This document shows positions 1-64,000 of a DNA stretch of 64,000 nt, in pieces. The position numbers and the translations under genes were made by a program. Within the stretch, counting starts at the first letter, position 1, and each line of letters starts with the position of its first letter. This DNA comes from Arcicella rosea (GTDB lineage Bacteria; Bacteroidota; Bacteroidia; Cytophagales; Spirosomataceae): assembly GCF_014204325.1 (NCBI RefSeq), contig NZ_JACHKT010000027.1:1-64000 (forward strand), given 5' to 3'. The notes beneath the pieces were generated by a model that searched no databases, was not told the DNA's origin, and worked only from the letters and a program-made list of their open reading frames with translations.

Positions 1-203
1 CGCCATTTATGAATTAAGGTATAACCATTATTAGGATGGAAATTGAAACGTTCGATCGCTTGAGCAGGCGTTAATCGCTGCTCCTCTATTTCTCGGACTA
101 ACCAGCGGCGAAAAGCCACTTCATAAGTGAAATCTTCATCCTTTTGCTCGAAAGACGAAGAAACTAAAGTTGTATTAAAAGAAGATTCGGTCGATAAGGA
201 CAT
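1..203 (-). CDS. IS transposase OrfA-like protein, N-terminal part (runs off left edge)
   Basis: Reading the minus strand from an ATG at 203 gives 67 complete codons with no stop, continuing beyond base 1. The protein begins MSLSTESSFNTT and then has a basic helical segment (FRRWLVREIEEQRLTPAQA) followed by ERFNFHPNNGYTLIHKW. This is the layout of the helix-turn-helix first ORF of IS3-type transposases in Bacteroidota: a charged recognition helix, an xRxxF-like turn and a closing Trp. The gene starts about 50 to 90 bases inside a pair of direct repeats that look like an element end. Only the N-terminus is visible, so the IS family is an inference and could be another HTH-containing transposase. 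Confidence 0.55.
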   Translation of the reverse strand, partial: MSLSTESSFNTTLVSSSFEQKDEDFTYEVAFRRWLVREIEEQRLTPAQAIERFNFHPNNGYTLIHKW

Positions 204-250
204 CGCTGTAAAAGTTAACTAAAACTGTCAAGCTTTTTTAGGATGTGACA

Positions 251-291
251 CCGAGTAGTGATATTTCTTTTCCGAGTAGTGATATTTCTTT
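251..291. repeat. Two tandem 20-bp direct repeats at the IS end
   Basis: CCGAGTAGTGATATTTCTTT occurs at 251-270 and again at 272-291, separated by one T (21-bp period). Their position upstream of the transposase-like start suggests transposase-binding sites (inference). Confidence 0.8.
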
Positions 292-316
292 AACCCAAAG
301 GAGTGTTTAAATTAAA

Positions 317-375
317 CCTATAAGGATTTTGATGATTACCAGTTGATGAAATCTTTTAAATGAAATCCTTATAGG
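317..375. repeat. 13-bp inverted repeat with 33-nt loop
   Basis: CCTATAAGGATTT at 317-329 is perfectly complementary to AAATCCTTATAGG at 363-375. It lies just downstream of the holA stop. It could form a weak terminator for holA, but there is no strong T run and the loop is long. Confidence 0.55.
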
Positions 376-399
376 CTTTACTATCAACTAATTAACTTC

Positions 400-1419
400 T
401 TAATGCAAAATTCTAAAAGTCATTTCTCTTAAAGCTTCACCATCGCTCAAAGAACCACTTTCAACGCCTTTTGATTTTAAATCTAATTTCTTAATCTCAT
501 TAATAATCTGGATAACCTTTGAAAGATTGTAGTTTCTTACAGCTAAGGTATAATCTTTTGTAAAAAAAGGATTTACACCCAATACTGATGCTAGATTTTT
601 CTCTGTTTTATCGGCTGTAACATGCGTTAATAATACTTTCGTAAAAAAGTTGAACAGCATCATCACGATAGGAGCAAGTGGATTATCCTTCGGATTCGAA
701 GCAAAGAAATTGACAATTTGGTTGGCTTTCAGCACATCACGGTTAATCAATGCTTTCTGGAATTCAAAATAATTATATTCCTTACTAATACCCACAAATT
801 TTTCAACCACATGTGCATTGATTTCTTCATCCACTCGTAGGTTCAACACAATTTTATTGATTTCAGAAGCCAAACGTTTCAAATCGTTTCCTACGTTTTC
901 AATCAACATTTCAATAGCTTTCCTACTGATTTTCAAGCCTTGTTCATGGCAATACTCCAATATCCAATCTGGAATTTTATTATCATAAAGCTTTTTAGAA
1001 GGCATCAAAACGCCAGATTTATCAAAAGCTTTCACCCATGCTTTGCGTTCATCGACAGCATCTTTAAACATCAGTACCAAAATCGTGGAGGAAAGTGGAT
1101 TTTTAGCATAGTTTTCAAGGGCTGTTTGCATATCTTTTTGCTCTAATCCTTGAATTCCATGTGCTTCTTTCACCAAAATAAGCTGTCTGTCGGACATCAT
1201 TGGGAAGCTTTTAGCATAAGATAGCAAAGAAGGAACGCTCAAATCTTTGCCAAATAAAATATATTGGTTAAAGCTTTTATCGCCTGTACCTAAAGCATGT
1301 TCTTCTAAATAATCAGCTACTTTTTCGGTATAATAAGGCTCGTCACCATGCAATAAATACAGTGGTGCATATTGTTTTTTCTTTAATTCTTTTAAAACTT
1401 CAATACTAGATTTTGGCAT
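400..1419 (-). CDS. holA: DNA polymerase III subunit delta
   Basis: The 339-aa product is the clamp-loader delta subunit, which opens the beta sliding clamp during replication. The N-terminus carries the family signature YLLHGDEPYY (residues 21-30), a degenerate nucleotide-binding start, and the whole length shows the alpha-helical AAA+-like fold pattern and a C-terminal helical collar region expected of HolA/YqeN. Length matches the family. The ATG at 1419 lies 14 bases inside the end of the upstream acpH gene, so the two are probably transcribed and translated together. No downstream operon partner is visible before the IS end. Confidence 0.93.
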   Translation of the reverse strand: MPKSSIEVLKELKKKQYAPLYLLHGDEPYYTEKVADYLEEHALGTGDKSFNQYILFGKDLSVPSLLSYAKSFPMMSDRQLILVKEAHGIQGLEQKDMQTALENYAKNPLSSTILVLMFKDAVDERKAWVKAFDKSGVLMPSKKLYDNKIPDWILEYCHEQGLKISRKAIEMLIENVGNDLKRLASEINKIVLNLRVDEEINAHVVEKFVGISKEYNYFEFQKALINRDVLKANQIVNFFASNPKDNPLAPIVMMLFNFFTKVLLTHVTADKTEKNLASVLGVNPFFTKDYTLAVRNYNLSKVIQIINEIKKLDLKSKGVESGSLSDGEALREMTFRILH

Positions 1420-2017
1420 TTTGTTGTTTTGCTAAAATGTCTTGGCAATAGGAAATGAGTTCAGGAAAGAAAATCCTAAATTCTTCCAAATATAAATCAT
1501 AATCTCTTTTTAAATCTTCTGTGGCGTTTTCTATGCCCGATACAAAGCGTAATCTTTGTGAAATTCCTTTTAAAGACCATTCAATTCCTTGGGATGTAGC
1601 ATAACCATTGAACCAATCACGGGTTACCATCGAATGAATGAGTCTTTCTATATTAACGGGCATCTCATTTTTTCGTTCTTGAATCAAACGATAAAAGCTT
1701 TGACTGTAAACAGGCAAGGAAATGAGAGAGTAATCAGAGAAATTTTTGGCAAGGAGATGGTCATAAAATACATCAACAATGATTCCTGCACATTTATGAT
1801 ACTTAGGTTGAAGTCGATGAATACTTTTTCGGACAACTGGGTGCATATCTGTGAAAGAATCTATCGCTCTGTGTAAAATAATCCCATTTATGATGCCTTT
1901 ATTTATCAAAGAATTTTGTTCGTTATCAAGATTTCCTTTGATAAAATCACCCATCAAATTCCCGATTTTTATGTCATCATCATCGCCAGAAAGAAAAGTA
2001 TGTGCTAAAAAATTCAA
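1406..2017 (-). CDS. acpH: Acyl carrier protein phosphodiesterase family protein
   Basis: The 203-aa protein begins MNFLAHTFLSG and matches the AcpH family, which hydrolyses the 4'-phosphopantetheine arm from holo-ACP. Visible conserved acidic/His clusters are D24 (GNLMGDF), H49-R50 with D53, D57 and H59, and D82, D86 and H87 (VDVFYDHLL), the metal-binding pattern of this HD-like fold. Its end overlaps the holA start by 14 bases, suggesting translational coupling. The coupling to a replication gene has no obvious functional reason. A phosphopantetheinyl transferase that could perform the opposite reaction is encoded at 40009-40644. Confidence 0.85.
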   Translation of the reverse strand: MNFLAHTFLSGDDDDIKIGNLMGDFIKGNLDNEQNSLINKGIINGIILHRAIDSFTDMHPVVRKSIHRLQPKYHKCAGIIVDVFYDHLLAKNFSDYSLISLPVYSQSFYRLIQERKNEMPVNIERLIHSMVTRDWFNGYATSQGIEWSLKGISQRLRFVSGIENATEDLKRDYDLYLEEFRIFFPELISYCQDILAKQQNAKI

Positions 2018-2125
2018 CTTTTATGGTTTTTTTATTGTTCTGAGACCATAAAGTTAAGGAAAAACCCTTACGTTTGTGGCAAATACGGTTTCCTCAACGA
2101 AAACACTATCAAAAAACTTAGTACA

Positions 2126-2638
2126 ATGCAAATTTCAAATGAAAAGGTTGTTACCTTAACATACGAGCTAACAGTAACGGATGCTGATGGCGTAAAAGAT
2201 TTAATTGAAACCGTAGAACAAGAAGACCCGATGGTTTTTATTCAAGGTTTAAGTGGTTTACCAGAAGCTTTTGAAGAAAAAATTCAAGGACTTTCAGCAG
2301 GTGATACTTTTGAGTTTTCAATTCCTGCTGAAGAAGGTTACGGCGAATACGACCCATCGGCTGTGGTTGAATTACCCAAAGAAATTTTTAAAGTTGATGG
2401 CGAATATGTAGAGGAGATGTTAGAAGTTGGAAACTTTTTACCAATGACTGATGATGCTGGAAATCGTTTAAACGGAAAAATTATTGCTGTAGAAGATACC
2501 TTAGTGAGAATGGATTTTAATCACCCATTGGTTGATAAAGAAATGTTTTTCAAAGGAACTATCGTTGCGGTTAGAGAAGCTACGCAATCTGAATTAGACC
2601 ACGGTCACGTTCATGGCGACGGCGGAGTACATCATTAA
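2126..2638 (+). CDS. slyD: FKBP-type peptidyl-prolyl isomerase, SlyD type
   Basis: The 170-aa cytosolic protein catalyses proline cis/trans isomerisation and chaperoning. The FKBP domain is split by the insert-in-flap domain: FIQGLSGLPEAFE (38-50) and PAEEGYGEYDP (67-77) precede the flap, roughly 80-125 is the insert, and DFNHPLVDKEM (130-140) returns to FKBP. The C-terminus has histidines at 159, 161, 163, 169 and 170, a short version of the metal-binding tail of SlyD. A TAnnTTTG-like box (TACGTTTG, 2069-2076) lies 50 bases upstream without a clear partner element. A long palindrome follows the gene. Confidence 0.92.
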   Translation: MQISNEKVVTLTYELTVTDADGVKDLIETVEQEDPMVFIQGLSGLPEAFEEKIQGLSAGDTFEFSIPAEEGYGEYDPSAVVELPKEIFKVDGEYVEEMLEVGNFLPMTDDAGNRLNGKIIAVEDTLVRMDFNHPLVDKEMFFKGTIVAVREATQSELDHGHVHGDGGVHH

Positions 2639-2640
2639 TA

Positions 2641-2731
2641 GTTTATGAGTTTAAAGTGTATGAGTTTATGAGTAAAAAAACTACTCATAAACACATCAAC
2701 TCATAAACTCATCAACTTTAAACTCATAAAC
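2641..2731. repeat. Nested palindrome built from the word ACTCATAAAC/GTTTATGAGT
   Basis: The outer arms GTTTATGAGTTTAAAGT (2641-2657) and their exact complement (2715-2731) enclose a second perfect stem, GTTTATGAGTA (2664-2674) against TACTCATAAAC (2682-2692), with loop AAAAAAC. The same short word is used several times on both arms. It separates slyD from the deaminase gene and could act as a terminator or a processing/decay block (inference). Confidence 0.85.
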
Positions 2732-2740
2732 TCAAAAAGA

Positions 2741-3199
2741 ATGCAGAAACCTGCTTTTGATGATATTTTTATGGATTTGGCTGTTAATCTTGCCAAACGT
2801 TCACACTGTGTGAAAGCTCAAGTAGGAGCGGTACTTACAAAAGATACTAGGATTATTTCGATTGGTTATAACGGTCCACCCGCTGAAACACATAACTGTG
2901 ATGTAGAATTTCCGGTTGAAGGCTGTGAGAGAGACTCAAAAGGAAGTTGTTCTTTAGCATTGCATGCAGAGCAAAATGCTATACTTTATGCAGTAAAAAA
3001 TGGTTCAAGTATTGAAGGTTCAACTATTTATGTAACCCTTTCTCCTTGCATTGCTTGTGCAAGAGTAATTTTTACCATGAAAGTTGCCAAAGTTGTTTAC
3101 CTAAATTCTTATGCTGAATACAAAGGAATTCCAAAAGACGAAGGAGTGGAGTTTCTAAAGAAATTTGGGGTTGAGGTGGTTAGGTATAAAAAAGACTAA
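2741..3199 (+). CDS. Deoxycytidylate deaminase-type (CMP/dCMP) zinc hydrolase
   Basis: The 152-aa protein has the cytidine/deoxycytidylate deaminase zinc site: H75 and E77 in HAEQNA, and C103 and C106 in PCIAC. The substrate-side region around NGPPAETHNCD (44-54) and further Cys residues (C53, C62, C70) resemble ComEB/dCMP deaminases, which convert dCMP to dUMP for dTTP synthesis. Length is typical. It is flanked on both sides by palindromic word-repeats, so it is probably its own transcription unit. Whether dCMP or another cytosine nucleotide is the true substrate cannot be settled from the sequence. Confidence 0.88.
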   Translation: MQKPAFDDIFMDLAVNLAKRSHCVKAQVGAVLTKDTRIISIGYNGPPAETHNCDVEFPVEGCERDSKGSCSLALHAEQNAILYAVKNGSSIEGSTIYVTLSPCIACARVIFTMKVAKVVYLNSYAEYKGIPKDEGVEFLKKFGVEVVRYKKD

Positions 3200-3330
3200 A
3201 GGACTTAAAGACTGTAGGACTTGAAGATTGGAGGACTTAGTGACTTTAAGACTTGAAAAGACTTAAAAAACTAAAAGGACTTAATAACTCAAAGAATAAA
3301 ATCTTAAAGTCATTAAGTCCTCCAGTCCTA
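3200..3330. repeat. Imperfect palindrome built from the word AGGACTTAA/AAGACTT
   Basis: Between convergent genes, a 22-bp arm (3230-3251) pairs with 3302-3323 with a single mismatch; both arms sit among many copies of the words GGACTT and GACTTAAA. This is the same design as the 2641-2731 element with different words. It probably serves as a bidirectional terminator (inference). Confidence 0.8.
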
Positions 3331-3348
3331 AATCCAAAAGTGTAAAAA

Positions 3349-4212
3349 CTACCCAAGATAAGTTTTCAACGCTTTACTTCTTGAAGTATGTCTCAAACGA
3401 CGAATCGCTTTTTCTTTGATTTGACGAACACGTTCACGAGTCAAATTGAATTTTTCTCCAATTTCTTCTAATGTCATAGCGTGTTCTCCGTTCAATCCGA
3501 AATATAAAGTAACCACATCTGCTTCACGTTGTGTTAAAGTAGATAAAGCTCTTTGTACTTCACGACGAAGTGAATCATTAATTAATCCTGAATCTGGTTT
3601 GTCCTCACCGTCATTTTCCAAAACGTCCAACAATGAATTTTCTTCACCTTGTACGAATGGTGCATCCATCGAAACGTGACGACCCGAAATTTTTAATGTA
3701 TCAACAACTTCACCAGTAGAGATTTCTAATACTTCTGCTAATTCTTCAGGAGTTGGCTCACGCTCGAACTTCTGCTCTAATTCAGAAAAAGTTTTAGAAA
3801 TTTTATTTAATGAACCCACACGGTTCAAAGGTAAACGTACAATACGAGATTGCTCAGCTAAAGCTTGCAAAATAGATTGACGAATCCACCAAACAGCGTA
3901 AGAGATAAATTTAAAACCACGAGTTTCATCAAAACGTTGAGCAGCTTTAATCAAACCTAAATTACCTTCGTTAATTAAGTCGCCTAAGCTAAGCCCTTGA
4001 TTTTGATATTGTTTTGCTACGGATACCACAAAACGAAGGTTTGCCTTCGTTAGTCTTTCTAATGAAAGTTGATCCCCGTCACGAATTTTCTGAGCTAAAA
4101 TAACCTCCTCCTCTGGTGTCAATAAATCCACCTTACCAATCTCTTGTAAATATTTATCAAGTGATTGACTCTCTCTGTTAGTAATTTGCTTACTAATTTT
4201 TAGCTGTCTCAT
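3349..4212 (-). CDS. rpoD: Primary RNA polymerase sigma factor (sigma-70 family)
   Basis: The 287-aa protein is the housekeeping sigma factor. Region 1.2 is at about 15-42, regions 2.1-2.4 at about 64-120 with [19 protein letters not shown] and the promoter-melting WWIRQ segment, region 3 follows, and region 4.2 ([19 protein letters not shown]) closes the protein. Region 1.1 is absent, as is usual in Bacteroidota, where this sigma recognises TTTG/TAnnTTTG promoters; such sites are seen elsewhere in this window. The gene is alone between the 3.2-kb palindrome and pnp, read in the same direction as pnp but with 150 bases between. Confidence 0.96.
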
Positions 4213-4362
4213 ATTATACTTGTTATATTTTTAAAATGGTTAACAAATCCAAATGGTAAAAACCAAACAATTATATAAAGACGAAATCTTCAAAATATAA
4301 TCGTTTGGTAAAATATATTTTTAATGCGTTATCAAGAGAACGTAATAAAATTCGGATTTGTT

Positions 4363-6492
4363 CTAATTCTTTTCTGGTTTTGGTAAAAGAGCTTTACGTG
4401 ATAAACGGAACTTTCCAGTTTTCTTATCCACTTCAATCAATTTTACTTTTACTTGTTCGCCAATTTGTAATACACCTTCTACTGTTTCTAAACGTTCCCA
4501 TTTAATTTCAGAGATGTGTAATAAACCATCTTTGCCAGGTAAGAATTCAACAAATGCACCAAATGGCATAATTGATTTTACAATACCATCGTAAACTTCT
4601 CCTTCTTCTGGAATCATTACAATTCCTTTAACCATTGCAACAGCTTTATCCATTGACTCTTTGTTGGCAGAGAAAATAGAAACATAACCACCGTCTGGTT
4701 TTTCTTCAATTGTAACAGTTGCTCCAGATTGTTTTTGAATATCTTGAACGATTTTACCTCCTGGCCCGATTACAGAACCAATTTGGTCTTTCAAGATTTT
4801 AATAACCATTGCTCTTGGAGTATGTGGTTTCATTTCAGCTCTCGTAGTTTCGATAGCTTCTTTCATTTTACCCAAAATGTGTAAACGACCACGTTTTGCT
4901 TGATCCAAAGCTTCTGCCAATACTTCATAAGAAAGTCCGTCAACTTTAATATCCATTTGACAAGCTGTGATACCATTTTCAGTACCAGTTACTTTGAAGT
5001 CCATATCTCCTAAATGATCTTCATCACCTAAAATATCAGAAAGGACTGCATATTTACCAGTTTTAGGGTCAGAAATCAAACCCATTGCAATACCAGAAAC
5101 AGGTGCTTTGATTTTCACACCAGCATCCATCAAGGCTAAAGTGCCAGCACAAACAGTAGCCATTGACGAAGAACCATTTGATTCTAAAATATCAGAAACT
5201 ACACGAATTGTATATGGATTATCAACATCAGCAGGTAAAACTTTTTTGATAGCACGCATCGCTAAGTTACCATGACCGATTTCACGACGACCTGGGCCTC
5301 TGTTTGGTCTAACTTCACCTGTAGAGAAACCTGGGAAGTTGTAGTGTAACATAAAACGGTTATACCCAGACGTCATCGCTTGATCAACGATTTGTTCATC
5401 TAATTTCGTTCCTAATGTTACTGTTGTAAGTGATTGAGTTTCACCACGAGTAAATACTGCTGAACCGTGTGGAGAAGGTAAATAGTCAACTTCGCAAGTA
5501 ATTTGACGAATTTCGTCTAATTTACGACCATCTAAACGATAACGTTCGTTCAATACTAATTGACGAGCCGCCTCTTTTTCGATGTCGTGGAAATACCATT
5601 TTGCTAAAGTTTTATTAACAGTATTATCTTCTGGCAATGAAGTGAAATATTCTTCTTCAATTGCTTTGAATGATTCTTTTCTGCCATTTTTACTTGGGTT
5701 CGCTAATTTTACTGCATCATAAAATTTAGTAAAATAAGTATCCCAAAGGAATTTCTTCAATTCTTCATCATGTGTTTCGTGATTGTAAACACGCTTTTCT
5801 GTTTTACCAGTTTCAGCAGTTAATTCAATCAAAGCAGCACATTGAATTCTAATAGCATCATGGGCAATTTTCAAAGCCGCAAGCATATCAGTTTCAGAAA
5901 TTTCATTTCCTTCACCTTCTACCATCAAAATATCGTTTACGTTTGCTGCAACTAATAATTCTAATTCAGCATTGGCGATTTGTGATGAAAGAGGGTTAAC
6001 AATGAATTCTCCGTTGATTTTCGCTACACGTACTTCTGAAATTGGACCATTGAATGGAATATCTGATACTGCTAAACAAGCTGCTGCCGCCAAACCTGCA
6101 AAAGCATCAGGAGTGATTTCTGAATCAGCAGAAATCATCGTAATCATTACTTGTGTATCAGCGTGATAATCTGAAGGGAAAGTAGGGCGTAAAGCTCTAT
6201 CTACTAAACGACTCACTAAAATTTCATAATCAGAAAGTCTAGATTCACGGCGTAAAAAACCTCCAGGGATTTTTCCAGCAGAGGCGAATTTTTCTTGGTA
6301 ATCAACTGATAATGGTAAAAAATCAGTTCCTTCTTTGGCTGTTGGGCTTGATACCACAGTTGCCAAAAGCATCATGTTTCCGCTTCTCACGACCACAGAC
6401 CCATCTGCCTGTTTTGCGAGTTTACCTGTTTCGATGGTAATTTCTTTGCCATCGGGCATTATTATTTTCTTCGTAATTACGTTAAAAGACAT
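4363..6492 (-). CDS. pnp: Polyribonucleotide nucleotidyltransferase (PNPase)
   Basis: The 709-aa enzyme degrades RNA 3' to 5' with phosphate. Two RNase PH domains are visible: the first includes [13 protein letters not shown], the second [14 protein letters not shown]. They are joined by a helical linker and followed by a KH domain with [16 protein letters not shown] and an S1 domain with [20 protein letters not shown]. Length and domain order are standard. It follows rpsO in the classical rpsO-pnp order, with a hairpin between the genes and a second inverted repeat in its leader, consistent with processing or autoregulation as known in other bacteria (inference here). Confidence 0.97.
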
Positions 6493-6507
6493 ATATTTTG
6501 ATTAATT

Positions 6508-6545
6508 ACCTTGTTGGATTAACAGTTTAACGTATCGAACAAGGT
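6508..6545 (-). promoter_or_regulatory. Inverted repeat in the pnp leader
   Basis: ACCTTGTT (6508-6515) and AACAAGGT (6538-6545) form an 8-bp stem that begins 15 bases upstream of the pnp start codon. PNPase autoregulates via a leader stem in enterobacteria; an equivalent role here is only a guess. Confidence 0.35.
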
Positions 6546-6670
6546 TTTTGTTGGATGTTGATTCGCAAATTCTCTGTTCGTCAATGTTCAATTTATCGTT
6601 AAATTGTCTAGAGAAAATACTTTACTGACGAACCACAAAAAATTGACGAGTACCCAAAGAGAGGAAATGT

Positions 6671-6702
6671 AAGCAGGGAATCTTTGTTAAGATTCCCTGC
6701 TT
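6671..6702 (-). terminator. Perfect hairpin between rpsO and pnp
   Basis: AAGCAGGGAATCTT (6671-6684) pairs perfectly with AAGATTCCCTGCTT (6689-6702), with a 4-nt loop, 10 bases after the rpsO stop. No long T run follows on the minus strand, so it may be a 3'-end stabiliser or processing site rather than a strong terminator. Confidence 0.75.
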
Positions 6703-6712
6703 TGAAAGAAAA

Positions 6713-6988
6713 TTACTTTCTAATGCCTAGTTCAGCAATGATAGCACGGTAACGAGTAATATCTGTTTTGATTAAGTAATCTAACAAGCTTCTACGTTTA
6801 CCAACCAACTTCAAAAGACCCATACGAGTAGAGTGATCCTTTTTGTTTTTCTTTAAGTGTTCTGTCAAATGAGAGATTCTGAAAGTAAACAAAGCGATTT
6901 GCGACTCTGCAGAACCAGTATCAATTTTTGACTTCTCATGTCCACGAGATTCGAAAATCCCCTGCTTTACTTCTGAAGTTAAATACAT
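6713..6988 (-). CDS. rpsO: 30S ribosomal protein S15
   Basis: The 91-aa product is ribosomal protein S15, an early 16S rRNA-binding protein of the small subunit. The family pattern is clear: [16 protein letters not shown], then [22 protein letters not shown] and LLDYL. An upstream in-frame TTG would add two residues, but the ATG at 6988 gives MYLTSEVKQ, the expected N-terminus. It precedes pnp with a strong hairpin between them. Length is normal for the family. Confidence 0.97.
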
Positions 6989-7068
6989 CTTCAACCAGTT
7001 TTAAATTGTTATATAATATGAAAACGTGCAAAATTAACGTTTTTTTTAGCTAATAGCAAATCTAAACC

Positions 7069-8550
7069 TTAATTATTAAAGAATCTCTTTGAAAACTTTA
7101 GTTTTTTGAAGCTTTCTTTGGCTTGATTGAAGTAAACAATGTAAGCATCGCTCTCAAAAAGGCGAGAATCGTTTTTAGCTTTGTTAAGAAAGTATAAACC
7201 TATAAGAAACAGTACCGTATTTGAAAGCCAAGCACCAATTTGTACAATTACTCTACTTTCTTTAGCTGCTTTATCTCCTTGCTGTGTCATTACATACATT
7301 AAAATAAAGAATACAATAGCAATAACTACAGGTAAACCGAAACCACCTTTTTTAATAATTCCGCCCAATGGAGCACCAATTAAAAACATCACAAAAACTG
7401 CAATAGCATTGGTGAATTTATGATGCCATTCAAGATTAGTCTTTCTGAGATCTTCATCTTTTGACTTTAAGGAAGAGACGTTACTTTCAGCAAAACTTAA
7501 TACATTATTAGTTTGGGAAATCGCAAAATCTAGTACTTGATATGGATTGGCAGTTCTATTATCTCTTTTTTTAATAAGTGAATCCAAACTACTCATCTTC
7601 ATTTTTTTCAGTTTCTTTTGCTCAGGCGTTAGTGGAAGTGGTAATTTATTCATTTCAAAAAGATAATATGAACGAGCATTATCATAGAAATTATCTTTGA
7701 TTCTATTATAATCTCTTTTGAGTGAATCAGCATCTTTGGCTAATTCATCATAACTCCTCATCATTTGGTAATGCTTAAATTGTTCTTCCTCGGTTTTGTG
7801 CATGTCAAAGGCAGCTAAACTCATCACAACTTTACTTTTTGTAAAAGCATGAGCTACCATATCCGTCTGGTCAGTATTACTCGTTTTGTCTGCATCTTCT
7901 ACATAATCATTACCATTAAAAAGTTCGAAAATTAAGTATTGTTTATCCATGATGGTGTACATCAATGCAGAATCTGCCAAGGTTAGATGTTTGTTGCCAT
8001 CATTTTTCGTGTGGTCGAAGATGACAATATTTTTTAAGGTTTTATTATCAGCATATTTTTTTGAAACTTTAATACTGTATCCAGGCAAATCATTATAAAA
8101 AATACCTTCTTTGATATTTAATGTAGTTTTTGTGGTTTTGATGTCATAGAGTAATCTGTAACCTTTTAGATTTGCCCAAGGTAAAGCCACATTATTAAAC
8201 CAAAATGCAAAAAGGCTAATGAATACAGCAATGACAAACATGGGTTGCATGGCACGAGTAATGGAAATGCCAGCACTTTTGATTGCTGTTAGTTCAAAAA
8301 ATTCACCAAGTTTTCCATAAGTCATCAATGTAGAAAGCAGCATTGCCAAGGGTAAAGCGATGGGAATTGTGATGAGACTAAAGTAGAAAAAAAGCTCGAA
8401 ATATACCTCAACACCTAAATCTTTACCGAAAAGGTCAGCGAAATACACTAAGATAAGCCTCATCAAAAAAATGAAAATGACAACAGCTAATGTTAAAATA
8501 AAAGGTTGCCAGAAGGCTTTTATAATAAGTTTATCAAGTTTCTTAATCAT
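7069..8550 (-). CDS. LptF/LptG family lipopolysaccharide export permease
   Basis: The 493-aa inner-membrane protein belongs to the YjgP/YjgQ family, the transmembrane half of the LptB2FG transporter that extracts lipopolysaccharide and passes it to the periplasmic bridge. Three membrane spans lie at the N-terminus (about 13-115), a large periplasmic domain with a charged coiled region follows (about 260-345), and three spans lie at the C-terminus (about 385-470). This is longer than enterobacterial LptF/G, as usual in Bacteroidota. LptF and LptG cannot be told apart by eye. A hairpin lies directly upstream of its start codon. Confidence 0.88.
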   Translation of the reverse strand: MIKKLDKLIIKAFWQPFILTLAVVIFIFLMRLILVYFADLFGKDLGVEVYFELFFYFSLITIPIALPLAMLLSTLMTYGKLGEFFELTAIKSAGISITRAMQPMFVIAVFISLFAFWFNNVALPWANLKGYRLLYDIKTTKTTLNIKEGIFYNDLPGYSIKVSKKYADNKTLKNIVIFDHTKNDGNKHLTLADSALMYTIMDKQYLIFELFNGNDYVEDADKTSNTDQTDMVAHAFTKSKVVMSLAAFDMHKTEEEQFKHYQMMRSYDELAKDADSLKRDYNRIKDNFYDNARSYYLFEMNKLPLPLTPEQKKLKKMKMSSLDSLIKKRDNRTANPYQVLDFAISQTNNVLSFAESNVSSLKSKDEDLRKTNLEWHHKFTNAIAVFVMFLIGAPLGGIIKKGGFGLPVVIAIVFFILMYVMTQQGDKAAKESRVIVQIGAWLSNTVLFLIGLYFLNKAKNDSRLFESDAYIVYFNQAKESFKKLKFSKRFFNN

Positions 8551-8563
8551 ATTCTATAATTAA

Positions 8564-8598
8564 AACGCTCGTATTTCATCAAATGAAACACGAGCGTT
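8564..8598 (-). terminator. Hairpin between START-domain gene and lptF/G; terminator or leader stem
   Basis: AACGCTCGT plus TTTCAT (8564-8579) pair with ATGAAA plus ACGAGCGTT (8583-8598), with one A/C mismatch and a 3-nt loop; on the minus strand it is followed by TTTTAATTA. It would terminate the START-domain transcript, but it also lies 13 bases upstream of the permease start codon, downstream of a candidate promoter. Confidence 0.65.
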
Positions 8599-8621
8599 GT
8601 GTGCGTCTGTTCAAAGAAACG

Positions 8622-8629
8622 CAAAATTA
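8622..8629 (-). promoter_or_regulatory. Candidate -7 box (TAATTTTG) for the LptF/G gene
   Basis: On the minus strand TAATTTTG fits the Bacteroidota TAnnTTTG element exactly and lies 72 bases upstream of the permease start, in the gap after the START-domain stop. No convincing TTTG at -33 is seen, so confidence is low. Confidence 0.35.
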
Positions 8630-8663
8630 AATATTTTTGAGTTGAAACGCTTGTTAAATAAGC

Positions 8664-9056
8664 TTAATTGCCAACAATTTCTTTGAGCTTATAGATTAAA
8701 TCTTCCCATAACTCAGTTAATTCATTCTCATCAAAATTGTCAGAGTAATCAACAATTTTTAAGTAAGTAGAGCCTGTTAAATCACTTACATCCATCTTGA
8801 ATTCGATATAATTATGGTCTTTGTCTTCAGGACTGCTAGGTAAAAAATCAAATTTTGCTGATTTATTTAACCTCAGTTGCGAAAGCTTTGCAATATGGCT
8901 ATCTCCATCCCAAGAGAAATCGAAAGTTGAACTGTCTTTCAATGTGACTTTCTCTGCAAACCACTGTTGTAAGCCAGATGCCGAGCTGATGTAAGGAAAA
9001 AGTACCTTAGGAGAGGCTCTCAATTCAAATTCTACAATAAATTTATGTTTGCTCAT
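8664..9056 (-). CDS. START-like (SRPBCC) domain protein
   Basis: The 130-aa soluble protein has the SRPBCC/START-like pattern of a helix-grip ligand-binding fold: an N-terminal strand (KFIVEFELRASPKVLFPYIS), GLQQWFAEKV in the first helix region, FDFSWDGDSH in the middle and a long C-terminal amphipathic helix. A family of this size is common in Bacteroidota; its ligand and function are unknown. An in-frame ATG 48 bases upstream would add a sequence not resembling the family, so I chose MSKHKF at 9056. A promoter and a leader hairpin precede it. Confidence 0.8.
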   Translation of the reverse strand: MSKHKFIVEFELRASPKVLFPYISSASGLQQWFAEKVTLKDSSTFDFSWDGDSHIAKLSQLRLNKSAKFDFLPSSPEDKDHNYIEFKMDVSDLTGSTYLKIVDYSDNFDENELTELWEDLIYKLKEIVGN

Positions 9057-9089
9057 AATCCTAACATTTAAAGGTATTGAAATCACTAA

Positions 9090-9131
9090 ATTACTCGTCT
9101 CCATAATTTAAGGAGATAGGGGTCGAGTAAT
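9090..9131 (-). promoter_or_regulatory. Stem-loop in the leader of the START-domain gene
   Basis: ATTACTCG (9090-9097) plus TCTCC (9098-9102) pair with GGAGA (9112-9116) and CGAGTAAT (9124-9131), leaving a 7-nt one-sided bulge. It lies 34 bases upstream of the start codon within the predicted leader. It could sequester a regulator or influence translation; the function is unknown. Confidence 0.45.
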
Positions 9132-9154
9132 TGACTACCGAAACTCTGTTTTGG

Positions 9155-9185
9155 CAAAGGTATAAATGTTAGAGAAATACGCAAG
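9155..9185 (-). promoter_or_regulatory. Promoter of the START-domain gene
   Basis: On the minus strand CTTG (9185-9182) is separated by exactly 19 bases from TACCTTTG (9162-9155), close to the Bacteroidota consensus TTTG-N19-TAnnTTTG. The predicted leader is about 90 nt. Confidence 0.6.
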
Positions 9186-9340
9186 CTTTTTTTTTAATTT
9201 CAAAAAATTTACTTTTTTTTTGTTTAAAATAGCGTTTGCTTTCCTTATTGATATTCAATTATTTATAATGAATATTGATTGATAAATGATTAAAAGAAAA
9301 AAATATTTTCAATAAAAAATGAAAGTATTTGTCAAATCAC

Positions 9341-9371
9341 TTTGCATTTGAATACAAAAGTGCTAATTTTG
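9341..9371 (+). promoter_or_regulatory. Promoter of tRNA-Met
   Basis: TTTG (9341-9344) and TAATTTTG (9364-9371) match the Bacteroidota primary-sigma consensus perfectly with 19-bp spacing, ending 14 bases before the mature tRNA. Confidence 0.8.
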
Positions 9372-9385
9372 CACCACAATACGAC

Positions 9386-9459
9386 AGCGGGATAGCTCAG
9401 ATGGTTAGAGCGTAGGATTCATAACCCTAAGGTCGGCAGTTCGATCCTGCTTCCCGCTA
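9386..9459 (+). tRNA. tRNA-Met (CAT anticodon)
   Basis: The 74-nt sequence folds as a tRNA: acceptor stem AGCGGGA/TCCCGCT, D arm GCTC/GAGC, anticodon loop TTCATAA with anticodon CAT, and a T arm with the TTCGATC loop; the discriminator is A and CCA is not encoded. The paired 1-72 end and the lack of three G:C pairs in the anticodon stem argue against initiator tRNA. A lysidine-modified tRNA-Ile2 with the same CAT anticodon cannot be fully excluded. Confidence 0.92.
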
Positions 9460-9467
9460 CATATTTA

Positions 9468-9506
9468 AAGCGTAATTAATTGAAATTCAATTGGTTACGC
9501 TTTTTT
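9468..9506 (+). terminator. Terminator after tRNA-Met
   Basis: AAAGCGTAA (9468-9476) pairs with TTACGCTTT (9495-9503), with inner AATTGAA/TTCAATT pairing, followed by TTT. It separates the tRNA from menD. Confidence 0.85.
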
Positions 9507-9548
9507 CTTTTTTTGTCTTTTTGAGTGTTTACCAATCTGTAAATATCT

Positions 9549-11267
9549 ATGCTTTTACAACCCATAGTAAATCTTGTAGAAATTCTTTCGAGAAAAGGTG
9601 TTAATCATGCCATCATTTCACCCGGTTCACGAAATGCTCCGTTGACGATTGCTTTTGTTCGTCATCCAGATATTAAAACACTATCAATTTCTGACGAACG
9701 TTCGGCCGCTTTCATTGCCATGGGAATGGCACAAAACCTTAAAAAGCCTGTTTCAATTTGTTGTACTTCTGGTTCGGCAGCTTATAATTATGCTCCAGCC
9801 GTTGCAGAAGCTTTTTTCCAAGAAATCCCACTAATTATTCTTACTGCGGATAGACCCAAAGAGTGGATTCATCAACATGATGGACAAACGATTTATCAAA
9901 CAGATATTTTTGGAAAACATGTAAAACAAAGTTTTGAATTAGGAGCTGACTATAGTCATCCTGATGCAATTTGGCATATTGAACGTACTGTAAATCATGC
10001 TATTAATTTGGCGGATACTTTCCCGAAAGGTCCAGTTCATATTAATATTCCGCTCAGAGAACCTTTTTATCCTGCTGAAAATGAGCAAATTAATTTTGAT
10101 AAAAACGTCAGAGTTATTGAAAGATTAAATACAGAAAATACGCTTTCAAAAGAAATTTGGGCTACTCTTTTACAAAATATTGAACAATACGAAAAAGTAC
10201 TAATTGCTGGAGGACAACATGAATATGACCCAGCTTTAACAGCCGTTTTACAGAAACTACAAGAGGAATTTAATTTCCCCGTACTAGGTGATGCAATCGC
10301 TAATTTAAAGTTTGATTCAATTTCTCATCACGATATTTTTCTCAATCAAGATATTGAAAACTTAAAACCAGAACTCTTAATTACTTTTGGGAAATCCTTT
10401 ATTTCAAAAAGCTTCAAAACATTTTTGAGGAAAAATAAAGCTATTGAGCATTGGCATTTAAGTCTTGATAATCACTTGATTGATACTTTTCAATCTTTGA
10501 CGAAAGTAATTCCTGTGCAGCCTCAGTACTTTTTTGAAAAATTACTTGAGGATGTAGATTTTGAACAATTTAGAAACGGAGATGATGAGGAAAGAGATGG
10601 GAGCTATTTAGAGGAATGGAAAAAGAATAATATGAAAGCTAAAAGTTATCTTGAACATTTCTTTTTAGCTGATTTTCATAAAAAGCAACTCAATGAGTTT
10701 TATGCGATTAAGAAATTATTTGATGCCTTGCCAGCCGATAGTCAATTGCATTTAGCGAACTCTATGTCGGTACGTTATGCAAATTATATTGGAACAGATT
10801 ATAATAAAAAGATAGAAGTATTTGCTAATAGAGGAACAAGTGGAATAGATGGTTGTGTAAGTACTGCTTTGGGTGCTGCTTTGAGTACAGATAAATTAGT
10901 TTATTTATTAATTGGAGACTTAGCTTTCTTTTACGACAGAAATGCTCTTTGGAATCGTTATGTTCCTAATAATCTGCGTATTATTTTAATCAACAATCAT
11001 GGTGGTGGAATTTTTAGAATGATAGATGGACCAAGTAAACAAGCTGAATTAGCTGATTATTTTGAAACGGTTCAATCTTATAATGCTGAAAAAACTGCTA
11101 TTGAAGCTGACATAGATTATTTTAATGCAAAAACAGTAGATGAATTTCATACCTTTTCAACAGTTTTTCTTGAACCTAACGGTAAAGCGAAAATTTTTGA
11201 GATTGAAACCAATAGCGTTTACAACACAGAAATATTCAAACAATTTAAGGCTGGTTTTTCTGATTAA
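9549..11267 (+). CDS. menD: 2-succinyl-5-enolpyruvyl-6-hydroxy-3-cyclohexene-1-carboxylate synthase
   Basis: The 572-aa thiamine-diphosphate enzyme joins isochorismate and 2-oxoglutarate in menaquinone synthesis. The N-terminal part has the MenD signature SPGSRNAPLTIAF and the catalytic-glutamate region ISDERSAAFIAMG; the C-terminal cofactor site is GDLAFFYDRNALWNR followed by LRIILINNHGGGIFRM. Length is normal. No other men gene lies next to it in this window. It is bounded by the tRNA terminator upstream and a bidirectional terminator downstream, so it is probably monocistronic. Confidence 0.96.
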   Translation: MLLQPIVNLVEILSRKGVNHAIISPGSRNAPLTIAFVRHPDIKTLSISDERSAAFIAMGMAQNLKKPVSICCTSGSAAYNYAPAVAEAFFQEIPLIILTADRPKEWIHQHDGQTIYQTDIFGKHVKQSFELGADYSHPDAIWHIERTVNHAINLADTFPKGPVHINIPLREPFYPAENEQINFDKNVRVIERLNTENTLSKEIWATLLQNIEQYEKVLIAGGQHEYDPALTAVLQKLQEEFNFPVLGDAIANLKFDSISHHDIFLNQDIENLKPELLITFGKSFISKSFKTFLRKNKAIEHWHLSLDNHLIDTFQSLTKVIPVQPQYFFEKLLEDVDFEQFRNGDDEERDGSYLEEWKKNNMKAKSYLEHFFLADFHKKQLNEFYAIKKLFDALPADSQLHLANSMSVRYANYIGTDYNKKIEVFANRGTSGIDGCVSTALGAALSTDKLVYLLIGDLAFFYDRNALWNRYVPNNLRIILINNHGGGIFRMIDGPSKQAELADYFETVQSYNAEKTAIEADIDYFNAKTVDEFHTFSTVFLEPNGKAKIFEIETNSVYNTEIFKQFKAGFSD

Positions 11268-11270
11268 TGT

Positions 11271-11315
11271 ATAACAAAAAAGACTTTACGCACATCATAA
11301 AGTCTTTTTTGTTAT
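11271..11315. terminator. Bidirectional terminator between menD and the TPR lipoprotein gene
   Basis: An 18-bp perfect inverted repeat (11271-11288 against 11298-11315, core AAAAAAGACTTTA) has A and T runs on both sides. The distal arm contains the stop codon of the convergent TPR gene. Confidence 0.9.
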
Positions 11316-12214
11316 TTAATTTCTATACTGTTGTCAAGCTTTTTGGCTTCGGAGAATTTGGCTTGAGCTTCGGTTTCTTTCCCAATTTTTCTAAAATAAT
11401 ATCCTAAATTCCTCAGTGTATAAGCGTTTTCGGGGTTAATCCTCAACGAGCGTTCCAAGGTTTCTTTTGCTTGTTCTAATTTCCCTAGTTGTAATAAAAT
11501 ATTGCCATAGTTATTCAAATAAATGGCATCTGTTGGTTTTTGGGCAATAGCTTGTTCTGAATAAACCTTTGCTTCTTGAAACTTTTGTTCTTCAGAAAGT
11601 ATAAAAGCAAGATTATTTAAAGCAAAATCTTGTTTTGGATTAATTGCGATTGCCTGTTGAAAATCTTTCTTCGCTAAATCATACTGCTTATTTTCAAAGT
11701 AAATAAAACCATGATTTGAATATGCTTCAGCATTTTTAGGATTGATTCTTAATGCTTTCTCATAATCTGCTGTTGCACCTGATGAGTTGTTTAGTTGTAC
11801 TTTTACGTTTCCTAAACTCACAAAGTAAAAAGAGGAATCTTTAAAGGGAACAGCTATTTTCTCTAAATCTACCAAGCTGTTTTGAAAATCGCCTTTCTGA
11901 AAAAATATTTCTGAACGATTATAATAAGCTTCCCAGTACTTTTTATCAAGTTCAATGGCTTTATCTAAATCTGCCAAAGCTTCGTCTAGTTTATCTAATT
12001 TCTGATAAGCCAAAGCTCTGTTATTAAAAGCATCTGCAAAATCTGGATTTTGAATAATGGCTTCATCGAACCAATGAATGGCTTCTTGATACTCTTTATC
12101 TTTTAATTTATAATTCCCTCTTTGAAAGAATTTGATGGCTTCTTCTTTTTTATCAGCTCCGCAAGATAAAAAAATCACGCAAGAGAGTATGAATAGGATT
12201 ATTTTATTTTTCAC
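11312..12214 (-). CDS. TPR-repeat lipoprotein
   Basis: The 300-aa protein begins with a lipoprotein signal (MKNKIILFILSCVIFLSC, lipobox LSCG with Cys18) and then has about seven tetratricopeptide repeats from residue 25 onward, seen as recurrent patterns such as AIHWFDEAIIQNPDFADAFN and ALADLDKAIELDKKYWEAY. TPR solenoids bind proteins, so an envelope-anchored scaffold role is likely, but the partner is unknown. It is divergent from the cyclophilin gene. A minus-strand TAATTTTG box at 12289-12296 could serve it. Confidence 0.85.
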   Translation of the reverse strand: MKNKIILFILSCVIFLSCGADKKEEAIKFFQRGNYKLKDKEYQEAIHWFDEAIIQNPDFADAFNNRALAYQKLDKLDEALADLDKAIELDKKYWEAYYNRSEIFFQKGDFQNSLVDLEKIAVPFKDSSFYFVSLGNVKVQLNNSSGATADYEKALRINPKNAEAYSNHGFIYFENKQYDLAKKDFQQAIAINPKQDFALNNLAFILSEEQKFQEAKVYSEQAIAQKPTDAIYLNNYGNILLQLGKLEQAKETLERSLRINPENAYTLRNLGYYFRKIGKETEAQAKFSEAKKLDNSIEIK

Positions 12215-12396
12215 TAATATTTATGTGTTTGTTTTGACAAGAGTATATTTAATTGTTGAATTGCATTTTTTACATTCAATTTCGGTTTCAAAATTACTAC
12301 AAATTGTTGAGAACGACTCATGCTAATTATTTTCAATTGTTTTTTGAAAAATTTGGAAGACTGATTTTGAAACTATGACTTTAACGCTTTTGTTTC

Positions 12397-12404
12397 TAAT
12401 TTTG
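12397..12404 (+). promoter_or_regulatory. Candidate -7 box (TAATTTTG) for the cyclophilin gene
   Basis: TAATTTTG fits TAnnTTTG exactly and lies 46 bases before the start codon. The nearest upstream TTTG (12366-12369) is 27 bases away, too far for a standard -33 element, so this is tentative. Confidence 0.35.
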
Positions 12405-12449
12405 TGGGGGCAGTTCTCTGCCTTTATTTTAACTTAAAAAAATATTACA

Positions 12450-12896
12450 ATGATTAAAGCTGAAATGCTAACCGACAAAGGTTTAATGGTGATAGAATTT
12501 TACGAGCAAGATGCTCCAATTCATGTTAAAAACTTTGTTGATTTATCAAAAAGTGGATTTTACGATGGCGTAACATTTCATAGAGTTTTACCTGATTTCG
12601 TTATTCAAGGTGGAGACCCAACTGGTACTGGTGGCGGTGGCCCTGGTTATACTATTCCTTGTGAATTAACTGGAAATAATCAATACCATGACCGTGGCAT
12701 TTTATCGATGGCTCACCGTGGAAGAAATACTGGTGGTTCTCAGTTTTTTATCTGCCATAGCCGTAAAAATACTGCTCACCTAGACCGTAATCATACTTGT
12801 TTTGGTAAAGTAGTTGAAGGTTTAGACGTAATAGATTCAATTCGTCAAGGTGATACAATTCAAAAAATTACAATTATTGAAGACGTAGTAGCTTAA
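12450..12896 (+). CDS. Cyclophilin-type peptidyl-prolyl cis-trans isomerase
   Basis: The 148-aa protein has the cyclophilin core: FHRVLPDFVIQGGDPTGTG (43-61) with the catalytic Arg45, Phe50 and Gln53, then GGSQFFIC (95-102). The tryptophan that contacts cyclosporin in eukaryotic cyclophilins is not conserved, as in many bacterial members. There is no signal peptide, so it acts in the cytoplasm like PpiB. A small conserved-looking gene follows 25 bases downstream in the same direction. Confidence 0.92.
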   Translation: MIKAEMLTDKGLMVIEFYEQDAPIHVKNFVDLSKSGFYDGVTFHRVLPDFVIQGGDPTGTGGGGPGYTIPCELTGNNQYHDRGILSMAHRGRNTGGSQFFICHSRKNTAHLDRNHTCFGKVVEGLDVIDSIRQGDTIQKITIIEDVVA

Positions 12897-12921
12897 TTCA
12901 CACAATTTAAATTTATCTGAT

Positions 12922-13164
12922 ATGTACTTTATTGGCGAGTTGAAAGGTTCTAGTCCTGATTTGAAAATTTCATTATACAAATGGAATTCAAAGTTTTTTG
13001 TAAAATTTGAAACTCCAGATTTGGAACAAGTCTATAAAATTTCAGAAATGGATGTTTCAGAAGACGAAATTCGGGAAATGGTGAACGAAGAATTTATCGA
13101 AAAAATAATTACTCGTTTTAAAGAAATGTATCAAGATTTAGGTGAATTGATGGGTGATTACTGA
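12922..13164 (+). CDS. Small uncharacterised protein
   Basis: The 80-aa protein MYFIGELKGSS has a short beta-rich N-terminal half (SLYKWNSKFFVKFETPD) and an acidic helical C-terminal half ending LGELMGDY. I recognise no named domain. Coding is supported by its own start 25 bases after the cyclophilin stop, codon-like composition and a strong terminator 70 bases after its end, which suggests a two-gene unit. There is no signal peptide or membrane span. The function is unknown. Confidence 0.65.
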   Translation: MYFIGELKGSSPDLKISLYKWNSKFFVKFETPDLEQVYKISEMDVSEDEIREMVNEEFIEKIITRFKEMYQDLGELMGDY

Positions 13165-13231
13165 GAAATTCTCAGGATAGCGAAATAGATTTTTATTGCC
13201 AAACATGAGTCATTCCTAATTTTAAAATCAC

Positions 13232-13269
13232 AAAAAAGCGGTCAAAAAACTAATTTCGACCGCTTTTTT
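13232..13269 (+). terminator. Intrinsic terminator after the cyclophilin unit
   Basis: AAAAAAGCGGTC (13232-13243) pairs perfectly with GACCGCTTTTTT (13258-13269), with a 14-nt loop and T run. Confidence 0.9.
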
Positions 13270-13285
13270 ATGATTGATGGGCAAC

Positions 13286-13369
13286 GAATTCCTACTGTTT
13301 GAGCGAAGCGAGTTTAGGAATTCTTGAATTTCTTTTGTTACTTTTCTTGTTTCAAGACAAGAAAAGTAA
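13286..13369. repeat. REP-like element with two consecutive palindromes
   Basis: The first palindrome pairs GAATTCCTA (13286-13294) with TAGGAATTC (13315-13323) around the loop TGTTTGAGCGAAGCGAGTT. The second pairs TTACTTTTCTTGT (13338-13350) perfectly with ACAAGAAAAGTAA (13357-13369) around TTCAAG. The layout resembles dispersed repetitive palindromic units seen in Bacteroidota. The 12-mer TGTTTGAGCGAA recurs at 62974-62985. Confidence 0.65.
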
Positions 13370-13455
13370 GGATTGTACAATAATAAATAAAAAAACCTCT
13401 AAAATCGTCCTAAACCTCACTATTCTAAGAAAAAATTCGGGATGACTCATGTTTT

Positions 13456-13866
13456 GATTTTAACGGAGAGATATTTAGTGATTCCGAAGAGATATAAATT
13501 GTCATCGGAGACATAATTTGTGATTCGGAAGAGATAAAAAGTGTCATCGGAGACATAATTTGTGATTCGGAAGAGATAAAAAGTGTCATCGAAGACATAA
13601 TTTGTGATTCGGAAGAGATATAAAGTGTCATCGAAGACCTATTTTGTGATTCTGAAGAGATAAAAAGTGTCATCGAAGACCTATTTTGTGATTCTGAAGA
13701 GATAAAAAGTGTCATCGAAGACATAATTTGTGATTCCGAAGAGATGAAAAGTGTCATCGAAGACATAATTTGTGATTCGGAAGAGATGTAAAGTGTCATC
13801 GAAGACCTATTTTGTGATTCTGAAGAGATAAAAAGTGTCATCAATGACATATTTTGTGATTCGGGA
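13456..13866. repeat. Tandem array of nine 42-bp units (minisatellite)
   Basis: Nine complete 42-bp units run head to tail from 13480 to 13857, each starting GATTCGGAAGAGATA and continuing GTGTCATCGAAGACATA, with degenerate partial units at both flanks. The unit is itself a doubled 21-mer: the two halves agree at 13 of 21 positions. Variation is confined to a few places such as GATAAAAAGT/GATATAAAGT and ATAATTTGT/CTATTTTGT. Since 42 is a multiple of three, the minus strand stays open through the array, but this looks like a consequence of the period rather than a gene. Confidence 0.9.
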
Positions 13867-13880
13867 ATCTCAAATGATTT

Positions 13881-13930
13881 TTCCACAAAAAAGGCTTCCT
13901 GTTTTGAACAAGAAGCCTTTTTTTGTGGAA
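13881..13930. terminator. Terminator of the M61 peptidase gene
   Basis: TTCCACAAAAAAGGCTTC (13881-13898) pairs with GAAGCCTTTTTTTGTGGAA (13912-13930), with one bulged T. A/T runs inside the stem make it usable in either direction. It lies 17 bases past the peptidase stop. Confidence 0.85.
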
Positions 13931-13946
13931 ATACTATTAAATTATC

Positions 13947-15758
13947 TTATAAAAATAACCATTTTTTATAAAGTGCTTGTTGGGCTGGGCTTTGATTTGC
14001 CAAAGGTTCAATCACGAAATTTTTGTTAGGATTTCTCAGAATGGTAATCGGATATGTTTTTTCTAAACCATCACGTTTTACTTTAACGGTCAATACTTCT
14101 CCAATTTTTTTGTTACTCACTGCTTTCAAAACATCCTCATTTTTAGTAACAGCTTGTCCGTCGATTTGAAGAATGTCATCACCCACGTTCAATCCATTGA
14201 TATAAGCTGGAGAATCTTTGATTACACCTGTAATTTTTAAATTGGCAGTTCTGCTAAATTCTGCACCTAGAAAAGGCTCGTTTTTATCAGTGTTTTTATC
14301 CACTAAATTCATTCCAACTGCTTCTAAGTAAGTATTATATGGAATTGTTTCCGTTCCGAAAATATATTTTTGAAAGAAATCATTCATACTTTTTCCAGCA
14401 ATTGTTTCAACTGTTTTCTGGAATTCTTCATCAGTAAAACCTCTACCTTGTTTTTTGTAATATTCATTGTACAAAGCTCTCATTACATCATCAAGATTTT
14501 TGGCACCTTTAGTCGATTGTAAAATAATAAGGTTCAATACTCCGCCCAATACAGCACCTTTGTCATAATATGAAACAGTACTGTTTTTTGAATTTTCGTT
14601 CGGGCGATAATATTTTATCCAAGCATCCCAACTAGATTCTGTTACAGATTGTACTTTGTTGCCAGGCTGATTTTCAATCGTGTTAATTTCAGCCGCATAA
14701 GTATTAATATAATCTTCTACACTTTGAATATTCGCTCTACGCAAAATATAACTTTGGTAGAAACTTGTACAACCTTCCGAGAACCACAACATGTGTGTAT
14801 AGTTCTCGTTCTCGTAGTCGAATGGACCAAGTGCTTTTGGACGAATACGTTTTACATTCCATAAGTGGAAATATTCATGAGCTACCAAACTCAATAAACT
14901 TTGGTAACGTTTTGGGTCAGCATAACTACTTCTTGAAGTTTGGCAAGTGGTTGAGTTTAAGTGTTCTAATCCACCGCCACCTGCAGTTAAATTGTGAATC
15001 AAGAAAGTATAATCTTTACATGGATGTTCGCCTACTACTGACAAAGCAGCCTCGCATACTTTTTTGAAATCAGCAGTTACTTTGGCATCATCAAATTTAG
15101 CTTCACCATACATTGCAATTTTATGAGGAACTCCATTCAAATCAAATGAAAGTACTTTTTGTGTTCCAATTTCGATAGGAGAATCAATCAAAATATCAAG
15201 ATTTTCAGCTTGATAAGTAAAAGTACCAATGTTTTTTAAGCCAGTAGAAACGGTATTCCAGCCTTGAAAAGGCTTAATTATGAGCGTTGAAGGAACTTGT
15301 TTCCAAGCATTAACGTATAAGAATACACTTGCAGGGTTCAAATAACCATGAGTATCATCTAAGAAAGATGTTCTAACTGATAACTCATAAGCATATACTT
15401 TATAGGAAATATTTACCTCATTAGTGTTTTTATCGATTTGAACTCGCCAAGTATTTTTATTGATTTTATCTAATTTTAAAGCATTCGTTTTGTTAGAAGC
15501 TTTTACAGTTTCTACGTTTTTGGCATACTCACGAACAAGGTATGAACCGGGTGTCCAAACAGCCATTTTGAAATCAATATAACCTTGAGTTTTTGTTTTG
15601 ATGTCAAGATTAGACACTTTCAGGTTTACATCAAAGTAATGCGTTTGAGGTTGTTCCATGGAAAGTGTGTACTCAATTTTAGGCTGACTTATGGGGTTCT
15701 GAGCCCTCAGAAATTGGCAAATGAGTAGAAATACGGCTAATATTGATTTTTTTTTCAT
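13947..15758 (-). CDS. M61 family (glycyl aminopeptidase-like) metallopeptidase with PDZ domain
   Basis: The 603-aa protein begins with a signal peptide (MKKKSILAVFLLICQFLRAQ). It has the M61 N-terminal beta domain, then the zinc motif HEYFH (H294, E295, H298) and the third ligand region FSEGCTSFY with E328, followed by a helical domain. A C-terminal PDZ domain lies at about 505-575 (SPAYINGLNVGDDILQIDGQAV). It is predicted to be a secreted or periplasmic zinc peptidase; substrates of bacterial M61 enzymes are poorly known. It stands alone between a terminator and a divergent gene. Confidence 0.9.
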   Translation of the reverse strand: MKKKSILAVFLLICQFLRAQNPISQPKIEYTLSMEQPQTHYFDVNLKVSNLDIKTKTQGYIDFKMAVWTPGSYLVREYAKNVETVKASNKTNALKLDKINKNTWRVQIDKNTNEVNISYKVYAYELSVRTSFLDDTHGYLNPASVFLYVNAWKQVPSTLIIKPFQGWNTVSTGLKNIGTFTYQAENLDILIDSPIEIGTQKVLSFDLNGVPHKIAMYGEAKFDDAKVTADFKKVCEAALSVVGEHPCKDYTFLIHNLTAGGGGLEHLNSTTCQTSRSSYADPKRYQSLLSLVAHEYFHLWNVKRIRPKALGPFDYENENYTHMLWFSEGCTSFYQSYILRRANIQSVEDYINTYAAEINTIENQPGNKVQSVTESSWDAWIKYYRPNENSKNSTVSYYDKGAVLGGVLNLIILQSTKGAKNLDDVMRALYNEYYKKQGRGFTDEEFQKTVETIAGKSMNDFFQKYIFGTETIPYNTYLEAVGMNLVDKNTDKNEPFLGAEFSRTANLKITGVIKDSPAYINGLNVGDDILQIDGQAVTKNEDVLKAVSNKKIGEVLTVKVKRDGLEKTYPITILRNPNKNFVIEPLANQSPAQQALYKKWLFL

Positions 15759-15983
15759 AATTTAATGTTTGTTATGAACGTTTTAAAATTAAATAATACT
15801 TTGCTGTGAAAAATGCTTGGTGACTTTCTAAATTTGCTTTCCAATTCAGTATAAGCAAGCATTAAAGACTTTTCACAAATGTCAAAAGTAATAATCCATA
15901 GCTTGTTTAACAAATTATTTTCTATCTAAAAATAATCACATTTACATTTTCTGATAGATTAAACACCCTAAAAATCATCTCTA

Positions 15984-18900
15984 ATGAAAAGATTAACTTC
16001 GTTAGTAATCTCAACACTTCTTACTTCAACAATTGCTTTCCAGACAACAACTTTGGCACAAAGCACTTTAAGCTATTCAGATATTTCTGTACATTTTAGA
16101 AATGGACGAGAACATTTTGAATCGAAGAATTATGAAGCCTGTAGAGCAGAACTAGCACAATACCTTGAAGCAGACAGAACCTTTTTGGAAAAAGAAGATG
16201 CCAACAAAGTGTGGGCAGAATATTATTTAGTGAAATGCAGTTTGTATTTGAATTATTCGGATACTGAATTATTAGCCAGCAGATTTGTTAGAAATTACCC
16301 TGAACATCCTATTGCGGCAACGCTTTTTACCGAGATTGGAAATTACTTTTATGACCAAGGCGATTATGCACGTGCAGTAGATTACTTATCGAAAAGTCCG
16401 AGATCAAACGAAGAAGCTCAGTATCGTTTAGGAATTTCACATTTTACGCTTCAAAATTACAGAGAAGCATTAAATATTTTTAGTGCCATCAAAGGCGGAC
16501 AAGGTGCTTATGCTTCCTCAGCTTCTTATTATTCAGGAATTATCAATTTCCGTGATAAAAAATATGAAGAAGCCATTTTTGATTTTAAACAAGCAGAACT
16601 TTCTACGGCGTACTTCTCAGAAATTCCAAGTTGGTTGGCTCATAGTTATTACCGCCAAGGAAAATATACAGAAATGTTGGCTTATACTGAGCCTTTGTTA
16701 AGAGAGAAAAATTCAGGAAAGAAATTAGACGATGTAGCTTTATTAAGTGCAGAAGTATATTTTCAACAAGCTAACTACGTAAAAGCTGAAAATTATTATA
16801 CCATTTATAAAAACTATAAGTCGCAAGGAATGCCTCCAACCATTGCCTATCGTTATGGTTATAGTTTATATAAAACAGACCAATTTGCACTCGCCAGTGA
16901 ACAATTAAAAAATGTAGCAGCCAAAGGAGATACGCTAGGACAGTACGCCGCTTATATTTTAGGAATTAGTTATTTGAAAGCCAATAATCCAAATTATGCT
17001 TTAGGGGCATTCGATCAAGCTAGAAAAACAAGTTTCAATAAAACCGTTACCGAAGATGCAGATTTCAATTATGCCAAAGTGTTATTGGATTTGCAAAGAG
17101 GAGCGGAGTCTATCAAAGCTTTTGAAGGTTTTCTTGCAAAGTATCCCAATTCAAAATATGAAGATGAAGCCAATGAATTGGTGAGCGAAGCGTATTTATA
17201 TTCTAATAATTATCAAGCAGCGTTAGCTTACATTGAAGGTTTAAGAAAACGTACGCCAAGAACCAATGGTGCTTATCAAAGAATTTCGTTTAACCAAGCA
17301 GTGAAATTCTATAACGATGAGCGTTACATTGATGCTCTTCCTTACTTTGAGAAATCTTTATTAACCCCAGAAAGTGCTGAAACTAAATACGCTGCTATTT
17401 TCTGGAAAGCAGAAGCTTTATCAGCAGAGAAACGTTATGCAGAAGCAATTCCTTTGTATCAATTGCTCATTGGAACTTCAGACCCATCTGTAAGTACTTT
17501 GGCTGAACTGCAAGGAAAAAGCAGATATTCTTTAGCGTATTGCTATTACAATAATAAGGAATACGATAAAGCGAATCGAATTTTCAAAGAGTATGCAGAT
17601 TTGACGAAATCTTCTGGAGATTCTCAAGCATTTCAAGATGCTTTGGTTCGTTTAGGAGATACTTATTTTGCATCTAAAAATTACGACCAAGCGATTTCTT
17701 ATTACGACCAAGCCATTGCTGGCAATCGTTCTGACCGTGATTATGCTACTTTCCAAAAAGGTTTGGTTTTAGCATTGAAAGGAAATGAAGCTGGTGCAAA
17801 AGCAGCTTTCCAAAAAGTACAATCAGATTTTCCACAATCATTATATTTTGAAAATGCACTTTATCAAGAAGCAAATCTTGAATTTGTAGCTGGTAGATAC
17901 ATTCCCGCTATTACAAGATTTACACAGTTGATTAACAATAAACCGCAAAGTAGATTGATTCCTAATGCTTTATTGAAAAGAGCTGCGGCTTTCTCGAATA
18001 CTGCGAATCATGAAGCGGCCATTTTAGATTATAAAAATATATTGAAGAACTTCCCAACGCTTCCGCAAAGTAAAGATGCTTTGACTGGCGTTCAAGAAGC
18101 ATTGAACGAAGTTAATCGTCCAGATGATTTTTCAATGATTTTAATGGAGTATCAAAGAACGAACCCAACTGATAACTCAGTCGTTGGGTTGGAATATGAA
18201 ACGGCTAAACGTCTTTTCTATGCAGATAGGTTTGATAGAGCCATTCCTGCTTTAACAGAATACATTCGTAAAAATCCAACAAGTGTCGAATCGTATGAAG
18301 CGAAATACTTGATTGCAGAATCTTACAATAAGTTGAATGATAGAAATCAAGCATTGAATTATTATTATCAAGTAATTGCTGATAATAAATATAAATCAGT
18401 CAATAAAGCCTTGGTAAAAGCTGCTGAGATTGAATTTAATGCCAACAATTTCAATAGAGCGATTACGAATTACAGAAGCATTTTAAGATTAGTAGCTGAT
18501 AAAAAAGACCAACAATCAGCATTAATAGGTTTGATGGAATCTTATTATAAAATATCAAGAACAGATTCTACCATTTATTATGCCAATGAAGTAGCCAATA
18601 CTCCTGATTTAGTATTAGGGGCAAAAAGTAAAGCTAAACTTTACACTGGTAAAATTTATTTGGATAGAAATGATTTTGTAAAAGCTACCGATTTCTTTAA
18701 CCAAACCATTGCGATTGCCAAAGATAATTATGGAGCAGAAGCACAGTATTTAATTGCGAAAATGCTATATACTCAGAGAAAATATAAAGAGTCCTCTGAT
18801 ATGATTATCAGTAAATTTAGATCAGATTTTGTAGATGCGGCTGATTCAATTGTTGGAAAAGCTTATTTATTGCTGTCTGATGATTTTCTAGGGATGGATA

Positions 18901-19007
18901 ATATCGTTCAAGCTCGTGCTACACTAAACTCTATTATTGAAAATCTTCCAGATCAAGAAATTGTCGCTGAAGCAAAAGCAAAATTAAAGGCTATCGAAAG
19001 AAGATAG
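15984..19007 (+). CDS. Large secreted TPR-repeat protein
   Basis: The 1007-aa protein starts with a signal peptide (MKRLTSLVISTLLTSTIAF... ending near LAQ) and is otherwise made of about 25 tetratricopeptide-like repeats, many with the Asn/Tyr-rich pattern Y-x3-NY-x2-A-x-Y. No enzymatic domain is visible. Large periplasmic TPR proteins of this kind occur in Bacteroidota, sometimes beside outer-membrane barrels, and act as scaffolds. It is followed 52 bases later by a beta-barrel gene, then by HU/SPOR and TonB-like genes in the same direction, suggesting an envelope assembly operon (inference). Confidence 0.85.
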   Translation: MKRLTSLVISTLLTSTIAFQTTTLAQSTLSYSDISVHFRNGREHFESKNYEACRAELAQYLEADRTFLEKEDANKVWAEYYLVKCSLYLNYSDTELLASRFVRNYPEHPIAATLFTEIGNYFYDQGDYARAVDYLSKSPRSNEEAQYRLGISHFTLQNYREALNIFSAIKGGQGAYASSASYYSGIINFRDKKYEEAIFDFKQAELSTAYFSEIPSWLAHSYYRQGKYTEMLAYTEPLLREKNSGKKLDDVALLSAEVYFQQANYVKAENYYTIYKNYKSQGMPPTIAYRYGYSLYKTDQFALASEQLKNVAAKGDTLGQYAAYILGISYLKANNPNYALGAFDQARKTSFNKTVTEDADFNYAKVLLDLQRGAESIKAFEGFLAKYPNSKYEDEANELVSEAYLYSNNYQAALAYIEGLRKRTPRTNGAYQRISFNQAVKFYNDERYIDALPYFEKSLLTPESAETKYAAIFWKAEALSAEKRYAEAIPLYQLLIGTSDPSVSTLAELQGKSRYSLAYCYYNNKEYDKANRIFKEYADLTKSSGDSQAFQDALVRLGDTYFASKNYDQAISYYDQAIAGNRSDRDYATFQKGLVLALKGNEAGAKAAFQKVQSDFPQSLYFENALYQEANLEFVAGRYIPAITRFTQLINNKPQSRLIPNALLKRAAAFSNTANHEAAILDYKNILKNFPTLPQSKDALTGVQEALNEVNRPDDFSMILMEYQRTNPTDNSVVGLEYETAKRLFYADRFDRAIPALTEYIRKNPTSVESYEAKYLIAESYNKLNDRNQALNYYYQVIADNKYKSVNKALVKAAEIEFNANNFNRAITNYRSILRLVADKKDQQSALIGLMESYYKISRTDSTIYYANEVANTPDLVLGAKSKAKLYTGKIYLDRNDFVKATDFFNQTIAIAKDNYGAEAQYLIAKMLYTQRKYKESSDMIISKFRSDFVDAADSIVGKAYLLLSDDFLGMDNIVQARATLNSIIENLPDQEIVAEAKAKLKAIERR

Positions 19008-19059
19008 TATTGTATCAAACAGACAGAAAATTGATTAGGTCATTAAAACCTTTCTTAAA

Positions 19060-20751
19060 ATGCAAAATAGCTCATTCAATACCATATATACCAGAATTCC
19101 TCTTTTAATCATCGTACTTGGTTTTTCACTAAAAATGAATGCCCAGAAAAAAGAAGGAGAAGTAAAAACAGATGAAATTGAAGTTTGGAAAGAAGCAAAA
19201 GTAAATTTGCCGCAAGCCAACAGAATTTTTGAAAAGATTTCAACGGCAAAAATTGATAATAGTAAAAAGCCAATTCGATATGAATTTACCGAAAGAAGGT
19301 TACCTGTAGAAACACCAGAATTCAGTCCAGTTGTTACCATGCCCGATAAAGGAAGTACCAAAGAAGATGAAAATGCTGAAAGATATAATAATATCATTAG
19401 AGCAGGTATTGGTAATTATGGACATACTTTTTTAGAAGGGCACGCTGGGATTTCTACAGGTGAAGATAATTATCATGGAATTTATCTAAAACATAATGCC
19501 TTCAGACTTGGGCCGATTGGGGCAAATTACTCTGGTCAATCTCAAAATTTAATCAAAGTACATAGCCGTACTTCATTGAGTGCACTAAAATTAGCAGGTT
19601 CGTTAGGTTGGGAAAGAAGAGGTTTTGATTTTTACGCTTACAATAGTCAAGTAAACTTCAATTTTCCAGAATCTCAAATTTTTAATTCATGGAATAAATT
19701 TAATTTCACAGGAGCAATCAGTAATAATAAAAAAGATGCAAAAGTAGATTATGTATTTAATTCAAATCTCTCTTATTTATTCACTCATCTGAAAGCCAAT
19801 GAATTAGTTTGGAACGCAAGTATGAAAGGTGTTTATCCATTAACAGAAGAATTGTCCGCTTTAATGGAGGGAAATGTTGTAATAGCTCAACGACAAGATT
19901 CACTTACTTTATACCGTAATCTTTACAAGCTAAAACCTACTTTTCAATACAAAAATGATTTATTTTCAATTTCAGCAGGTTTAAATATTATCAATGACCG
20001 TGAAAAAAATACTTTCAATCGCAGTTATTTGTATCCAGTTATCAAGCTTGATGTTCAGCCCTTGGAAGGTATAAAAGTATTTGCAGGTTATGAAGGAGAT
20101 GTTTATGCCAATAATCTATCTTCTTTATTGACAGAAAATCAATGGCTAGGTCGATTTACTCAATTGAGAAATACAAGAAAAACGGCTGATTACTTCGTTG
20201 GAGGAAAAGCTACTTTATCTAATGGACTTTCGGTAGAAGCCAAAGTAAGTTATGCTCGTTATAAAGATTTCTATGTATTTAATAGTAATTCTACAGATAG
20301 TTCACGTTTTGAGGTAATGTATTCAAATGATACAACTACTGTAAAAGTAACTACTTTTTCGGGTCAGGTAGGTTACCAAATTCAAGATATTTGGCAATCA
20401 AATTTTAAATTTGATGTAAATGTTTACAGTGGTTTAGGTAATCTTGAAGGTGCATGGCATCGTCCAGCTTTCAATGCAATTTGGACGAATACCTTTACTG
20501 TTAAAGACAAGTTATTATTAGCTTCTGATTTTTATATGATGACTGGATTGAAAGGTAAAAATTACGTTACAGACCGTGAAGTAAAGCTTAAATCAATCAT
20601 TGACTTAAATTTCAAAGCTACTTATTTACTTTCTGATCATTTGAATTTGTTTATTTCAGTAAATAATATTTTGAATAAAAGCTATCAACGTTACTTATAT
20701 TATCCAACACAAGGGGTAAATTTTCTTGGTGGTCTGTCATATTCTTTCTAA
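19060..20751 (+). CDS. Outer-membrane beta-barrel protein, TonB-receptor-like
   Basis: The 563-aa protein has an N-terminal hydrophobic signal (IPLLIIVLGFSLKMNAQ) and no plug domain. The rest alternates polar and aromatic residues in strand-like segments, ending in NLFISVNNILNKSYQRYLYY and a terminal SYSF, the C-terminal pattern of TonB-dependent receptor barrels, with Phe as last residue for BAM recognition. The first 110 residues after the signal may be a periplasmic linker. It sits between the TPR gene and the HU/SPOR gene. Cargo is unknown; without a plug it may be a porin-like partner of the TPR protein. Confidence 0.8.
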   Translation: MQNSSFNTIYTRIPLLIIVLGFSLKMNAQKKEGEVKTDEIEVWKEAKVNLPQANRIFEKISTAKIDNSKKPIRYEFTERRLPVETPEFSPVVTMPDKGSTKEDENAERYNNIIRAGIGNYGHTFLEGHAGISTGEDNYHGIYLKHNAFRLGPIGANYSGQSQNLIKVHSRTSLSALKLAGSLGWERRGFDFYAYNSQVNFNFPESQIFNSWNKFNFTGAISNNKKDAKVDYVFNSNLSYLFTHLKANELVWNASMKGVYPLTEELSALMEGNVVIAQRQDSLTLYRNLYKLKPTFQYKNDLFSISAGLNIINDREKNTFNRSYLYPVIKLDVQPLEGIKVFAGYEGDVYANNLSSLLTENQWLGRFTQLRNTRKTADYFVGGKATLSNGLSVEAKVSYARYKDFYVFNSNSTDSSRFEVMYSNDTTTVKVTTFSGQVGYQIQDIWQSNFKFDVNVYSGLGNLEGAWHRPAFNAIWTNTFTVKDKLLLASDFYMMTGLKGKNYVTDREVKLKSIIDLNFKATYLLSDHLNLFISVNNILNKSYQRYLYYPTQGVNFLGGLSYSF

Positions 20752-20798
20752 ATTCGTAAACAGAACATAAAACAATTATTTGAATTATTTTAAAATTT

Positions 20799-21860
20799 AT
20801 GACAACGGTACAAAATCATATTAGAGAATTACTCTTTGAACAAGATTGTGTTGTAATCCCAGATTTCGGTGGATTCGTTACCAATTTTGATTGTGCTAAG
20901 GTTGATAAAGCTGAAGAATATATCAAGCCTGCTCAAAAATGGTTGGCCTTCAATGGTTTACTTAAAAATGATGATGGTTTGTTGAGTAACTATATTGCCA
21001 AGAACGAAGGAGTTAGTAGAGATGTAGCTAATCTCAAAATCAAATTATTTGTAGAAACTGCCAAAAAAGGAATTCGTTTCGATCAACGATTTGATATTGC
21101 TGGGGTTGGTACTTTTACTGAAAATGAAGAAGGTAAGATACAATTTAATCCTTCTGAAAACAGTAATTTTCTTGGTGAAAGCTTCGGATTGGAAAAAATA
21201 GTAATTAAGAAATCTACTTTTATTCAACCAATTATTCAAGTAGAATCAATTAATACTAAGGTTTCTCAGAAAACTATACAGCAAGTTTTTGCAAGTAATG
21301 ATCGTGAAACTTCAGCACAAGAGATTAAGGTCGTTGGTACACATAAAGTAAGTCTTAGAAAAAATAGAAAAGGAACTGTTGTGTTGAAATTTTTATTAGG
21401 AATGTTTTCAGCGGTTCTATTTGTTTCAGCAATCTATTTATACGATAACGAGAAAAACAGTTTAAGCTCATTTAATCCTTTTCATTTTTCACAAAAACAA
21501 GTTAAGGAAGCCTACGCAGAGCCAGTAGAAAAAGTAATTCCAAAAGTTGAACCAGCTAAATTAACTCCTGTATTAATTGATAAAGATACCTTAGTGAAGG
21601 TTTCAACGCCTATAATAAATGATACGGAAAATCGTTTCTTTGTAATAACAGGCAGTTTTGGAGAAACAGAAAATGCAGAGAATCAATTGAACGTTTTAAA
21701 AAGTAAAGGTTTTTCCAAAGCTTCTATTTTAAAGCCTGGTAAAAAAGGTAGATTAATCAAAGTTTCTGCTGGAGGTTTTACAGACGAAGAAAGTGCAAAT
21801 GAAGAAGCTGTTAAAGTTGCTAAAGCAATCAATCAAAATGCTTGGATTTTTAAGAAATAA
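20799..21860 (+). CDS. HU-CCDC81 and SPOR domain membrane protein
   Basis: The 353-aa protein combines two cytoplasmic HU-fold domains (HU-CCDC81 type; VIPDFGGFV at 19-27, IAGVGTFTENEEGKIQFNP at 100-118), a basic linker (LRKNRKG), one transmembrane segment (about 193-215) and a C-terminal periplasmic SPOR domain (about 277-353, FFVITGSFGETENAENQL). SPOR domains bind denuded peptidoglycan at division sites; HU folds bind DNA or act as protein modules. The topology would connect the cytoplasmic side, possibly the nucleoid, to the cell wall. This is a known but functionally undescribed Bacteroidota family. Confidence 0.88.
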   Translation: MTTVQNHIRELLFEQDCVVIPDFGGFVTNFDCAKVDKAEEYIKPAQKWLAFNGLLKNDDGLLSNYIAKNEGVSRDVANLKIKLFVETAKKGIRFDQRFDIAGVGTFTENEEGKIQFNPSENSNFLGESFGLEKIVIKKSTFIQPIIQVESINTKVSQKTIQQVFASNDRETSAQEIKVVGTHKVSLRKNRKGTVVLKFLLGMFSAVLFVSAIYLYDNEKNSLSSFNPFHFSQKQVKEAYAEPVEKVIPKVEPAKLTPVLIDKDTLVKVSTPIINDTENRFFVITGSFGETENAENQLNVLKSKGFSKASILKPGKKGRLIKVSAGGFTDEESANEEAVKVAKAINQNAWIFKK

Positions 21861-21890
21861 TTTGCGTGAATCTATAAATACTTTATTAAT

Positions 21891-22865
21891 ATGAACTCCT
21901 ATCATCTCGAACAAGAAGAAAGTAAGAATAGGCAAAGAGCACTAATTATTACTGTTATCCTCAATGCAATCATGTTCTACTTGTTTTGGTACATTACAGT
22001 ATGGACAGGCGAGGAGAATAAAAAAGAAGAGTTAGCTGGTGGTGGTGGTTTTGTACTAAATTTTGGAACGGATAAATCAGGAAGTGGTAATGTTTATACT
22101 AGAAATAAAGCCAGTGATTTGAAAGAAGCAAATGAATCCAAACCTGCTCCAGAAGAAAAGAAAGTAGAAAAGGTAATTACTAAGCCAGCTCTAGTTGCTC
22201 CAGAAGTAGAAAAAATAAAAAAAGTTGTAAAATCACCGAAGGAAGCACCATTAGTAAGTAGTAAACTTAGCAGTCCAGTTAAAGTAAAAGAGAGTTTAGT
22301 TACTAAAGTTGACAAAAAGGTTTTATCAGCCAAACCAGCAGAAGTAAAACCAACACCAACTCCTGCCAAACCCGTTGAGAAAATCAATAACTCAGCTTTG
22401 TTACCAACAAAAAAAGGAAGTTCATCTTCAAATGGAACTACAGGTTCTGATTCAAGAGCTGGTGGTGCGTCAGATGGAAATACTAGTGGGAAAGGTAATC
22501 AAGGTCAGCCAAACGGACAATTAGTTCAAGGAGGAGAATATTCTAAAAAGCCACTCGGAGATGGCGGTGGTGGAACAGGAGGGAATACTGGTAGTGGAAG
22601 TTCATTAAGCTTAACAGGTTGGACATGGTTTAGCAAACCCGTTGTAGATGATGATTCAAACGATACAGGTATCATTCGCTTTAAAATCAAAGTTGATTCT
22701 GATGGAGATGTTGTTGATATAAGTGTTTTAGAAAGTACTGTTAGCCCAACGGTGATGCAGAAGTACAAAAGAACAGTTCAAAGAACTAAATTTAGACCAA
22801 CAAGTGATGGCGATAAGCCAGAGTACTCATCTGGAACAGTAACATTCAAATTGAGTCCACGATAA
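21891..22865 (+). CDS. TonB-like energy transducer
   Basis: The 324-aa protein has a short cytoplasmic N-terminus, one membrane anchor (17-38, ALIITVILNAIMFYLFWY) and a GGGGF turn. A long Pro/Lys/Val-rich periplasmic stretch (70-165) and a Gly/Ser/Asn-rich linker (170-225) lead to a C-terminal TonB-type fold (about 235-324: RFKIKVDSDGDVVDISVLES, RTVQRTKFRP). It would transmit proton-motive force to outer-membrane receptors, plausibly the barrel two genes upstream. ExbB/ExbD partners are not adjacent in this window. A terminator follows, separating it from folC. Confidence 0.85.
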   Translation: MNSYHLEQEESKNRQRALIITVILNAIMFYLFWYITVWTGEENKKEELAGGGGFVLNFGTDKSGSGNVYTRNKASDLKEANESKPAPEEKKVEKVITKPALVAPEVEKIKKVVKSPKEAPLVSSKLSSPVKVKESLVTKVDKKVLSAKPAEVKPTPTPAKPVEKINNSALLPTKKGSSSSNGTTGSDSRAGGASDGNTSGKGNQGQPNGQLVQGGEYSKKPLGDGGGGTGGNTGSGSSLSLTGWTWFSKPVVDDDSNDTGIIRFKIKVDSDGDVVDISVLESTVSPTVMQKYKRTVQRTKFRPTSDGDKPEYSSGTVTFKLSPR

Positions 22866-22885
22866 TTATAAAGTATGATTTTTAG

Positions 22886-22917
22886 AAAGTGTAAGTCGAA
22901 AGATTTACACTTTTTTT
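22886..22917 (+). terminator. Terminator after the TonB-like gene
   Basis: AAAGTGTAA (22886-22894) pairs with TTACACTTT (22905-22913), followed by a T run. It ends the TPR-barrel-HU/SPOR-TonB unit. Confidence 0.8.
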
Positions 22918-23015
22918 CTTTTAAGGAAGTTCATCAATTATCTTTGTTCATCATTCAATAAAGATAAATAATCGGGATTATTCTCCAGTATGGTTTACTT
23001 CCGATTTTTGAAAAA

Positions 23016-24308
23016 ATGACTTACCAAGAAACAATCAATTATTTATATCAGCAATTACCAGTATTTCATCGAATAGGTAAAAAAGCTTTCAAGGCAAATC
23101 TTGATAATACACTTACTATTTGTAATCATTTAGGAAATCCGCAGGAAAAATTTAAGTCTATCCATATTGCTGGAACGAATGGAAAAGGAAGTACTTCTCA
23201 TTTTTTGGCAGCAATTCTACAATCTGCGGGATACAAAACGGGTTTATATACTTCCCCACATTTAAAATCCTTTACTGAACGGATTCGTATTAACGGACAG
23301 CCAATTCCTGAAGAAGAGGTTATTTCTTATGTTGCTGATAATCAAGTTTTTTTAGAAGATTTAAAGCCTTCATTTTTTGAAATGAGTGTAGGTATGGCTT
23401 TTGAATACTTTGCCAAACAGCAAGTAGATATTGCCGTAATTGAAGTTGGTTTGGGTGGACGCTTAGACTCTACCAATGTCATTAATCCTGAATTATCAGT
23501 TATTACTAATATTAGTTTTGATCATACCGATATTTTGGGCGATACTCTTCCACAAATTGCGGGTGAAAAAGCTGGAATTATTAAAAAAAATACGCCTGTT
23601 GTCATCAGCGAGTTTCAAGAAGAAACAAAAGATGTCTTTATACGAAAAGCTCAAGAAGAAAAAGCAAAGATTTATTTTGCAGAAGATGATTTTGAAATCA
23701 AATCGTATAAGAATAAAGGGACTTTTTTAGAATTAGAAATTTCAAATAGAAAAACTGATTCAATAAAATCATTTGTCTCTCAACTAACTGGAAGCTATCA
23801 ATTAAAAAATATTCTTGGTGTATTAAAATCTGTAGAAATATTAAATGAACAAGGCTTTAATATTTCAGAAGAAGCTGTTTATCAAGGAATTGAAAAAGTT
23901 GTATCAATTACTGGCTTAAAAGGTCGTTGGCAAGTGTTATCAGAAAAACCTTTGATGATTTGCGATACAGCTCATAATTTAAGTGGAATTACTGAAATCC
24001 TATCAAGTATTACTAAGGTTAAATATAAGCAGCTTTGGATGATTCTCGGATTTGTTTCTGATAAGGATATTGATGGAATTCTAGCATTGCTTCCCAAAGA
24101 AGCAAATTATGTTTTTTGCCAAGCCAATGTTCCTCGTGCCCTAGAAGCCAAATTATTACAAGAAAAAGGAGAAAGCCATGCTTTAAAAGGAGAAGTTATT
24201 GAGGAAGTGAATAAAGCAATTGCATTTGTAAAAGCTAAATGTTCAGAAGACGATTTGATTTATGTTGGCGGAAGTACTTTTGTTGTGGCAGATATTGATG
24301 AATTATAG
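23016..24308 (+). CDS. folC: Folylpolyglutamate / dihydrofolate synthase
   Basis: The 430-aa Mur-ligase-family enzyme adds glutamate to folates with ATP. The P-loop is AGTNGKGST (52-60), followed by the folate-site region TSPHLKSFTERIRING and the GLGGRLDSTNV motif; the C-terminal domain includes the DTAHN motif of the family. Length is standard. Whether it also makes dihydrofolate from dihydropteroate cannot be told. It is followed 34 bases later by trmB in the same direction. It could supply the folate branch together with folB at 37.5 kb. Confidence 0.95.
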   Translation: MTYQETINYLYQQLPVFHRIGKKAFKANLDNTLTICNHLGNPQEKFKSIHIAGTNGKGSTSHFLAAILQSAGYKTGLYTSPHLKSFTERIRINGQPIPEEEVISYVADNQVFLEDLKPSFFEMSVGMAFEYFAKQQVDIAVIEVGLGGRLDSTNVINPELSVITNISFDHTDILGDTLPQIAGEKAGIIKKNTPVVISEFQEETKDVFIRKAQEEKAKIYFAEDDFEIKSYKNKGTFLELEISNRKTDSIKSFVSQLTGSYQLKNILGVLKSVEILNEQGFNISEEAVYQGIEKVVSITGLKGRWQVLSEKPLMICDTAHNLSGITEILSSITKVKYKQLWMILGFVSDKDIDGILALLPKEANYVFCQANVPRALEAKLLQEKGESHALKGEVIEEVNKAIAFVKAKCSEDDLIYVGGSTFVVADIDEL

Positions 24309-24342
24309 TTTTTAGATTGATAAGTAAAATAATGAATATTAA

Positions 24343-24999
24343 ATGGGAAGACAAAAAGCAATAAGATTTGAAAGTAATATTACTCAAGAAAATGTTATAC
24401 AAGAAGGTAAGCCACTTTTTGAAAAAGTAAAAGGAGAGTGGAATAAAGAAGTTTTTAAAAATCCTAATCCAATTGTACTTGAATTAGGTTGTGGAAAAGG
24501 AGAATATACAGTGGGACTTGCTAAATTATTCCCAGACAAAAATTTTATTGGAATAGATATTAAAGGCGATAGGATAGCAGTGGGAAGTATAAAGGCTACA
24601 GAAGCGAATTTGAACAATGTTGCTTTTCTTAGAACGAAAGTACATGAATTAGAATCATTTTTTAATGAAAACGAAGTCGCTGAGATTTGGATAACTTTTC
24701 CTGACCCGCAAGTATTACAGAGTGGCGAAAGGAGAAGGCTTACAAATCCTCGTTTTTTGGAGATTTATGCTAAGATTTTAGCCTCTGGAGGCTGTTTACA
24801 TTTAAAAACTGACTCTGAATCGTTCTTTAAATACTCTGTATCAACGCTTCAAAACTTTGGAGTAAATGAATTAACCAAAACCGAAGACCTTTATAATTCA
24901 GATTTGAATGTAAAACATTACAATATTAAAACGAGATTTGAGGAGATTTTTACGGCTAAAGGATTCAATATTAACTATTTGTATTGTTATTTCTCGTAA
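24343..24999 (+). CDS. trmB: tRNA (guanine-N7)-methyltransferase
   Basis: The 218-aa enzyme makes m7G46 in the tRNA variable loop. The SAM-binding motif is ELGCGKGEYT (47-56), with the acidic ribose-binding GIDIKGDR (70-77), and the TrmB-specific active site is WITFPDPQ (116-123). The usual Trp-Pro-Lys-Lys-Arg stretch after FPDP is replaced by QVLQSGERRR, which still carries the basic residues; this shorter form is seen in Bacteroidota. It lies directly after folC and before a bidirectional terminator. Confidence 0.92.
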   Translation: MGRQKAIRFESNITQENVIQEGKPLFEKVKGEWNKEVFKNPNPIVLELGCGKGEYTVGLAKLFPDKNFIGIDIKGDRIAVGSIKATEANLNNVAFLRTKVHELESFFNENEVAEIWITFPDPQVLQSGERRRLTNPRFLEIYAKILASGGCLHLKTDSESFFKYSVSTLQNFGVNELTKTEDLYNSDLNVKHYNIKTRFEEIFTAKGFNINYLYCYFS

Positions 25000-25023
25000 A
25001 ATAATTTAGTAAACAAAGCAAAT

Positions 25024-25059
25024 AAAAAAGGTGACTCTATGGATAGAATCACCTTTTTT
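25024..25059. terminator. Bidirectional terminator between trmB and gap
   Basis: A 17-bp arm starting AAAAAAGGTGA (25024-25040) pairs with 25043-25059 with a single C/A mismatch and a 2-nt tip. A and T runs flank both sides of this convergent junction. Confidence 0.9.
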
Positions 25060-25079
25060 ATTTTACAAAACTGATTAAA

Positions 25080-26090
25080 TTATTTAATCAATTGAGCGAA
25101 ATAGTTTACAGTACGTACTAATTGAGAAACGTAAGACATTTCGTTATCGTACCAAGATACAGTTCTAACAATTTGAGAATCACCTACGTTTTGTACTTTA
25201 GTTTGAGTTGCATCAAATAATGAACCGAAAGAAGTACCAATTACATCGCTACTTACAATTTCATCTTCTGTGTAACCAAAGCTTTCGTTTGATGCCGCTT
25301 TCATTGCTTCATTGATTTCGCTTGCTGTAACTTTTTTAGCTAAAATTACAGTAAGTTCAGTTAATGAGCCAGTGATAGTTGGAACTCTTTGTGCGGAACC
25401 ATCCAATTTACCTTTCAAAGAAGGAAGTACTAAACCTATTGCTTTAGCAGCTCCAGTAGAGTTTGGAACGATGTTTTCAGCAGCAGCTCTTGCTCTTCTT
25501 AAATCACCTTTTGGATGTGGAGCATCTAAAGTATTTTGGTCATTTGTATAAGCATGAACTGTAGTCATCAAGCCATTTACAATACCAAATTGTTCTTCTA
25601 ACACTTTTGCCATTGGAGCTAAACAGTTAGTTGTACATGAAGCACCACTAATTACTGTTTCAGAACCATCTAAAATATCGTGATTTACGTTGAATACGAT
25701 TGTTTTTGCATCACCAGTAGCAGGAGCAGAGATTACTACTTTCTTAGCACCAGCAGTGATATGAGCAGAAGCTTTTTCTTTGTCAGTAAAGAATCCTGTA
25801 CATTCTAATACAACATCAACTTCGTGTTTACCCCAAGGAATAAGTGCTGGATCTCTCTGTGCATAAATCGTTACTTCTTCACCATTTACAGTTATTGTAT
25901 TTTCGGTAGAAGTAACTTCTGCATTGAAACGTCCTTGAGCTGAGTCATATTTCAATAAATGAGCTAATACTTTAGGACTAGTTAGGTCATTGATTGCTAC
26001 AATATCAATACCTTCCATGTTATAAATTTGACGATAGACTAAGCGTCCTATGCGTCCAAAACCGTTGATTGCAACTTTTACCTTTGCCAT
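25080..26090 (-). CDS. gap: Glyceraldehyde-3-phosphate dehydrogenase
   Basis: The 336-aa enzyme catalyses the NAD-dependent oxidation of glyceraldehyde-3-phosphate. The Rossmann start is [11 protein letters not shown] (6-16), the catalytic Cys152 lies in [11 protein letters not shown], and the C-terminal NAD-binding SWYDNEMSY is present. Asp at the end of the second strand (AIND) favours NAD. The in-frame start 36 bases further upstream would overlap the promoter -7 box and add a non-family sequence, so the start at 26090 ([10 protein letters not shown]) is chosen. Confidence 0.97.
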
Positions 26091-26123
26091 TTTAAATAAG
26101 GGATAATGATTAAATCTACAGTA

Positions 26124-26155
26124 CAAAAGTAGAGTTTTAAGAAGAATAATACAAG
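26124..26155 (-). promoter_or_regulatory. Promoter of gap
   Basis: On the minus strand CTTG (26155-26152) and TACTTTTG (26131-26124) are separated by 20 bases, close to TTTG-N19-TAnnTTTG. The start would lie about 27 bases before the gap ATG. Confidence 0.6.
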
Positions 26156-26191
26156 TGTTTTCTTTTAGATAAACAAAGTAACATGTTTAGT

Positions 26192-26261
26192 ATTCAATAG
26201 TAATAAAATTAGTAATTACACTAAAAATATAGTAGATTACTAAAATTAATAGTTATTGAAT
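26192..26261. repeat. Interrupted AT-rich palindrome in the gap-dapD spacer
   Basis: ATTCAATA (26192-26199) and TTAGTAAT (26209-26216) are mirrored by ATTACTAA (26236-26243) and TATTGAAT (26254-26261). It lies upstream of gap in a 0.7-kb gene-free divergent spacer and might bind a regulator (inference). Confidence 0.5.
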
Positions 26262-26786
26262 CTAGTTTTACTAATCACTACACTCACTCCCTATAGCTTC
26301 TTACTTAAGAGACTTCTTACAAAATACCCTTGAAAAATATAGCTTTAGACAGCGATTATAAAAGCTACACAAGGCAATCAATCGAAATAAAAGGGTAGGA
26401 GAAGGCTCTCTCTTTAATAACCATTAGCAGTCAAGTAATAGGAAGAAACTCTTTATTGATATTAATTTCAATTCTATAACCGAGACAAAAGTGATGTAGC
26501 TCAAGTACTATTTCGAACAAATAATAAATAAGTTCATCTATCACTAATAATGAACATGATTTCAATTCTATGACAGTTTGTCACATAATTGAACAACAAT
26601 CTTACCAAATATTATTTTGACAATCACATTTAAGTAAGAAATTATAATATATAAAAGGCTCAAAATCATATATTTATATACAGCTATGTAAAGTATAAAA
26701 TAAGATTAAATATAAAGATTTTAGTCTTACGAATTCACTCAATGATTAAATATTCTATCTAAAATATTCATCCTAAAATGTAGAAA
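26262..26786. other. Gene-free spacer between gap and dapD
   Basis: No ORF of convincing length or composition is seen on either strand. Apart from a small palindrome TGACA-gtt-TGTCA at 26571-26583 and the inverted pair GTTCAT/ATGAAC before it, the stretch is plain AT-rich sequence. It is unusually long for this otherwise compact region. Confidence 0.5.
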
Positions 26787-26820
26787 TTTACTGACTTTGC
26801 ATAAAAACAGTTTATCTTTG
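26787..26820 (+). promoter_or_regulatory. Promoter of dapD
   Basis: TATCTTTG (26813-26820) fits the TAnnTTTG box exactly, 38 bases before the start codon. The -33 element is less clear: TTTA at 26787-26790 gives 22-bp spacing. Confidence 0.5.
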
Positions 26821-26858
26821 CACACTAAATTATAAGTAACGATATTCAAAATATTTCA

Positions 26859-27677
26859 ATGGAAAATTTAAAACAAATTATTGAAAACGCTTGGGAAAAC
26901 CCTAGTCTAAGGTCTTCTGATGAAACAAAAAAAGCTATTGAAACGATAGTTGATAAAGTAGATAAAGGTGAACTTAGAACGGCTAATCCAAACGAAGATG
27001 GTACTTGGACAGTTAATGAATGGGTAAAGAAAGCGATAGTAATGTATTTCCCAATTCGCCAAATGGAGGTTCAAGAAGTTGGCATATTTGAATTTCATGA
27101 CAAAATGAAATTAAAAAACAATTATGCTAATTTAGGCGTTCGAGTGGTACCACCAGCGGTAGCAAGATATGGAGCATTTTTAGCAAAAGGAGTTATCATG
27201 ATGCCATCTTATGTAAATATTGGTGCTTATGTAGATTCTGGAACTATGGTTGATACTTGGGCTACAGTGGGTAGTTGTGCTCAAATAGGTAAAGATGTTC
27301 ACTTGAGTGGTGGTGTTGGAATAGGAGGCGTTTTAGAGCCACCTCAAGCGTCTCCAGTAATTATTGAAGATGGTGCATTCATTGGCTCACGTTGTATCGT
27401 TGTAGAGGGTGCAAGAATTGGCAAACGTGCTGTATTAGGTGCAGGAGTAACCATCACAGGAAGCTCTAAAATTATAGATGTAACAGGTACTGAACCTGTT
27501 GAATATGTTGGTTTCGTTCCTGAAAATAGTGTGGTAATTCCTGGAAGTGTTACTAAGACATTTGCTGCTGGTGAATACAATGTCCCTTGTGCACTTATCA
27601 TTGGTAAGCGTAAAGAAAGTACAGACCTTAAAACGTCTTTAAATCAAGCTTTAAGAGAAAATAATGTAGTTGTATAA
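26859..27677 (+). CDS. dapD: 2,3,4,5-tetrahydropyridine-2,6-dicarboxylate N-succinyltransferase
   Basis: The 272-aa enzyme uses succinyl-CoA in the lysine/diaminopimelate pathway. The N-terminal helical domain precedes a left-handed beta-helix built of hexapeptide repeats (GAYVDSGTMVDTWATVGSC, then GGVGIGGVLEPPQASPVIIEDG and GSRCIVVEGARIGKRAVLGAG). VDTWATVGSCAQIG is diagnostic for DapD. Length is standard. It has its own promoter and terminator, with no other dap gene nearby. Confidence 0.96.
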   Translation: MENLKQIIENAWENPSLRSSDETKKAIETIVDKVDKGELRTANPNEDGTWTVNEWVKKAIVMYFPIRQMEVQEVGIFEFHDKMKLKNNYANLGVRVVPPAVARYGAFLAKGVIMMPSYVNIGAYVDSGTMVDTWATVGSCAQIGKDVHLSGGVGIGGVLEPPQASPVIIEDGAFIGSRCIVVEGARIGKRAVLGAGVTITGSSKIIDVTGTEPVEYVGFVPENSVVIPGSVTKTFAAGEYNVPCALIIGKRKESTDLKTSLNQALRENNVVV

Positions 27678-27693
27678 GTAATTCGTTTTACTA

Positions 27694-27735
27694 ATAAGCA
27701 AAAAAGTCGTGATAACTCACGACTTTTTTGCTTAT
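27694..27735 (+). terminator. Terminator after dapD
   Basis: A 19-bp perfect inverted repeat (27694-27712 against 27717-27735; core AAAAAAGTCGTGA) with a 4-nt loop and T run. Confidence 0.92.
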
Positions 27736-27853
27736 ATCAATCTACGTTAGATGAAATCAAAATATATACTTATATTTCATTTGGGTTGTTTTAAACAGAA
27801 GTGTCAATACAAACTGAACATTCATTCTAATTTAATACATAAATAAAAATAAC

Positions 27854-28711
27854 ATGATTAATGATATAGCTCCTTTACAATTAGGGAAATATAATAGACT
27901 CCAAGTAATTAAAGAATTAGACTTTGGCTTATACTTAGATGGCTTTGAAGGAGAAGAAATTTTAATCCCTAGAGTTTATGTTCCAGAAGGCACAGAAATA
28001 GGACAATTCTTAGATGTATTCATTTACAGAGATTCAGAAGATAGGCTTATCGCTACCACATTAAAGCCTTTGGCAACTGTGGGAGAATTTGCTTATTTGA
28101 AAGTAAAAGATGTGAGTAAATTAGGTGTGTTTCTTGATTGGGGATTGATGAAAGACTTATTCGTTCCATTCGGTGAGCAACTTTCAAAAATGGCTGTAGG
28201 AAGATCTTATTTGATATATATATATATTGATGAAGAGACGCAGAGAATCGTGGCATCTGCTAAAATTGATAAGTTCCTTCCAGAAGTTGGCCAAGTATTT
28301 GCAGAAAAGGATGAAGTAGAGTTATTACCATATGAATATACTGACCTTGGAATAAAAGCACTTGTCAACAAATGTAAAATAGGTATAATTTACAAAAACG
28401 AAATATTTAAGATTGTAAATCTAGGGGAGTTTACAATTGGATATATCAAAAAAATAAGAGAGGATGGGAAGCTCGATTTAACATTGGAAAAAATCGGATT
28501 TGACAGGATTGACAATGTTAAACAATCCATCTTATCCCTTCTAATAGCTCAAAATGGCTTTTTACCATATACCGACAAAACGGATGCAGGGGTAATCTAC
28601 GCCAATTTACAAATGTCAAAAAAGGATTTCAAGAAAGCTATCGGTGGTCTATACAAAGAAAAAAGAATCTTTATAAAAGAAGATGGTGTTTACATAATTC
28701 AATCCGAATAA
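27854..28711 (+). CDS. cvfB: CvfB-like S1 RNA-binding protein
   Basis: The 285-aa protein matches the CvfB/YitL family: tandem S1-type OB folds, seen as YLDGFEGEEILIPRVYVPEG (27-46), FAYLKVKDVSKLGVFLDWG (78-96) and GYIKKIREDGKLDLTLEK, followed by a C-terminal winged-helix segment (SKKDFKKAIGGLYKEKRI). It binds RNA; in staphylococci the family affects virulence-gene expression, but its general role is unclear. Length is typical. An XRE regulator follows 87 bases downstream. Confidence 0.88.
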   Translation: MINDIAPLQLGKYNRLQVIKELDFGLYLDGFEGEEILIPRVYVPEGTEIGQFLDVFIYRDSEDRLIATTLKPLATVGEFAYLKVKDVSKLGVFLDWGLMKDLFVPFGEQLSKMAVGRSYLIYIYIDEETQRIVASAKIDKFLPEVGQVFAEKDEVELLPYEYTDLGIKALVNKCKIGIIYKNEIFKIVNLGEFTIGYIKKIREDGKLDLTLEKIGFDRIDNVKQSILSLLIAQNGFLPYTDKTDAGVIYANLQMSKKDFKKAIGGLYKEKRIFIKEDGVYIIQSE

Positions 28712-28723
28712 TTTTAGCTATAA

Positions 28724-28798
28724 TTTACATTTGTTTATATCAAGTCTGCATTGTAAATTTACATAAATAAACACAATTGTAAACTTCACACATGTAAC
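28724..28798 (+). promoter_or_regulatory. Operator-like TGTAAA/TTTACA repeats upstream of the XRE regulator
   Basis: The 12-bp perfect palindrome TGTAAATTTACA (28752-28763) is accompanied by the half-sites TTTACA (28724-28729), TGTAAA (28778-28783) and TGTAAC (28793-28798). TACATTTG (28726-28733) overlaps the first half-site and fits the TAnnTTTG box. This is the layout expected for autorepression by the downstream XRE protein (inference). Confidence 0.55.
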
Positions 28799-29266
28799 AT
28801 GGATTTAAATAAAAAAATAGAACAGATAATAATTGATAAAGGTTTGTCGCCAAGTTATTTTGCAGATGCTATCGGTATTCAAAGAAGTAGTATTTCTCAT
28901 ATTCTTTCTGGCAGAAACAAACCAAGTTTAGACATTGTACAAAGGATTTTGAAGGTATTTCCTGATATTGACAGAGATTGGCTACTTTTTGATAATGATT
29001 CTCCTAATGTAATTATGGCACAGAATAGTAATCAAATAGCTAATTCTCAGCCTAATAGACAGTATTCAAATAGAGAGATAAAGTCATCAGAATCGATTAA
29101 AAATGTTACTCCTGAGCAATTATATGTACAAACGCCTGCTAATGCCTTACAAAGGCGTAAAACAGAGCGTCCTGAGATTGAAGCACCAGCACCTTCTGGA
29201 AAGCAAATCGAAAGGATAGTAATCTTTTATACTGATGGAACTTTCATGGAAAGTAAGCCTGTTTGA
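28799..29266 (+). CDS. XRE-family helix-turn-helix transcriptional regulator
   Basis: The 155-aa protein has an N-terminal Cro/CI-type HTH (about 5-60): IEQIIIDKGLSPSYFADAIG, then RSSISHILSGRNKPSLDIVQ, where SxxSxxxSGRNKP is the recognition helix and turn of the family. The remaining half is polar, low-complexity linker (NSNQIANSQPNRQYSNREI) ending in a short beta segment (IERIVIFYTDGTF). Such two-part regulators are common in Cytophagales; targets are unknown. Repeated TGTAAA half-sites upstream suggest autoregulation. Confidence 0.85.
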   Translation: MDLNKKIEQIIIDKGLSPSYFADAIGIQRSSISHILSGRNKPSLDIVQRILKVFPDIDRDWLLFDNDSPNVIMAQNSNQIANSQPNRQYSNREIKSSESIKNVTPEQLYVQTPANALQRRKTERPEIEAPAPSGKQIERIVIFYTDGTFMESKPV

Positions 29267-29367
29267 GATAGGAGATAATTGTACTTTTTGAAGATATGTA
29301 AAAAGTGTCTTTCCAAAAAATAGGAGGTAGATAACTTTTTATGAAATACTATTATGAAAAAATATGG

Positions 29368-29411
29368 TAGGATAGAGCCTTCTAATAACCTTTATAATAT
29401 CCTATTTTTTT
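29368..29411 (+). terminator. Possible terminator after the XRE regulator
   Basis: TAGGATA (29368-29374) pairs with TATCCTA (29398-29404), followed by seven T; the loop is 23 nt, so it is a weak candidate. Confidence 0.4.
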
Positions 29412-29725
29412 AAAATCAGGATATAGTTTGCCATAAAAGGAATATGCTCTTAAAATTGAAAAATAATATTAAAAAAGGTTCATGAAAATTATTTAAAAAA
29501 ATAGAACACGATTTTTTTAAATAATCAAACATAAAAATCAGATTTTAAATTATATTTTTCTATCAGACTTTAACATTTTTGCTATAATCCATAAGATATT
29601 ACTCCTGATATTACAGATATTTATTCAATTCTTATCTATTATTTATAGTAATTCGTTTCACGATTATGCAAAACAATTATTGTATGTATCTGATTATCAG
29701 CTACATAAGAGTAAGTGTTCCACGT
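29412..29725. other. Gene-free AT-rich spacer
   Basis: No ORF, RNA gene or repeat is recognised between the regulator's terminator candidate and the inverted repeat at 29726. The sequence is extremely AT-rich with several T and A runs. Confidence 0.4.
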
Positions 29726-29764
29726 GAATTTATAAGTAATTGAATATTAAGCACTTATAAATTC
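29726..29764 (+). promoter_or_regulatory. 12-bp inverted repeat upstream of the MazG-like gene
   Basis: GAATTTATAAGT (29726-29737) pairs perfectly with ACTTATAAATTC (29753-29764), with a 15-nt loop, 80 bases before the start codon; a CACGTG precedes it. It could be an operator or a leader stem. Confidence 0.45.
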
Positions 29765-29844
29765 CTTAGTAAAACTAAACAGTAATTGCTCATGTTTCTG
29801 TTTAACTTCAATTCATTTTTTAATAAAACAATATTTTTAAAAAC

Positions 29845-30315
29845 ATGCAAAGTATAGATTCTCTTAATCAAGTCGCTGAATTTCATCGTACATTCAAAGC
29901 CCCAATTCTTGATACTCCACAAATTCCTTCTAAAGAACGATGTAATTTAAGAGTAAGCCTTATCGCTGAGGAACTAAAAGAATTGCAAGAAGCAATTGAA
30001 GCAAATGATATTATAGAAATCGCTGATGCTCTTTGTGATATACAATATGTTCTTTCTGGAGCAGTTTTAGAATTCGGTCTCGGCAATAAATTTGTTGAAT
30101 TATTCAATGAAGTACAACGATCAAATATGTCTAAGGCTTGTAATACTTATAAAGAAGCTGAGGATACAGTAAAATTCTATTTTGAAAAAGATGGCACTTT
30201 AGCTGAGATTGTAAAAGATGGAGATAAATTTTTAGTATATAGAATTTCAGATAACAAAGTACTTAAATCTGTAAAATATTCTCCGGCTGATTTAAAAAGC
30301 ATTATCACAGCATAA
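29845..30315 (+). CDS. MazG-like nucleotide pyrophosphohydrolase family protein
   Basis: The 156-aa protein has the all-alpha NTP pyrophosphohydrolase pattern: EELKELQEAI (E42, E43, E46, E49) followed by EIADALCDIQYVLSG with E58, D61 and D65, which together form the magnesium site of the MazG/PRA-PH superfamily. Residues 100-156 add a small beta-rich tail (TVKFYFEKDG, SDNKVLKSVKYSP). It probably hydrolyses a nucleoside triphosphate or phosphoribosyl-ATP-like compound; the substrate is unknown. No histidine-biosynthesis genes are nearby, which argues against HisE. It is flanked by strong inverted repeats on both sides. Confidence 0.8.
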   Translation: MQSIDSLNQVAEFHRTFKAPILDTPQIPSKERCNLRVSLIAEELKELQEAIEANDIIEIADALCDIQYVLSGAVLEFGLGNKFVELFNEVQRSNMSKACNTYKEAEDTVKFYFEKDGTLAEIVKDGDKFLVYRISDNKVLKSVKYSPADLKSIITA

Positions 30316-30322
30316 ATATAAT

Positions 30323-30371
30323 TTCTGTCTTGAATATTTAGTCGCTTTAGAATTAAATATTCAAGACAGAA
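30323..30371 (+). terminator. 18-bp perfect inverted repeat after the MazG-like gene
   Basis: The arm starting TTCTGTCTTGAAT (30323-30340) is perfectly complementary to 30354-30371, with a 13-nt loop. No T run follows, so it may be a 3'-end stabiliser. Confidence 0.7.
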
Positions 30372-30372
30372 G

Positions 30373-30408
30373 TAATCGCTATGATTTCTATTGGATTCTC
30401 AGCGATTA
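30373..30408 (+). repeat. Second hairpin directly after the first
   Basis: TAATCGCT (30373-30380) pairs with AGCGATTA (30401-30408). With the preceding stem it forms a tandem double hairpin; the remaining spacer to 30640 is featureless AT-rich sequence. Confidence 0.5.
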
Positions 30409-30641
30409 ACAAAAAGTGCTTACAAATATAATATTAAGCATAACGTGTTCATTATCAATACAAAAGAAAAGCCACTTATTTCGTAAATCATTCTATTACA
30501 CCTTATTTATAAGCTTAAATTAATAAAAATTAAATGCTTCATAATTTACATTATGTTAAATAAAACAAAATTAAAAGTAGAACACCATGAAATTGAAAGA
30601 TTCTAGGTTTAATAACGTATTTTAAAATAAAGTAATGACAA

Positions 30642-30675
30642 AATAGAAGACCTCAGGTTTCTGAGGTCTTCTATT
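30642..30675 (-). terminator. Terminator of the TPR/coiled-coil gene
   Basis: AATAGAAGACCTCAG (30642-30656) pairs perfectly with CTGAGGTCTTCTATT (30661-30675), with a 4-nt loop, 22 bases past the stop. Confidence 0.85.
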
Positions 30676-30697
30676 CATTTAAACAAGTTGCTTAGAA

Positions 30698-32170
30698 TTA
30701 TTCTCCTAAAGCTTTAAGTTTATCTTCCATTTTCAAAATTTGATATAAACTTCTCAAACTTGACTTCAAATCATCTTCTTGCTTAATTGAGTATGCTTTT
30801 TCAAAATATGGTAAAGCTTCTCTAAATTTCTTATCTGCTTGCTCTTCGATTTTTTTACCTTCAATCTTGTAAGCAGCCATATCTAATAAATCTACCTTTT
30901 TCTTAATCTCAACTGCCTCATTGAAGCTCATTACTCCTAAGTTAAAGTTAACGTCGTAATTATTAGGATCAAGCTCTAAAGATTTCTTATAGAAATTCAA
31001 AGCAGATTCTTTAGCTTCTTTTTGTTTTGCTTCTAAATCAGCCAATTTTTTAGTTACTTCTTCTACATTAACGCCACTTGAAGCTTGTTTTGCAGCCTCT
31101 TCATTAAGCTTAGTCAATTCAGCTTTTTGTTCATTTTGCATTTCTTTTACAGATGCAATTTGTTTTTTTGAAGCTGCTGCACTCTTTGGATCTTTCTTGA
31201 TTTTATCAGTTAAACGCTTAATTTCTTCATCATAAGCTCCTACTTTATCTTTTTGTGCTTGAATTTTTTTCTTTAGAGCATCTGCATTATTATCAGATAA
31301 AGTTTCTTTTAAAGAGCGAATTTCAGGAGCAAATTCTTGTGCTTTGTTTTCATAAAGAATCCCTAAGTTTAATACTTCTTGTGGATTACTATTGCCTTTA
31401 GCGACTGAACTTTCAAGTTCTTTAATAGCTAAATCAATCTTTTTGAAAGATAAAAGTAAATTGATTTTTTCTGACTTTAAATCTTTGTTATTTGGATGAA
31501 GAGCAATGCCTTTCTCTAATGTTGAAATTGCTTTTTCTTCATTTTTTTCGTTTCTATAAATCTGAGCTAAAGCATAAATCATCGCAGGATCCTTCCCTCC
31601 TAAGTCTAGGAACTTTTCAAATCCAGCTTTTGCAGCTGCATCATCTTTCGCCATTTGACCAATCACACCAGTGTACATTGCTGCTGTTGTATCTTTTGGG
31701 CTAATTTCAGATGCCATTTGCAAATCTTTTACTGCACCAGTAAAGTTTTTAGCTTGATATTTAGCAATACCACCATTCATGAAAGCACTAAATGTTTTTT
31801 GTCCTTCAGCTTCTGGCTTTCCATCTTTTGCATAAGTAAGTAAAAGATATTTTTTTGCTGCAACACCAGATGGGCCATCTTTTTCTAGTGTAATCGCTTT
31901 TTTGAAGTACTCTACCGCTTTGTAAGCTGCTAAAGGCTCCCCTTTTGTCAATACTGAATCCTGAGAATTAGCAAGGTCTAAATATGCTTCTCCACGAGTC
32001 AACCAAGTTTTAGCTTTTGCCGAATCTTTCTTCGTAACTGCTGCATCAGCTTTCTTTACTGCATCGGAAATAGTTTTACGATTAGCCTCAACCATAAGTT
32101 TGTCCATTTGAGCAGAGGCTGCTCCTGCTGTCATCAGTATTGCAAAAAGAGCAAGTGTGATTTTTTTCAT
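30698..32170 (-). CDS. Exported TPR and coiled-coil protein
   Basis: The 490-aa protein has a signal peptide (MKKITLALFAILMTAGAASAQ) followed by TPR-like repeats at about 45-260 (AVEYFKKAITLEK, AVKDLQMASEISPK, AISTLEKGIALHPN). A long charged coiled-coil (about 285-390, rich in Lys/Glu/Ala) and a further TPR near 395-480 (ALNFYKKSLELDPNNYDVN) follow. It lacks a lipobox, so it is probably periplasmic. The function is unknown; the design suggests a scaffold. It lies 94 bases downstream of gyrA in the same direction. Confidence 0.82.
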   Translation of the reverse strand: MKKITLALFAILMTAGAASAQMDKLMVEANRKTISDAVKKADAAVTKKDSAKAKTWLTRGEAYLDLANSQDSVLTKGEPLAAYKAVEYFKKAITLEKDGPSGVAAKKYLLLTYAKDGKPEAEGQKTFSAFMNGGIAKYQAKNFTGAVKDLQMASEISPKDTTAAMYTGVIGQMAKDDAAAKAGFEKFLDLGGKDPAMIYALAQIYRNEKNEEKAISTLEKGIALHPNNKDLKSEKINLLLSFKKIDLAIKELESSVAKGNSNPQEVLNLGILYENKAQEFAPEIRSLKETLSDNNADALKKKIQAQKDKVGAYDEEIKRLTDKIKKDPKSAAASKKQIASVKEMQNEQKAELTKLNEEAAKQASSGVNVEEVTKKLADLEAKQKEAKESALNFYKKSLELDPNNYDVNFNLGVMSFNEAVEIKKKVDLLDMAAYKIEGKKIEEQADKKFREALPYFEKAYSIKQEDDLKSSLRSLYQILKMEDKLKALGE

Positions 32171-32264
32171 TGTTCTGTTTGGAAATGGTTTCTATTTATT
32201 AAATTATTGAAAAAGTAAAATCGCATTTTACTGCGATTTTACAAAGGGTACTCTCTTAAAATAA

Positions 32265-34808
32265 CTATTCAGATTCAGGAGTTACTTCACCTTCATTAGA
32301 TGCTGAGTCAACATCTTCTTCAGGAATAATATCCGTGATTATTTCTTCTTCAGGTTCTTTAACAATTTTTGTTACAGAAGAAATTTCATCTGATTCATTT
32401 TTCAAACGAATCAATTTAACACCTTGGGTATTTCTGCCCATTACACGTAAATCGGCAACTGCAATACGGATTAAAATACCTGATTTTGTAATAATCATTA
32501 AATCATTACTATCTGTTACTTCCTTGATTGCTACCAAGTTACCAGTTTTATCTGTTAAATTAAGAGCCTTCACTCCTTTTCCACCACGGTTTGTTAAACG
32601 ATAATCTTCAACATCCGAACGTTTACCAAAACCTTTTTCAGAAACAACTAATAACTGTTGTGTTTCTGGGTCTTCGATACATACCATTCCGATTGCTTTT
32701 TCGTCAAGCTTATCTTCGTCTAACCAAATACCTTTTACACCAGCTGCTGAACGACCCATCGGGCGAACACGTGATTCTTCAAAACGAACCGAACGACCAG
32801 TATTGGTTGCTATGATAATATGATTATTCCCGTTCGTTAACGATACATCTAATAATCTATCGTTTTCTCTAATCGTAATAGCAATGATACCATTCTGACG
32901 TGGACGAGAGTAAGCTTCCAAGGTAGTTTTCTTAATCGTTCCATCCTCAGTACACATCACAATAAAATTATTATTGATGTAATCTGGATCAGTAAGCGAT
33001 TTTACATTGATTACTGCACGGATTGAATCACCACTTTCAATATTCATTAAATTTTGAACTGGTCTTCCTTTTGCAGTTTTTTGTCCTTCAGGAACAGCAT
33101 ATACTCTTAACCAGAAACATTTTCCACTTTCAGTAAAGAAAAGTAACCAATTGTGCATGGTTGCAGTAAATAGATGTTCTGTGTAATCGCTATCTTTTGT
33201 AGCTACTGCACGAGAACCTACTCCTCCCCTTCCTTGCGCTTTGTATTCGCTGATTGGAGTACGCTTAATATATCCTTGATTCGAAACAGTGATTAACATT
33301 TCTTCATCAGCAATCATATCTTCAATCGAGAATTCATCATCCGTCATGTTGATTTGTGTACGACGAGCATCACCATAACGTTCTTTAATCTCAATCAATT
33401 CATCCTTGATGATTTGCAACTGACGTTCTGGTCTATCCAAAATATCTTGCAAATCTTCCATCAAGCGTTTAATTTCTTCGTATTCAGCCAAAATCTTGTC
33501 ACGCTCCATACCAGTAAGGCGTTGAAGACGCATTTCAAGAATTGCTTTTGATTGAATCTCTGAAAGATTAAACTGTTCCATCAAACCAACTTGAGCGGTA
33601 TGAGGATCACGAGATTCACGAATTAGTTTGATTACAGCATCTAAATTATCAAGAGCAATGATAAAGCCTTCTAAAATATGTGCTCTTTTTTGGGCTTCAC
33701 GTAAATCGTATTGAGTACGACGAATTACTACTTCGTTTCTATGTTCAACGAAATAATGAATCAAGTCTTTTAATGTAAGTGTATAAGGACGACCTTTTAC
33801 CAAACAAACATTATTTACCGAAAAAGAAGATTGTAATGCCGTTTGTTTGTAAAGATTGTTCAAAATTACATTTGGAACAGCATCTCTTTTCAAATCAAAC
33901 ACGATACGCATACCGTCACGGTCAGACTCATCTCTGATTTCAGAAATTCCTTCAATTTTCTTTTCATTCACCAAATCAGCACATTGTTTAATCAATGAAG
34001 CTTTATTGACCATGTAAGGAATTTCAGAAACAATAATTTGTTCTTTACCTGTTTTTGATGTTTCAAAAGTAGCATTTCCACGCACTACAATTCTACCTCT
34101 ACCCGTAGCAAAAGCATTTTTGATACCCGAAACACCATAAATAGTACCTCCAGTTGGAAAATCTGGAGCTTTGATATACTGCATCAAGCCTTCAATGGTA
34201 ATATCTCTATCATCAATGTAGGCAATAATTCCTTCAACTACTTCTGTTAAGTTATGAGGTGCCATGTTGGTGGCCATCCCTACAGCAATACCAGAAGTAC
34301 CGTTTAATAATAAATTGGGGATTTTTGAAGGAAGTACTGTTGGTTCTTGAAGAGAATCATCGAAGTTATTTTGGAAATCGACTGTATCTTTATTAAGGTC
34401 TCCTAAAAGCTCTTCAGCGATTCTTTTTAATCTAGCTTCTGTATAACGCATCGCAGCAGGTGAATCACCATCAACAGAACCAAAGTTCCCCTGACCATCA
34501 ACGAGTGGATACCTTAACGACCATTCCTGAGCCATTCTCACCATGGTGTCATATACTGAGGAGTCACCATGTGGGTGAAATTTCCCCATTACTTCACCTA
34601 CAATACGAGCAGACTTTTTATAAGCTTTGTTGTAATTCACGCCTAATTCATCCATACCAAAAAGTACTCGGCGGTGAACAGGTTTTAATCCATCACGGAC
34701 ATCTGGTAAGGCACGAGAAACGATAACCGACATTGAATAATCAATGTAAGCACCACGCATTTCGTCCTCAATGTTAATCGAAATAATGTTACTATGTTGT
34801 TCTGACAT
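32265..34808 (-). CDS. gyrA: DNA gyrase subunit A
   Basis: The 847-aa subunit carries the breakage-reunion and wrapping domains of gyrase. The catalytic tyrosine is Tyr122 in [10 protein letters not shown], the same number as in E. coli. The quinolone-resistance region reads [10 protein letters not shown] with Ser83 and Asp87, the quinolone-sensitive residues. The C-terminal domain has the six-blade pinwheel with the GyrA box region [10 protein letters not shown], distinguishing it from ParC. The acidic tail ends EVTPESE. No gyrB is present in the window. Confidence 0.97.
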
Positions 34809-35142
34809 ATAAATAAGGTTTGGTTGAAGGGACTTACGTACCTTTTTTGATTTTTCTCAATAACAAAATCAATAGGTATAATTTTAAGTACCCTTAAAAT
34901 GCCATTTTATACAAATTTCGTGAAATTTTAATGGTTTTGCAAATTTGAGAGGAACGAGAATACAAGCTTTCTGAGAAGATTATCCAAACTTGATTGAATT
35001 ATAATTCACGGCTAATTGATTCTATCAAAAACATGACTAAGTTGGCAGTAAAACATATTTATGATGATTTTTTTATTAAAAAAAATATTGTCAAATAAAA
35101 TTCAAAACTTCTTTTGTAGTTTTACCAAAACTATCCTCAACT
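34809..35142. other. Gene-free divergent spacer between gyrA and the RNase gene
   Basis: No ORF or clear TAnnTTTG promoter with a proper -33 element is found. A TAGTTTTA box near 35116 could serve the RNase gene but is a weak match. The stretch is AT-rich with no strong hairpin. Confidence 0.4.
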
Positions 35143-35601
35143 ATGAAAAATCTATTACTTCGCTCTATCTCATTTTTAGCACTTTGTTACATTACTTGTT
35201 TTTCAGCAAACTGTTTTTCTACTGAAAATGTGCTTATCCACAATCACAATTCCACTGTTGAAACGAGTGAAAAAACTTATTATTATGAAGTACTTACTCA
35301 AAGTACACCAACAAATAACAGTAATCAGCATGTAATTCCCCAACAAGCAATCGTAGTATTGAATTATGTTCGAAAAAATGGACGTCCAATTAATGGCTAT
35401 GTAGGAGGCAGAAAATTTGGAAACTACGAAGGTTTTCTTCCTAAAAAAGACAAGTACAATCAAAATATTAATTATAAAGAATGGGATATTTACCCAAAAA
35501 TTGAAGGTAAAAATAGAGGTGCTGAAAGGTTAGTTACGGGTTCCGACAAAAAAGCCTATTATACCAAAAATCATTATCAATCATTTGTTGAAATAAAATA
35601 A
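35143..35601 (+). CDS. Secreted barnase-like guanyl-preferring ribonuclease
   Basis: The 152-aa protein has a signal peptide (about 1-25) and a C-terminal microbial RNase (N1/T1, barnase) domain. Comparing with barnase, the catalytic set is present: Glu113 (KEWDIYP), Arg125 and Arg129 (KNRGAER) and His144 (KNHYQSF). The fold-typical GYVGGRKFGNYEG precedes them at 85-97. The product would cut RNA outside the cytoplasm, either as a scavenging enzyme or as a toxin against neighbours. The next gene, four bases later, encodes a barstar-like inhibitor, which would protect the producer. Confidence 0.9.
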   Translation: MKNLLLRSISFLALCYITCFSANCFSTENVLIHNHNSTVETSEKTYYYEVLTQSTPTNNSNQHVIPQQAIVVLNYVRKNGRPINGYVGGRKFGNYEGFLPKKDKYNQNINYKEWDIYPKIEGKNRGAERLVTGSDKKAYYTKNHYQSFVEIK

Positions 35602-35605
35602 TACA

Positions 35606-36016
35606 ATGGCAAATTATTACATTTTAAAAGAAGAATATACTCAAATATCTCAAAACAAAATTTTAGCAGCCGTAATAGATGGTGAAAAAGCCGATACAGC
35701 AGAGGCTTTCTATAAAATTCTGGGAGAAGCTCTTCGTTTTCCTGATTATTTTAATCATAATATGGATTCGTTTGATGAGCTGATTAATGATTTAGATTGG
35801 TTAGAAGAAAATGATATTCGCATTATTTTCAAAAATTATGACAATTTTCTAGAAGAAGAGAATGATGAGATTAGAGAAATTATCTTGACAGTGCTGGATG
35901 ATGCTGCCGAGGAATGGAAACGAAATGATAATACAAAACTTTTAAATATTTATATTGAACCTTCTGAATTAGCTGAAGACGATTTAGAAACTTTAGGTAT
36001 TAGCTATATTGACTAA
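35606..36016 (+). CDS. Barstar-family ribonuclease inhibitor
   Basis: The 136-aa cytosolic protein matches the barstar fold: an N-terminal strand, then ILGEALRFPDYFNHNMDSFDELINDL, which corresponds to the barstar helix that plugs the barnase active site, and later strands (IRIIFKNYDN). The Asp35 equivalent of barstar is present in NMDS; Asp39 is replaced by a nearby Asp-Glu pair. It has no signal peptide. It follows the barnase-like gene by four bases, a toxin-immunity or enzyme-inhibitor arrangement. It is longer than the 90-aa barstar because of an acidic C-terminal extension. Confidence 0.85.
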   Translation: MANYYILKEEYTQISQNKILAAVIDGEKADTAEAFYKILGEALRFPDYFNHNMDSFDELINDLDWLEENDIRIIFKNYDNFLEEENDEIREIILTVLDDAAEEWKRNDNTKLLNIYIEPSELAEDDLETLGISYID

Positions 36017-36044
36017 AGACATTAAAACTTAACAACATAACACA

Positions 36045-36461
36045 ATGCAAATTAAAAGAAATGCTACTGCCCAATGGATTGGAGCAGGCAAAGACGGAAA
36101 AGGAACATTAACAAGTCCAAGTGGAGTTTTGAATAACACACAATACTCTTTCAATACTCGTTTTGAAGATGGTATCGGTACAAATCCAGAAGAATTGGTT
36201 GCGGCTGCTCATGCAGGTTGTTTTTCGATGCAATTAGCATTTAATTTACAAGGTGCTGGCTTTGTGGCTGATGTTATTGATACAAACTCACAAGTAATTT
36301 TAGAAAATGGTGCAATCAACGAAATCAAATTAACAACTTCTGTAAAAGCAGCAGGCTTGACACAGGATAAATTTGAAGAATTGGTGAATCATGCAAAAGT
36401 AAATTGCCCAATTTCAAAACTTTTTAACGCAACTATCAGCTTAGATGCTACTTTGCTTTAG
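36045..36461 (+). CDS. OsmC family peroxiredoxin
   Basis: The 138-aa protein matches the OsmC branch of the OsmC/Ohr family, thiol peroxidases that reduce organic hydroperoxides. The redox pair is Cys59 in [10 protein letters not shown] and Cys121 in VNCPISK, with Glu50 in NPEEL as the activating residue; the [10 protein letters not shown] start is typical of OsmC rather than Ohr. Length is normal. It lies 28 bases after the barstar-like gene in the same direction, so it may be cotranscribed, and ends at a strong terminator. Confidence 0.92.
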
Positions 36462-36509
36462 AATAACAAAGCCCGAAGAAACATATTGATTTCTTCGGGC
36501 TTTGTTATT
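36462..36509. terminator. Bidirectional terminator between osmC and the LacI gene
   Basis: A perfect 20-bp inverted repeat (36462-36481 against 36490-36509; core GCCCGAAGAAA) with an 8-nt loop between convergent genes. Confidence 0.92.
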
Positions 36510-36516
36510 TCCTATA

Positions 36517-37539
36517 TTATTTTAATCGTTGTGAAGATTCTCTGACAATTAACTGGGTTTTCAAAATTTGAATTTCAGGTTTAAAAGTACCTGCAGTATC
36601 TTCTATTTCATTAATCAACAAAGCTGTTGCATTTCTTCCAATATCCAAAGTAGGCTGTGCAACACTAGACAAAGTTGGTGTAATAACAGTACAAATTGGC
36701 TCGTCATTAAAACTTACCACAGCTACTTCCTCGGGGATTTTGATATTTCTTGCTTTTAATGCAGAGATTGCACCAACAGCTAAACGGTCGCTTACAACAA
36801 TTAGTCCGTCTGGTCTATTTTCAAGATTCAATAAATGGTGTGTAATTTCTACTGCTTTTGACAGAGCATACTCTCCGTGAACAATCAGTGATTCTTCAAT
36901 TAAGATTCCATGATCTTTTAAAGCATTTCCGTAACCTTCCAATCTTTGATTACTCACCGTAACACTTTGTGGACCAGCTAAAAAAGCAATTCTTTTACAA
37001 CCATTATCAATTAAATGTTTGGTGGCTTCATAAGCAGCACCCACATTATCAACCATTACTTTAGAAACATCAAGTTCCTCAGCATCTCTATCAAAAAAAA
37101 CGAGAGGAATACCTTTTCGCTGTAGCCGTTTCAGATGGTCTAAATCTACCGTTTCTTGAGAAAGTGAAACAACAAAACCTTCTACTTGACCTCTTGATAA
37201 ATTTTGGACATTGATTAATTCTCGTTCGTACAACTCACTGGTTTGGGTTAACAATAAACTATAACCACGAGCAAATGCTTCTTCTTCAATTCCTTTAATA
37301 ACTGATGCAAAAAAATGGTAGGCCAAATCTGGCACAATTACACCAATCGTCTTTGTTCTACTCTTCACCAAACTTGTTGCCAAAATGTTTGGTTGATAGT
37401 CCCACTCCTTTGCTAATTGTAAAACGGCCTGACGAGTTTCTGGTTTTATTTCTGGCATGTCACGCAAAGCACGAGAAATTGTTGCCACTGAAACATTCAA
37501 ATGGCGAGCTAAATCTTTAATCGTTACTTGATGTGCCAT
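36517..37539 (-). CDS. LacI family transcriptional regulator
   Basis: The 340-aa protein has the LacI N-terminal HTH and hinge (VTIKDLARHLNVSVATISRA, then RDMPEIKPETRQAVLQLAKE) followed by a periplasmic-binding-protein-like effector domain (TIGVIVPDLAYHFFASVIKG through FNDEPICTVITPTLSSVAQP). The effector is likely a sugar but is not identifiable. The start at 37539 (MAHQVTIKDL) fits the family; the longer in-frame start would overlap folB. It lies 8 bases after folB, an odd partner, so it may be carried along transcriptionally. No sugar operon is adjacent. Confidence 0.9.
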   Translation of the reverse strand: MAHQVTIKDLARHLNVSVATISRALRDMPEIKPETRQAVLQLAKEWDYQPNILATSLVKSRTKTIGVIVPDLAYHFFASVIKGIEEEAFARGYSLLLTQTSELYERELINVQNLSRGQVEGFVVSLSQETVDLDHLKRLQRKGIPLVFFDRDAEELDVSKVMVDNVGAAYEATKHLIDNGCKRIAFLAGPQSVTVSNQRLEGYGNALKDHGILIEESLIVHGEYALSKAVEITHHLLNLENRPDGLIVVSDRLAVGAISALKARNIKIPEEVAVVSFNDEPICTVITPTLSSVAQPTLDIGRNATALLINEIEDTAGTFKPEIQILKTQLIVRESSQRLK

Positions 37540-37547
37540 AAATTTAT

Positions 37548-37898
37548 TTATCCTTTCAGGGTTACTTTTGCTCTTGTACAAACACCTCCGATAGGTGGAT
37601 TAAATTTGGATACTGAAACTTCTATTAATTCTACTTTTGGATAGCGATTCCGAACACTTTTGATAATCAGCTGAGCAATGTGTTCTAATAATTTTGCTTT
37701 TATTTTCATCACACCAGAAATGATTTCATACACATCTCCATAATTTACCGTATCGCTAAGTTTATCATTTTCAGCAGCTTCAGAGAAATCAGTTGTAATA
37801 GCAATATCTATTTGGTAACGATTTCCAATTTTTTGTTCTTCAGCATATACTCCGTGATATGCAAAAAACTCAATGCCTTCAAGGGCAATTATTCCCAT
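37548..37898 (-). CDS. folB: Dihydroneopterin aldolase
   Basis: The 116-aa enzyme converts 7,8-dihydroneopterin to hydroxymethyl-dihydropterin in folate synthesis. The family pattern is ALEGIEFFAYHGVYAEEQ (5-22), the central VNYGDVYEII and the C-terminal catalytic lysine in SVSKFNPPIGG. An in-frame start 150 bases upstream overlaps the DivIVA gene end and adds non-family sequence, so ATG 37898 (MGIIALEG) is chosen. It is located between the DivIVA-like gene and the LacI gene, all in the same direction. Confidence 0.92.
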   Translation of the reverse strand: MGIIALEGIEFFAYHGVYAEEQKIGNRYQIDIAITTDFSEAAENDKLSDTVNYGDVYEIISGVMKIKAKLLEHIAQLIIKSVRNRYPKVELIEVSVSKFNPPIGGVCTRAKVTLKG

Positions 37899-37947
37899 TG
37901 TTTTTATTTCAGAATACTTTCTAACTATTCTATTTAATTTCAAAAAT

Positions 37948-38925
37948 CTATAAATCATCAAAAAAAGAACCGCCACCGTTTGAGATTCCACTTGAATTAT
38001 CTTTTCCAAATTCTTCCATGACTGATGAAACCGTTGGGAGTCCATCATCTTTGCCTGGTTTTCTTGGTTTTACTTTTATGGTTCTCATTTCTCTTACCAA
38101 TTCGTCTGCTTTGGCATTAAAAACAACTTGTTCTTGCTTTTCTAATATTTTATGTACTTCTGGCAATTCTTCGTTTTCATCATCAAAACCATTGGCAGGT
38201 TCAAAAAGAATTTCTGTTTCATTTTTAGATTCTTCACTTTTAGCGAATAAAGGTGCATTTTCTACAAAAACTTCTTCTTTAACTGGAATTGTTGGTGTTT
38301 GTTTTGCTGGTTCTTCTAAAACCGTAACTTTTACTTCGTTTGGAGGCAAAATAGTAGAAACGGATTTCTCAACAACATTTTCAATTTTCTGAAACGTAGT
38401 TCTTGTACTTAAATTATCTTCAAATTTGGCAACTTTTTCTAAAGTATCATTAGCAAAGCGTTTGAGTTCAACAACCAAAAACTCTTTGTATTTTTCCATT
38501 GCTTTGAAGTCACGTTCATAATTTTTCAAATCATTTACGGCTTCCTCAACCAAGAATTTAGCTTTGTTTTCTGCATCCGAAACAATCATTTTAGCACTTT
38601 TACGAGCTTCATTCAATATTTCTTCCGCTTCTATTCTAGCATTTTCTTTTAGTTGTTCTACTTCACTTTGAGCTTTGATATTAATTTGGTCTTGAGCTTC
38701 CTCAGCAGCTTTCAGTGTTTTGAAGAGACTATTTTCAATCTCTTTCATTCTAACAATTTCACGTTCAGCTACTTCTAGTTTTTGTTTTGATTGACGCATG
38801 TCATCACCAACACGTTCCCATTCTTGCGAAAGCGAAAGTAAAAAAGCTTCAACTGATTCTGTATCGTAACCTCTAAAGCTTTTATCAAAAGTATGTTTTT
38901 TTATTTCTAATGGAGTAATTCTCAT
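37948..38925 (-). CDS. DivIVA/GpsB-like coiled-coil protein
   Basis: The 325-aa protein begins with the DivIVA membrane-curvature domain (MRITPLEIKKHTFDKSFRGY, then TESVEAFLLSLSQEWE) and continues as a long coiled coil to about 180 (Ala/Glu/Lys heptads, EEILNEARKSAKMIVSDAE). The C-terminal third is acidic and disordered, ending GGGSFFDDL. DivIVA-domain proteins mark poles or division sites; the family is best known in Gram-positive bacteria, but Bacteroidota homologues exist with unknown function. The gene reads toward folB with 49 bases between. Confidence 0.85.
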   Translation of the reverse strand: MRITPLEIKKHTFDKSFRGYDTESVEAFLLSLSQEWERVGDDMRQSKQKLEVAEREIVRMKEIENSLFKTLKAAEEAQDQINIKAQSEVEQLKENARIEAEEILNEARKSAKMIVSDAENKAKFLVEEAVNDLKNYERDFKAMEKYKEFLVVELKRFANDTLEKVAKFEDNLSTRTTFQKIENVVEKSVSTILPPNEVKVTVLEEPAKQTPTIPVKEEVFVENAPLFAKSEESKNETEILFEPANGFDDENEELPEVHKILEKQEQVVFNAKADELVREMRTIKVKPRKPGKDDGLPTVSSVMEEFGKDNSSGISNGGGSFFDDL

Positions 38926-38980
38926 TTTCTTAATTGTTTAATTTGGTCGCAAAATGCTTGGCTTCTAAAAAAGACTCATT

Positions 38981-39883
38981 CTAGCTTTTCAATCCCCAAA
39001 CAGCAATTTGCTTGTCGTCGGAGGCAGAAATCAACTGATTCTCGTAAGTACTCCAAAAAAGTTTATTTACCGATGTTCCATGTCCAGCATGTCTGGCTCT
39101 ATCAATTACTTTCAATAATTTAAAAGTATTGGCATCCCAAATCTTGATGGATTTATCCATACTACAAGTTGCAAAAAAATCACCAGTTGGGTGGTAGGTA
39201 ATATGGTTAATCGCAAAAAGATGTGCTACTATATTCTCTTTTAATTGATAATTTAAAGAAACATCCCAAACCTTTAAATGGGCATCTCTACCTGTTGTCA
39301 GTAAATATTTTTTATCTGGTGAATAACAAACGGAAAAGATTGAATTTGAATGTTCATTTATCACTAATTTCAATGAAAAATCCTGTAAATCAAAGATTTT
39401 TACAGAAAAATCACTGTATCCTACTGCAAATTCATTTGTCTTTTCATTTATATCAATACTTCTAACACTTTTTTCAGAAGCTTTTATATGCTTTTTAACG
39501 CTAAAAGTATCCACATCCATTACAACGATAATGCCATCTGACAAACCTACTAAAGCAATGTTTTCGTGTATTTTTATATCGAATATGGAAGCTGAAGTAA
39601 TTTTTAAAGATTTAATTTCTTTTTTAAGTACAACATCAATAAGATGAATTCCGTCAAAATTTTGTCCTACCCAAAGCTGATTTCGCTGTTTATCCAAACA
39701 AATTGCATAAACAGAGGCAGGAACTTGTGCGATTAATTCTCCTAAATCTGGCTTTTGCAAATTCCATCTTACCACAAGTCCATCGCCACCTGCTGAAAAA
39801 AACTGAGTAGCATCTGCACTAGCTTCAAGTGTATAAACACAGTCACGATGACCAGAAAATGTATCTATTCTATCAACTTGCAT
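38981..39883 (-). CDS. WD40-repeat beta-propeller protein
   Basis: The 300-aa protein is a single seven-blade propeller. Repeats with the GH...WD-like pattern are visible: FSGHRDCVYTLEASADATQF, VRWNLQ, HSNSIFSVCYSPDKKYLLTT with LKVWD, and THYHPTGDFFATCSMD-like blades ending IKIWD and IAVWG. There is no signal peptide, so it is cytosolic. Stand-alone WD40 proteins mediate protein contacts; the partner is unknown. It is upstream of the DivIVA-like gene in the same direction with 55 bases between, and divergent from the PPTase gene. Confidence 0.85.
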   Translation of the reverse strand: MQVDRIDTFSGHRDCVYTLEASADATQFFSAGGDGLVVRWNLQKPDLGELIAQVPASVYAICLDKQRNQLWVGQNFDGIHLIDVVLKKEIKSLKITSASIFDIKIHENIALVGLSDGIIVVMDVDTFSVKKHIKASEKSVRSIDINEKTNEFAVGYSDFSVKIFDLQDFSLKLVINEHSNSIFSVCYSPDKKYLLTTGRDAHLKVWDVSLNYQLKENIVAHLFAINHITYHPTGDFFATCSMDKSIKIWDANTFKLLKVIDRARHAGHGTSVNKLFWSTYENQLISASDDKQIAVWGLKS

Positions 39884-40008
39884 AAGTAGCGTTTAAAATT
39901 TTAAATCTTTATTTAAGCAAAAATAGTTTATTTTGCGTCCAATGACAACAATCAAAGGTGTTCAAGCTCTTCAAGAGTTTGTATTGCTTTGAATTACAGG
40001 ATAGTTAA

Positions 40009-40644
40009 ATGGCAATAATTTTTTGTAAAAATATTTCTGAAAAAAGTATCTTAACTCTTTGGAAAATTGAGGAGACAGTATCATTCTATTTGGAGTATCT
40101 TGGTATTAATGAAAAAGACTTGATTAGTCTTTCAAATGTGAGCCATCCCACCAAACAGTTAGAATGGCTAGCCAGTAGAACTTGTGCAAAACACACAATG
40201 AATTTGTTTGATTTAAACTATCATGGCATTGGTAAAGATTCATTTAAAAACCCGTATCTGATTAATAATCACACCGCCTACATTTCGTTAACACATACCA
40301 ATGAGTATGCTGCTGTGGTAATTAGTTTAGACGAAGAAGTAGGAATTGATTTAGAAAGAATCTCTGATAAATTAAGTAGAGTTGCACACAAGTTTTTGAG
40401 AACATCTGAACTTGAGCATTCAGAAAATGACTTGTTGAATCTTTGTATATACTGGTGTGCCAAAGAAAGTTTATATAAATGGTATGGTAAAAAGAATTTA
40501 TCCTTCAAAGAAAATATTTATATCGAGCCATTTGAAGAAAAGCCAAGTAGATTAAGAGGCGAAATATTTATTGAAGACAAACTGAAAACCGAACACGAGC
40601 TTTTCGTGATTTACTTTGATGATTATGTTTTGACAGTTACTTAA
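40009..40644 (+). CDS. 4'-phosphopantetheinyl transferase superfamily protein
   Basis: The 211-aa protein is an Sfp-type PPTase that transfers phosphopantetheine from CoA to carrier proteins. The magnesium/CoA site is GIDLERI (D114, E116) and WCAKESLYKWYGKK (K152, E153), with SLTHTNEYAA (93-102) as the CoA-binding strand. Length is in the Sfp range rather than the shorter AcpS type. No polyketide or peptide synthetase is adjacent, so it may serve fatty-acid ACP. An ACP phosphodiesterase gene is at 1406-2017. Confidence 0.88.
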   Translation: MAIIFCKNISEKSILTLWKIEETVSFYLEYLGINEKDLISLSNVSHPTKQLEWLASRTCAKHTMNLFDLNYHGIGKDSFKNPYLINNHTAYISLTHTNEYAAVVISLDEEVGIDLERISDKLSRVAHKFLRTSELEHSENDLLNLCIYWCAKESLYKWYGKKNLSFKENIYIEPFEEKPSRLRGEIFIEDKLKTEHELFVIYFDDYVLTVT

Positions 40645-40667
40645 AGAATGATTAATTGTGAATTGTG

Positions 40668-40704
40668 AATTTGTTGCTAAAAACCTGTATTTGAGCAACA
40701 AATT
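40668..40704. terminator. Bidirectional terminator between the PPTase and SirB1-like genes
   Basis: AATTTGTTGCT (40668-40678) pairs with AGCAACAAATT (40694-40704), with a 15-nt loop and a short T run. The genes on each side are convergent. Confidence 0.75.
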
Positions 40705-40705
40705 T

Positions 40706-41542
40706 TTACTTCATCATCTCTTTCAGAGCTTTTTCGATTTCTTGTACTTTATCGTCATCCCCTACTTTTTCAAAAGCTAAAGTCAGATTTCTGAGTACTC
40801 GTCTGATAATATCCAAATTGCTACAAGGCTGATAAAAAATATCATTTTGAGCTATATTTAACTGAGAAATATAATTATCGATATCCACTCTACTAAAAAC
40901 TAATCCTCTATTAAAAACATTGACATAAAATTGCATTTGTTCAGATTTATAAGTCAAAATAAACAAATTAGGAAGATTTACTCCCCAAACAGGCAATTTC
41001 AGTTTTTGGGCAATCAATAAATAAATCACACATAGTGAAATAGGATTTCCCTTTTTTGATTCCATCACTACATTCAGCATTGAATTAGAAGCTGAGTGAA
41101 AATGTTTGGTATTAGCCCCAAATTTTAACTTTCCAAAAATCACAGAATTCAACGTTTTGATTTGATCCATCGGGTGCATATTATCTCGAATTTCTAACCA
41201 AACTTCATAATAAATCTGTTGTAAATCTTGGCGAAGTTTTTCGATAGAAAGCTCAGGATATTGATAAGTAGCAATTGCCCACATACCTTCTAATAAATCT
41301 TCTGCACCATTTTCTTTCCAAGTAACTAATCTTGAAAAAAAGGCTTCATATTGTAAATCATGAATCAAATCTTCAATTTTTTTCTGGGTATAAGGACTCA
41401 AAGAGGATTCCTCCCAACGGTCTTCTAAAAATGGAATTACCGTCCCACCCAAAGATCTAATTTTATTTTCTACAAGATTTAATACTTCGTTATCATCGTC
41501 CTCTAGTAAGGAAACTAAAGCCTTAATTTCTGATTGCTTCAT
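40706..41542 (-). CDS. SirB1-like transglutaminase-fold protein
   Basis: The 278-aa protein has the SirB1 arrangement: an N-terminal helical region (LVSLLEDDDNEVLNLVENKI) and a central transglutaminase-like segment. That segment reads LNSVIFGKLKFGANTKHFHS and then GNPISLCVIYLLIAQKLKLPVWGVNLPNLFIL. A TPR-like helical tail (NLTLAFEKVGDDDKVQEIEK) follows. The catalytic Cys-His-Asp triad is not complete by eye, so it may be inactive or a binding protein. The start at 41542 (MKQSEIKALV) is preferred over an ATG 51 bases upstream. The function is unknown. Confidence 0.78.
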   Translation of the reverse strand: MKQSEIKALVSLLEDDDNEVLNLVENKIRSLGGTVIPFLEDRWEESSLSPYTQKKIEDLIHDLQYEAFFSRLVTWKENGAEDLLEGMWAIATYQYPELSIEKLRQDLQQIYYEVWLEIRDNMHPMDQIKTLNSVIFGKLKFGANTKHFHSASNSMLNVVMESKKGNPISLCVIYLLIAQKLKLPVWGVNLPNLFILTYKSEQMQFYVNVFNRGLVFSRVDIDNYISQLNIAQNDIFYQPCSNLDIIRRVLRNLTLAFEKVGDDDKVQEIEKALKEMMK

Positions 41543-41784
41543 ATTGTCACGTTTAAATTGATTAAAAATACCATTTCTTATTGAAAAGTGCAAATTTGTA
41601 TCTTAGGTTCTTTTTTAATGCTAATTCATATTGAAAAAGCAATTATATATTTTTTGTTTTAGAATGGCTTTATGCTAAATTTGTTTTTCACAACCTCATG
41701 CTTATTATCAATTGGTGCAGAATATTTTGTACAAGCGATAATAACTTGACTTAACTCTTCCTTTTTTCTGGATTCACTTAAAAT

Positions 41785-42801
41785 ATGAAAATTTTAGTAA
41801 CAGGTGGTGCAGGCTTTATTGGGTCTCACACAGTAGTTGAACTTCACAATGCTGGATACGAAACAGTCCTCGTTGACAATTTTTCAAACTCTGAAAAAAG
41901 TGCTATCACTGGCATAGAAACTATCATCGGACAATCAGTTACTTTGTATGAAGGAGATATTTCTGAGGCAGCTACATGGGATACGCTTTTCACAGAACAA
42001 AAAATTGATGGTATTATTCACTTTGCTGCCAATAAAGCAGTTGGTGAATCAGTAGTAAACCCTTTGAAATATTATAAAAACAATATTTCAGCAACAGTAT
42101 TGATGCTTCAAAAAATGTTGGAATATGGTGTACAAAACTTGGTTTTTTCTTCATCATGTACAGTTTATGGACAACCAGACACTCTACCAGTAACAGAAAA
42201 CTCAGCAGTACAGCCAGCAATGTCTCCTTACGGAAACACTAAACAAGTTTGTGAGGAAATCATTAAAGATACTGTGAATAGCGAAAAGGACTTTCATGCT
42301 ATTTCATTGAGATATTTTAATCCAATTGGTGCTCATGAAAGTGTATTGATTGGCGAATTGCCACTCGGTGTGCCAGCCAATTTAGTTCCTTTCCTTACAC
42401 AAAGTGTCGCAGGATTGAGAGGATCATTAGCAGTATTTGGTGATGATTACCCAACACCAGATGGAACCGCTGTTCGTGACTATATTCACGTAGTTGATTT
42501 AGCAAAAGCACACGTTTCGGCACTCGATTTATTGTTGAAACAAGGCGAAGGACAATATTATGATTTCTTCAATATTGGAACAGGAACAGGTAGTTCGGTT
42601 CTGGATGTAATTAACGCTTTTGAAGCTGCAACTGGGCTAAAAGTTGATTACACGATTAAACCAAGACGTGATGGCGATGTTGTAGCTGTATATGCAGATT
42701 GTACAAAATCTAACGAAATCTTAGGTTGGAAAACGGAAAAAACCTTAACAGATGCCTTAGGCGACGCTTGGAACTGGCAGAAAAAGTTAATTGAAAAATA
42801 A
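41785..42801 (+). CDS. galE: UDP-glucose 4-epimerase
   Basis: The 338-aa extended SDR enzyme interconverts UDP-glucose and UDP-galactose for envelope polysaccharides. The NAD-binding GGAGFIGSH is at 7-15 and the catalytic Ser/Tyr/Lys set lies in VFSSSCTVYG and SPYGNTK. The C-terminal substrate region RRDGDVVAVYAD is typical of GalE. It starts a same-direction cluster with rfbB, the ATPase/TOPRIM pair and rfbA, with 33 bases to rfbB. Confidence 0.95.
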   Translation: MKILVTGGAGFIGSHTVVELHNAGYETVLVDNFSNSEKSAITGIETIIGQSVTLYEGDISEAATWDTLFTEQKIDGIIHFAANKAVGESVVNPLKYYKNNISATVLMLQKMLEYGVQNLVFSSSCTVYGQPDTLPVTENSAVQPAMSPYGNTKQVCEEIIKDTVNSEKDFHAISLRYFNPIGAHESVLIGELPLGVPANLVPFLTQSVAGLRGSLAVFGDDYPTPDGTAVRDYIHVVDLAKAHVSALDLLLKQGEGQYYDFFNIGTGTGSSVLDVINAFEAATGLKVDYTIKPRRDGDVVAVYADCTKSNEILGWKTEKTLTDALGDAWNWQKKLIEK

Positions 42802-42834
42802 GGAATTAGCCATTTACTTACAAAATACTTGTTT

Positions 42835-43893
42835 ATGAAGAAACTATTAATCACTGGCGGAGCAGGATTCATTGGCTCACATGTTGTCAGACTATTTGTT
42901 ACGAAATACCCCGATTATCAAATTTTCAATTTGGATAAATTGACTTATGCTGGTAATTTGGAGAATTTGAGAGACATTGAAAATCAACCTAATTATACTT
43001 TTGTAAAAGGTGATATTGTTGATGCTAGTTTCATCGACGCTTTATTTGCTGAACATCAGTTTGATGGGGTTATTCACTTAGCTGCTGAATCTCATGTTGA
43101 TCGTTCTATTTCTGAACCAATGGCTTTTGTCATGACCAATGTTGTAGGTACTTGTAATTTGTTGAACGCTGCTAAAAATACTTGGAAGGCATCTGGTTAT
43201 GAAGGTAAGCGTTTTTATCATGTTTCTACGGATGAAGTGTATGGAGAATTACATAATCCAGAAGATTTCTTTACAGAAACAACTCCTTATGACCCTCGTT
43301 CTCCTTATTCTGCTTCAAAGGCTTCTTCTGACCACTTTGTAAGAGCTTATGGTAATACTTATAAATTGCCAGTTGTGATTACGAATTGCTCTAATAACTA
43401 CGGACCAAATCATTTCCCTGAGAAATTATTGCCATTAATGATTCACAATATCTTGAACAACAAACCTCTTCCTGTTTATGGAAAAGGTGAAAATGTAAGA
43501 GATTGGTTATTTGTTGTTGACCATGCTAGAGCCATTGATACAGTTTTTCATGAAGGAGTACTGGGAGAAACTTATAATATTGGTGGCTTCAACGAATGGA
43601 AAAATATTGACATCGTTAAATTAGTTTGTAAAACGATGGACAGCAAACTTGGAAGACCAGAAGGTACTTCAGAGCAATTAATCACTTATGTAACTGACCG
43701 TGCTGGACATGATTTGAGATACGCTATCGACGCTACAAAAATTATGAACGAATTAGGCTGGAAACCATCTTTACAATTTGAAGAAGGGCTTGAAAAAACA
43801 GTAGATTGGTTTTTGAACAACCAAGAATGGCTTGATAATGTTACTTCGGGAAATTATCAAAAGTATTACGATTCAATGTACACAAACCGATAG
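42835..43893 (+). CDS. rfbB: dTDP-glucose 4,6-dehydratase
   Basis: The 352-aa SDR enzyme makes dTDP-4-keto-6-deoxyglucose for deoxysugars such as rhamnose. The cofactor motif is ITGGAGFIGSH, the catalytic region is VSTDEVYGEL and the YxxxK motif is SPYSASKASSDH; RfbB-specific NCSNNYGPNHFPEKLLPLMI follows. An in-frame TTG six bases upstream was rejected in favour of ATG 42835. Only two bases separate its stop from the start of an unrelated ATPase gene, so the operon continues through the inserted pair to rfbA. Confidence 0.96.
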   Translation: MKKLLITGGAGFIGSHVVRLFVTKYPDYQIFNLDKLTYAGNLENLRDIENQPNYTFVKGDIVDASFIDALFAEHQFDGVIHLAAESHVDRSISEPMAFVMTNVVGTCNLLNAAKNTWKASGYEGKRFYHVSTDEVYGELHNPEDFFTETTPYDPRSPYSASKASSDHFVRAYGNTYKLPVVITNCSNNYGPNHFPEKLLPLMIHNILNNKPLPVYGKGENVRDWLFVVDHARAIDTVFHEGVLGETYNIGGFNEWKNIDIVKLVCKTMDSKLGRPEGTSEQLITYVTDRAGHDLRYAIDATKIMNELGWKPSLQFEEGLEKTVDWFLNNQEWLDNVTSGNYQKYYDSMYTNR

Positions 43894-43895
43894 AA

Positions 43896-44963
43896 ATGAG
43901 AATTAAAAGTTTTTCATATAAGGAAGATTCTTGGGAAATCAAAGACCTTAATCTTGAAGCAATTAATTTATTAGTTGGTCAGAATGGTACTGGTAAATCA
44001 AGAACTATTTCTAAAATTGATAGATTCGTTAAGATACTTACTCAGCAAGAAAAAAGGTTTGAATCAGAAGAATGGTCAATTGAGTTTATGACCATTGAAA
44101 ATGAAATCTTACGTTATGAATTAAAAACATTAAAGACTAAGAATGAAGTTGTTAAAGAGATATTATTTTACAATAATGATATTATATTAGAAAGAAAAAG
44201 AGGAGAATCAACATTTAAGATTAGGAAAGATTCGAAATCTAAATGGGATACATATTCTCCACCATCCCAGAAATTAGCAATTTATTCTATAAATGATATT
44301 CTTAAATACCCTCAAACTGCACAGATTCTAAATTGGGCCGAAAACTCATATGGCTTTGAATTTAGTTTTGCGACTAAATTTGCCTTCCTAAGAGGGGAGT
44401 TTTTAAATGTTACTGGAGATATTCCTGACTTGTTTGATTTACTATCAAAAAAACAAAGGAATACTGTCATCGAAAATCTAAATGTTATTGGATTTAAAAT
44501 TGATGATATTGAGGTTAAAAATCTACCATCATCTGATAAAAACTTTTTATTGATTAATGAAAAAGACTTAAAGTACTTAATTTATCATGATGACTTATCA
44601 CAGGGGATGTCTCGGGCTCTATCTTTAATTATTTATATTGAGTATTTGATAAGTCGTAAAAACCCTGCGACAATAGTTATTGATGACTTTGGAGAAGGTC
44701 TAGATTACATTAGAGCAAAAGAACTTGGAAAGCTTGCTTTTCAAAGATGTTTAAAAAAGAATGTTCAGCTCATTGCAACAACAAATGATAGTTTTTTAAT
44801 TGATGTCATCAAAATTGACTATTTGAATATCTTAAAAAGAGATGGTAAAATTGTAACATCATTCAATAAAACTAACAATCCAAAATTATTTCAAGAGTTT
44901 AAATATACTGGTCTTTCTAACTTTGATTTCTTCTCATCTGATTACATTGATAGCCATCTATGA
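43896..44963 (+). CDS. ABC/OLD-type ATPase of a two-gene system
   Basis: The 355-aa protein has a Walker A motif GQNGTGKS (28-35), an ABC-like signature LSQGMSRALS (234-243), a Walker B region IVIDDFGEGLD (260-270) and a switch-like TTND (295-298). The Walker B lacks the usual DEP sequence, having Asp263-Asp264 followed by FGEGLD. This is the compact SMC/OLD-like ATPase type found in defence systems such as PARIS, AbiL/RloA and Septu. It overlaps the next gene by four bases (ATGA), so the two products are coupled. Its sequence is AT-richer than the flanking genes. Target and trigger are unknown. Confidence 0.85.
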   Translation: MRIKSFSYKEDSWEIKDLNLEAINLLVGQNGTGKSRTISKIDRFVKILTQQEKRFESEEWSIEFMTIENEILRYELKTLKTKNEVVKEILFYNNDIILERKRGESTFKIRKDSKSKWDTYSPPSQKLAIYSINDILKYPQTAQILNWAENSYGFEFSFATKFAFLRGEFLNVTGDIPDLFDLLSKKQRNTVIENLNVIGFKIDDIEVKNLPSSDKNFLLINEKDLKYLIYHDDLSQGMSRALSLIIYIEYLISRKNPATIVIDDFGEGLDYIRAKELGKLAFQRCLKKNVQLIATTNDSFLIDVIKIDYLNILKRDGKIVTSFNKTNNPKLFQEFKYTGLSNFDFFSSDYIDSHL

Positions 44964-45682
44964 AAAAAGTAGCAATATTTGTTGAAGGACATTCAGAGTT
45001 GATTTTTGTAAGAGAATACTTATTAAAGAAGTTTGAATATCAAAATATTGATTTAGAATGTAGAACACTTTTTAGTGATAATAAATTATTAAAGACTGAC
45101 TATGATGTTCCCAATACTGATGCAACTCATCATTTTCAAATTATAAATGTGGGCAGTGATTCAACTGTGATTACAAGAATTCTTAAAAGAGAACATCTAC
45201 TTTGGAACGCTGGATATGATAGGATTGTTGGGCTACGTGATATGTACTCAGATGAATATAAAGAAGCAATGGGGCAACCTCGTGAAATAAAACCATTGAT
45301 AAATGAAAAATTTATCAATGGTTTTAATCAAACTATAAAAACGAGAGCAATCAAACCTAACAATATTTACTTTTGCTTTGCAATCATGGAATTAGAAGCA
45401 TGGTTATTAGGTATTCCTAAACTCTGGAAAAATAAAGGTATAACCAGAGCTATAATTCTTGAAAAATTAAATATCGACTTCTTTAATACCGACCCAGAGA
45501 CTATCTTCCTCCATCCTACGGAAATTATAAAAAGTATTTTAGCCTTAATTGGTGAACAATATGATAAACATGGGCATGAGGTAAATTCTTTTTTAAGCTA
45601 CATTCAAAAGGAGGATTTTGAAGATTTAGAAAATAGTCAAAAATGTAATTCATTCAAATGCTTTGCAAAAGCTATAAATTAA
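44960..45682 (+). CDS. TOPRIM/DUF4276-like protein, partner of the ATPase
   Basis: The 240-aa protein starts [20 protein letters not shown], the TOPRIM first strand and helix with the catalytic-type Glu9. Asp94 in [11 protein letters not shown] sits where the TOPRIM DxD strand is expected, and a conserved-looking MELEAWLLG (143-151) resembles the EFEAL motif of DUF4276 proteins. [10 protein letters not shown] (185-194) follows. TOPRIM proteins beside ABC ATPases act as nucleases in anti-phage systems (AriB, RloB/AbiLii, OLD), so an effector nuclease role is inferred. It is also an alternative DUF4435/RloB relative. Seven bases separate its stop from rfbA. Confidence 0.75.
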
Positions 45683-45689
45683 AAATACA

Positions 45690-46550
45690 ATGAAAGGAAT
45701 TATTTTAGCAGGTGGTTCGGGGACTCGTCTTCATCCATTAACCTTGGCAGTAAGTAAACAATTAATGCCTGTTTACGATAAACCGATGATTTACTATCCA
45801 CTTTCAATTCTGATGTTGGCGGGTATTAAAGAAATCTTAATTATTTCAACTCCTCACGATTTACCACATTTCAAAAAGCTTTTGGGAGATGGTTCACAAG
45901 TGGGTTGTAGATTTGAATATGCAGAACAACCTTTACCAAACGGATTAGCTCAGGCTTTTGTAATTGGAGAAGAGTTTATCGGTGATGATAAAGTAGCCTT
46001 AGTTTTAGGAGATAATATTTTCTACGGAAGTGGATTAAGTAAATTACTTCAATCTAATAATGACCCAGAAGGTGGTGTAGTATATGCCTACCAAGTTCAT
46101 GACCCAGAAAGATATGGCGTAGTAGAATTCGATGATGATTTCAATGTACTTTCTATTGAAGAAAAGCCTTTGAAGCCAAAATCAAATTATGCAGTTCCAG
46201 GTTTGTATTTTTATGATAACTCAGTGGTTGAAATTGCTAAAAATATCGCACCTTCACCAAGAGGAGAATATGAAATTACGGACGTAAACAAAGAGTACTT
46301 GAAACAAGGAAAATTGAAAGTTGGTGTATTGAACAGAGGAACTGCTTGGTTAGATACTGGAACTTTTGTTTCGTTAATGCAAGCAGGACAATTTGTACAA
46401 GTCATCGAAGAAAGACAAGGATTAAAAGTAGGTTGTATTGAAGAAGTAGCTTATAGAATGGGATTCATTGACGAAGAACAACTCAGAAAAGTAGCGGAAC
46501 CACTAGTTAAAAGTGGTTATGGGAAATATCTTTTGGGGTTGCTGAAATAA
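45690..46550 (+). CDS. rfbA: Glucose-1-phosphate thymidylyltransferase
   Basis: The 286-aa enzyme makes dTDP-glucose from dTTP and glucose-1-phosphate, the substrate of RfbB. The nucleotidyltransferase signature is [12 protein letters not shown] (7-18), followed by [18 protein letters not shown] and the metal-binding GDNIFYG; EEKP and GTAWLDTGT are also typical. Normally rfbA and rfbB are adjacent; here they are separated by the ATPase/TOPRIM pair. rfbC and rfbD are not in the window. The gene ends at a strong terminator. Confidence 0.96.
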
Positions 46551-46554
46551 AAAT

Positions 46555-46596
46555 AAGAAAAGCCATTTTGGAGTAACATCTAAAATGGCTTTTCTT
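46555..46596. terminator. Bidirectional terminator between rfbA and chrA
   Basis: AAGAAAAGCCATTTT (46555-46569) pairs perfectly with AAAATGGCTTTTCTT (46582-46596), with a 12-nt loop, between convergent genes. Confidence 0.9.
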
Positions 46597-47763
46597 TTAA
46601 AAGATAAAACCCAATATTAAGCCTCCCAAGAAAATAAAAAAGCTTGGAATCTTGGTAAATTGTAAAATTAAAAATGTAGCAATTACGGTTATCAAACCAA
46701 CAATATCTACTTGTTTTACCATAGGAACAATAAAAGTAATGGCAGCCGCCAAAGTCAATCCGATTGAAGTAGCATTTATTCCGTCCAAAGAGGCTCTAAT
46801 TCCTCTGTATTGTTTTAATTGTCCCCAGATTCTGTAAACAAAAAATATCAAAAAAGTACCCGGCAAAAAAATACCAGCCGCTCCAACTGCACTTCCTAAT
46901 AATTGTTCCCACCAAGTGCCTTCTTTCATTACTAAAGTTCCTAAATAAGAAGTAAATGCAAAAACTGGTCCGGGCAAAGCTTGGGAAAGTGCCATCCCAG
47001 TTAAAAAATCATCCGCTCTTACTAATTCTTTAAATTCTACAAATTCAGTATAAAGAATTGGTGCAAGTACTTGTCCTCCGCCAAAAACTAAACTTCCATT
47101 TCGATAAAAATTTTCAAATAATCGAATAGGTTCATAATCTGTGAAATGACCTAGCACCGCTAAAAACAATAGAAAAATCCAAAACAAATTAAAATTAGCC
47201 CAAGGAATAACCATCTTATGTTTTGTTTGATGGGGATAGTCTTTGTAGTTGAATGCTGTAAATGTTCCTCCAATTATCAATGAAATAGGAAAAACCCATG
47301 GCGATTGAAAATAAAATGCAAAGCCAGCAGCAAGTATCATTAAAATTATTCCAGAAACATTTTTAATGACTTTATTACCTAAAACAAAACCCGCATGAAT
47401 AATGAAGGCTACTCCTATTGGCTGTATAAACCTAATAATATCTCGATTTTTAAGATAGGTCATCCCGAAAGCAGCAGCAGTCATAATTGTTACTGCAGGA
47501 GTAATCCATACAAGTAATGTTAAATATGCTAAATTTGGTCCACCAATTTTATAACCTAAAGCTGTAATCGTTTGAGTTGAAGTTGGGCCAGGAAGGAATC
47601 CACATAAAGCTTGAAGTTCAAGCAATTCTGCTTCTGTGAGATAATTTCTTTTCTTTACAAAACGGTCAATAAACATTGCCAAATGTACTTGTGGCCCCCC
47701 AAAAGAAGTACAAGCAAGAATCAGAACGTCTTGGAGAAAGATAAGTCTTCTGATTTTTTTCAT
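46597..47763 (-). CDS. chrA: Chromate transporter (CHR family)
   Basis: The 388-aa inner-membrane protein has two homologous halves, the long-chain ChrA form. Half one has TSFGGPQVHLAMFIDRFV and GFLPGPTSTQTITALGYKIGG; half two has VFGGGQVLAPILYTEFVEF and ALPGPVFAFTSYLG, each followed by hydrophobic spans. The family exports chromate, probably also sulfate-like anions. An upstream in-frame ATG (47805) sits inside the previous gene's terminator stem, so I chose MKKIRRLIF at 47763. The gene is otherwise isolated. Confidence 0.88.
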   Translation of the reverse strand: MKKIRRLIFLQDVLILACTSFGGPQVHLAMFIDRFVKKRNYLTEAELLELQALCGFLPGPTSTQTITALGYKIGGPNLAYLTLLVWITPAVTIMTAAAFGMTYLKNRDIIRFIQPIGVAFIIHAGFVLGNKVIKNVSGIILMILAAGFAFYFQSPWVFPISLIIGGTFTAFNYKDYPHQTKHKMVIPWANFNLFWIFLLFLAVLGHFTDYEPIRLFENFYRNGSLVFGGGQVLAPILYTEFVEFKELVRADDFLTGMALSQALPGPVFAFTSYLGTLVMKEGTWWEQLLGSAVGAAGIFLPGTFLIFFVYRIWGQLKQYRGIRASLDGINATSIGLTLAAAITFIVPMVKQVDIVGLITVIATFLILQFTKIPSFFIFLGGLILGFIF

Positions 47764-47798
47764 TTGGAGTATAAATAGCTTTTGTAAATTAAAAAATA

Positions 47799-47830
47799 AA
47801 TCCATGAGATATTCTATAATCTCATGGATT
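47799..47830 (-). terminator. Terminator of the 2OG-oxygenase gene
   Basis: AATCCATGAGAT (47799-47810) pairs perfectly with ATCTCATGGATT (47819-47830), with an 8-nt loop; the minus strand continues with a T-rich stretch. Confidence 0.85.
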
Positions 47831-47847
47831 CTAAATAAATAATAAAA

Positions 47848-48825
47848 TTACTTCTTCAAGCCTAATTCAATTAGTCTTTCATTTAAAAACTCACCTGCTG
47901 TCATATCAACATACATTTTTGGATGATTGGCATCAACACAAGATTCCAAACAAGTCAAATTCATTTCTGAACGTGGGTGCATAAAGAAAGGAATTGAAAA
48001 ACGTGAAGTACCAAGCTTTTCTTTGGGTGGATTTACCACACGATGAATCGTTGATTTCAACTTATGGTTTGTAAGCCTATCTAACATATCACCCACATTT
48101 ACCACAACATAATCTGGCAAAGAAGTAATCGGAATCCAAACCCCATCAGCTCTTAAAACTTCTAGCCCCTCCGCTGAAGCCCCCATCAATAAAGTAATCA
48201 AATTAATATCTCCATGAGCTGCGGCTCTCACTGCTCCTTCAGGTAATGCTTCTGGATTAAGAATTGGGAAATAATGAATGGCTCTTAAAATAGAATTTCC
48301 ATGCTTTACTTTCTCTTCAAAATAATCTTCTGGTAATTCTAAATATAAAGCAATTGCTTTTAATAAAGTTTTACCCGCAGTTTCTAAGGTTTTGTAGGTA
48401 TGAAGTGTATATTGTTCAAAATCTGGTTGTTCTTTTGGAAAAACATTATCTGGATATTCTTCCCAAATTGGGTCGCCATCATTAACTTTGGGCTGACCAA
48501 CGTGATAAAATTCTTTTAAATCTGGTACTTTAAAACCTTTTGCAGTTTCTTTCCCTTTTGTGATGTAACCTCTTTGTCCTGCAATTCCTTCGATGGCATA
48601 TTGCAATTTTAATTCATCTGGAGAAAAGAAAAACTGCTGAACATTATCATAAAGCTTTTCTGTATCATCATTGGTTAAACCATGATTTTTAATGGCTACA
48701 AAACCAATATTATTAAAAGCAGCTCCTAAATCTTGTACAAATTTTTCTTTAAGTGTTGGATTACCCGAAAGAAAATCTGCTAAATCAAGTGATGGAATTG
48801 TGTCGAGAAGTGTTTCAGAATTCAT
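47848..48825 (-). CDS. Isopenicillin N synthase-like Fe(II)/2-oxoglutarate oxygenase
   Basis: The 325-aa protein has the non-haem iron facial triad HxD...H: His204 and Asp206 in AAHGDIN, and His261 in STIHRVV. The co-substrate site RFSIPFF (R-x-S) follows. The N-terminal DIOX_N part (LGAAFNNIGFVAIKNHGL) is also clear. It belongs to the IPNS/flavonol-synthase-like family, but specific substrates of bacterial housekeeping members are unknown; beta-lactam synthesis is not implied. It is monocistronic between two terminated genes. Confidence 0.88.
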   Translation of the reverse strand: MNSETLLDTIPSLDLADFLSGNPTLKEKFVQDLGAAFNNIGFVAIKNHGLTNDDTEKLYDNVQQFFFSPDELKLQYAIEGIAGQRGYITKGKETAKGFKVPDLKEFYHVGQPKVNDGDPIWEEYPDNVFPKEQPDFEQYTLHTYKTLETAGKTLLKAIALYLELPEDYFEEKVKHGNSILRAIHYFPILNPEALPEGAVRAAAHGDINLITLLMGASAEGLEVLRADGVWIPITSLPDYVVVNVGDMLDRLTNHKLKSTIHRVVNPPKEKLGTSRFSIPFFMHPRSEMNLTCLESCVDANHPKMYVDMTAGEFLNERLIELGLKK

Positions 48826-48932
48826 ATTAGTAAATGTTATTTATCAAATTTCACAATGGTTTTAAAAATGATAAACGTTTTCAAGCTTTCAAATTTGGTT
48901 CTGTACACAAAGTATGTACAGAACCAATTATA

Positions 48933-49682
48933 TTATTTTGTGATGTTTTCAAAATTCTTTGAAACTGCATCCCAATTTACAACATTCCAAAATGCAGTAA
49001 TATAATCTGCACGTTTGTTTTGATATTTTAAGTAGTATGCGTGTTCCCAAACATCTAATCCTAATATTGGAGTACCTTTCTTCTCGGCTACATCCATCAA
49101 AGGATTATCTTGATTAGGCGTTGAAGTAATGACTAGCTTTTTATCTTGAACAATTAACCAAGCCCATCCCGAACCAAAACGAGTAGTTCCTGCTTTTGCA
49201 AATTCTTCTTTGAATTTATCAAATGAACCAAAAGCTTTGTTGATTTCTTCCAACAGTTCTCCTTTAGGAGTACCTCCGCCTTTAGGTGACATTACATTCC
49301 AGAAAAAAGTATGATTCCAATGACCGCCAGCATTATTTCTGATAGCTGCTGGTGCTTTTCCAGCTTCTTTCAGAATATCCCACAAAGTTAGTTTTTCATA
49401 AGGAGTTCCAACAATTGCTTTATTAAGGTTATCTACATACGCCTTGTGATGACGACCATGATGAATTTCCATCGTCAATTTATCAATACTTGGCTCTAAG
49501 CTTTCAGGAGCATAAGGCAAAGCAGCTAATGAAAAAGGAGCTGACTCTAAAACAACTTCATCCAAAGTAAGCTTTGGTAATTTATCATTATAACTTCTTC
49601 TTAATGAAAAACTAAATGAATTTAAACCAGACAATGCAAAAGCTGATGCTAAAGTTGTCTTTAAGAAATTTTTACGGTTCAT
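48933..49682 (-). CDS. Exported Fe/Mn superoxide dismutase
   Basis: The 249-aa protein has an N-terminal extension of about 45 residues ([20 protein letters not shown]) that looks like a Tat signal with an Arg-Lys pair instead of Arg-Arg, followed by a standard Fe/Mn-SOD. The metal ligands are His74 (MEIHHGRHH), His124 (WNHTFFW), Asp210 and His214 (DVWEHAYY). It would detoxify superoxide outside the cytoplasm. Metal preference cannot be fixed by eye. A small exported protein of unknown function lies 30 bases upstream, in the same direction. Confidence 0.92.
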
Positions 49683-49712
49683 TGGAGATTTTGTTTGAAA
49701 TGTTAATGAAAT

Positions 49713-50090
49713 CTAATTTCCCTTTTTTAATAATGCTGAATTATTATCAGGAGTAATTCGATTCGGTTCTTTTGGAGAAATAATTACTAAATGATGATAA
49801 GTATCTGTCGGTGGTTGCACAACTGGCATTTTTGACATTTGTGCTAAATCAGGTTTTACAATAATTAAGTTATCAATATTTTCTACTGATTTTTTAATTT
49901 CTGATAAACCAATCGGCTTTTGGGGAAATTTTTTGATGTTGTTCTTCTGCTGATAGGAAAGTAAATAATCTTTCATCATAGGAGATAACAACGATGAAGC
50001 AGATGAATCTGGTTGAGCTTTTAATAAAATTTGGCTTTTAACAAGCGTTGGAATGATAGCTAAAAGCAGAATAATTGAGATTTTTTTCAT
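49713..50090 (-). CDS. Exported protein of unknown function
   Basis: The 125-aa product has a signal peptide (MKKISIILLLAIIPTLVKSQ) and a short polar body with Pro- and Asn-rich segments (KKFPQKPIGLSEIKK, SPKEPNRITPDNNS). No domain is recognised. It sits between recR and the exported SOD gene in the same direction, with 30 bases to the SOD start, so it may share its transcript. It may be a small periplasmic protein; function unknown. Confidence 0.6.
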   Translation of the reverse strand: MKKISIILLLAIIPTLVKSQILLKAQPDSSASSLLSPMMKDYLLSYQQKNNIKKFPQKPIGLSEIKKSVENIDNLIIVKPDLAQMSKMPVVQPPTDTYHHLVIISPKEPNRITPDNNSALLKKGN

Positions 50091-50124
50091 GACTAACAGG
50101 TTTTACAAATTTTATCATTAAGGT

Positions 50125-50742
50125 TTACTCATATACAATTCTGCTTACTATACTTCTACCAAGTGTAATCTCATCTGCATACTCTAAATCTCCACCAATT
50201 GGTATCCCTCTGGCAATTGTAGTAATTTTTACATTAAGCGGTTTAAGTCTCTTTGTAAGATAGAACGCCGTAGTGTCTCCTTCCATTGTAGGACTAAGCC
50301 CTAAAATAATTTCTTTTATTGCAGAATCACTATTTTGTTTCTCTGCGATACGATTAAGTAAAGAATCAATATTCAAATCTCCTGGACCAATTCCTTCTAA
50401 TGGTGAAATGATTCCTCCTAAAACATGATAGAGTCCACGGAACTGAGAAGTGTTTTCAATTGCTAGTACATCTCTGGTATCCTCAACTACACAAAGTACA
50501 GATTCATCTCTTTTCGGATTTGTACAAATTCCACATAAAATATCATCTGAAATATTATGACATTGGCGACAATACTGTGTTTTTGTTCTCATAGCCGTTA
50601 AGGCTTCAGACAGATTAAGTGTCTGCTTTTCATCTCTTTTTAATAGATGTAAAGCCATTCTCAATGCTGTCTTTTTTCCAATACCTGGTAATTTAGAGAT
50701 TTCTTCAACAGCATTTTCTATGAGTTTGGATGGATAATTCAA
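50125..50742 (-). CDS. recR: Recombination protein RecR
   Basis: The 205-aa protein is RecR, which works with RecF/RecO in loading RecA at gaps. The order is an N-terminal helix-hairpin-helix (SKLPGIGKKTALRMALHLL), a Cys4 zinc finger (C58, C61, C70, C73) and a TOPRIM domain beginning VLCVVEDTRDVLAIE. Length is standard. It is transcribed away from clpS toward the small exported protein. Confidence 0.96.
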   Translation of the reverse strand: MNYPSKLIENAVEEISKLPGIGKKTALRMALHLLKRDEKQTLNLSEALTAMRTKTQYCRQCHNISDDILCGICTNPKRDESVLCVVEDTRDVLAIENTSQFRGLYHVLGGIISPLEGIGPGDLNIDSLLNRIAEKQNSDSAIKEIILGLSPTMEGDTTAFYLTKRLKPLNVKITTIARGIPIGGDLEYADEITLGRSIVSRIVYE

Positions 50743-50798
50743 GAGTTTGGGGAATGTTGATTATGAAGTAATTGAAAAATTAAACTGAAAAGAAGCAC

Positions 50799-51080
50799 TT
50801 ATTGAACCTCGGCTGCAATTCCACGACGACAAATATCATTTCTCATCGGAGCGAGTTCTTCGAAAGTACCTTTTTTTACAGCACATTTACCCTTGAAATG
50901 AATTAATAATGTACATTGTTCTGCTTGTTCAGCCGAATGTCCACAAACATCTATCAGTGTTTCAATCACAAACTCAAATGTATTTACTTCGTCATTAAAC
51001 ACAATGAGATCGCATTGATCTACGCCAACAACTTCTTCTAATACATCAACTTCTTCTTCGAATTGTTCAAATGGTCGCAT
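50799..51080 (-). CDS. clpS: ATP-dependent Clp protease adaptor ClpS
   Basis: The 93-aa protein is the N-degron adaptor that delivers substrates to ClpAP. The signature is LIVFNDEVNTFEFVIETL (25-42), corresponding to the canonical NDdxxxm-E pattern, followed by HSAEQAEQCTLLIHFKGKC. Length is typical. It is divergent from the symporter gene and upstream of recR on the same strand with 56 bases between. Confidence 0.9.
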   Translation of the reverse strand: MRPFEQFEEEVDVLEEVVGVDQCDLIVFNDEVNTFEFVIETLIDVCGHSAEQAEQCTLLIHFKGKCAVKKGTFEELAPMRNDICRRGIAAEVQ

Positions 51081-51167
51081 TTGTAAAAATATTTATCTTT
51101 TAAAATGATAGCAAATTTAACAAAAAATATCAAATTTGATGTTCACAAAACTGAATACCAAAAATTT

Positions 51168-52610
51168 ATGACTACAGGATTAGCTTTCGGGATTTTAGCC
51201 GTTTACTTTCTAATGCTTATAATTGTTGCTCATTATACTTCTAAAGGAGCCGACACTAATACTTTTTTTACAGCAAATAAACAATCTCCTTGGTGGCTTG
51301 TAGCTTTCGGTATGATTGGAACGTCAATTTCTGGGGTTACGTTCATTTCAGTGCCGGGTGATGTTGGTAAAGTATCGCTTTCATATTATCAAATTATATT
51401 AGGCAATTTAGTCGGTTATTTTGTAATTGCAACGGTTTTACTTCCTTTATATTACCGGCTGAATTTAATTTCTATTTATACGTATTTAGATAAACGATTA
51501 GGGAAGATGTCCTATAAGACTGGTTCTTCTTTTTTCTTGTTAGCACGAACTTTGGGGTCGGCCGCCCGCTTATTCTTGGCTGTTCAAGTACTTCAATTAG
51601 CGATTTTTGATGCTTGGAACATTCCTTTTTGGATTTCAGCTTTGGTGACTATTGCACTCATTTGGGTTTACACTTATCGTGGTGGCGTAAAAACAATTAT
51701 CGTTACAGATACTCTACAGACATTCTTCCTCTTAACAGCATTGGTATTAACAATTTTCTTGATTGCCAACAAACTAGATTTAGGTGTTGGCGGATTAATT
51801 TCTACCATTCAAGAAAGTAAATACTCCAAAATGTTTTTCTTTGATGATTTCTCTTACAAACATCATTTCAGCAAAGATTTTATCGCAGGTATATTTATTG
51901 CTATTGTAATGACTGGACTGGACCAAGATTTAATGCAAAAAAACCTTACTTGTAAAAACATCGGCGAAGCACAAAAGAATATGTTTTGGTTTTGCTGTAC
52001 TTTCGCTGTAACTACTTTGCTATTTGTTTGTTTGGGAGCTTTACTTTATATCTATGCCGACAAAATTGGTTTCCCAATTCCAGAAAGAACAGATTTATTA
52101 TATCCAAAATTAGCTTTAGGTGGAGAATTTGGTGTTTTGGCTGCTGTTACTTTCTTATTAGGCATTACAGCTGCTACTTATGCAAGTTCTGATTCTGCTT
52201 TAACAGCACTGACTACTGCTTTTTGTATTGACTTTATGCACATTGAGAAATATGAGGAAAAACAAAGAAACAATATCAAGCATTATACTCATATTGGTTT
52301 CTCTGCTCTTTTCTTTATTATCATTTTGATATTCAATGCAATAAGTAGTCAATCAATTATTTCAACGGTATTCAATATTGCTGGTTATACTTATGGACCA
52401 CTTTTAGGTTTATTTTCTTTTGGTCTTTTCACTAAAATGCCAATTAAAGACAAACTTGTACCTTATGTTTGTGTCGCCGCTCCTATCCTAACTTATGTAA
52501 TCGACGTAAATTCAAAGGAATGGCTAAATGGTTATCAGTTCGGATTCGAAAAATTACTGGTGAATGGAGCAATTACTTTTATCGGGTTACTCATAATTAA
52601 AACAAAATAA
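51168..52610 (+). CDS. Sodium:solute symporter (SSS family)
   Basis: The 480-aa inner-membrane protein has about 13 hydrophobic spans and SSS motifs: the opening YTSKGADTNTFFTANKQSPWW, GMIGTSISGVTFISVPG and later GLDQDLMQKNLTCKN. It uses a sodium gradient to import an unknown solute. An ATG 63 bases upstream would add a polar tail, so I chose MTTGLAFGIL at 51168. It is divergent from clpS. Confidence 0.9.
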   Translation: MTTGLAFGILAVYFLMLIIVAHYTSKGADTNTFFTANKQSPWWLVAFGMIGTSISGVTFISVPGDVGKVSLSYYQIILGNLVGYFVIATVLLPLYYRLNLISIYTYLDKRLGKMSYKTGSSFFLLARTLGSAARLFLAVQVLQLAIFDAWNIPFWISALVTIALIWVYTYRGGVKTIIVTDTLQTFFLLTALVLTIFLIANKLDLGVGGLISTIQESKYSKMFFFDDFSYKHHFSKDFIAGIFIAIVMTGLDQDLMQKNLTCKNIGEAQKNMFWFCCTFAVTTLLFVCLGALLYIYADKIGFPIPERTDLLYPKLALGGEFGVLAAVTFLLGITAATYASSDSALTALTTAFCIDFMHIEKYEEKQRNNIKHYTHIGFSALFFIIILIFNAISSQSIISTVFNIAGYTYGPLLGLFSFGLFTKMPIKDKLVPYVCVAAPILTYVIDVNSKEWLNGYQFGFEKLLVNGAITFIGLLIIKTK

Positions 52611-52626
52611 AATTCTTGGTCTTCAC

Positions 52627-52665
52627 AAAAAAGGGATGTCAACATTTGATTGACATCCCTTTTTT
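52627..52665. terminator. Bidirectional terminator between the symporter and RlpA genes
   Basis: AAAAAAGGGATGTCAA (52627-52642) pairs perfectly with TTGACATCCCTTTTTT (52650-52665), with a 7-nt loop. Confidence 0.92.
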
Positions 52666-53492
52666 TATAGATTATAATGAGAACGAACAACGCCCGTATA
52701 ACCTTGTTGTGAAAGCCAAGCCGTTTTTTCGTTCGCTAACTCTTTTGAATAATATTCCCCAAATAGTAATCTGTACAACTTGCCATTTTCTTTAAGAGCA
52801 ACTTGTATAAAAATCTCTTCTTTGGGTATTCCCATTTTTAGCAACTCATCATACAAATCTCTTATAAATCCTAAATTTGACAATGCCGTAACCTGAACTG
52901 CATAACCTTTTGGAAATTTCTCAATCCCATCAATATCATAGGTTCTTTCTGGCGAAAATGGAACATTTGAGGAAACCGATTTTATTTGTATGTTATCGTA
53001 ACTTTTAATATTATCCCTTGAGAACACCTCTCTCCTCTCAGGCATAATACTTTCAGCAATTCTCTCTGAAGGTCTTTTGTAAACATTTGAAGTCAGGGTA
53101 CTAGTACTTAGCGAAATTACTTCAATGCGAACTCTAGCTTTTCCACTTGCCATCATACCAAGCCTTGATGCAGCCTCTCTTGATAGATTAATAATCTTGT
53201 CTTCCTTTTCACATTCACAATAATCATTAACCCTTACCTCCACAGAATGATTATTTTCTAAATTAGTAACCTTTAGATAAGTATTCAAAGGATACCTTGA
53301 ATGAGAGGCGGTTAATTGTGTATCGTCATATTTCTCGCCAAAAGAGGTATATTTACCCTTGAGATTGGCTGCATAATAACGGGCAATCCCTTCTTCGGCA
53401 AAGCTTTTTGTGGGGATTTCTTTAATGATTGAGGCAAAAGACATAACTTTTACCAATAAAAATAGGGTTGAGTAAGCGATGATCTTTTTCAC
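52665..53492 (-). CDS. RlpA-like septal-ring protein with SPOR domain
   Basis: The 275-aa protein has a signal sequence (about 1-21), a double-psi beta-barrel (about 35-125, beginning GIARYYAANLKGKYTSFGEK with the typical LTASHSRYPLNTYLKV and RVNDYCEC regions) and a C-terminal SPOR domain (about 195-275, YAVQVTALSNLGFIRDLYD). RlpA proteins are lytic transglycosylases or septal peptidoglycan binders. The usual RlpA Asp/Glu residues should be checked. Another SPOR protein is at 20799-21860. Confidence 0.87.
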   Translation of the reverse strand: MKKIIAYSTLFLLVKVMSFASIIKEIPTKSFAEEGIARYYAANLKGKYTSFGEKYDDTQLTASHSRYPLNTYLKVTNLENNHSVEVRVNDYCECEKEDKIINLSREAASRLGMMASGKARVRIEVISLSTSTLTSNVYKRPSERIAESIMPERREVFSRDNIKSYDNIQIKSVSSNVPFSPERTYDIDGIEKFPKGYAVQVTALSNLGFIRDLYDELLKMGIPKEEIFIQVALKENGKLYRLLFGEYYSKELANEKTAWLSQQGYTGVVRSHYNL

Positions 53493-53747
53493 AGCGTTTT
53501 TTATTTTATAAATTTAAAGCTAACTATACACTACTTAAAAATCTTAATTAAGTACAATTTTTACATTGTATAGTAAAAAAATTATACTTATATCTTATAA
53601 AATCAGGCAATCATGTGAAATTAATGACTTTTTAGTATTATTTCGTACTATTTTAACAATTTCAACGCCATTTTTTTAGTCTATTTTTAAAAAATTGTAC
53701 TGCTAAGTACTTTATAATTAATTTTTTAACCATTTTGATATACAAAT

Positions 53748-55706
53748 ATGATTTCAAAAACAATTCAAGGACAGCAAAGGATTATTATCGAAAATCTAAG
53801 CCCTCAGCTTGATGCTGGACGCTTTGCTGTAAAAGCATTTGTCGGCGATACCATAAAAGTTGAAGCCGATATTTTCTTAGATGGACATGATCAACTTGCT
53901 GCAAGATTACGCTATAAGTTTTCAACAGATGAAACTTGGACAGAGAAAAAAATGACTTTTGTGAATAATGACCGCTACGAAACTTCTTTTGAAGTTTCAA
54001 AAAATGGTTTTTATACTTATACTATTGAGGCATGGGTTGACCACGCTGCAACTTGGGAGCATGAAATTGATATGAAAATCAAGGATGGTCAACAAGTGAA
54101 TGTAGAGCTTTTGATGGGTGCTAACATTCTTGATAAAATGTCTAAAATAGCGTCAAAGGAAGATAAAACTGAATTAAAAGCTACAGCTAAAATTTTCAGA
54201 GATAACAATACTTATAATGAAGCCATCGCATTTACGCATAGTGAAAAAATGCACAACTGGATTGAACAATATCCAGATAAACAGTTTACCACTACTCATA
54301 AAGAATTAAAGCTTTGGGTTGATAGAGAAAAAGCAGCGTTTTCATCTTGGTACTCAATGTTCCCTCGTTCGGCCTCCTCAAAAAAAGGACAACATGGGAC
54401 ATTTAAAGATGTTGAAGAAAATGTACTTCCACGTTTAAAATCTTTAGGTTTTGATGTTTTATACATCCCACCAATCCATCCAATTGGGACACAGTTTAGA
54501 AAAGGTAAAAATAATAGTACAACTTATTTAGAAGGCGAACCGGGAGTTCCTTATGCCATTGGCTCTGAATTAGGTGGACATACTGATATTTTACCAGAAC
54601 TCGGAACTTTAGATGATTTAAAACATTTGATAGCTACTTGTCAGGATATGGGAATTGAATTAGCAATGGATTTAGCCATTCAATGCTCTCCAGATCATCC
54701 TTGGGCAAAAGAACATCCCGAATGGTTTAAAATCCGTCCTGATGGAACGATTCAATACGCAGAAAATCCTCCGAAAAAGTACCAAGACATTTACCCAATC
54801 AATTTTGAGTCTGAAAATTGGCAAGGACTTTGGGAGGAATTGAAAACTGTAATTATGACTTGGGCTGAATGGGGTGTGAGAATCATCCGAGTTGATAACC
54901 CACACACTAAAGCTTTTGGCTTTTGGGAATGGATCATTGCCGAAGTACAAGCTGTTTATCCTGATATGATTTTCTTGGCTGAGGCATTTACAAAGCCAAA
55001 AGTAATGGCTCAATTAGCAAAATTGGGTTATACACATTCATATACTTATTACACTTGGCGAAATACAAAAGCTGAATTAATAGGTTACATGAATGAATTA
55101 ACTAAAACTGAACAAGCTTTATACATGCGTCCAAACTTCTGGGCAAATACGCATGATATTCTTCCTTGGTGCTTACAAACTGGTCTTGAACCAATGTTTA
55201 TCATTCGTTATTTCATGGCGGCTACGCTTTCGGCCAATTATGGAATTTTCGGGCCAGTTTACGAATACATGTTTAACGAAGGAAATCCGAACAAAGAAGA
55301 ATATAAAAATTCTGAAAAATACGAAATCAAATATTGGGATTGGCAAATGGAAAACAAACTAACCCATGTTATCCGTAAAACCAACGAAGCAAGAATTGAA
55401 AACTCTGCTTTGCAAAGAACAAATAATATTACTTTCTGTGATATTCAGAATGACCAAGTATTGGCTTATTTGAAAACGCATCCGAACGGAAATAAGATTT
55501 TATCAGTCGTAAATCTTGACCCATACAATCGTCAAGGAGGAAATGTGAGAATTCCATTGAATCTTATTCATAAACACCCTGACCAAGAGTATATCGTTCA
55601 TGATTTGATTACTGGTGCGAAGTACGTTTGGCGTGGCGAATACAATTTTATTGATTTAGACCCGCACATTATGCCAATGCACTTATTTAGAATTGAAGAT
55701 ATTTAG
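53748..55706 (+). CDS. glgE: Alpha-1,4-glucan:maltose-1-phosphate maltosyltransferase
   Basis: The 652-aa GH13 enzyme adds maltose from maltose-1-phosphate to alpha-glucans. Catalytic residues are Asp383 in RVDNPHTK (nucleophile), Glu412 in LAEAFTKP (acid/base) and Asp470 in NTHDIL; the DNPHTK motif is specific for GlgE. N-terminal beta-sandwich (1-110) and helical dimerisation segments are visible. Usual partners (trehalose synthase, maltokinase) are not present; glgB lies 4.9 kb downstream, separated by unrelated genes. Confidence 0.95.
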   Translation: MISKTIQGQQRIIIENLSPQLDAGRFAVKAFVGDTIKVEADIFLDGHDQLAARLRYKFSTDETWTEKKMTFVNNDRYETSFEVSKNGFYTYTIEAWVDHAATWEHEIDMKIKDGQQVNVELLMGANILDKMSKIASKEDKTELKATAKIFRDNNTYNEAIAFTHSEKMHNWIEQYPDKQFTTTHKELKLWVDREKAAFSSWYSMFPRSASSKKGQHGTFKDVEENVLPRLKSLGFDVLYIPPIHPIGTQFRKGKNNSTTYLEGEPGVPYAIGSELGGHTDILPELGTLDDLKHLIATCQDMGIELAMDLAIQCSPDHPWAKEHPEWFKIRPDGTIQYAENPPKKYQDIYPINFESENWQGLWEELKTVIMTWAEWGVRIIRVDNPHTKAFGFWEWIIAEVQAVYPDMIFLAEAFTKPKVMAQLAKLGYTHSYTYYTWRNTKAELIGYMNELTKTEQALYMRPNFWANTHDILPWCLQTGLEPMFIIRYFMAATLSANYGIFGPVYEYMFNEGNPNKEEYKNSEKYEIKYWDWQMENKLTHVIRKTNEARIENSALQRTNNITFCDIQNDQVLAYLKTHPNGNKILSVVNLDPYNRQGGNVRIPLNLIHKHPDQEYIVHDLITGAKYVWRGEYNFIDLDPHIMPMHLFRIEDI

Positions 55707-55713
55707 AAAAACT

Positions 55714-55748
55714 AAAGAGCTTTTCTCCAGAAATGAGAAAAGCTCTTT
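55714..55748 (+). terminator. Terminator after glgE
   Basis: AAAGAGCTTTTCTC (55714-55727) pairs perfectly with GAGAAAAGCTCTTT (55735-55748), with a 7-nt loop. Confidence 0.85.
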
Positions 55749-55763
55749 TAAAATCATCTCAAC

Positions 55764-56213
55764 ATGAAAGAAGCAATATTAACACTATTCCAAAGAGATT
55801 TAAAAGTTCTTCTCAAAGAAATAGAACAGTATCCTGACGAAAATCTTATCTGGCAAACGGTAAAAGGGACAAGTAATTCTGGTGGTAATTTAGCTTTGCA
55901 CTTAGTAGGAAACTTGAAGACTTATATCGGGAAAAATTTAGGAAACATCGATTATCTCAGGAATCGTGAACTTGAATTTTCGGCAAAGAATATTCCACGA
56001 CAAGAAGTACTCCAAGCTATCAGTGAAACATTTGAAGCTGTAACTATTACGCTCACACAGTTAAGTCAGGAAGAATTTTCAAATACTTATCCAGAAAATG
56101 TCTTGGGTTACGAAATGAGTACTGAGTATTTTCTGATTCATTTACACGGACATCTTACTTATCATCTCGGACAAATCAATTATCATAGAAGAATCAGCAG
56201 TGAAATGTCATAA
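55764..56213 (+). CDS. DinB/DUF1572-like four-helix protein
   Basis: The 149-aa protein has the DinB-fold pattern: a helix with GNLALHLVGNLKTYIG (His46) and a C-terminal helix with HLHGHLTYHLGQINYHR, giving the three-histidine metal site expected for the fold. DinB-like proteins include thiol-dependent transferases, but the specific function is unknown. It lies after the glgE terminator with its own start, convergent with the membrane 4Fe-4S gene; the stops are two bases apart. Confidence 0.8.
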   Translation: MKEAILTLFQRDLKVLLKEIEQYPDENLIWQTVKGTSNSGGNLALHLVGNLKTYIGKNLGNIDYLRNRELEFSAKNIPRQEVLQAISETFEAVTITLTQLSQEEFSNTYPENVLGYEMSTEYFLIHLHGHLTYHLGQINYHRRISSEMS

Positions 56214-56215
56214 AA

Positions 56216-57289
56216 TTATTTTGATGAAATATTTTCTAAATTAAGTACTCCACGAGGACAAACCTCTGAGCAAATGCCACAACCAACACAGGAAGCACGT
56301 ACGATGTCTTGTCCTTTTTGTGCATAAGCTCTTACATCAATGCCCATTTCACAAAAAGTAGAGCAATTTCCGCAAGAAATACATTGACCAGCATTGACGC
56401 TAATTCTATATCTTGATTTATATCGCTGAACAATTCCTAAATAAGCTGCCAAAGGGCAACCAAATCGACACCAAACACGGTTGCCCATTAATGGATAAAA
56501 GCCCGTTCCGACCACTCCTGCAAAAATACTTCCTATCAAAAAGCCATAAATGTATCGGATAAAATTAGTGTCGATAATTCCGAATAGCTTACTTTCTTTG
56601 GTGAAAAAAGTATAAAGTACTCCACCAGTCATTATTAAAGAGAAAGCAAGTATTCCATAAATTGAATAGCGTTCAATTTTCCACGCCTTCAAAGATTTAT
56701 CTGATAATTGTCTGAATGGGTCTCCTACTGTTTCAGCTAATCCTCCGCAACCGCAAACCCAAGAACAATACCAGCGTTTTCCAAAAAAGTATGTCATTAC
56801 AGGAACGCCAACAACAAACAAAAAAACGCCCCAAGCCAACATAAAGTAACCAATTGTACCAGCAGCTATTTTCTTTTCGATGTTATAATCAAAAAAGAAA
56901 GCATAATCTAACGGAAAAATATTTTTAAAATCTTGATAAGGTAAATTCAAACGAGCAAGTAATTCTGGAATTAAAAAAGCAAAACAGGTTTGAAAGAACA
57001 TCACTGAAATCGTTCTTACTTTCTGATAATTGTTGTGGCGATATTTACTAATCATTCTGATTCCCATTCCTAAAATGGCAATCGTATAAATAAAACCATA
57101 AAAAAACCATTGGTCAGCTACTTTCCCTTTAATGAATAAACTTATTGGGTCTGTCAAGGAAATAAGCCATTGAATGGATGTTGGGAACCAATAAAGAAGT
57201 ATGTAAAAAATAATCAGCAAGCTCCCAATTAGCATTCCAAGCCATCCTCTGTTTGTTGCTGGGTTTTGAAAAATATAATTATTATTCAT
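56216..57289 (-). CDS. Membrane 4Fe-4S protein, NapH/NosR-like
   Basis: The 357-aa protein has about five or six membrane spans and four Cys clusters: YCSWVCGCGG (C175, C179, C181), WCRFGCP (C274, C278), and two classical 4Fe-4S sites (C303, C306, C309, C313 and C334, C337, C340, C344). The membrane part with paired Cys motifs is the NapH/NosR/CcoG type of electron-transfer protein. It lies 5 bases after a flavoprotein reductase in one operon, so together they probably move electrons between NAD(P)H and the membrane. The terminal acceptor is unknown. Confidence 0.82.
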   Translation of the reverse strand: MNNNYIFQNPATNRGWLGMLIGSLLIIFYILLYWFPTSIQWLISLTDPISLFIKGKVADQWFFYGFIYTIAILGMGIRMISKYRHNNYQKVRTISVMFFQTCFAFLIPELLARLNLPYQDFKNIFPLDYAFFFDYNIEKKIAAGTIGYFMLAWGVFLFVVGVPVMTYFFGKRWYCSWVCGCGGLAETVGDPFRQLSDKSLKAWKIERYSIYGILAFSLIMTGGVLYTFFTKESKLFGIIDTNFIRYIYGFLIGSIFAGVVGTGFYPLMGNRVWCRFGCPLAAYLGIVQRYKSRYRISVNAGQCISCGNCSTFCEMGIDVRAYAQKGQDIVRASCVGCGICSEVCPRGVLNLENISSK

Positions 57290-57294
57290 TGCGT

Positions 57295-58635
57295 CTAATT
57301 AAAAATCTTTGAAATAAGATTTGTGATACTTTTCTTCTTTTTTATCAAGATGGGATTTTCAGGATACTCTTGATTATACTTTTCAAGCATAGCGTTGATA
57401 AAAGGTTTTGAAAACTCTGGATTAAAATTGGCTTCTTCTAAATGTTCTAGTACATATTGAATTGTACATTTGTCCCGAATCCATTTTTCACATATTGCTT
57501 GTCTTAAACGAATGCCCAAAGCATGAATTCCAATGATACTGTTACTTTCAGCTTCATAATTAATTCTTAGACATTTGTTATTTTCAGTATTTTTCCAATA
57601 GAATGTTTGTTCATTCGCAGATAAATTCTGTGTTATTTTACCATAAACTTGATATTCTATCTCAAAAAACTTGGCAGAATTATAAAAAATATCTGGTTTA
57701 TACTTCGTCGGACTTCCACAAATACTTTTAGCGACAGTTTCTCCCATTAATTTCCCTGAATACCAAATTTGCTCAATTGCCTTTCTTCCACTCAGAGGAT
57801 TTTTGTGTTCTACACAATCGCCAATAGCATAAATATCTGGTTCGTTCGTTTCTAAATATTCATTAACAAGAATACCTTTTTGGCTTTCAATTGAAGTATT
57901 TTTTACTAAATCAATGTTTGGACTCACTCCTATTGTCAATCCAACAAATTCACAAGCTATTTTTTCTTCTTTTGAAGTTAAAATACTAACAACACGCTGA
58001 TTTATAGAAGTATAAATCTCTTTTAGTTCAGTATTAATTAATACGCCAATACCCATTTTTTTCAGATGCTGAGTAACAATATTAGCTTCTTCAATCGGCA
58101 ATACATTTCCCCAGAAAGTATTTTCACGGATTAAAAAAGTAACTTCTATATTCCTAGAAATCAACATTTCGGCTAATTCTACACCAATCAAACCTCCTCC
58201 TACAATTACCGCTTTATTAATATTTTTTGTATTTTCTTCTAATTTCTCTAAATCTTGTAAATGATAAAGCCCTTGTACTCCTTTTATCTCTGGATTAATA
58301 TTTGGCAAAGTATTATAATTTGAACCTGTCGCTAAAATCAGTTTATCGTATTGAAGTAATTCTTTAGTCAACTGTAGATTTTTTCTTTGAATATTGATTG
58401 ATTCTACTTTATCATACTTTAATTCAATACGATTTTTCTCCCAAAACCAATCTTCATAAGGTTTTATATGTTCGTACTTCATTTGTCCCATGTAAACATA
58501 CATCAGTGCTGTTCTTGAAAAAAAGTATTTTGATTCAGATGAAATAACTGTGATTTTATAATCGCTTAGTTTTCTGATGTGTCTAGCCGCAGTAATTCCC
58601 GCAATTCCATTTCCTACAATAACAATATGTTTCAT
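57295..58635 (-). CDS. NAD(P)/FAD-dependent oxidoreductase
   Basis: The 446-aa flavoprotein has the two-dinucleotide architecture: the FAD Rossmann motif VGNGIAGITAARHI (6-19), the NAD(P) motif VGGGLIGVELAEML, and the second FAD motif DIYAIGDCVEHK. The C-terminal part has no extra redox cysteines, so it resembles the nitrite-reductase/rubredoxin-reductase-like group rather than thiol-disulfide enzymes. The next gene, with a 5-base gap, encodes a membrane 4Fe-4S protein, so it is likely the NAD(P)H-dehydrogenase side of this module. Exact function unknown. Confidence 0.85.
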   Translation of the reverse strand: MKHIVIVGNGIAGITAARHIRKLSDYKITVISSESKYFFSRTALMYVYMGQMKYEHIKPYEDWFWEKNRIELKYDKVESINIQRKNLQLTKELLQYDKLILATGSNYNTLPNINPEIKGVQGLYHLQDLEKLEENTKNINKAVIVGGGLIGVELAEMLISRNIEVTFLIRENTFWGNVLPIEEANIVTQHLKKMGIGVLINTELKEIYTSINQRVVSILTSKEEKIACEFVGLTIGVSPNIDLVKNTSIESQKGILVNEYLETNEPDIYAIGDCVEHKNPLSGRKAIEQIWYSGKLMGETVAKSICGSPTKYKPDIFYNSAKFFEIEYQVYGKITQNLSANEQTFYWKNTENNKCLRINYEAESNSIIGIHALGIRLRQAICEKWIRDKCTIQYVLEHLEEANFNPEFSKPFINAMLEKYNQEYPENPILIKKKKSITNLISKIFN

Positions 58636-58750
58636 GCTTGATGCTTAAAATCTTTTTCGAATTTACGATAAATTGATGGCTAGTGATTGTTCAAAAGTAT
58701 CATAAAATAAAAATTTCTACTTCCATCATTCAGCAATCCGTAAAGCATAC

Positions 58751-58758
58751 TATCTTTG
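58751..58758 (+). promoter_or_regulatory. Candidate -7 box (TATCTTTG) for pyrR-pyrB
   Basis: TATCTTTG fits TAnnTTTG and lies 46 bases before the pyrR ATG; no clear -33 TTTG is seen. It overlaps an in-frame TTG, which argues that translation begins at 58804 rather than there. Confidence 0.45.
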
Positions 58759-58803
58759 TGCCACGATTCTCTGGCATCGAGGTCAATTAATCACAAAAAC
58801 TCA

Positions 58804-59340
58804 ATGCAACACAAACTCATCTTATCCAGTCCTCTACTAGGTATTACCATTAGTCGTCTCTGTCAAGAATTGATTGAGAATCATCAGAATTTCGAAAATT
58901 CTGTGATTATTGGCTTGCAACCGAGAGGTATTTTCTTTGCTGAAAGAATACATCAAGAATTAGAATCAATTACTGGTGTTAAAATCCCGATTGGTTATTT
59001 AGACGCAACTTTCTATCGTGATGATTATCGTCGTCGTGAATTAGTGAAAGCCAATGCCACCAAAGTACCTTTCATCATCGAAAACAAACAAGTAATTTTA
59101 GTTGATGATGTTCTGGCAACTGGCCGAATGGTAAGAGCCGCACTAGATGCTATGACAGCATTTGGTCGTCCGAGCAAGGTTGAATTATGTGTATTGATTG
59201 ATAGAATTTACAACCGAGATTTACCCATCAATCCTGATTATGTTGGTAAAAAAGTAAACACCCTTGCTACTGAAAAAGTATTAGTAGAATGGAAAGAACA
59301 AGGGCATGAAGCCGATAACATTTGGTTAATTACAAAATAG
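58804..59340 (+). CDS. pyrR: PyrR bifunctional pyrimidine regulator / uracil phosphoribosyltransferase
   Basis: The 178-aa protein is a PyrR-type phosphoribosyltransferase that binds pyr mRNA in some bacteria and converts uracil to UMP. The PRPP loop is VILVDDVLATGRMVRAAL and the N-terminal GLQPRGIFFAERI is typical. I chose ATG 58804 (MQHKLILS); the longer frame uses TTG inside the promoter box. It is followed by pyrB after one base, so the two are coupled. No PyrR-binding leader is evident, so it may act only as an enzyme here. Confidence 0.93.
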   Translation: MQHKLILSSPLLGITISRLCQELIENHQNFENSVIIGLQPRGIFFAERIHQELESITGVKIPIGYLDATFYRDDYRRRELVKANATKVPFIIENKQVILVDDVLATGRMVRAALDAMTAFGRPSKVELCVLIDRIYNRDLPINPDYVGKKVNTLATEKVLVEWKEQGHEADNIWLITK

Positions 59341-59341
59341 C

Positions 59342-60268
59342 ATGCAAAAACTAAGTACTCGACATCTTTTGGGGATTAAGGATTTAACACCCGACGACAT
59401 CGAACTCATTATGGCAACTGCCAGAGAGTTCAAAGAAGTAATTAATCGCCCCATCAAAAAAGTACCTTCCCTACGTGATGTAACAATTGCAAACGTATTT
59501 TTTGAAAACTCTACTCGTACTAGGCTTTCTTTTGAATTGGCAGAAAAACGCTTATCTGCCGATACCATCAATTTCTCTGCTTCTGGAAGTTCTGTTAAAA
59601 AAGGAGAAACACTTCTTGATACCGTAAATAACATTTTGGCAATGAAAGTCGATATGATTGTGATGCGTCATGCTAGTCCAGGCGCTCCTCATTTTCTTTC
59701 AAAACATATCAGTGCCAATATTGTCAATGCTGGAGATGGAACGCACGAACATCCAACACAAGCATTACTAGATTCTTTTTCAATGCGTGAAAAATTAGGA
59801 ACAGATTTAGCTGGAAAGAAAATCGCAATTATTGGAGATATTTTACATTCAAGAGTAGCCTTGTCAAACATTTTTGCACTTCGCAAACAAGGAGCAGAAG
59901 TAACACTTTGTGGACCATCAACCTTGATTCCACGTTATGTGAATGAACTAGGTGTAAAAGTGTCACATAACGTAAAAGAAACCTTAGCTTGGTGTGATGT
60001 AGCTAATGTATTGAGAATCCAATTAGAAAGACAACAAATAAAGTATTTCCCTACACTCAGAGAATACTCTTTATACTTCGGTATCAACAAAAAAATGTTG
60101 GATGATTTAAACAAAGAAATCATCATAATGCACCCTGGCCCAATAAACCGTGGGGTTGAACTTACTTCTGATGCCGCTGACTCTCATCATTCAATTATCC
60201 TCGACCAAGTTGAAAATGGTGTTGCTGTAAGAATGGCAGTACTTTATTTATTGGCTGGACAAAACTAA
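59342..60268 (+). CDS. pyrB: Aspartate carbamoyltransferase catalytic subunit
   Basis: The 308-aa enzyme makes carbamoyl-aspartate in pyrimidine synthesis. The carbamoyl-phosphate site is FENSTRTRLSFELAEKRL, followed by the HPTQALLDSFSMREK segment and the C-terminal MHPGPINRGVEL motif of ATCase. It starts one base after the pyrR stop. A pyrI regulatory subunit is not present, as usual for this class. A terminator follows. Confidence 0.96.
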   Translation: MQKLSTRHLLGIKDLTPDDIELIMATAREFKEVINRPIKKVPSLRDVTIANVFFENSTRTRLSFELAEKRLSADTINFSASGSSVKKGETLLDTVNNILAMKVDMIVMRHASPGAPHFLSKHISANIVNAGDGTHEHPTQALLDSFSMREKLGTDLAGKKIAIIGDILHSRVALSNIFALRKQGAEVTLCGPSTLIPRYVNELGVKVSHNVKETLAWCDVANVLRIQLERQQIKYFPTLREYSLYFGINKKMLDDLNKEIIIMHPGPINRGVELTSDAADSHHSIILDQVENGVAVRMAVLYLLAGQN

Positions 60269-60273
60269 TTTTC

Positions 60274-60308
60274 CTTACTCATAGTATTCCTACAATGCTA
60301 TGAGTAAG
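60274..60308 (+). terminator. Terminator after pyrB
   Basis: CTTACTCATAG (60274-60284) pairs perfectly with CTATGAGTAAG (60298-60308), with a 13-nt loop and a T-rich tail. Confidence 0.8.
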
Positions 60309-60604
60309 CTTCTTTCTTCCTTTTATTTTTCTCATTGAATTTTCCTGTTTTTATAAAATTATCATACAAGCTCATAAAAAAGGTAAAATGGTGTATATTT
60401 GATAAAAAAATAGATTATTCCATGAACGAACAAACAAAAAAAGATAATCAAACTCATATCAATTTTATTATCGGTACTTTACGGTTCGCTAATCAATGAT
60501 GAAATAAAATTCTGTGAGCTTAACCGAATCTATTTCAAAAGAAATTTTATATTTACAAAAAGACATCCATTGGCTTTGCAAAAAATCCATTAACCATAAT
60601 TAAA
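60309..60604. other. Spacer between pyrB and glgB
   Basis: Apart from the small ORF at 60422 and a TATATTTG box near 60393, which may be the glgB promoter, I see no further gene or strong hairpin in this stretch. Confidence 0.4.
60422..60499 (+). CDS. Possible 25-codon small ORF upstream of glgB
   Basis: An ATG at 60422 opens a 25-aa frame starting MNEQTKKDNQTHINF and ending with TGA at 60497-60499. In the next frame, from about 60475, an ORF reads LYGSLINDEIKFCELNR and further to a TAA near 60594, just before glgB. The two could be pieces of one small gene broken by a single-base shift. A TATATTTG box lies upstream near 60393. The evidence is weak; it may be non-coding. Confidence 0.25.
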   Translation: MNEQTKKDNQTHINFIIGTLRFANQ

Positions 60605-62623
60605 ATGGCAAAAACGTCCAAAACAACTACTCAACCAACCGAAACAACTAAGAAAAAAGTAAGTAAAAAAGAAGTTGTAGAAGTACCAGAAGAAACCCAA
60701 ACACCAAGTGTTCCAGTAATTCTTAAAAATGTAGAAGCATTCAGTCGTTTTTCTGATTTCGACATTAATCTTTTTAAAGCTGGAAAACACTACCGATTGT
60801 TTGAAAAATTTGGCTCACACATTACAGAATTTCAGGGCGTACAAGGTGTTTATTTTGCAGTTTGGGCTCCTTCGGCAAAATCCGTATCAGTGATTGGTAA
60901 TTTTAACTATTGGGATAAAAGTAGCCATCATCTATTTGTACGTTGGGATGCTTCTGGCATTTGGGAAGGTTTTATTCCTTACATTGGTAAAGGAGAAACC
61001 TACAAATTTTGTATAGAAACTCAAAGTAATGGTTTCATTGAAAAAATGGATCCTTATGCACAACATTTTGAAATACCTCCTCGCACAGCATCAGTAGTTT
61101 GGGATAATTGGTATGAATGGACAGATTCTGATTGGATGGCAAAGCGTCATACAAAAAACTCTTTGGCTTCACCGATGTCTGTTTATGAAGTACATGTGGG
61201 TTCTTGGAGAAGAAAAGAAGGGAATGAAAAACTTTCTTTTGTAGAATTAGCAGACCAGTTAGTTAATTATGTGAAAGAAATGGGCTTTACGCACATTGAA
61301 TTCATGCCAGTAATGGAACACCCTTACGAGCCTTCGTGGGGTTATCAAGTTCTTGGTTTTTTTGCACCATCATCACGCTTCGGAACACCGCAAGATTTCA
61401 TGTACTTGGTAGAAGAATTCCATAAAAATGATATTGGTGTATTACTCGACTGGGTTCCTTCGCACTTCCCGGGTGATGCTCACGGTTTATACGAATACGA
61501 TGGTACTCATTTATTCGAACATCCAGACATGCGTAGGGGTTATCATCCAGACTGGAAGTCATATATTTTCAATTATGGTAGAAACGAAGTACGTAGCTTT
61601 TTAATTTCTAATGCTATTTATTGGTTAGAACGCTATCATGCCGACGGTTTAAGAGTTGATGCCGTTGCGTCGATGCTCTATTTAGATTATTCAAGAAAAC
61701 ATGGCGAATGGGAGCCTAATATTTTTGGAGGAAATCACAACCTTGAAGCCATTTCGCTTTTTAAAGAATTAAATGAAACTGTTTATGCTCAGTTTCCAGA
61801 CATTCAAATTATTGCTGAAGAATCTACTTCATTTACGGGTGTTTCTAGACCGATTTATGCTGGAGGTTTAGGTTTTGGTCAGAAATGGATGATGGGATGG
61901 ATGAATGATACGTTAAATTACTTTCAAAAAGACCCAATGTACCGTCGTCATCACCAAGACCAGTTGACTTTCTCTACGGTATATGCTTTTACTGAAAATT
62001 TTATGCTTCCACTTTCTCATGATGAGATTGTTTATGGCAAAAAATCTTTAATCGGAAAAATGCCTGGTGATGAATGGCAGAGATTTGCAAATTTAAGATT
62101 ACTCTTTTCATATATGTTTACTCACCCAGGAACTAATCTGATTTTTATGGGTGGAGAGTTCGGACAAACATCTGAATGGAATTTTGAAAAAAGCTTAGAT
62201 TGGTGGTTGTTAGACCATGCTCCTCATAAAGGTATCCAAAACCTCATGAAAGCCCTGAATAATCTGTACAAAACAGAACCAGCTTTATACGAAAAGCAAT
62301 TCTCTCATGAAGGCTTTGAATGGATTGATACTTCTGACAGAAATAATTCGGTAGTTGTGTATGCGAGAAAAGGCAATGTTCATAAAGAACAGCTCATCAT
62401 TATCTTGAATATGACACCAATTCCTAAAGACAATTATAGAATTGGAGTACCAATGCAAGGAGTCTGGACTGAAATTTTCAATTCTGATGAGCATCATTTC
62501 GGAGGAAGTGGGAAAACCAATAAATCAGTAATTATGGCTGAGGAAATTGCATGGCAAGGTAAAGCTTATTCCATTTCTTTAACGATACCCCCACTCGGAG
62601 CAAGTATTCTAAAAGTTAAGTAA
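60605..62623 (+). CDS. glgB: 1,4-alpha-glucan branching enzyme
   Basis: The 672-aa GH13 enzyme introduces alpha-1,6 branches into glycogen-like glucan. Catalytic residues are Asp352 (GLRVDAVAS), Glu405 (IIAEEST) and Asp473 (LSHDEIV), with the same spacing (53 and 68) as E. coli GlgB. A CBM48 domain (about 75-165) precedes the catalytic barrel. A Lys/Thr-rich N-terminal tail of about 40 residues is not part of the core and looks disordered. It pairs functionally with glgE upstream. A double terminator follows. Confidence 0.96.
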   Translation: MAKTSKTTTQPTETTKKKVSKKEVVEVPEETQTPSVPVILKNVEAFSRFSDFDINLFKAGKHYRLFEKFGSHITEFQGVQGVYFAVWAPSAKSVSVIGNFNYWDKSSHHLFVRWDASGIWEGFIPYIGKGETYKFCIETQSNGFIEKMDPYAQHFEIPPRTASVVWDNWYEWTDSDWMAKRHTKNSLASPMSVYEVHVGSWRRKEGNEKLSFVELADQLVNYVKEMGFTHIEFMPVMEHPYEPSWGYQVLGFFAPSSRFGTPQDFMYLVEEFHKNDIGVLLDWVPSHFPGDAHGLYEYDGTHLFEHPDMRRGYHPDWKSYIFNYGRNEVRSFLISNAIYWLERYHADGLRVDAVASMLYLDYSRKHGEWEPNIFGGNHNLEAISLFKELNETVYAQFPDIQIIAEESTSFTGVSRPIYAGGLGFGQKWMMGWMNDTLNYFQKDPMYRRHHQDQLTFSTVYAFTENFMLPLSHDEIVYGKKSLIGKMPGDEWQRFANLRLLFSYMFTHPGTNLIFMGGEFGQTSEWNFEKSLDWWLLDHAPHKGIQNLMKALNNLYKTEPALYEKQFSHEGFEWIDTSDRNNSVVVYARKGNVHKEQLIIILNMTPIPKDNYRIGVPMQGVWTEIFNSDEHHFGGSGKTNKSVIMAEEIAWQGKAYSISLTIPPLGASILKVK

Positions 62624-62624
62624 T

Positions 62625-62664
62625 AAAAAAGGGATGATACAACAGTAAGTATCATCCCTTTTTT
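62625..62664 (+). terminator. Terminator after glgB
   Basis: AAAAAAGGGATGATAC (62625-62640) pairs perfectly with GTATCATCCCTTTTTT (62649-62664), with an 8-nt loop. Confidence 0.92.
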
Positions 62665-62676
62665 TGAGGCACAAAA

Positions 62677-62712
62677 AAAAGACCTCTGAATCCGCCAATT
62701 CAAGGGTCTTTT
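62677..62712. terminator. Second hairpin after glgB
   Basis: AAAAGACC (62677-62684) with GGTCTTTT (62705-62712) and inner TGAAT/ATTCA form an imperfect stem with A/T runs. Confidence 0.6.
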
Positions 62713-63456
62713 CAAAATCATCTTACAACAAATATGTTATTTATTGTAAATAATATTTATAAACTCTTTTTTACCGCCATAAAACAGAATCTAAAAATAT
62801 TACTGTTAGCACCAAATAATAAATTACCGCCATAATTTTGTTATTTGATAAAGTAAAATTAACACAATTCCAGCGATGTTGTATTTAAAATGCTATGATT
62901 TTTACAAGAATTACACGAAGTAAGAATTTAGTCATTCCAAGCTAAAATTTTGATGTGAATTTTAAGAATTTCTTGTTTGAGCGAAAAAATATCATGATTT
63001 AAGTCTCTTTTATTTTAGTTTTTCAAATCAAACATTTATAAATGATTCTGTTAATCGCTGTAAAATTTATAAAAAAATAAAGACTCGATGCATCGCTCCG
63101 AGTCTTTACACAATCCGCCTAAGTAGTAATCGTTAGGGCATAGCCCAATATTTTTTACATATTTTGATGATAAACCATAAAGGTAAATCATAGAAAATTA
63201 ACAATTCGTAATGTTGGATTGATACCGCAAGATGAAAGGATTCTTACATGAAGAAGTTTGTAAAGCTATTATGATTAAAAGCCTTTATTTATCCTAACAC
63301 TTGGCGGAATGTTATTAAGTACAAGTACTGTGAGAGCATTAATTATTTTTAAAAAAACTACATCCTGATTAATATTCTCTATAACAAATATATGATTCAT
63401 TTTACAAACAACAAAAATTTATGAGATTATTTATTATATAAAGCAAATAAGTACTA
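62713..63456. other. Gene-free region with further hairpins
   Basis: No convincing ORF is present. The 12-mer TTACCGCCATAA occurs twice (62771-62782 and 62824-62835). TAATTTTG at 62833-62840 fits a -7 box. The stem TAAAGACTCG/CGAGTCTTTA (63078-63108) and a small stem GGGC-ATA-GCCC followed by AATATTTTTT near 63140 look like terminators without a gene. TGTTTGAGCGAA (62974-62985) matches the REP-like element at 13.3 kb. A small RNA is possible but unproven. Confidence 0.45.
63078..63108. terminator. Orphan terminator-like stem
   Basis: TAAAGACTCG (63078-63087) pairs perfectly with CGAGTCTTTA (63099-63108). No coding gene ends nearby on the plus strand. Confidence 0.55.
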
Positions 63457-64000
63457 TTAAAAATAATTTTCTTTAATTTTTGGAACCTCAAAGTTCATCT
63501 TAAAATTACTTATTTGAATAGTTAGCAATGGTGATAACCGAGAAACATCTGGAAAGTAATTAGGATTAGTCAATACTGTATTAACTTTTGAAAGTTTAAT
63601 TTTTCCATTAAAATTGAAAGGTGTAATCAGTAAATCATTCTCTGACTTCTGAGCCAATTTAAAAGAAAACCAATTACTTTTTAAAGGAAAAGACAAAAAG
63701 TTTTTCTTAAACTTTGCTTCAAAAATTACCTTATGGTCTAATCTTACTTTAACACTTGTTTTACCATCAGCTTCATTTAACCATTCAAAATCAGCTTTTT
63801 CTTTGGGTATTCCCCAATTTTTCCTACCGTTTAAAACACTTTCATCAGATGACACATAAATTTTACTGATTGAAAATACTTTTGCCCAATCAAAGGTAAA
63901 CATACCGGAAATAAACAGTAATTCTTGATATTGACCAACATTTGAAGATTGGTAATCTACTAGCATTACTGTTCCAAAATAGCCTAAAAACCTACTTTTT
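63457..64000 (-). CDS. Acetoacetate decarboxylase-like protein (5' end beyond the right edge)
   Basis: The frame is open from the stop at 63457 to the last base, giving about 180 codons. An internal ATG at 63966 looks like a start, but the sequence upstream of it, FLGYFGTVMLVDYQSSNVGQYQ, fits the acetoacetate-decarboxylase-like family (G-x-YRELL-like continuation), so the true start is outside. The family pattern RKNWGIPKEKADFEW is at about 46-60 of the visible ORF. Many such proteins are not decarboxylases; the Lys nucleophile cannot be checked without the full protein. Confidence 0.7.
   Translation of the reverse strand, partial: KSRFLGYFGTVMLVDYQSSNVGQYQELLFISGMFTFDWAKVFSISKIYVSSDESVLNGRKNWGIPKEKADFEWLNEADGKTSVKVRLDHKVIFEAKFKKNFLSFPLKSNWFSFKLAQKSENDLLITPFNFNGKIKLSKVNTVLTNPNYFPDVSRLSPLLTIQISNFKMNFEVPKIKENYF

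Follow-up and report, generated by a model that had tools for sequence, protein, structure and literature searches.

Genes A and B, which lie between rmlB and rmlA in a 64,000-nucleotide stretch of Arcicella rosea DNA (the window; contig 27 of a 5.3-Mb genome), probably constitute a mobile immune module of two genes, of the ATPase-plus-TOPRIM kind, that forms a class of its own, with A predicted to restrain a putative nuclease, B. A two-gene abortive-infection system directed against phages is the most likely function. On sequence criteria, the pair represents a class apart from canonical DUF4276 pairs, with HEC-01, AbiL and PARIS as its relatives. Its members are sporadic in distribution, AT-rich and subject to purifying selection.

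The features of the locus are collected in Table 1. Both reading frames are intact and overlap by ATGA, and the pair is separated from rmlB by 2 bp and from rmlA by 7 bp, so that the ORF coordinates confirm the layout and spacing described in the original prediction, a model's reading of the bare sequence. Each motif named there (GQNGTGKS, LSQGMS and IVIDDFGEGLD in A; Glu9, Asp94 and MELEAWLLG in B) is found in the translations, and the flanking nucleotide-sugar genes are, as it had said, undamaged: both are full-length and strongly matched in Pfam, and rmlB is 91–95% identical across seven other genomes of the genus. The figures given for AT-richness are also correct, with 11 of 60 bases being G or C at 44,161–44,220 vs 23 of 60 at 43,261–43,320. 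Over their whole lengths, A (28.2% GC) and B (29.3%) rank second and third lowest among the window's 49 ORFs of 150 aa or longer, the window as a whole having 33.1%. Sigma-70-like promoters and Bacteroidetes −7 motifs both occurred at chance level. A perfect hairpin, with 17 bp and a loop of 5 bases, lies inside gene B at 45,288–45,326 and was matched in 3 of 1000 codon shuffles; all of the window's other perfect hairpins of at least 13 bp, ten in number, fall outside ORFs of at least 100 aa. The hairpin was rejected as a conserved element, as none of the 59 other pairs has one of at least 12 bp in A or B.

Table 1 Features of the A-B locus in window coordinates
Feature	Position	Strand	Remarks
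rmlB (rfbB), dTDP-glucose 4,6-dehydratase, intact left neighbor	42829..43893	+	Pfam GDP_Man_Dehyd 4.5e-99
Gene A	43896-44963	+	355 aa ORF; SMC/OLD-like ABC ATPase
Walker A GQNGTGKS, residues 28-35 of A	43977..44000	+	G33, K34 in 62/62 family members
Variable middle of A, residues 51-230, putative sensor region	44046..44585	+	identity contrast among Arcicella sister pairs
ABC signature LSQGM, residues 234-238 of A	44595..44609	+	S235 in 61/62, G237 in 62/62
Walker B + D-loop IDDFGEGLD, residues 262-270 of A	44679..44705	+	D263, D264, E267, D270 in 62/62
Asn-Asp, residues 297-298 of A, at switch-histidine position	44784..44789	+	N-D in 62/62
Gene B	44960-45682	+	240 aa ORF; DUF4276-type, TOPRIM-like putative nuclease
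E9 + E13 of VEGxxE in B, putative metal ligands	44984..44998	+	62/62
D94 of B, putative metal ligand	45239..45241	+	62/62; strand from AF2 model
E144xE146 of B (MELEAW)	45389..45397	+	62/62
K203 of B, invariant lysine, C-terminal helical part	45566..45568	+	62/62
rmlA (rfbA), glucose-1-phosphate thymidylyltransferase, intact right neighbor	45690..46550	+	Pfam NTP_transferase 8.3e-73

A is an SMC/OLD-like ABC ATPase. It scores above the Pfam gathering threshold for AAA_21 (33.7 vs 27 bits), and Foldseek matched its AF2 model (pLDDT 92.7) best to the retron Ec78 PtuA:PtuB:RT complex (3.6e-12) and to E. coli PtuA (4.8e-11), followed by Rad50/SMC heads at about 1e-10, with TM values of 0.42–0.55 over the best matches; these results support the earlier designation of A as an ABC/OLD-type ATPase. 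All 62 full-length members of the family carry the window-type signature D-D-x-x-E-x-x-D followed by N-D, as well as R273, and none of them has E264 or H270. For comparison, a canonical set of 18 was drawn from 30 PF14103 loci by requiring a recognizable B preceded by an ATPase of less than 420 aa. In contrast to the window type, the ATPases of this set have E264, P265, E266 and H270 in 18/18 and D263 in 17/18, and residue 297 is Gln in 16 and His in two. The Walker B that had been singled out as unusual is thus diagnostic of a separate class. As read from the alignment, Asp takes the place of the catalytic Glu and Asn that of the switch His in all 62 aligned members, and on account of these two substitutions ATP hydrolysis by A is probably slow, if it occurs at all.

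B is a remote but, by profile comparison, secure homolog of DUF4276 (PF14103), for which it exceeds the Pfam gathering score (35.1 vs 30.2 bits). When the B profile was aligned by hhalign to those of other families, 18 canonical DUF4276 proteins gave 98.8% (E 6e-17, 201 columns) and 18 OLD TOPRIM regions 49% over 28 columns; 21 RloB proteins gave 9.7%, close to the value for the rmlB negative control (8.6%; rmlA control, 0.1%). A combined DUF4276 profile reached 63% with the OLD TOPRIM regions (28 columns) and 40% with RloB (168 columns), while the two negatives stayed at 1.3% and 0.04%. In the AF2 model of B (pLDDT 95.7), E9 follows the strand formed by residues 2–8, and D94 is the last residue of the strand 88–94. 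The nuclease site of BpOLD comprises E400, E404, D455xD457, T506xE508 and K562 (excerpt of PMC6755086), and the invariant residues of B (E9, E13, D94, E144xE146 and K203) run in the order of that site, with a single Asp where classical TOPRIM has DxD. Foldseek searches of PDB and BFVD with the model returned no match at E up to 0.001; no named TOPRIM protein was among the 50 PDB matches listed, and the BFVD matches listed included just one putative DNA primase (E 0.058). A PDB sequence search with B reached E 0.089 at best, with unrelated names, and a PHROGs search gave no match. We describe B as TOPRIM-like, a term supported by the order of its invariant residues, and do not call it a TOPRIM protein. 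The original prediction of a TOPRIM/DUF4276-like protein accordingly stands in its DUF4276 part, while a TOPRIM fold was not recovered by Foldseek.

Against the models of known systems, the pair scored far below member level in PADLOC and above no cut-off in NCBIfam. The closest likeness is to the PADLOC candidate HEC-01, an ATPase (HEC-01A) with a DUF4276 protein (HEC-01B), which shares the two-gene order and the partner families, B being homologous over its length to canonical DUF4276. However, A scores 42.9 bits with HEC-01A vs 445–466 for three canonical A proteins, B scores 23.9 bits with HEC-01B vs 197–254 for four canonical B proteins, and the residues of the window-type signature differ from canonical E264-P265-E266, H270 and Gln or His at 297. 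At a limit of E 0.01, one HEC-01B model matched 47 of 49 relatives, though weakly (best E 1.4e-9). PARIS likewise has its ATPase (AriA) and TOPRIM-type protein (AriB) on separate genes, and the sequester-and-release logic described for it (excerpt of PMC12409363) resembles the one proposed here. In contrast to PARIS, A scores 48.7 bits with AriA, B has no AriB match and falls under DUF4276 rather than DUF4435 in Pfam, and the AriAB proteins encoded beside one relative pair (L083) have DEPEMYLH and TH. In AbiL/RloAB, too, an ATPase is joined by a small protein with an EG.xTE-type motif close to the N-terminus, but A scores 73.8 bits with AbiLi vs 262–350 for the 20 best genome matches, DE...H is present in 17 of the 18 AbiLi ORFs from 20 loci (one has no readable motif), and B has no AbiLii match besides its low RloB profile score; AbiLii was matched by 3/49 relatives (best E 0.0016). 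Septu and retron PtuAB provide the best structural matches of A, in PtuA and PtuA-containing complexes, whereas the partner here is DUF4276-type, B matches only HEC-01B models and no PtuB, and in the PtuA-like neighbor of L080 the motifs are DEIEAHLH and TH. OLD nucleases of classes 1–3 and 5 share the ATPase-plus-TOPRIM logic and the order of catalytic residues (excerpt of PMC6755086), but in classes 1–3 the two parts are fused rather than encoded by separate ORFs, and the window pair has a single Asp for DxD and a DD Walker B. The misfit to PARIS, AbiL/RloAB and fused OLD noted at the outset is borne out and extends to HEC-01. ABC-ATPase–TOPRIM modules as such are well described (excerpts of PMC12839542, PMC10568477 and PMC12796447), and Hma-embedded candidates are mentioned in general terms (excerpt of PMC12988326). 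In the literature searched, comprising sources other than bioRxiv, we found no mention of DUF4276, and no paper on HEC-01 was among the matches listed.

Seventy loci were found with B (L068–L137), with both genes full-length in 62, one only in six and neither in two. After three duplicates were dropped, A and B had the same order and strand in 59/59 pairs and the exact 4-bp overlap in 37 of these. The pair is rare at every level surveyed: B is present, counting the window's genome each time, in 8/222 genomes of the family (four of the eight close, at least 47%), 13/390 of the order and 3/395 of the phylum. The 49 genome loci are titled Bacteroidota, Bacillota, Chloroflexota, Pseudomonadota, Spirochaetota, Planctomycetota, Nitrospirota and Synergistota, titles that include many MAGs with possible binning error. 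Relatives also occur on seven contigs of a viral collection, and the phage records searched gave no match. A search of 291 order genomes with the A profile found 13 places at 309 bits or more, all 13 of which also have B, and six at 100–113 bits, which encode another ATPase (IDEFEN, in one case MDEFEN) with a small partner. The GC content of the pair is below the mean of the flanking ORFs in 46/47 loci, and dN/dS was 0.04–0.16 in the 11 of 20 gene comparisons with estimable dS, some of them near saturation. In the six weaker places (L278–L281, L283, L284), the DEFEN-type ATPase has GASGVGKT in five of six, and its small partner has VEG near the start in five and KGEKTE in one.

To compare the site among relatives, we searched 59 genomes, including the window's, for RmlB and RmlA and paired 50 of 60 RmlB matches with 48 of 56 RmlA matches. 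Among the paired matches, rmlB and rmlA lie on one contig and strand in 42 places, with a gap of at most 200 bp in 27 of them, and the largest gap, 1796 bp, is that of the window. Within the family, the gap is at most 200 bp in 23/32 places; of the larger ones besides the window, six hold rmlD, and two others measure 583 bp (G015) and 287 bp (G017). Five of the seven other genomes of the genus (G002, G004–G007) have rmlB-rmlD-rmlA without the pair, and in G001 the site is cut by contig ends, with rmlD before rmlA. The pair is present in G003 (L068) as rmlB–5 bp–pair–3 bp–rmlD and in Spirosoma sordidisoli (G225/L055/L081) as rmlB–5 bp–pair–38 bp–rmlA, and in L078 the arrangement is accC-pair-rmlB-rmlA. 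Most relatives have the junction without the pair; A and B are thus an addition to a site that is normally empty. Conservation of the pair at this position in all relatives, the finding that would have spoken for a part in sugar metabolism, was not seen, with an rmlB homolog more than 50% identical beside only 3 of 70 relative loci (L068, L078, L081); the pair is cargo, not sugar metabolism. The proteins encoded by the flanking genes are 81–92% identical between the window and G003 (62% for the Sfp-like one), against 45% for A and 52% for B; such strong divergence at one site fits either allele replacement or fast change. In a tree of 62 A+B pairs, the window and L068 are sisters (99/96) that L081 joins with weak support (65/96), and L078 is separate. 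A single clade of all four rmlB-linked pairs was rejected with L078 included (p-AU 0.0007), which implies at least two arrivals beside rmlB. The recurrence of rmlB was noticed after the fact, and the site may have been chosen by chance or by weak preference. No rmlD is present at the window locus itself, in contrast to the five other Arcicella genomes with rmlB-rmlD-rmlA. A second set, on contig 5 of the window's genome (144,896–149,721; L052), combines an ordinary 84-bp rmlB-rmlA junction with an rmlC-like gene, a GDP-mannose-dehydratase-like gene and a gene for an RmlD that shares 67% identity with the G007 protein.

The polysaccharide operon proposed as a habitat did not hold up as a general feature of the pair. 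Two further neighborhoods recall it: on a Bacteroides finegoldii plasmid, the pair lies in a polysaccharide operon, its neighbors being annotated as tyrosine-protein kinase and sugar transporter, and in L090 glf follows about 1.5 kb downstream. The neighbors of most other relatives examined look unrelated (ileS, pheA, hslV and hisD, by sequence reading), and the suggested link to phage receptors is unsupported. Tight embedding in operons was also rejected as a family habit: same-strand neighbors lie within 100 bp on both sides of 13/47 pairs (nearer 14/47, as the ORF caller missed rmlA beside L081), not significantly different from 26/146 single genes and 8/21 two-gene units. Among the families listed, defense neighbors were found in 5/28 loci, namely EcoRV-type (L073), short pAgo (L074), Septu-type (L080, sequence reading), AriAB (L083) and SoFic (L084), vs 1/20 random 8-kb Cytophagales stretches (112 proteins), where the single match was a CRISPR-Cas I-B locus. 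The scan covered 128 of 135 neighbor proteins, seven judged spurious or marginal being left out, and the best 25 of 75 and of 64 families; the count omits mad3-type ATPase matches (two and three members) and weaker matches in L070, L087 and L090. Enrichment in defense islands at 5/28 vs 1/20 is not convincing, and the pairs are mostly solo islets between housekeeping-type genes, without consistent defense islands. One sister-clade pair (L111) lies beside BREX-like genes (sequence reading).

The middle of A is hypervariable in a sister subfamily. Among three Arcicella sister pairs that share one chromosomal site (G001, G004, G005), residues 51–230 are 27–51% identical vs 89–100% for residues 231–355, and dN is 0.43–0.52 in the middle vs 0.01–0.05 in the C-terminal part. 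Both dN and dS are raised in the middle, which suggests cassette exchange. Between the window and L068, identity is 27–29% in the middle and 60–65% after it. The contrast is strongest in the Arcicella trio (3 of 14 comparisons) and is weak or absent in L079–L084, L087–L092 and similar pairs. These data suggest that the middle is a swappable sensor, a designation given mainly because of its hypervariability, mostly in the sister subfamily. The sister-clade pair occurs in four Arcicella genomes (L048, L049, L050, L260–L263), in three of them with an M1-peptidase-like gene (sequence reading) on one side and, on the other, a conserved gene encoding about 170 aa, one tested example of which had no Pfam match. 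A window-type pair (L077) also follows an M1-peptidase-like gene.

By analogy with PARIS, in which AriA holds AriB until a phage trigger and the released AriB cuts tRNA (excerpt of PMC12409363), and with retron PtuAB, which depletes tRNA-Tyr (excerpt of PMC11555353), A and B may work by restraint and release. A would bind ATP, hydrolyzing it slowly if at all, and keep B inactive in a complex. Recognition of a foreign trigger by the variable middle of A would change the ATP-bound complex so that B is freed or activated; as a metal-dependent, TOPRIM-like nuclease, B would then cut tRNA or DNA and halt the infected cell. The rmlB-rmlA junction would serve as a landing site that gives co-transcription, with no role in rhamnose synthesis.

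The pairing itself would also suit an addiction or stress module of toxin-antitoxin type, in which A restrains the nuclease B for selfish persistence and any effect on phage is secondary. The presence of B with A in 13/13 places and the mostly solo islets between housekeeping-type genes, without consistent defense islands, are in keeping with it. We nevertheless regard it as unlikely: the sensor-like hypervariation of the middle of A, seen in one sister set, points to a changing antagonist, and the pair is readily absent from relatives, a loss that such a module should resist. Slightly less probable still is a housekeeping-type factor for DNA repair or replication conflicts, built of a Rad50/SMC-like ATPase and a nuclease. 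The resemblance of A to Rad50/SMC and the precedent of the class 5 OLD protein Cran1, which acts in the cell cycle and apparently not in defense (excerpt of PMC12796447), speak for it, but the pair is rare and patchy, AT-rich in 46/47 loci, and held by records of several phyla and of a viral collection.

A part in the synthesis or regulation of dTDP-rhamnose or surface polysaccharide, for which the position beside rmlB in the window, L068, L081 and independently L078, the Bacteroides finegoldii operon and glf in L090 could be cited, seems very improbable given how few relative loci have an rmlB homolog nearby, the unrelated-looking neighbors elsewhere and the many family genomes whose junction lacks the pair. 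We give the least credence of all to a degenerate, non-hydrolyzing relic that has lost its ATPase function: the changes of catalytic Glu to Asp and of His to Asn would be as expected, but the changed residues are invariant in 62/62, dN/dS is low and the reading frames in the window are intact. We thus favor the two-gene immune module. A fuller version of it, offered tentatively, is that the pair represents a widespread class of immune pairs that existing models do not describe, in which slow turnover makes A an ATP-loaded latch, a recombining central cassette sets which phage trigger is seen, and a bare two-gene islet inserts among housekeeping genes, twice independently beside rmlB.

The pair adds to the ATPase-TOPRIM immune systems a clearly bounded candidate class that is recognizable by a short residue signature. 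The tested PADLOC and NCBIfam models score it poorly, so that candidates may have gone unannotated in sequenced genomes. With the usual catalytic residues invariably lost, the role of ATP in such switches becomes a direct question, and the apparently exchangeable middle of A offers a natural allele series for trigger mapping.

Three kinds of ATPase-plus-small-partner pairs, at least five pairs in all, are present in the window's genome. A canonical DUF4276 pair with the Walker B CLDEPEMGLH lies on contig 12 (125,134–126,920; L258), likewise inside a row of biosynthetic genes, flanked on one side by a SerA/SerB-like gene (2-hydroxyacid dehydrogenase plus HAD part) and on the other by a SerC-like gene (class-V aminotransferase). 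Contigs 1 and 12 (L177, L232, L253, L257, L259) also carry three adjacent AbiLi/RloB-type pairs.
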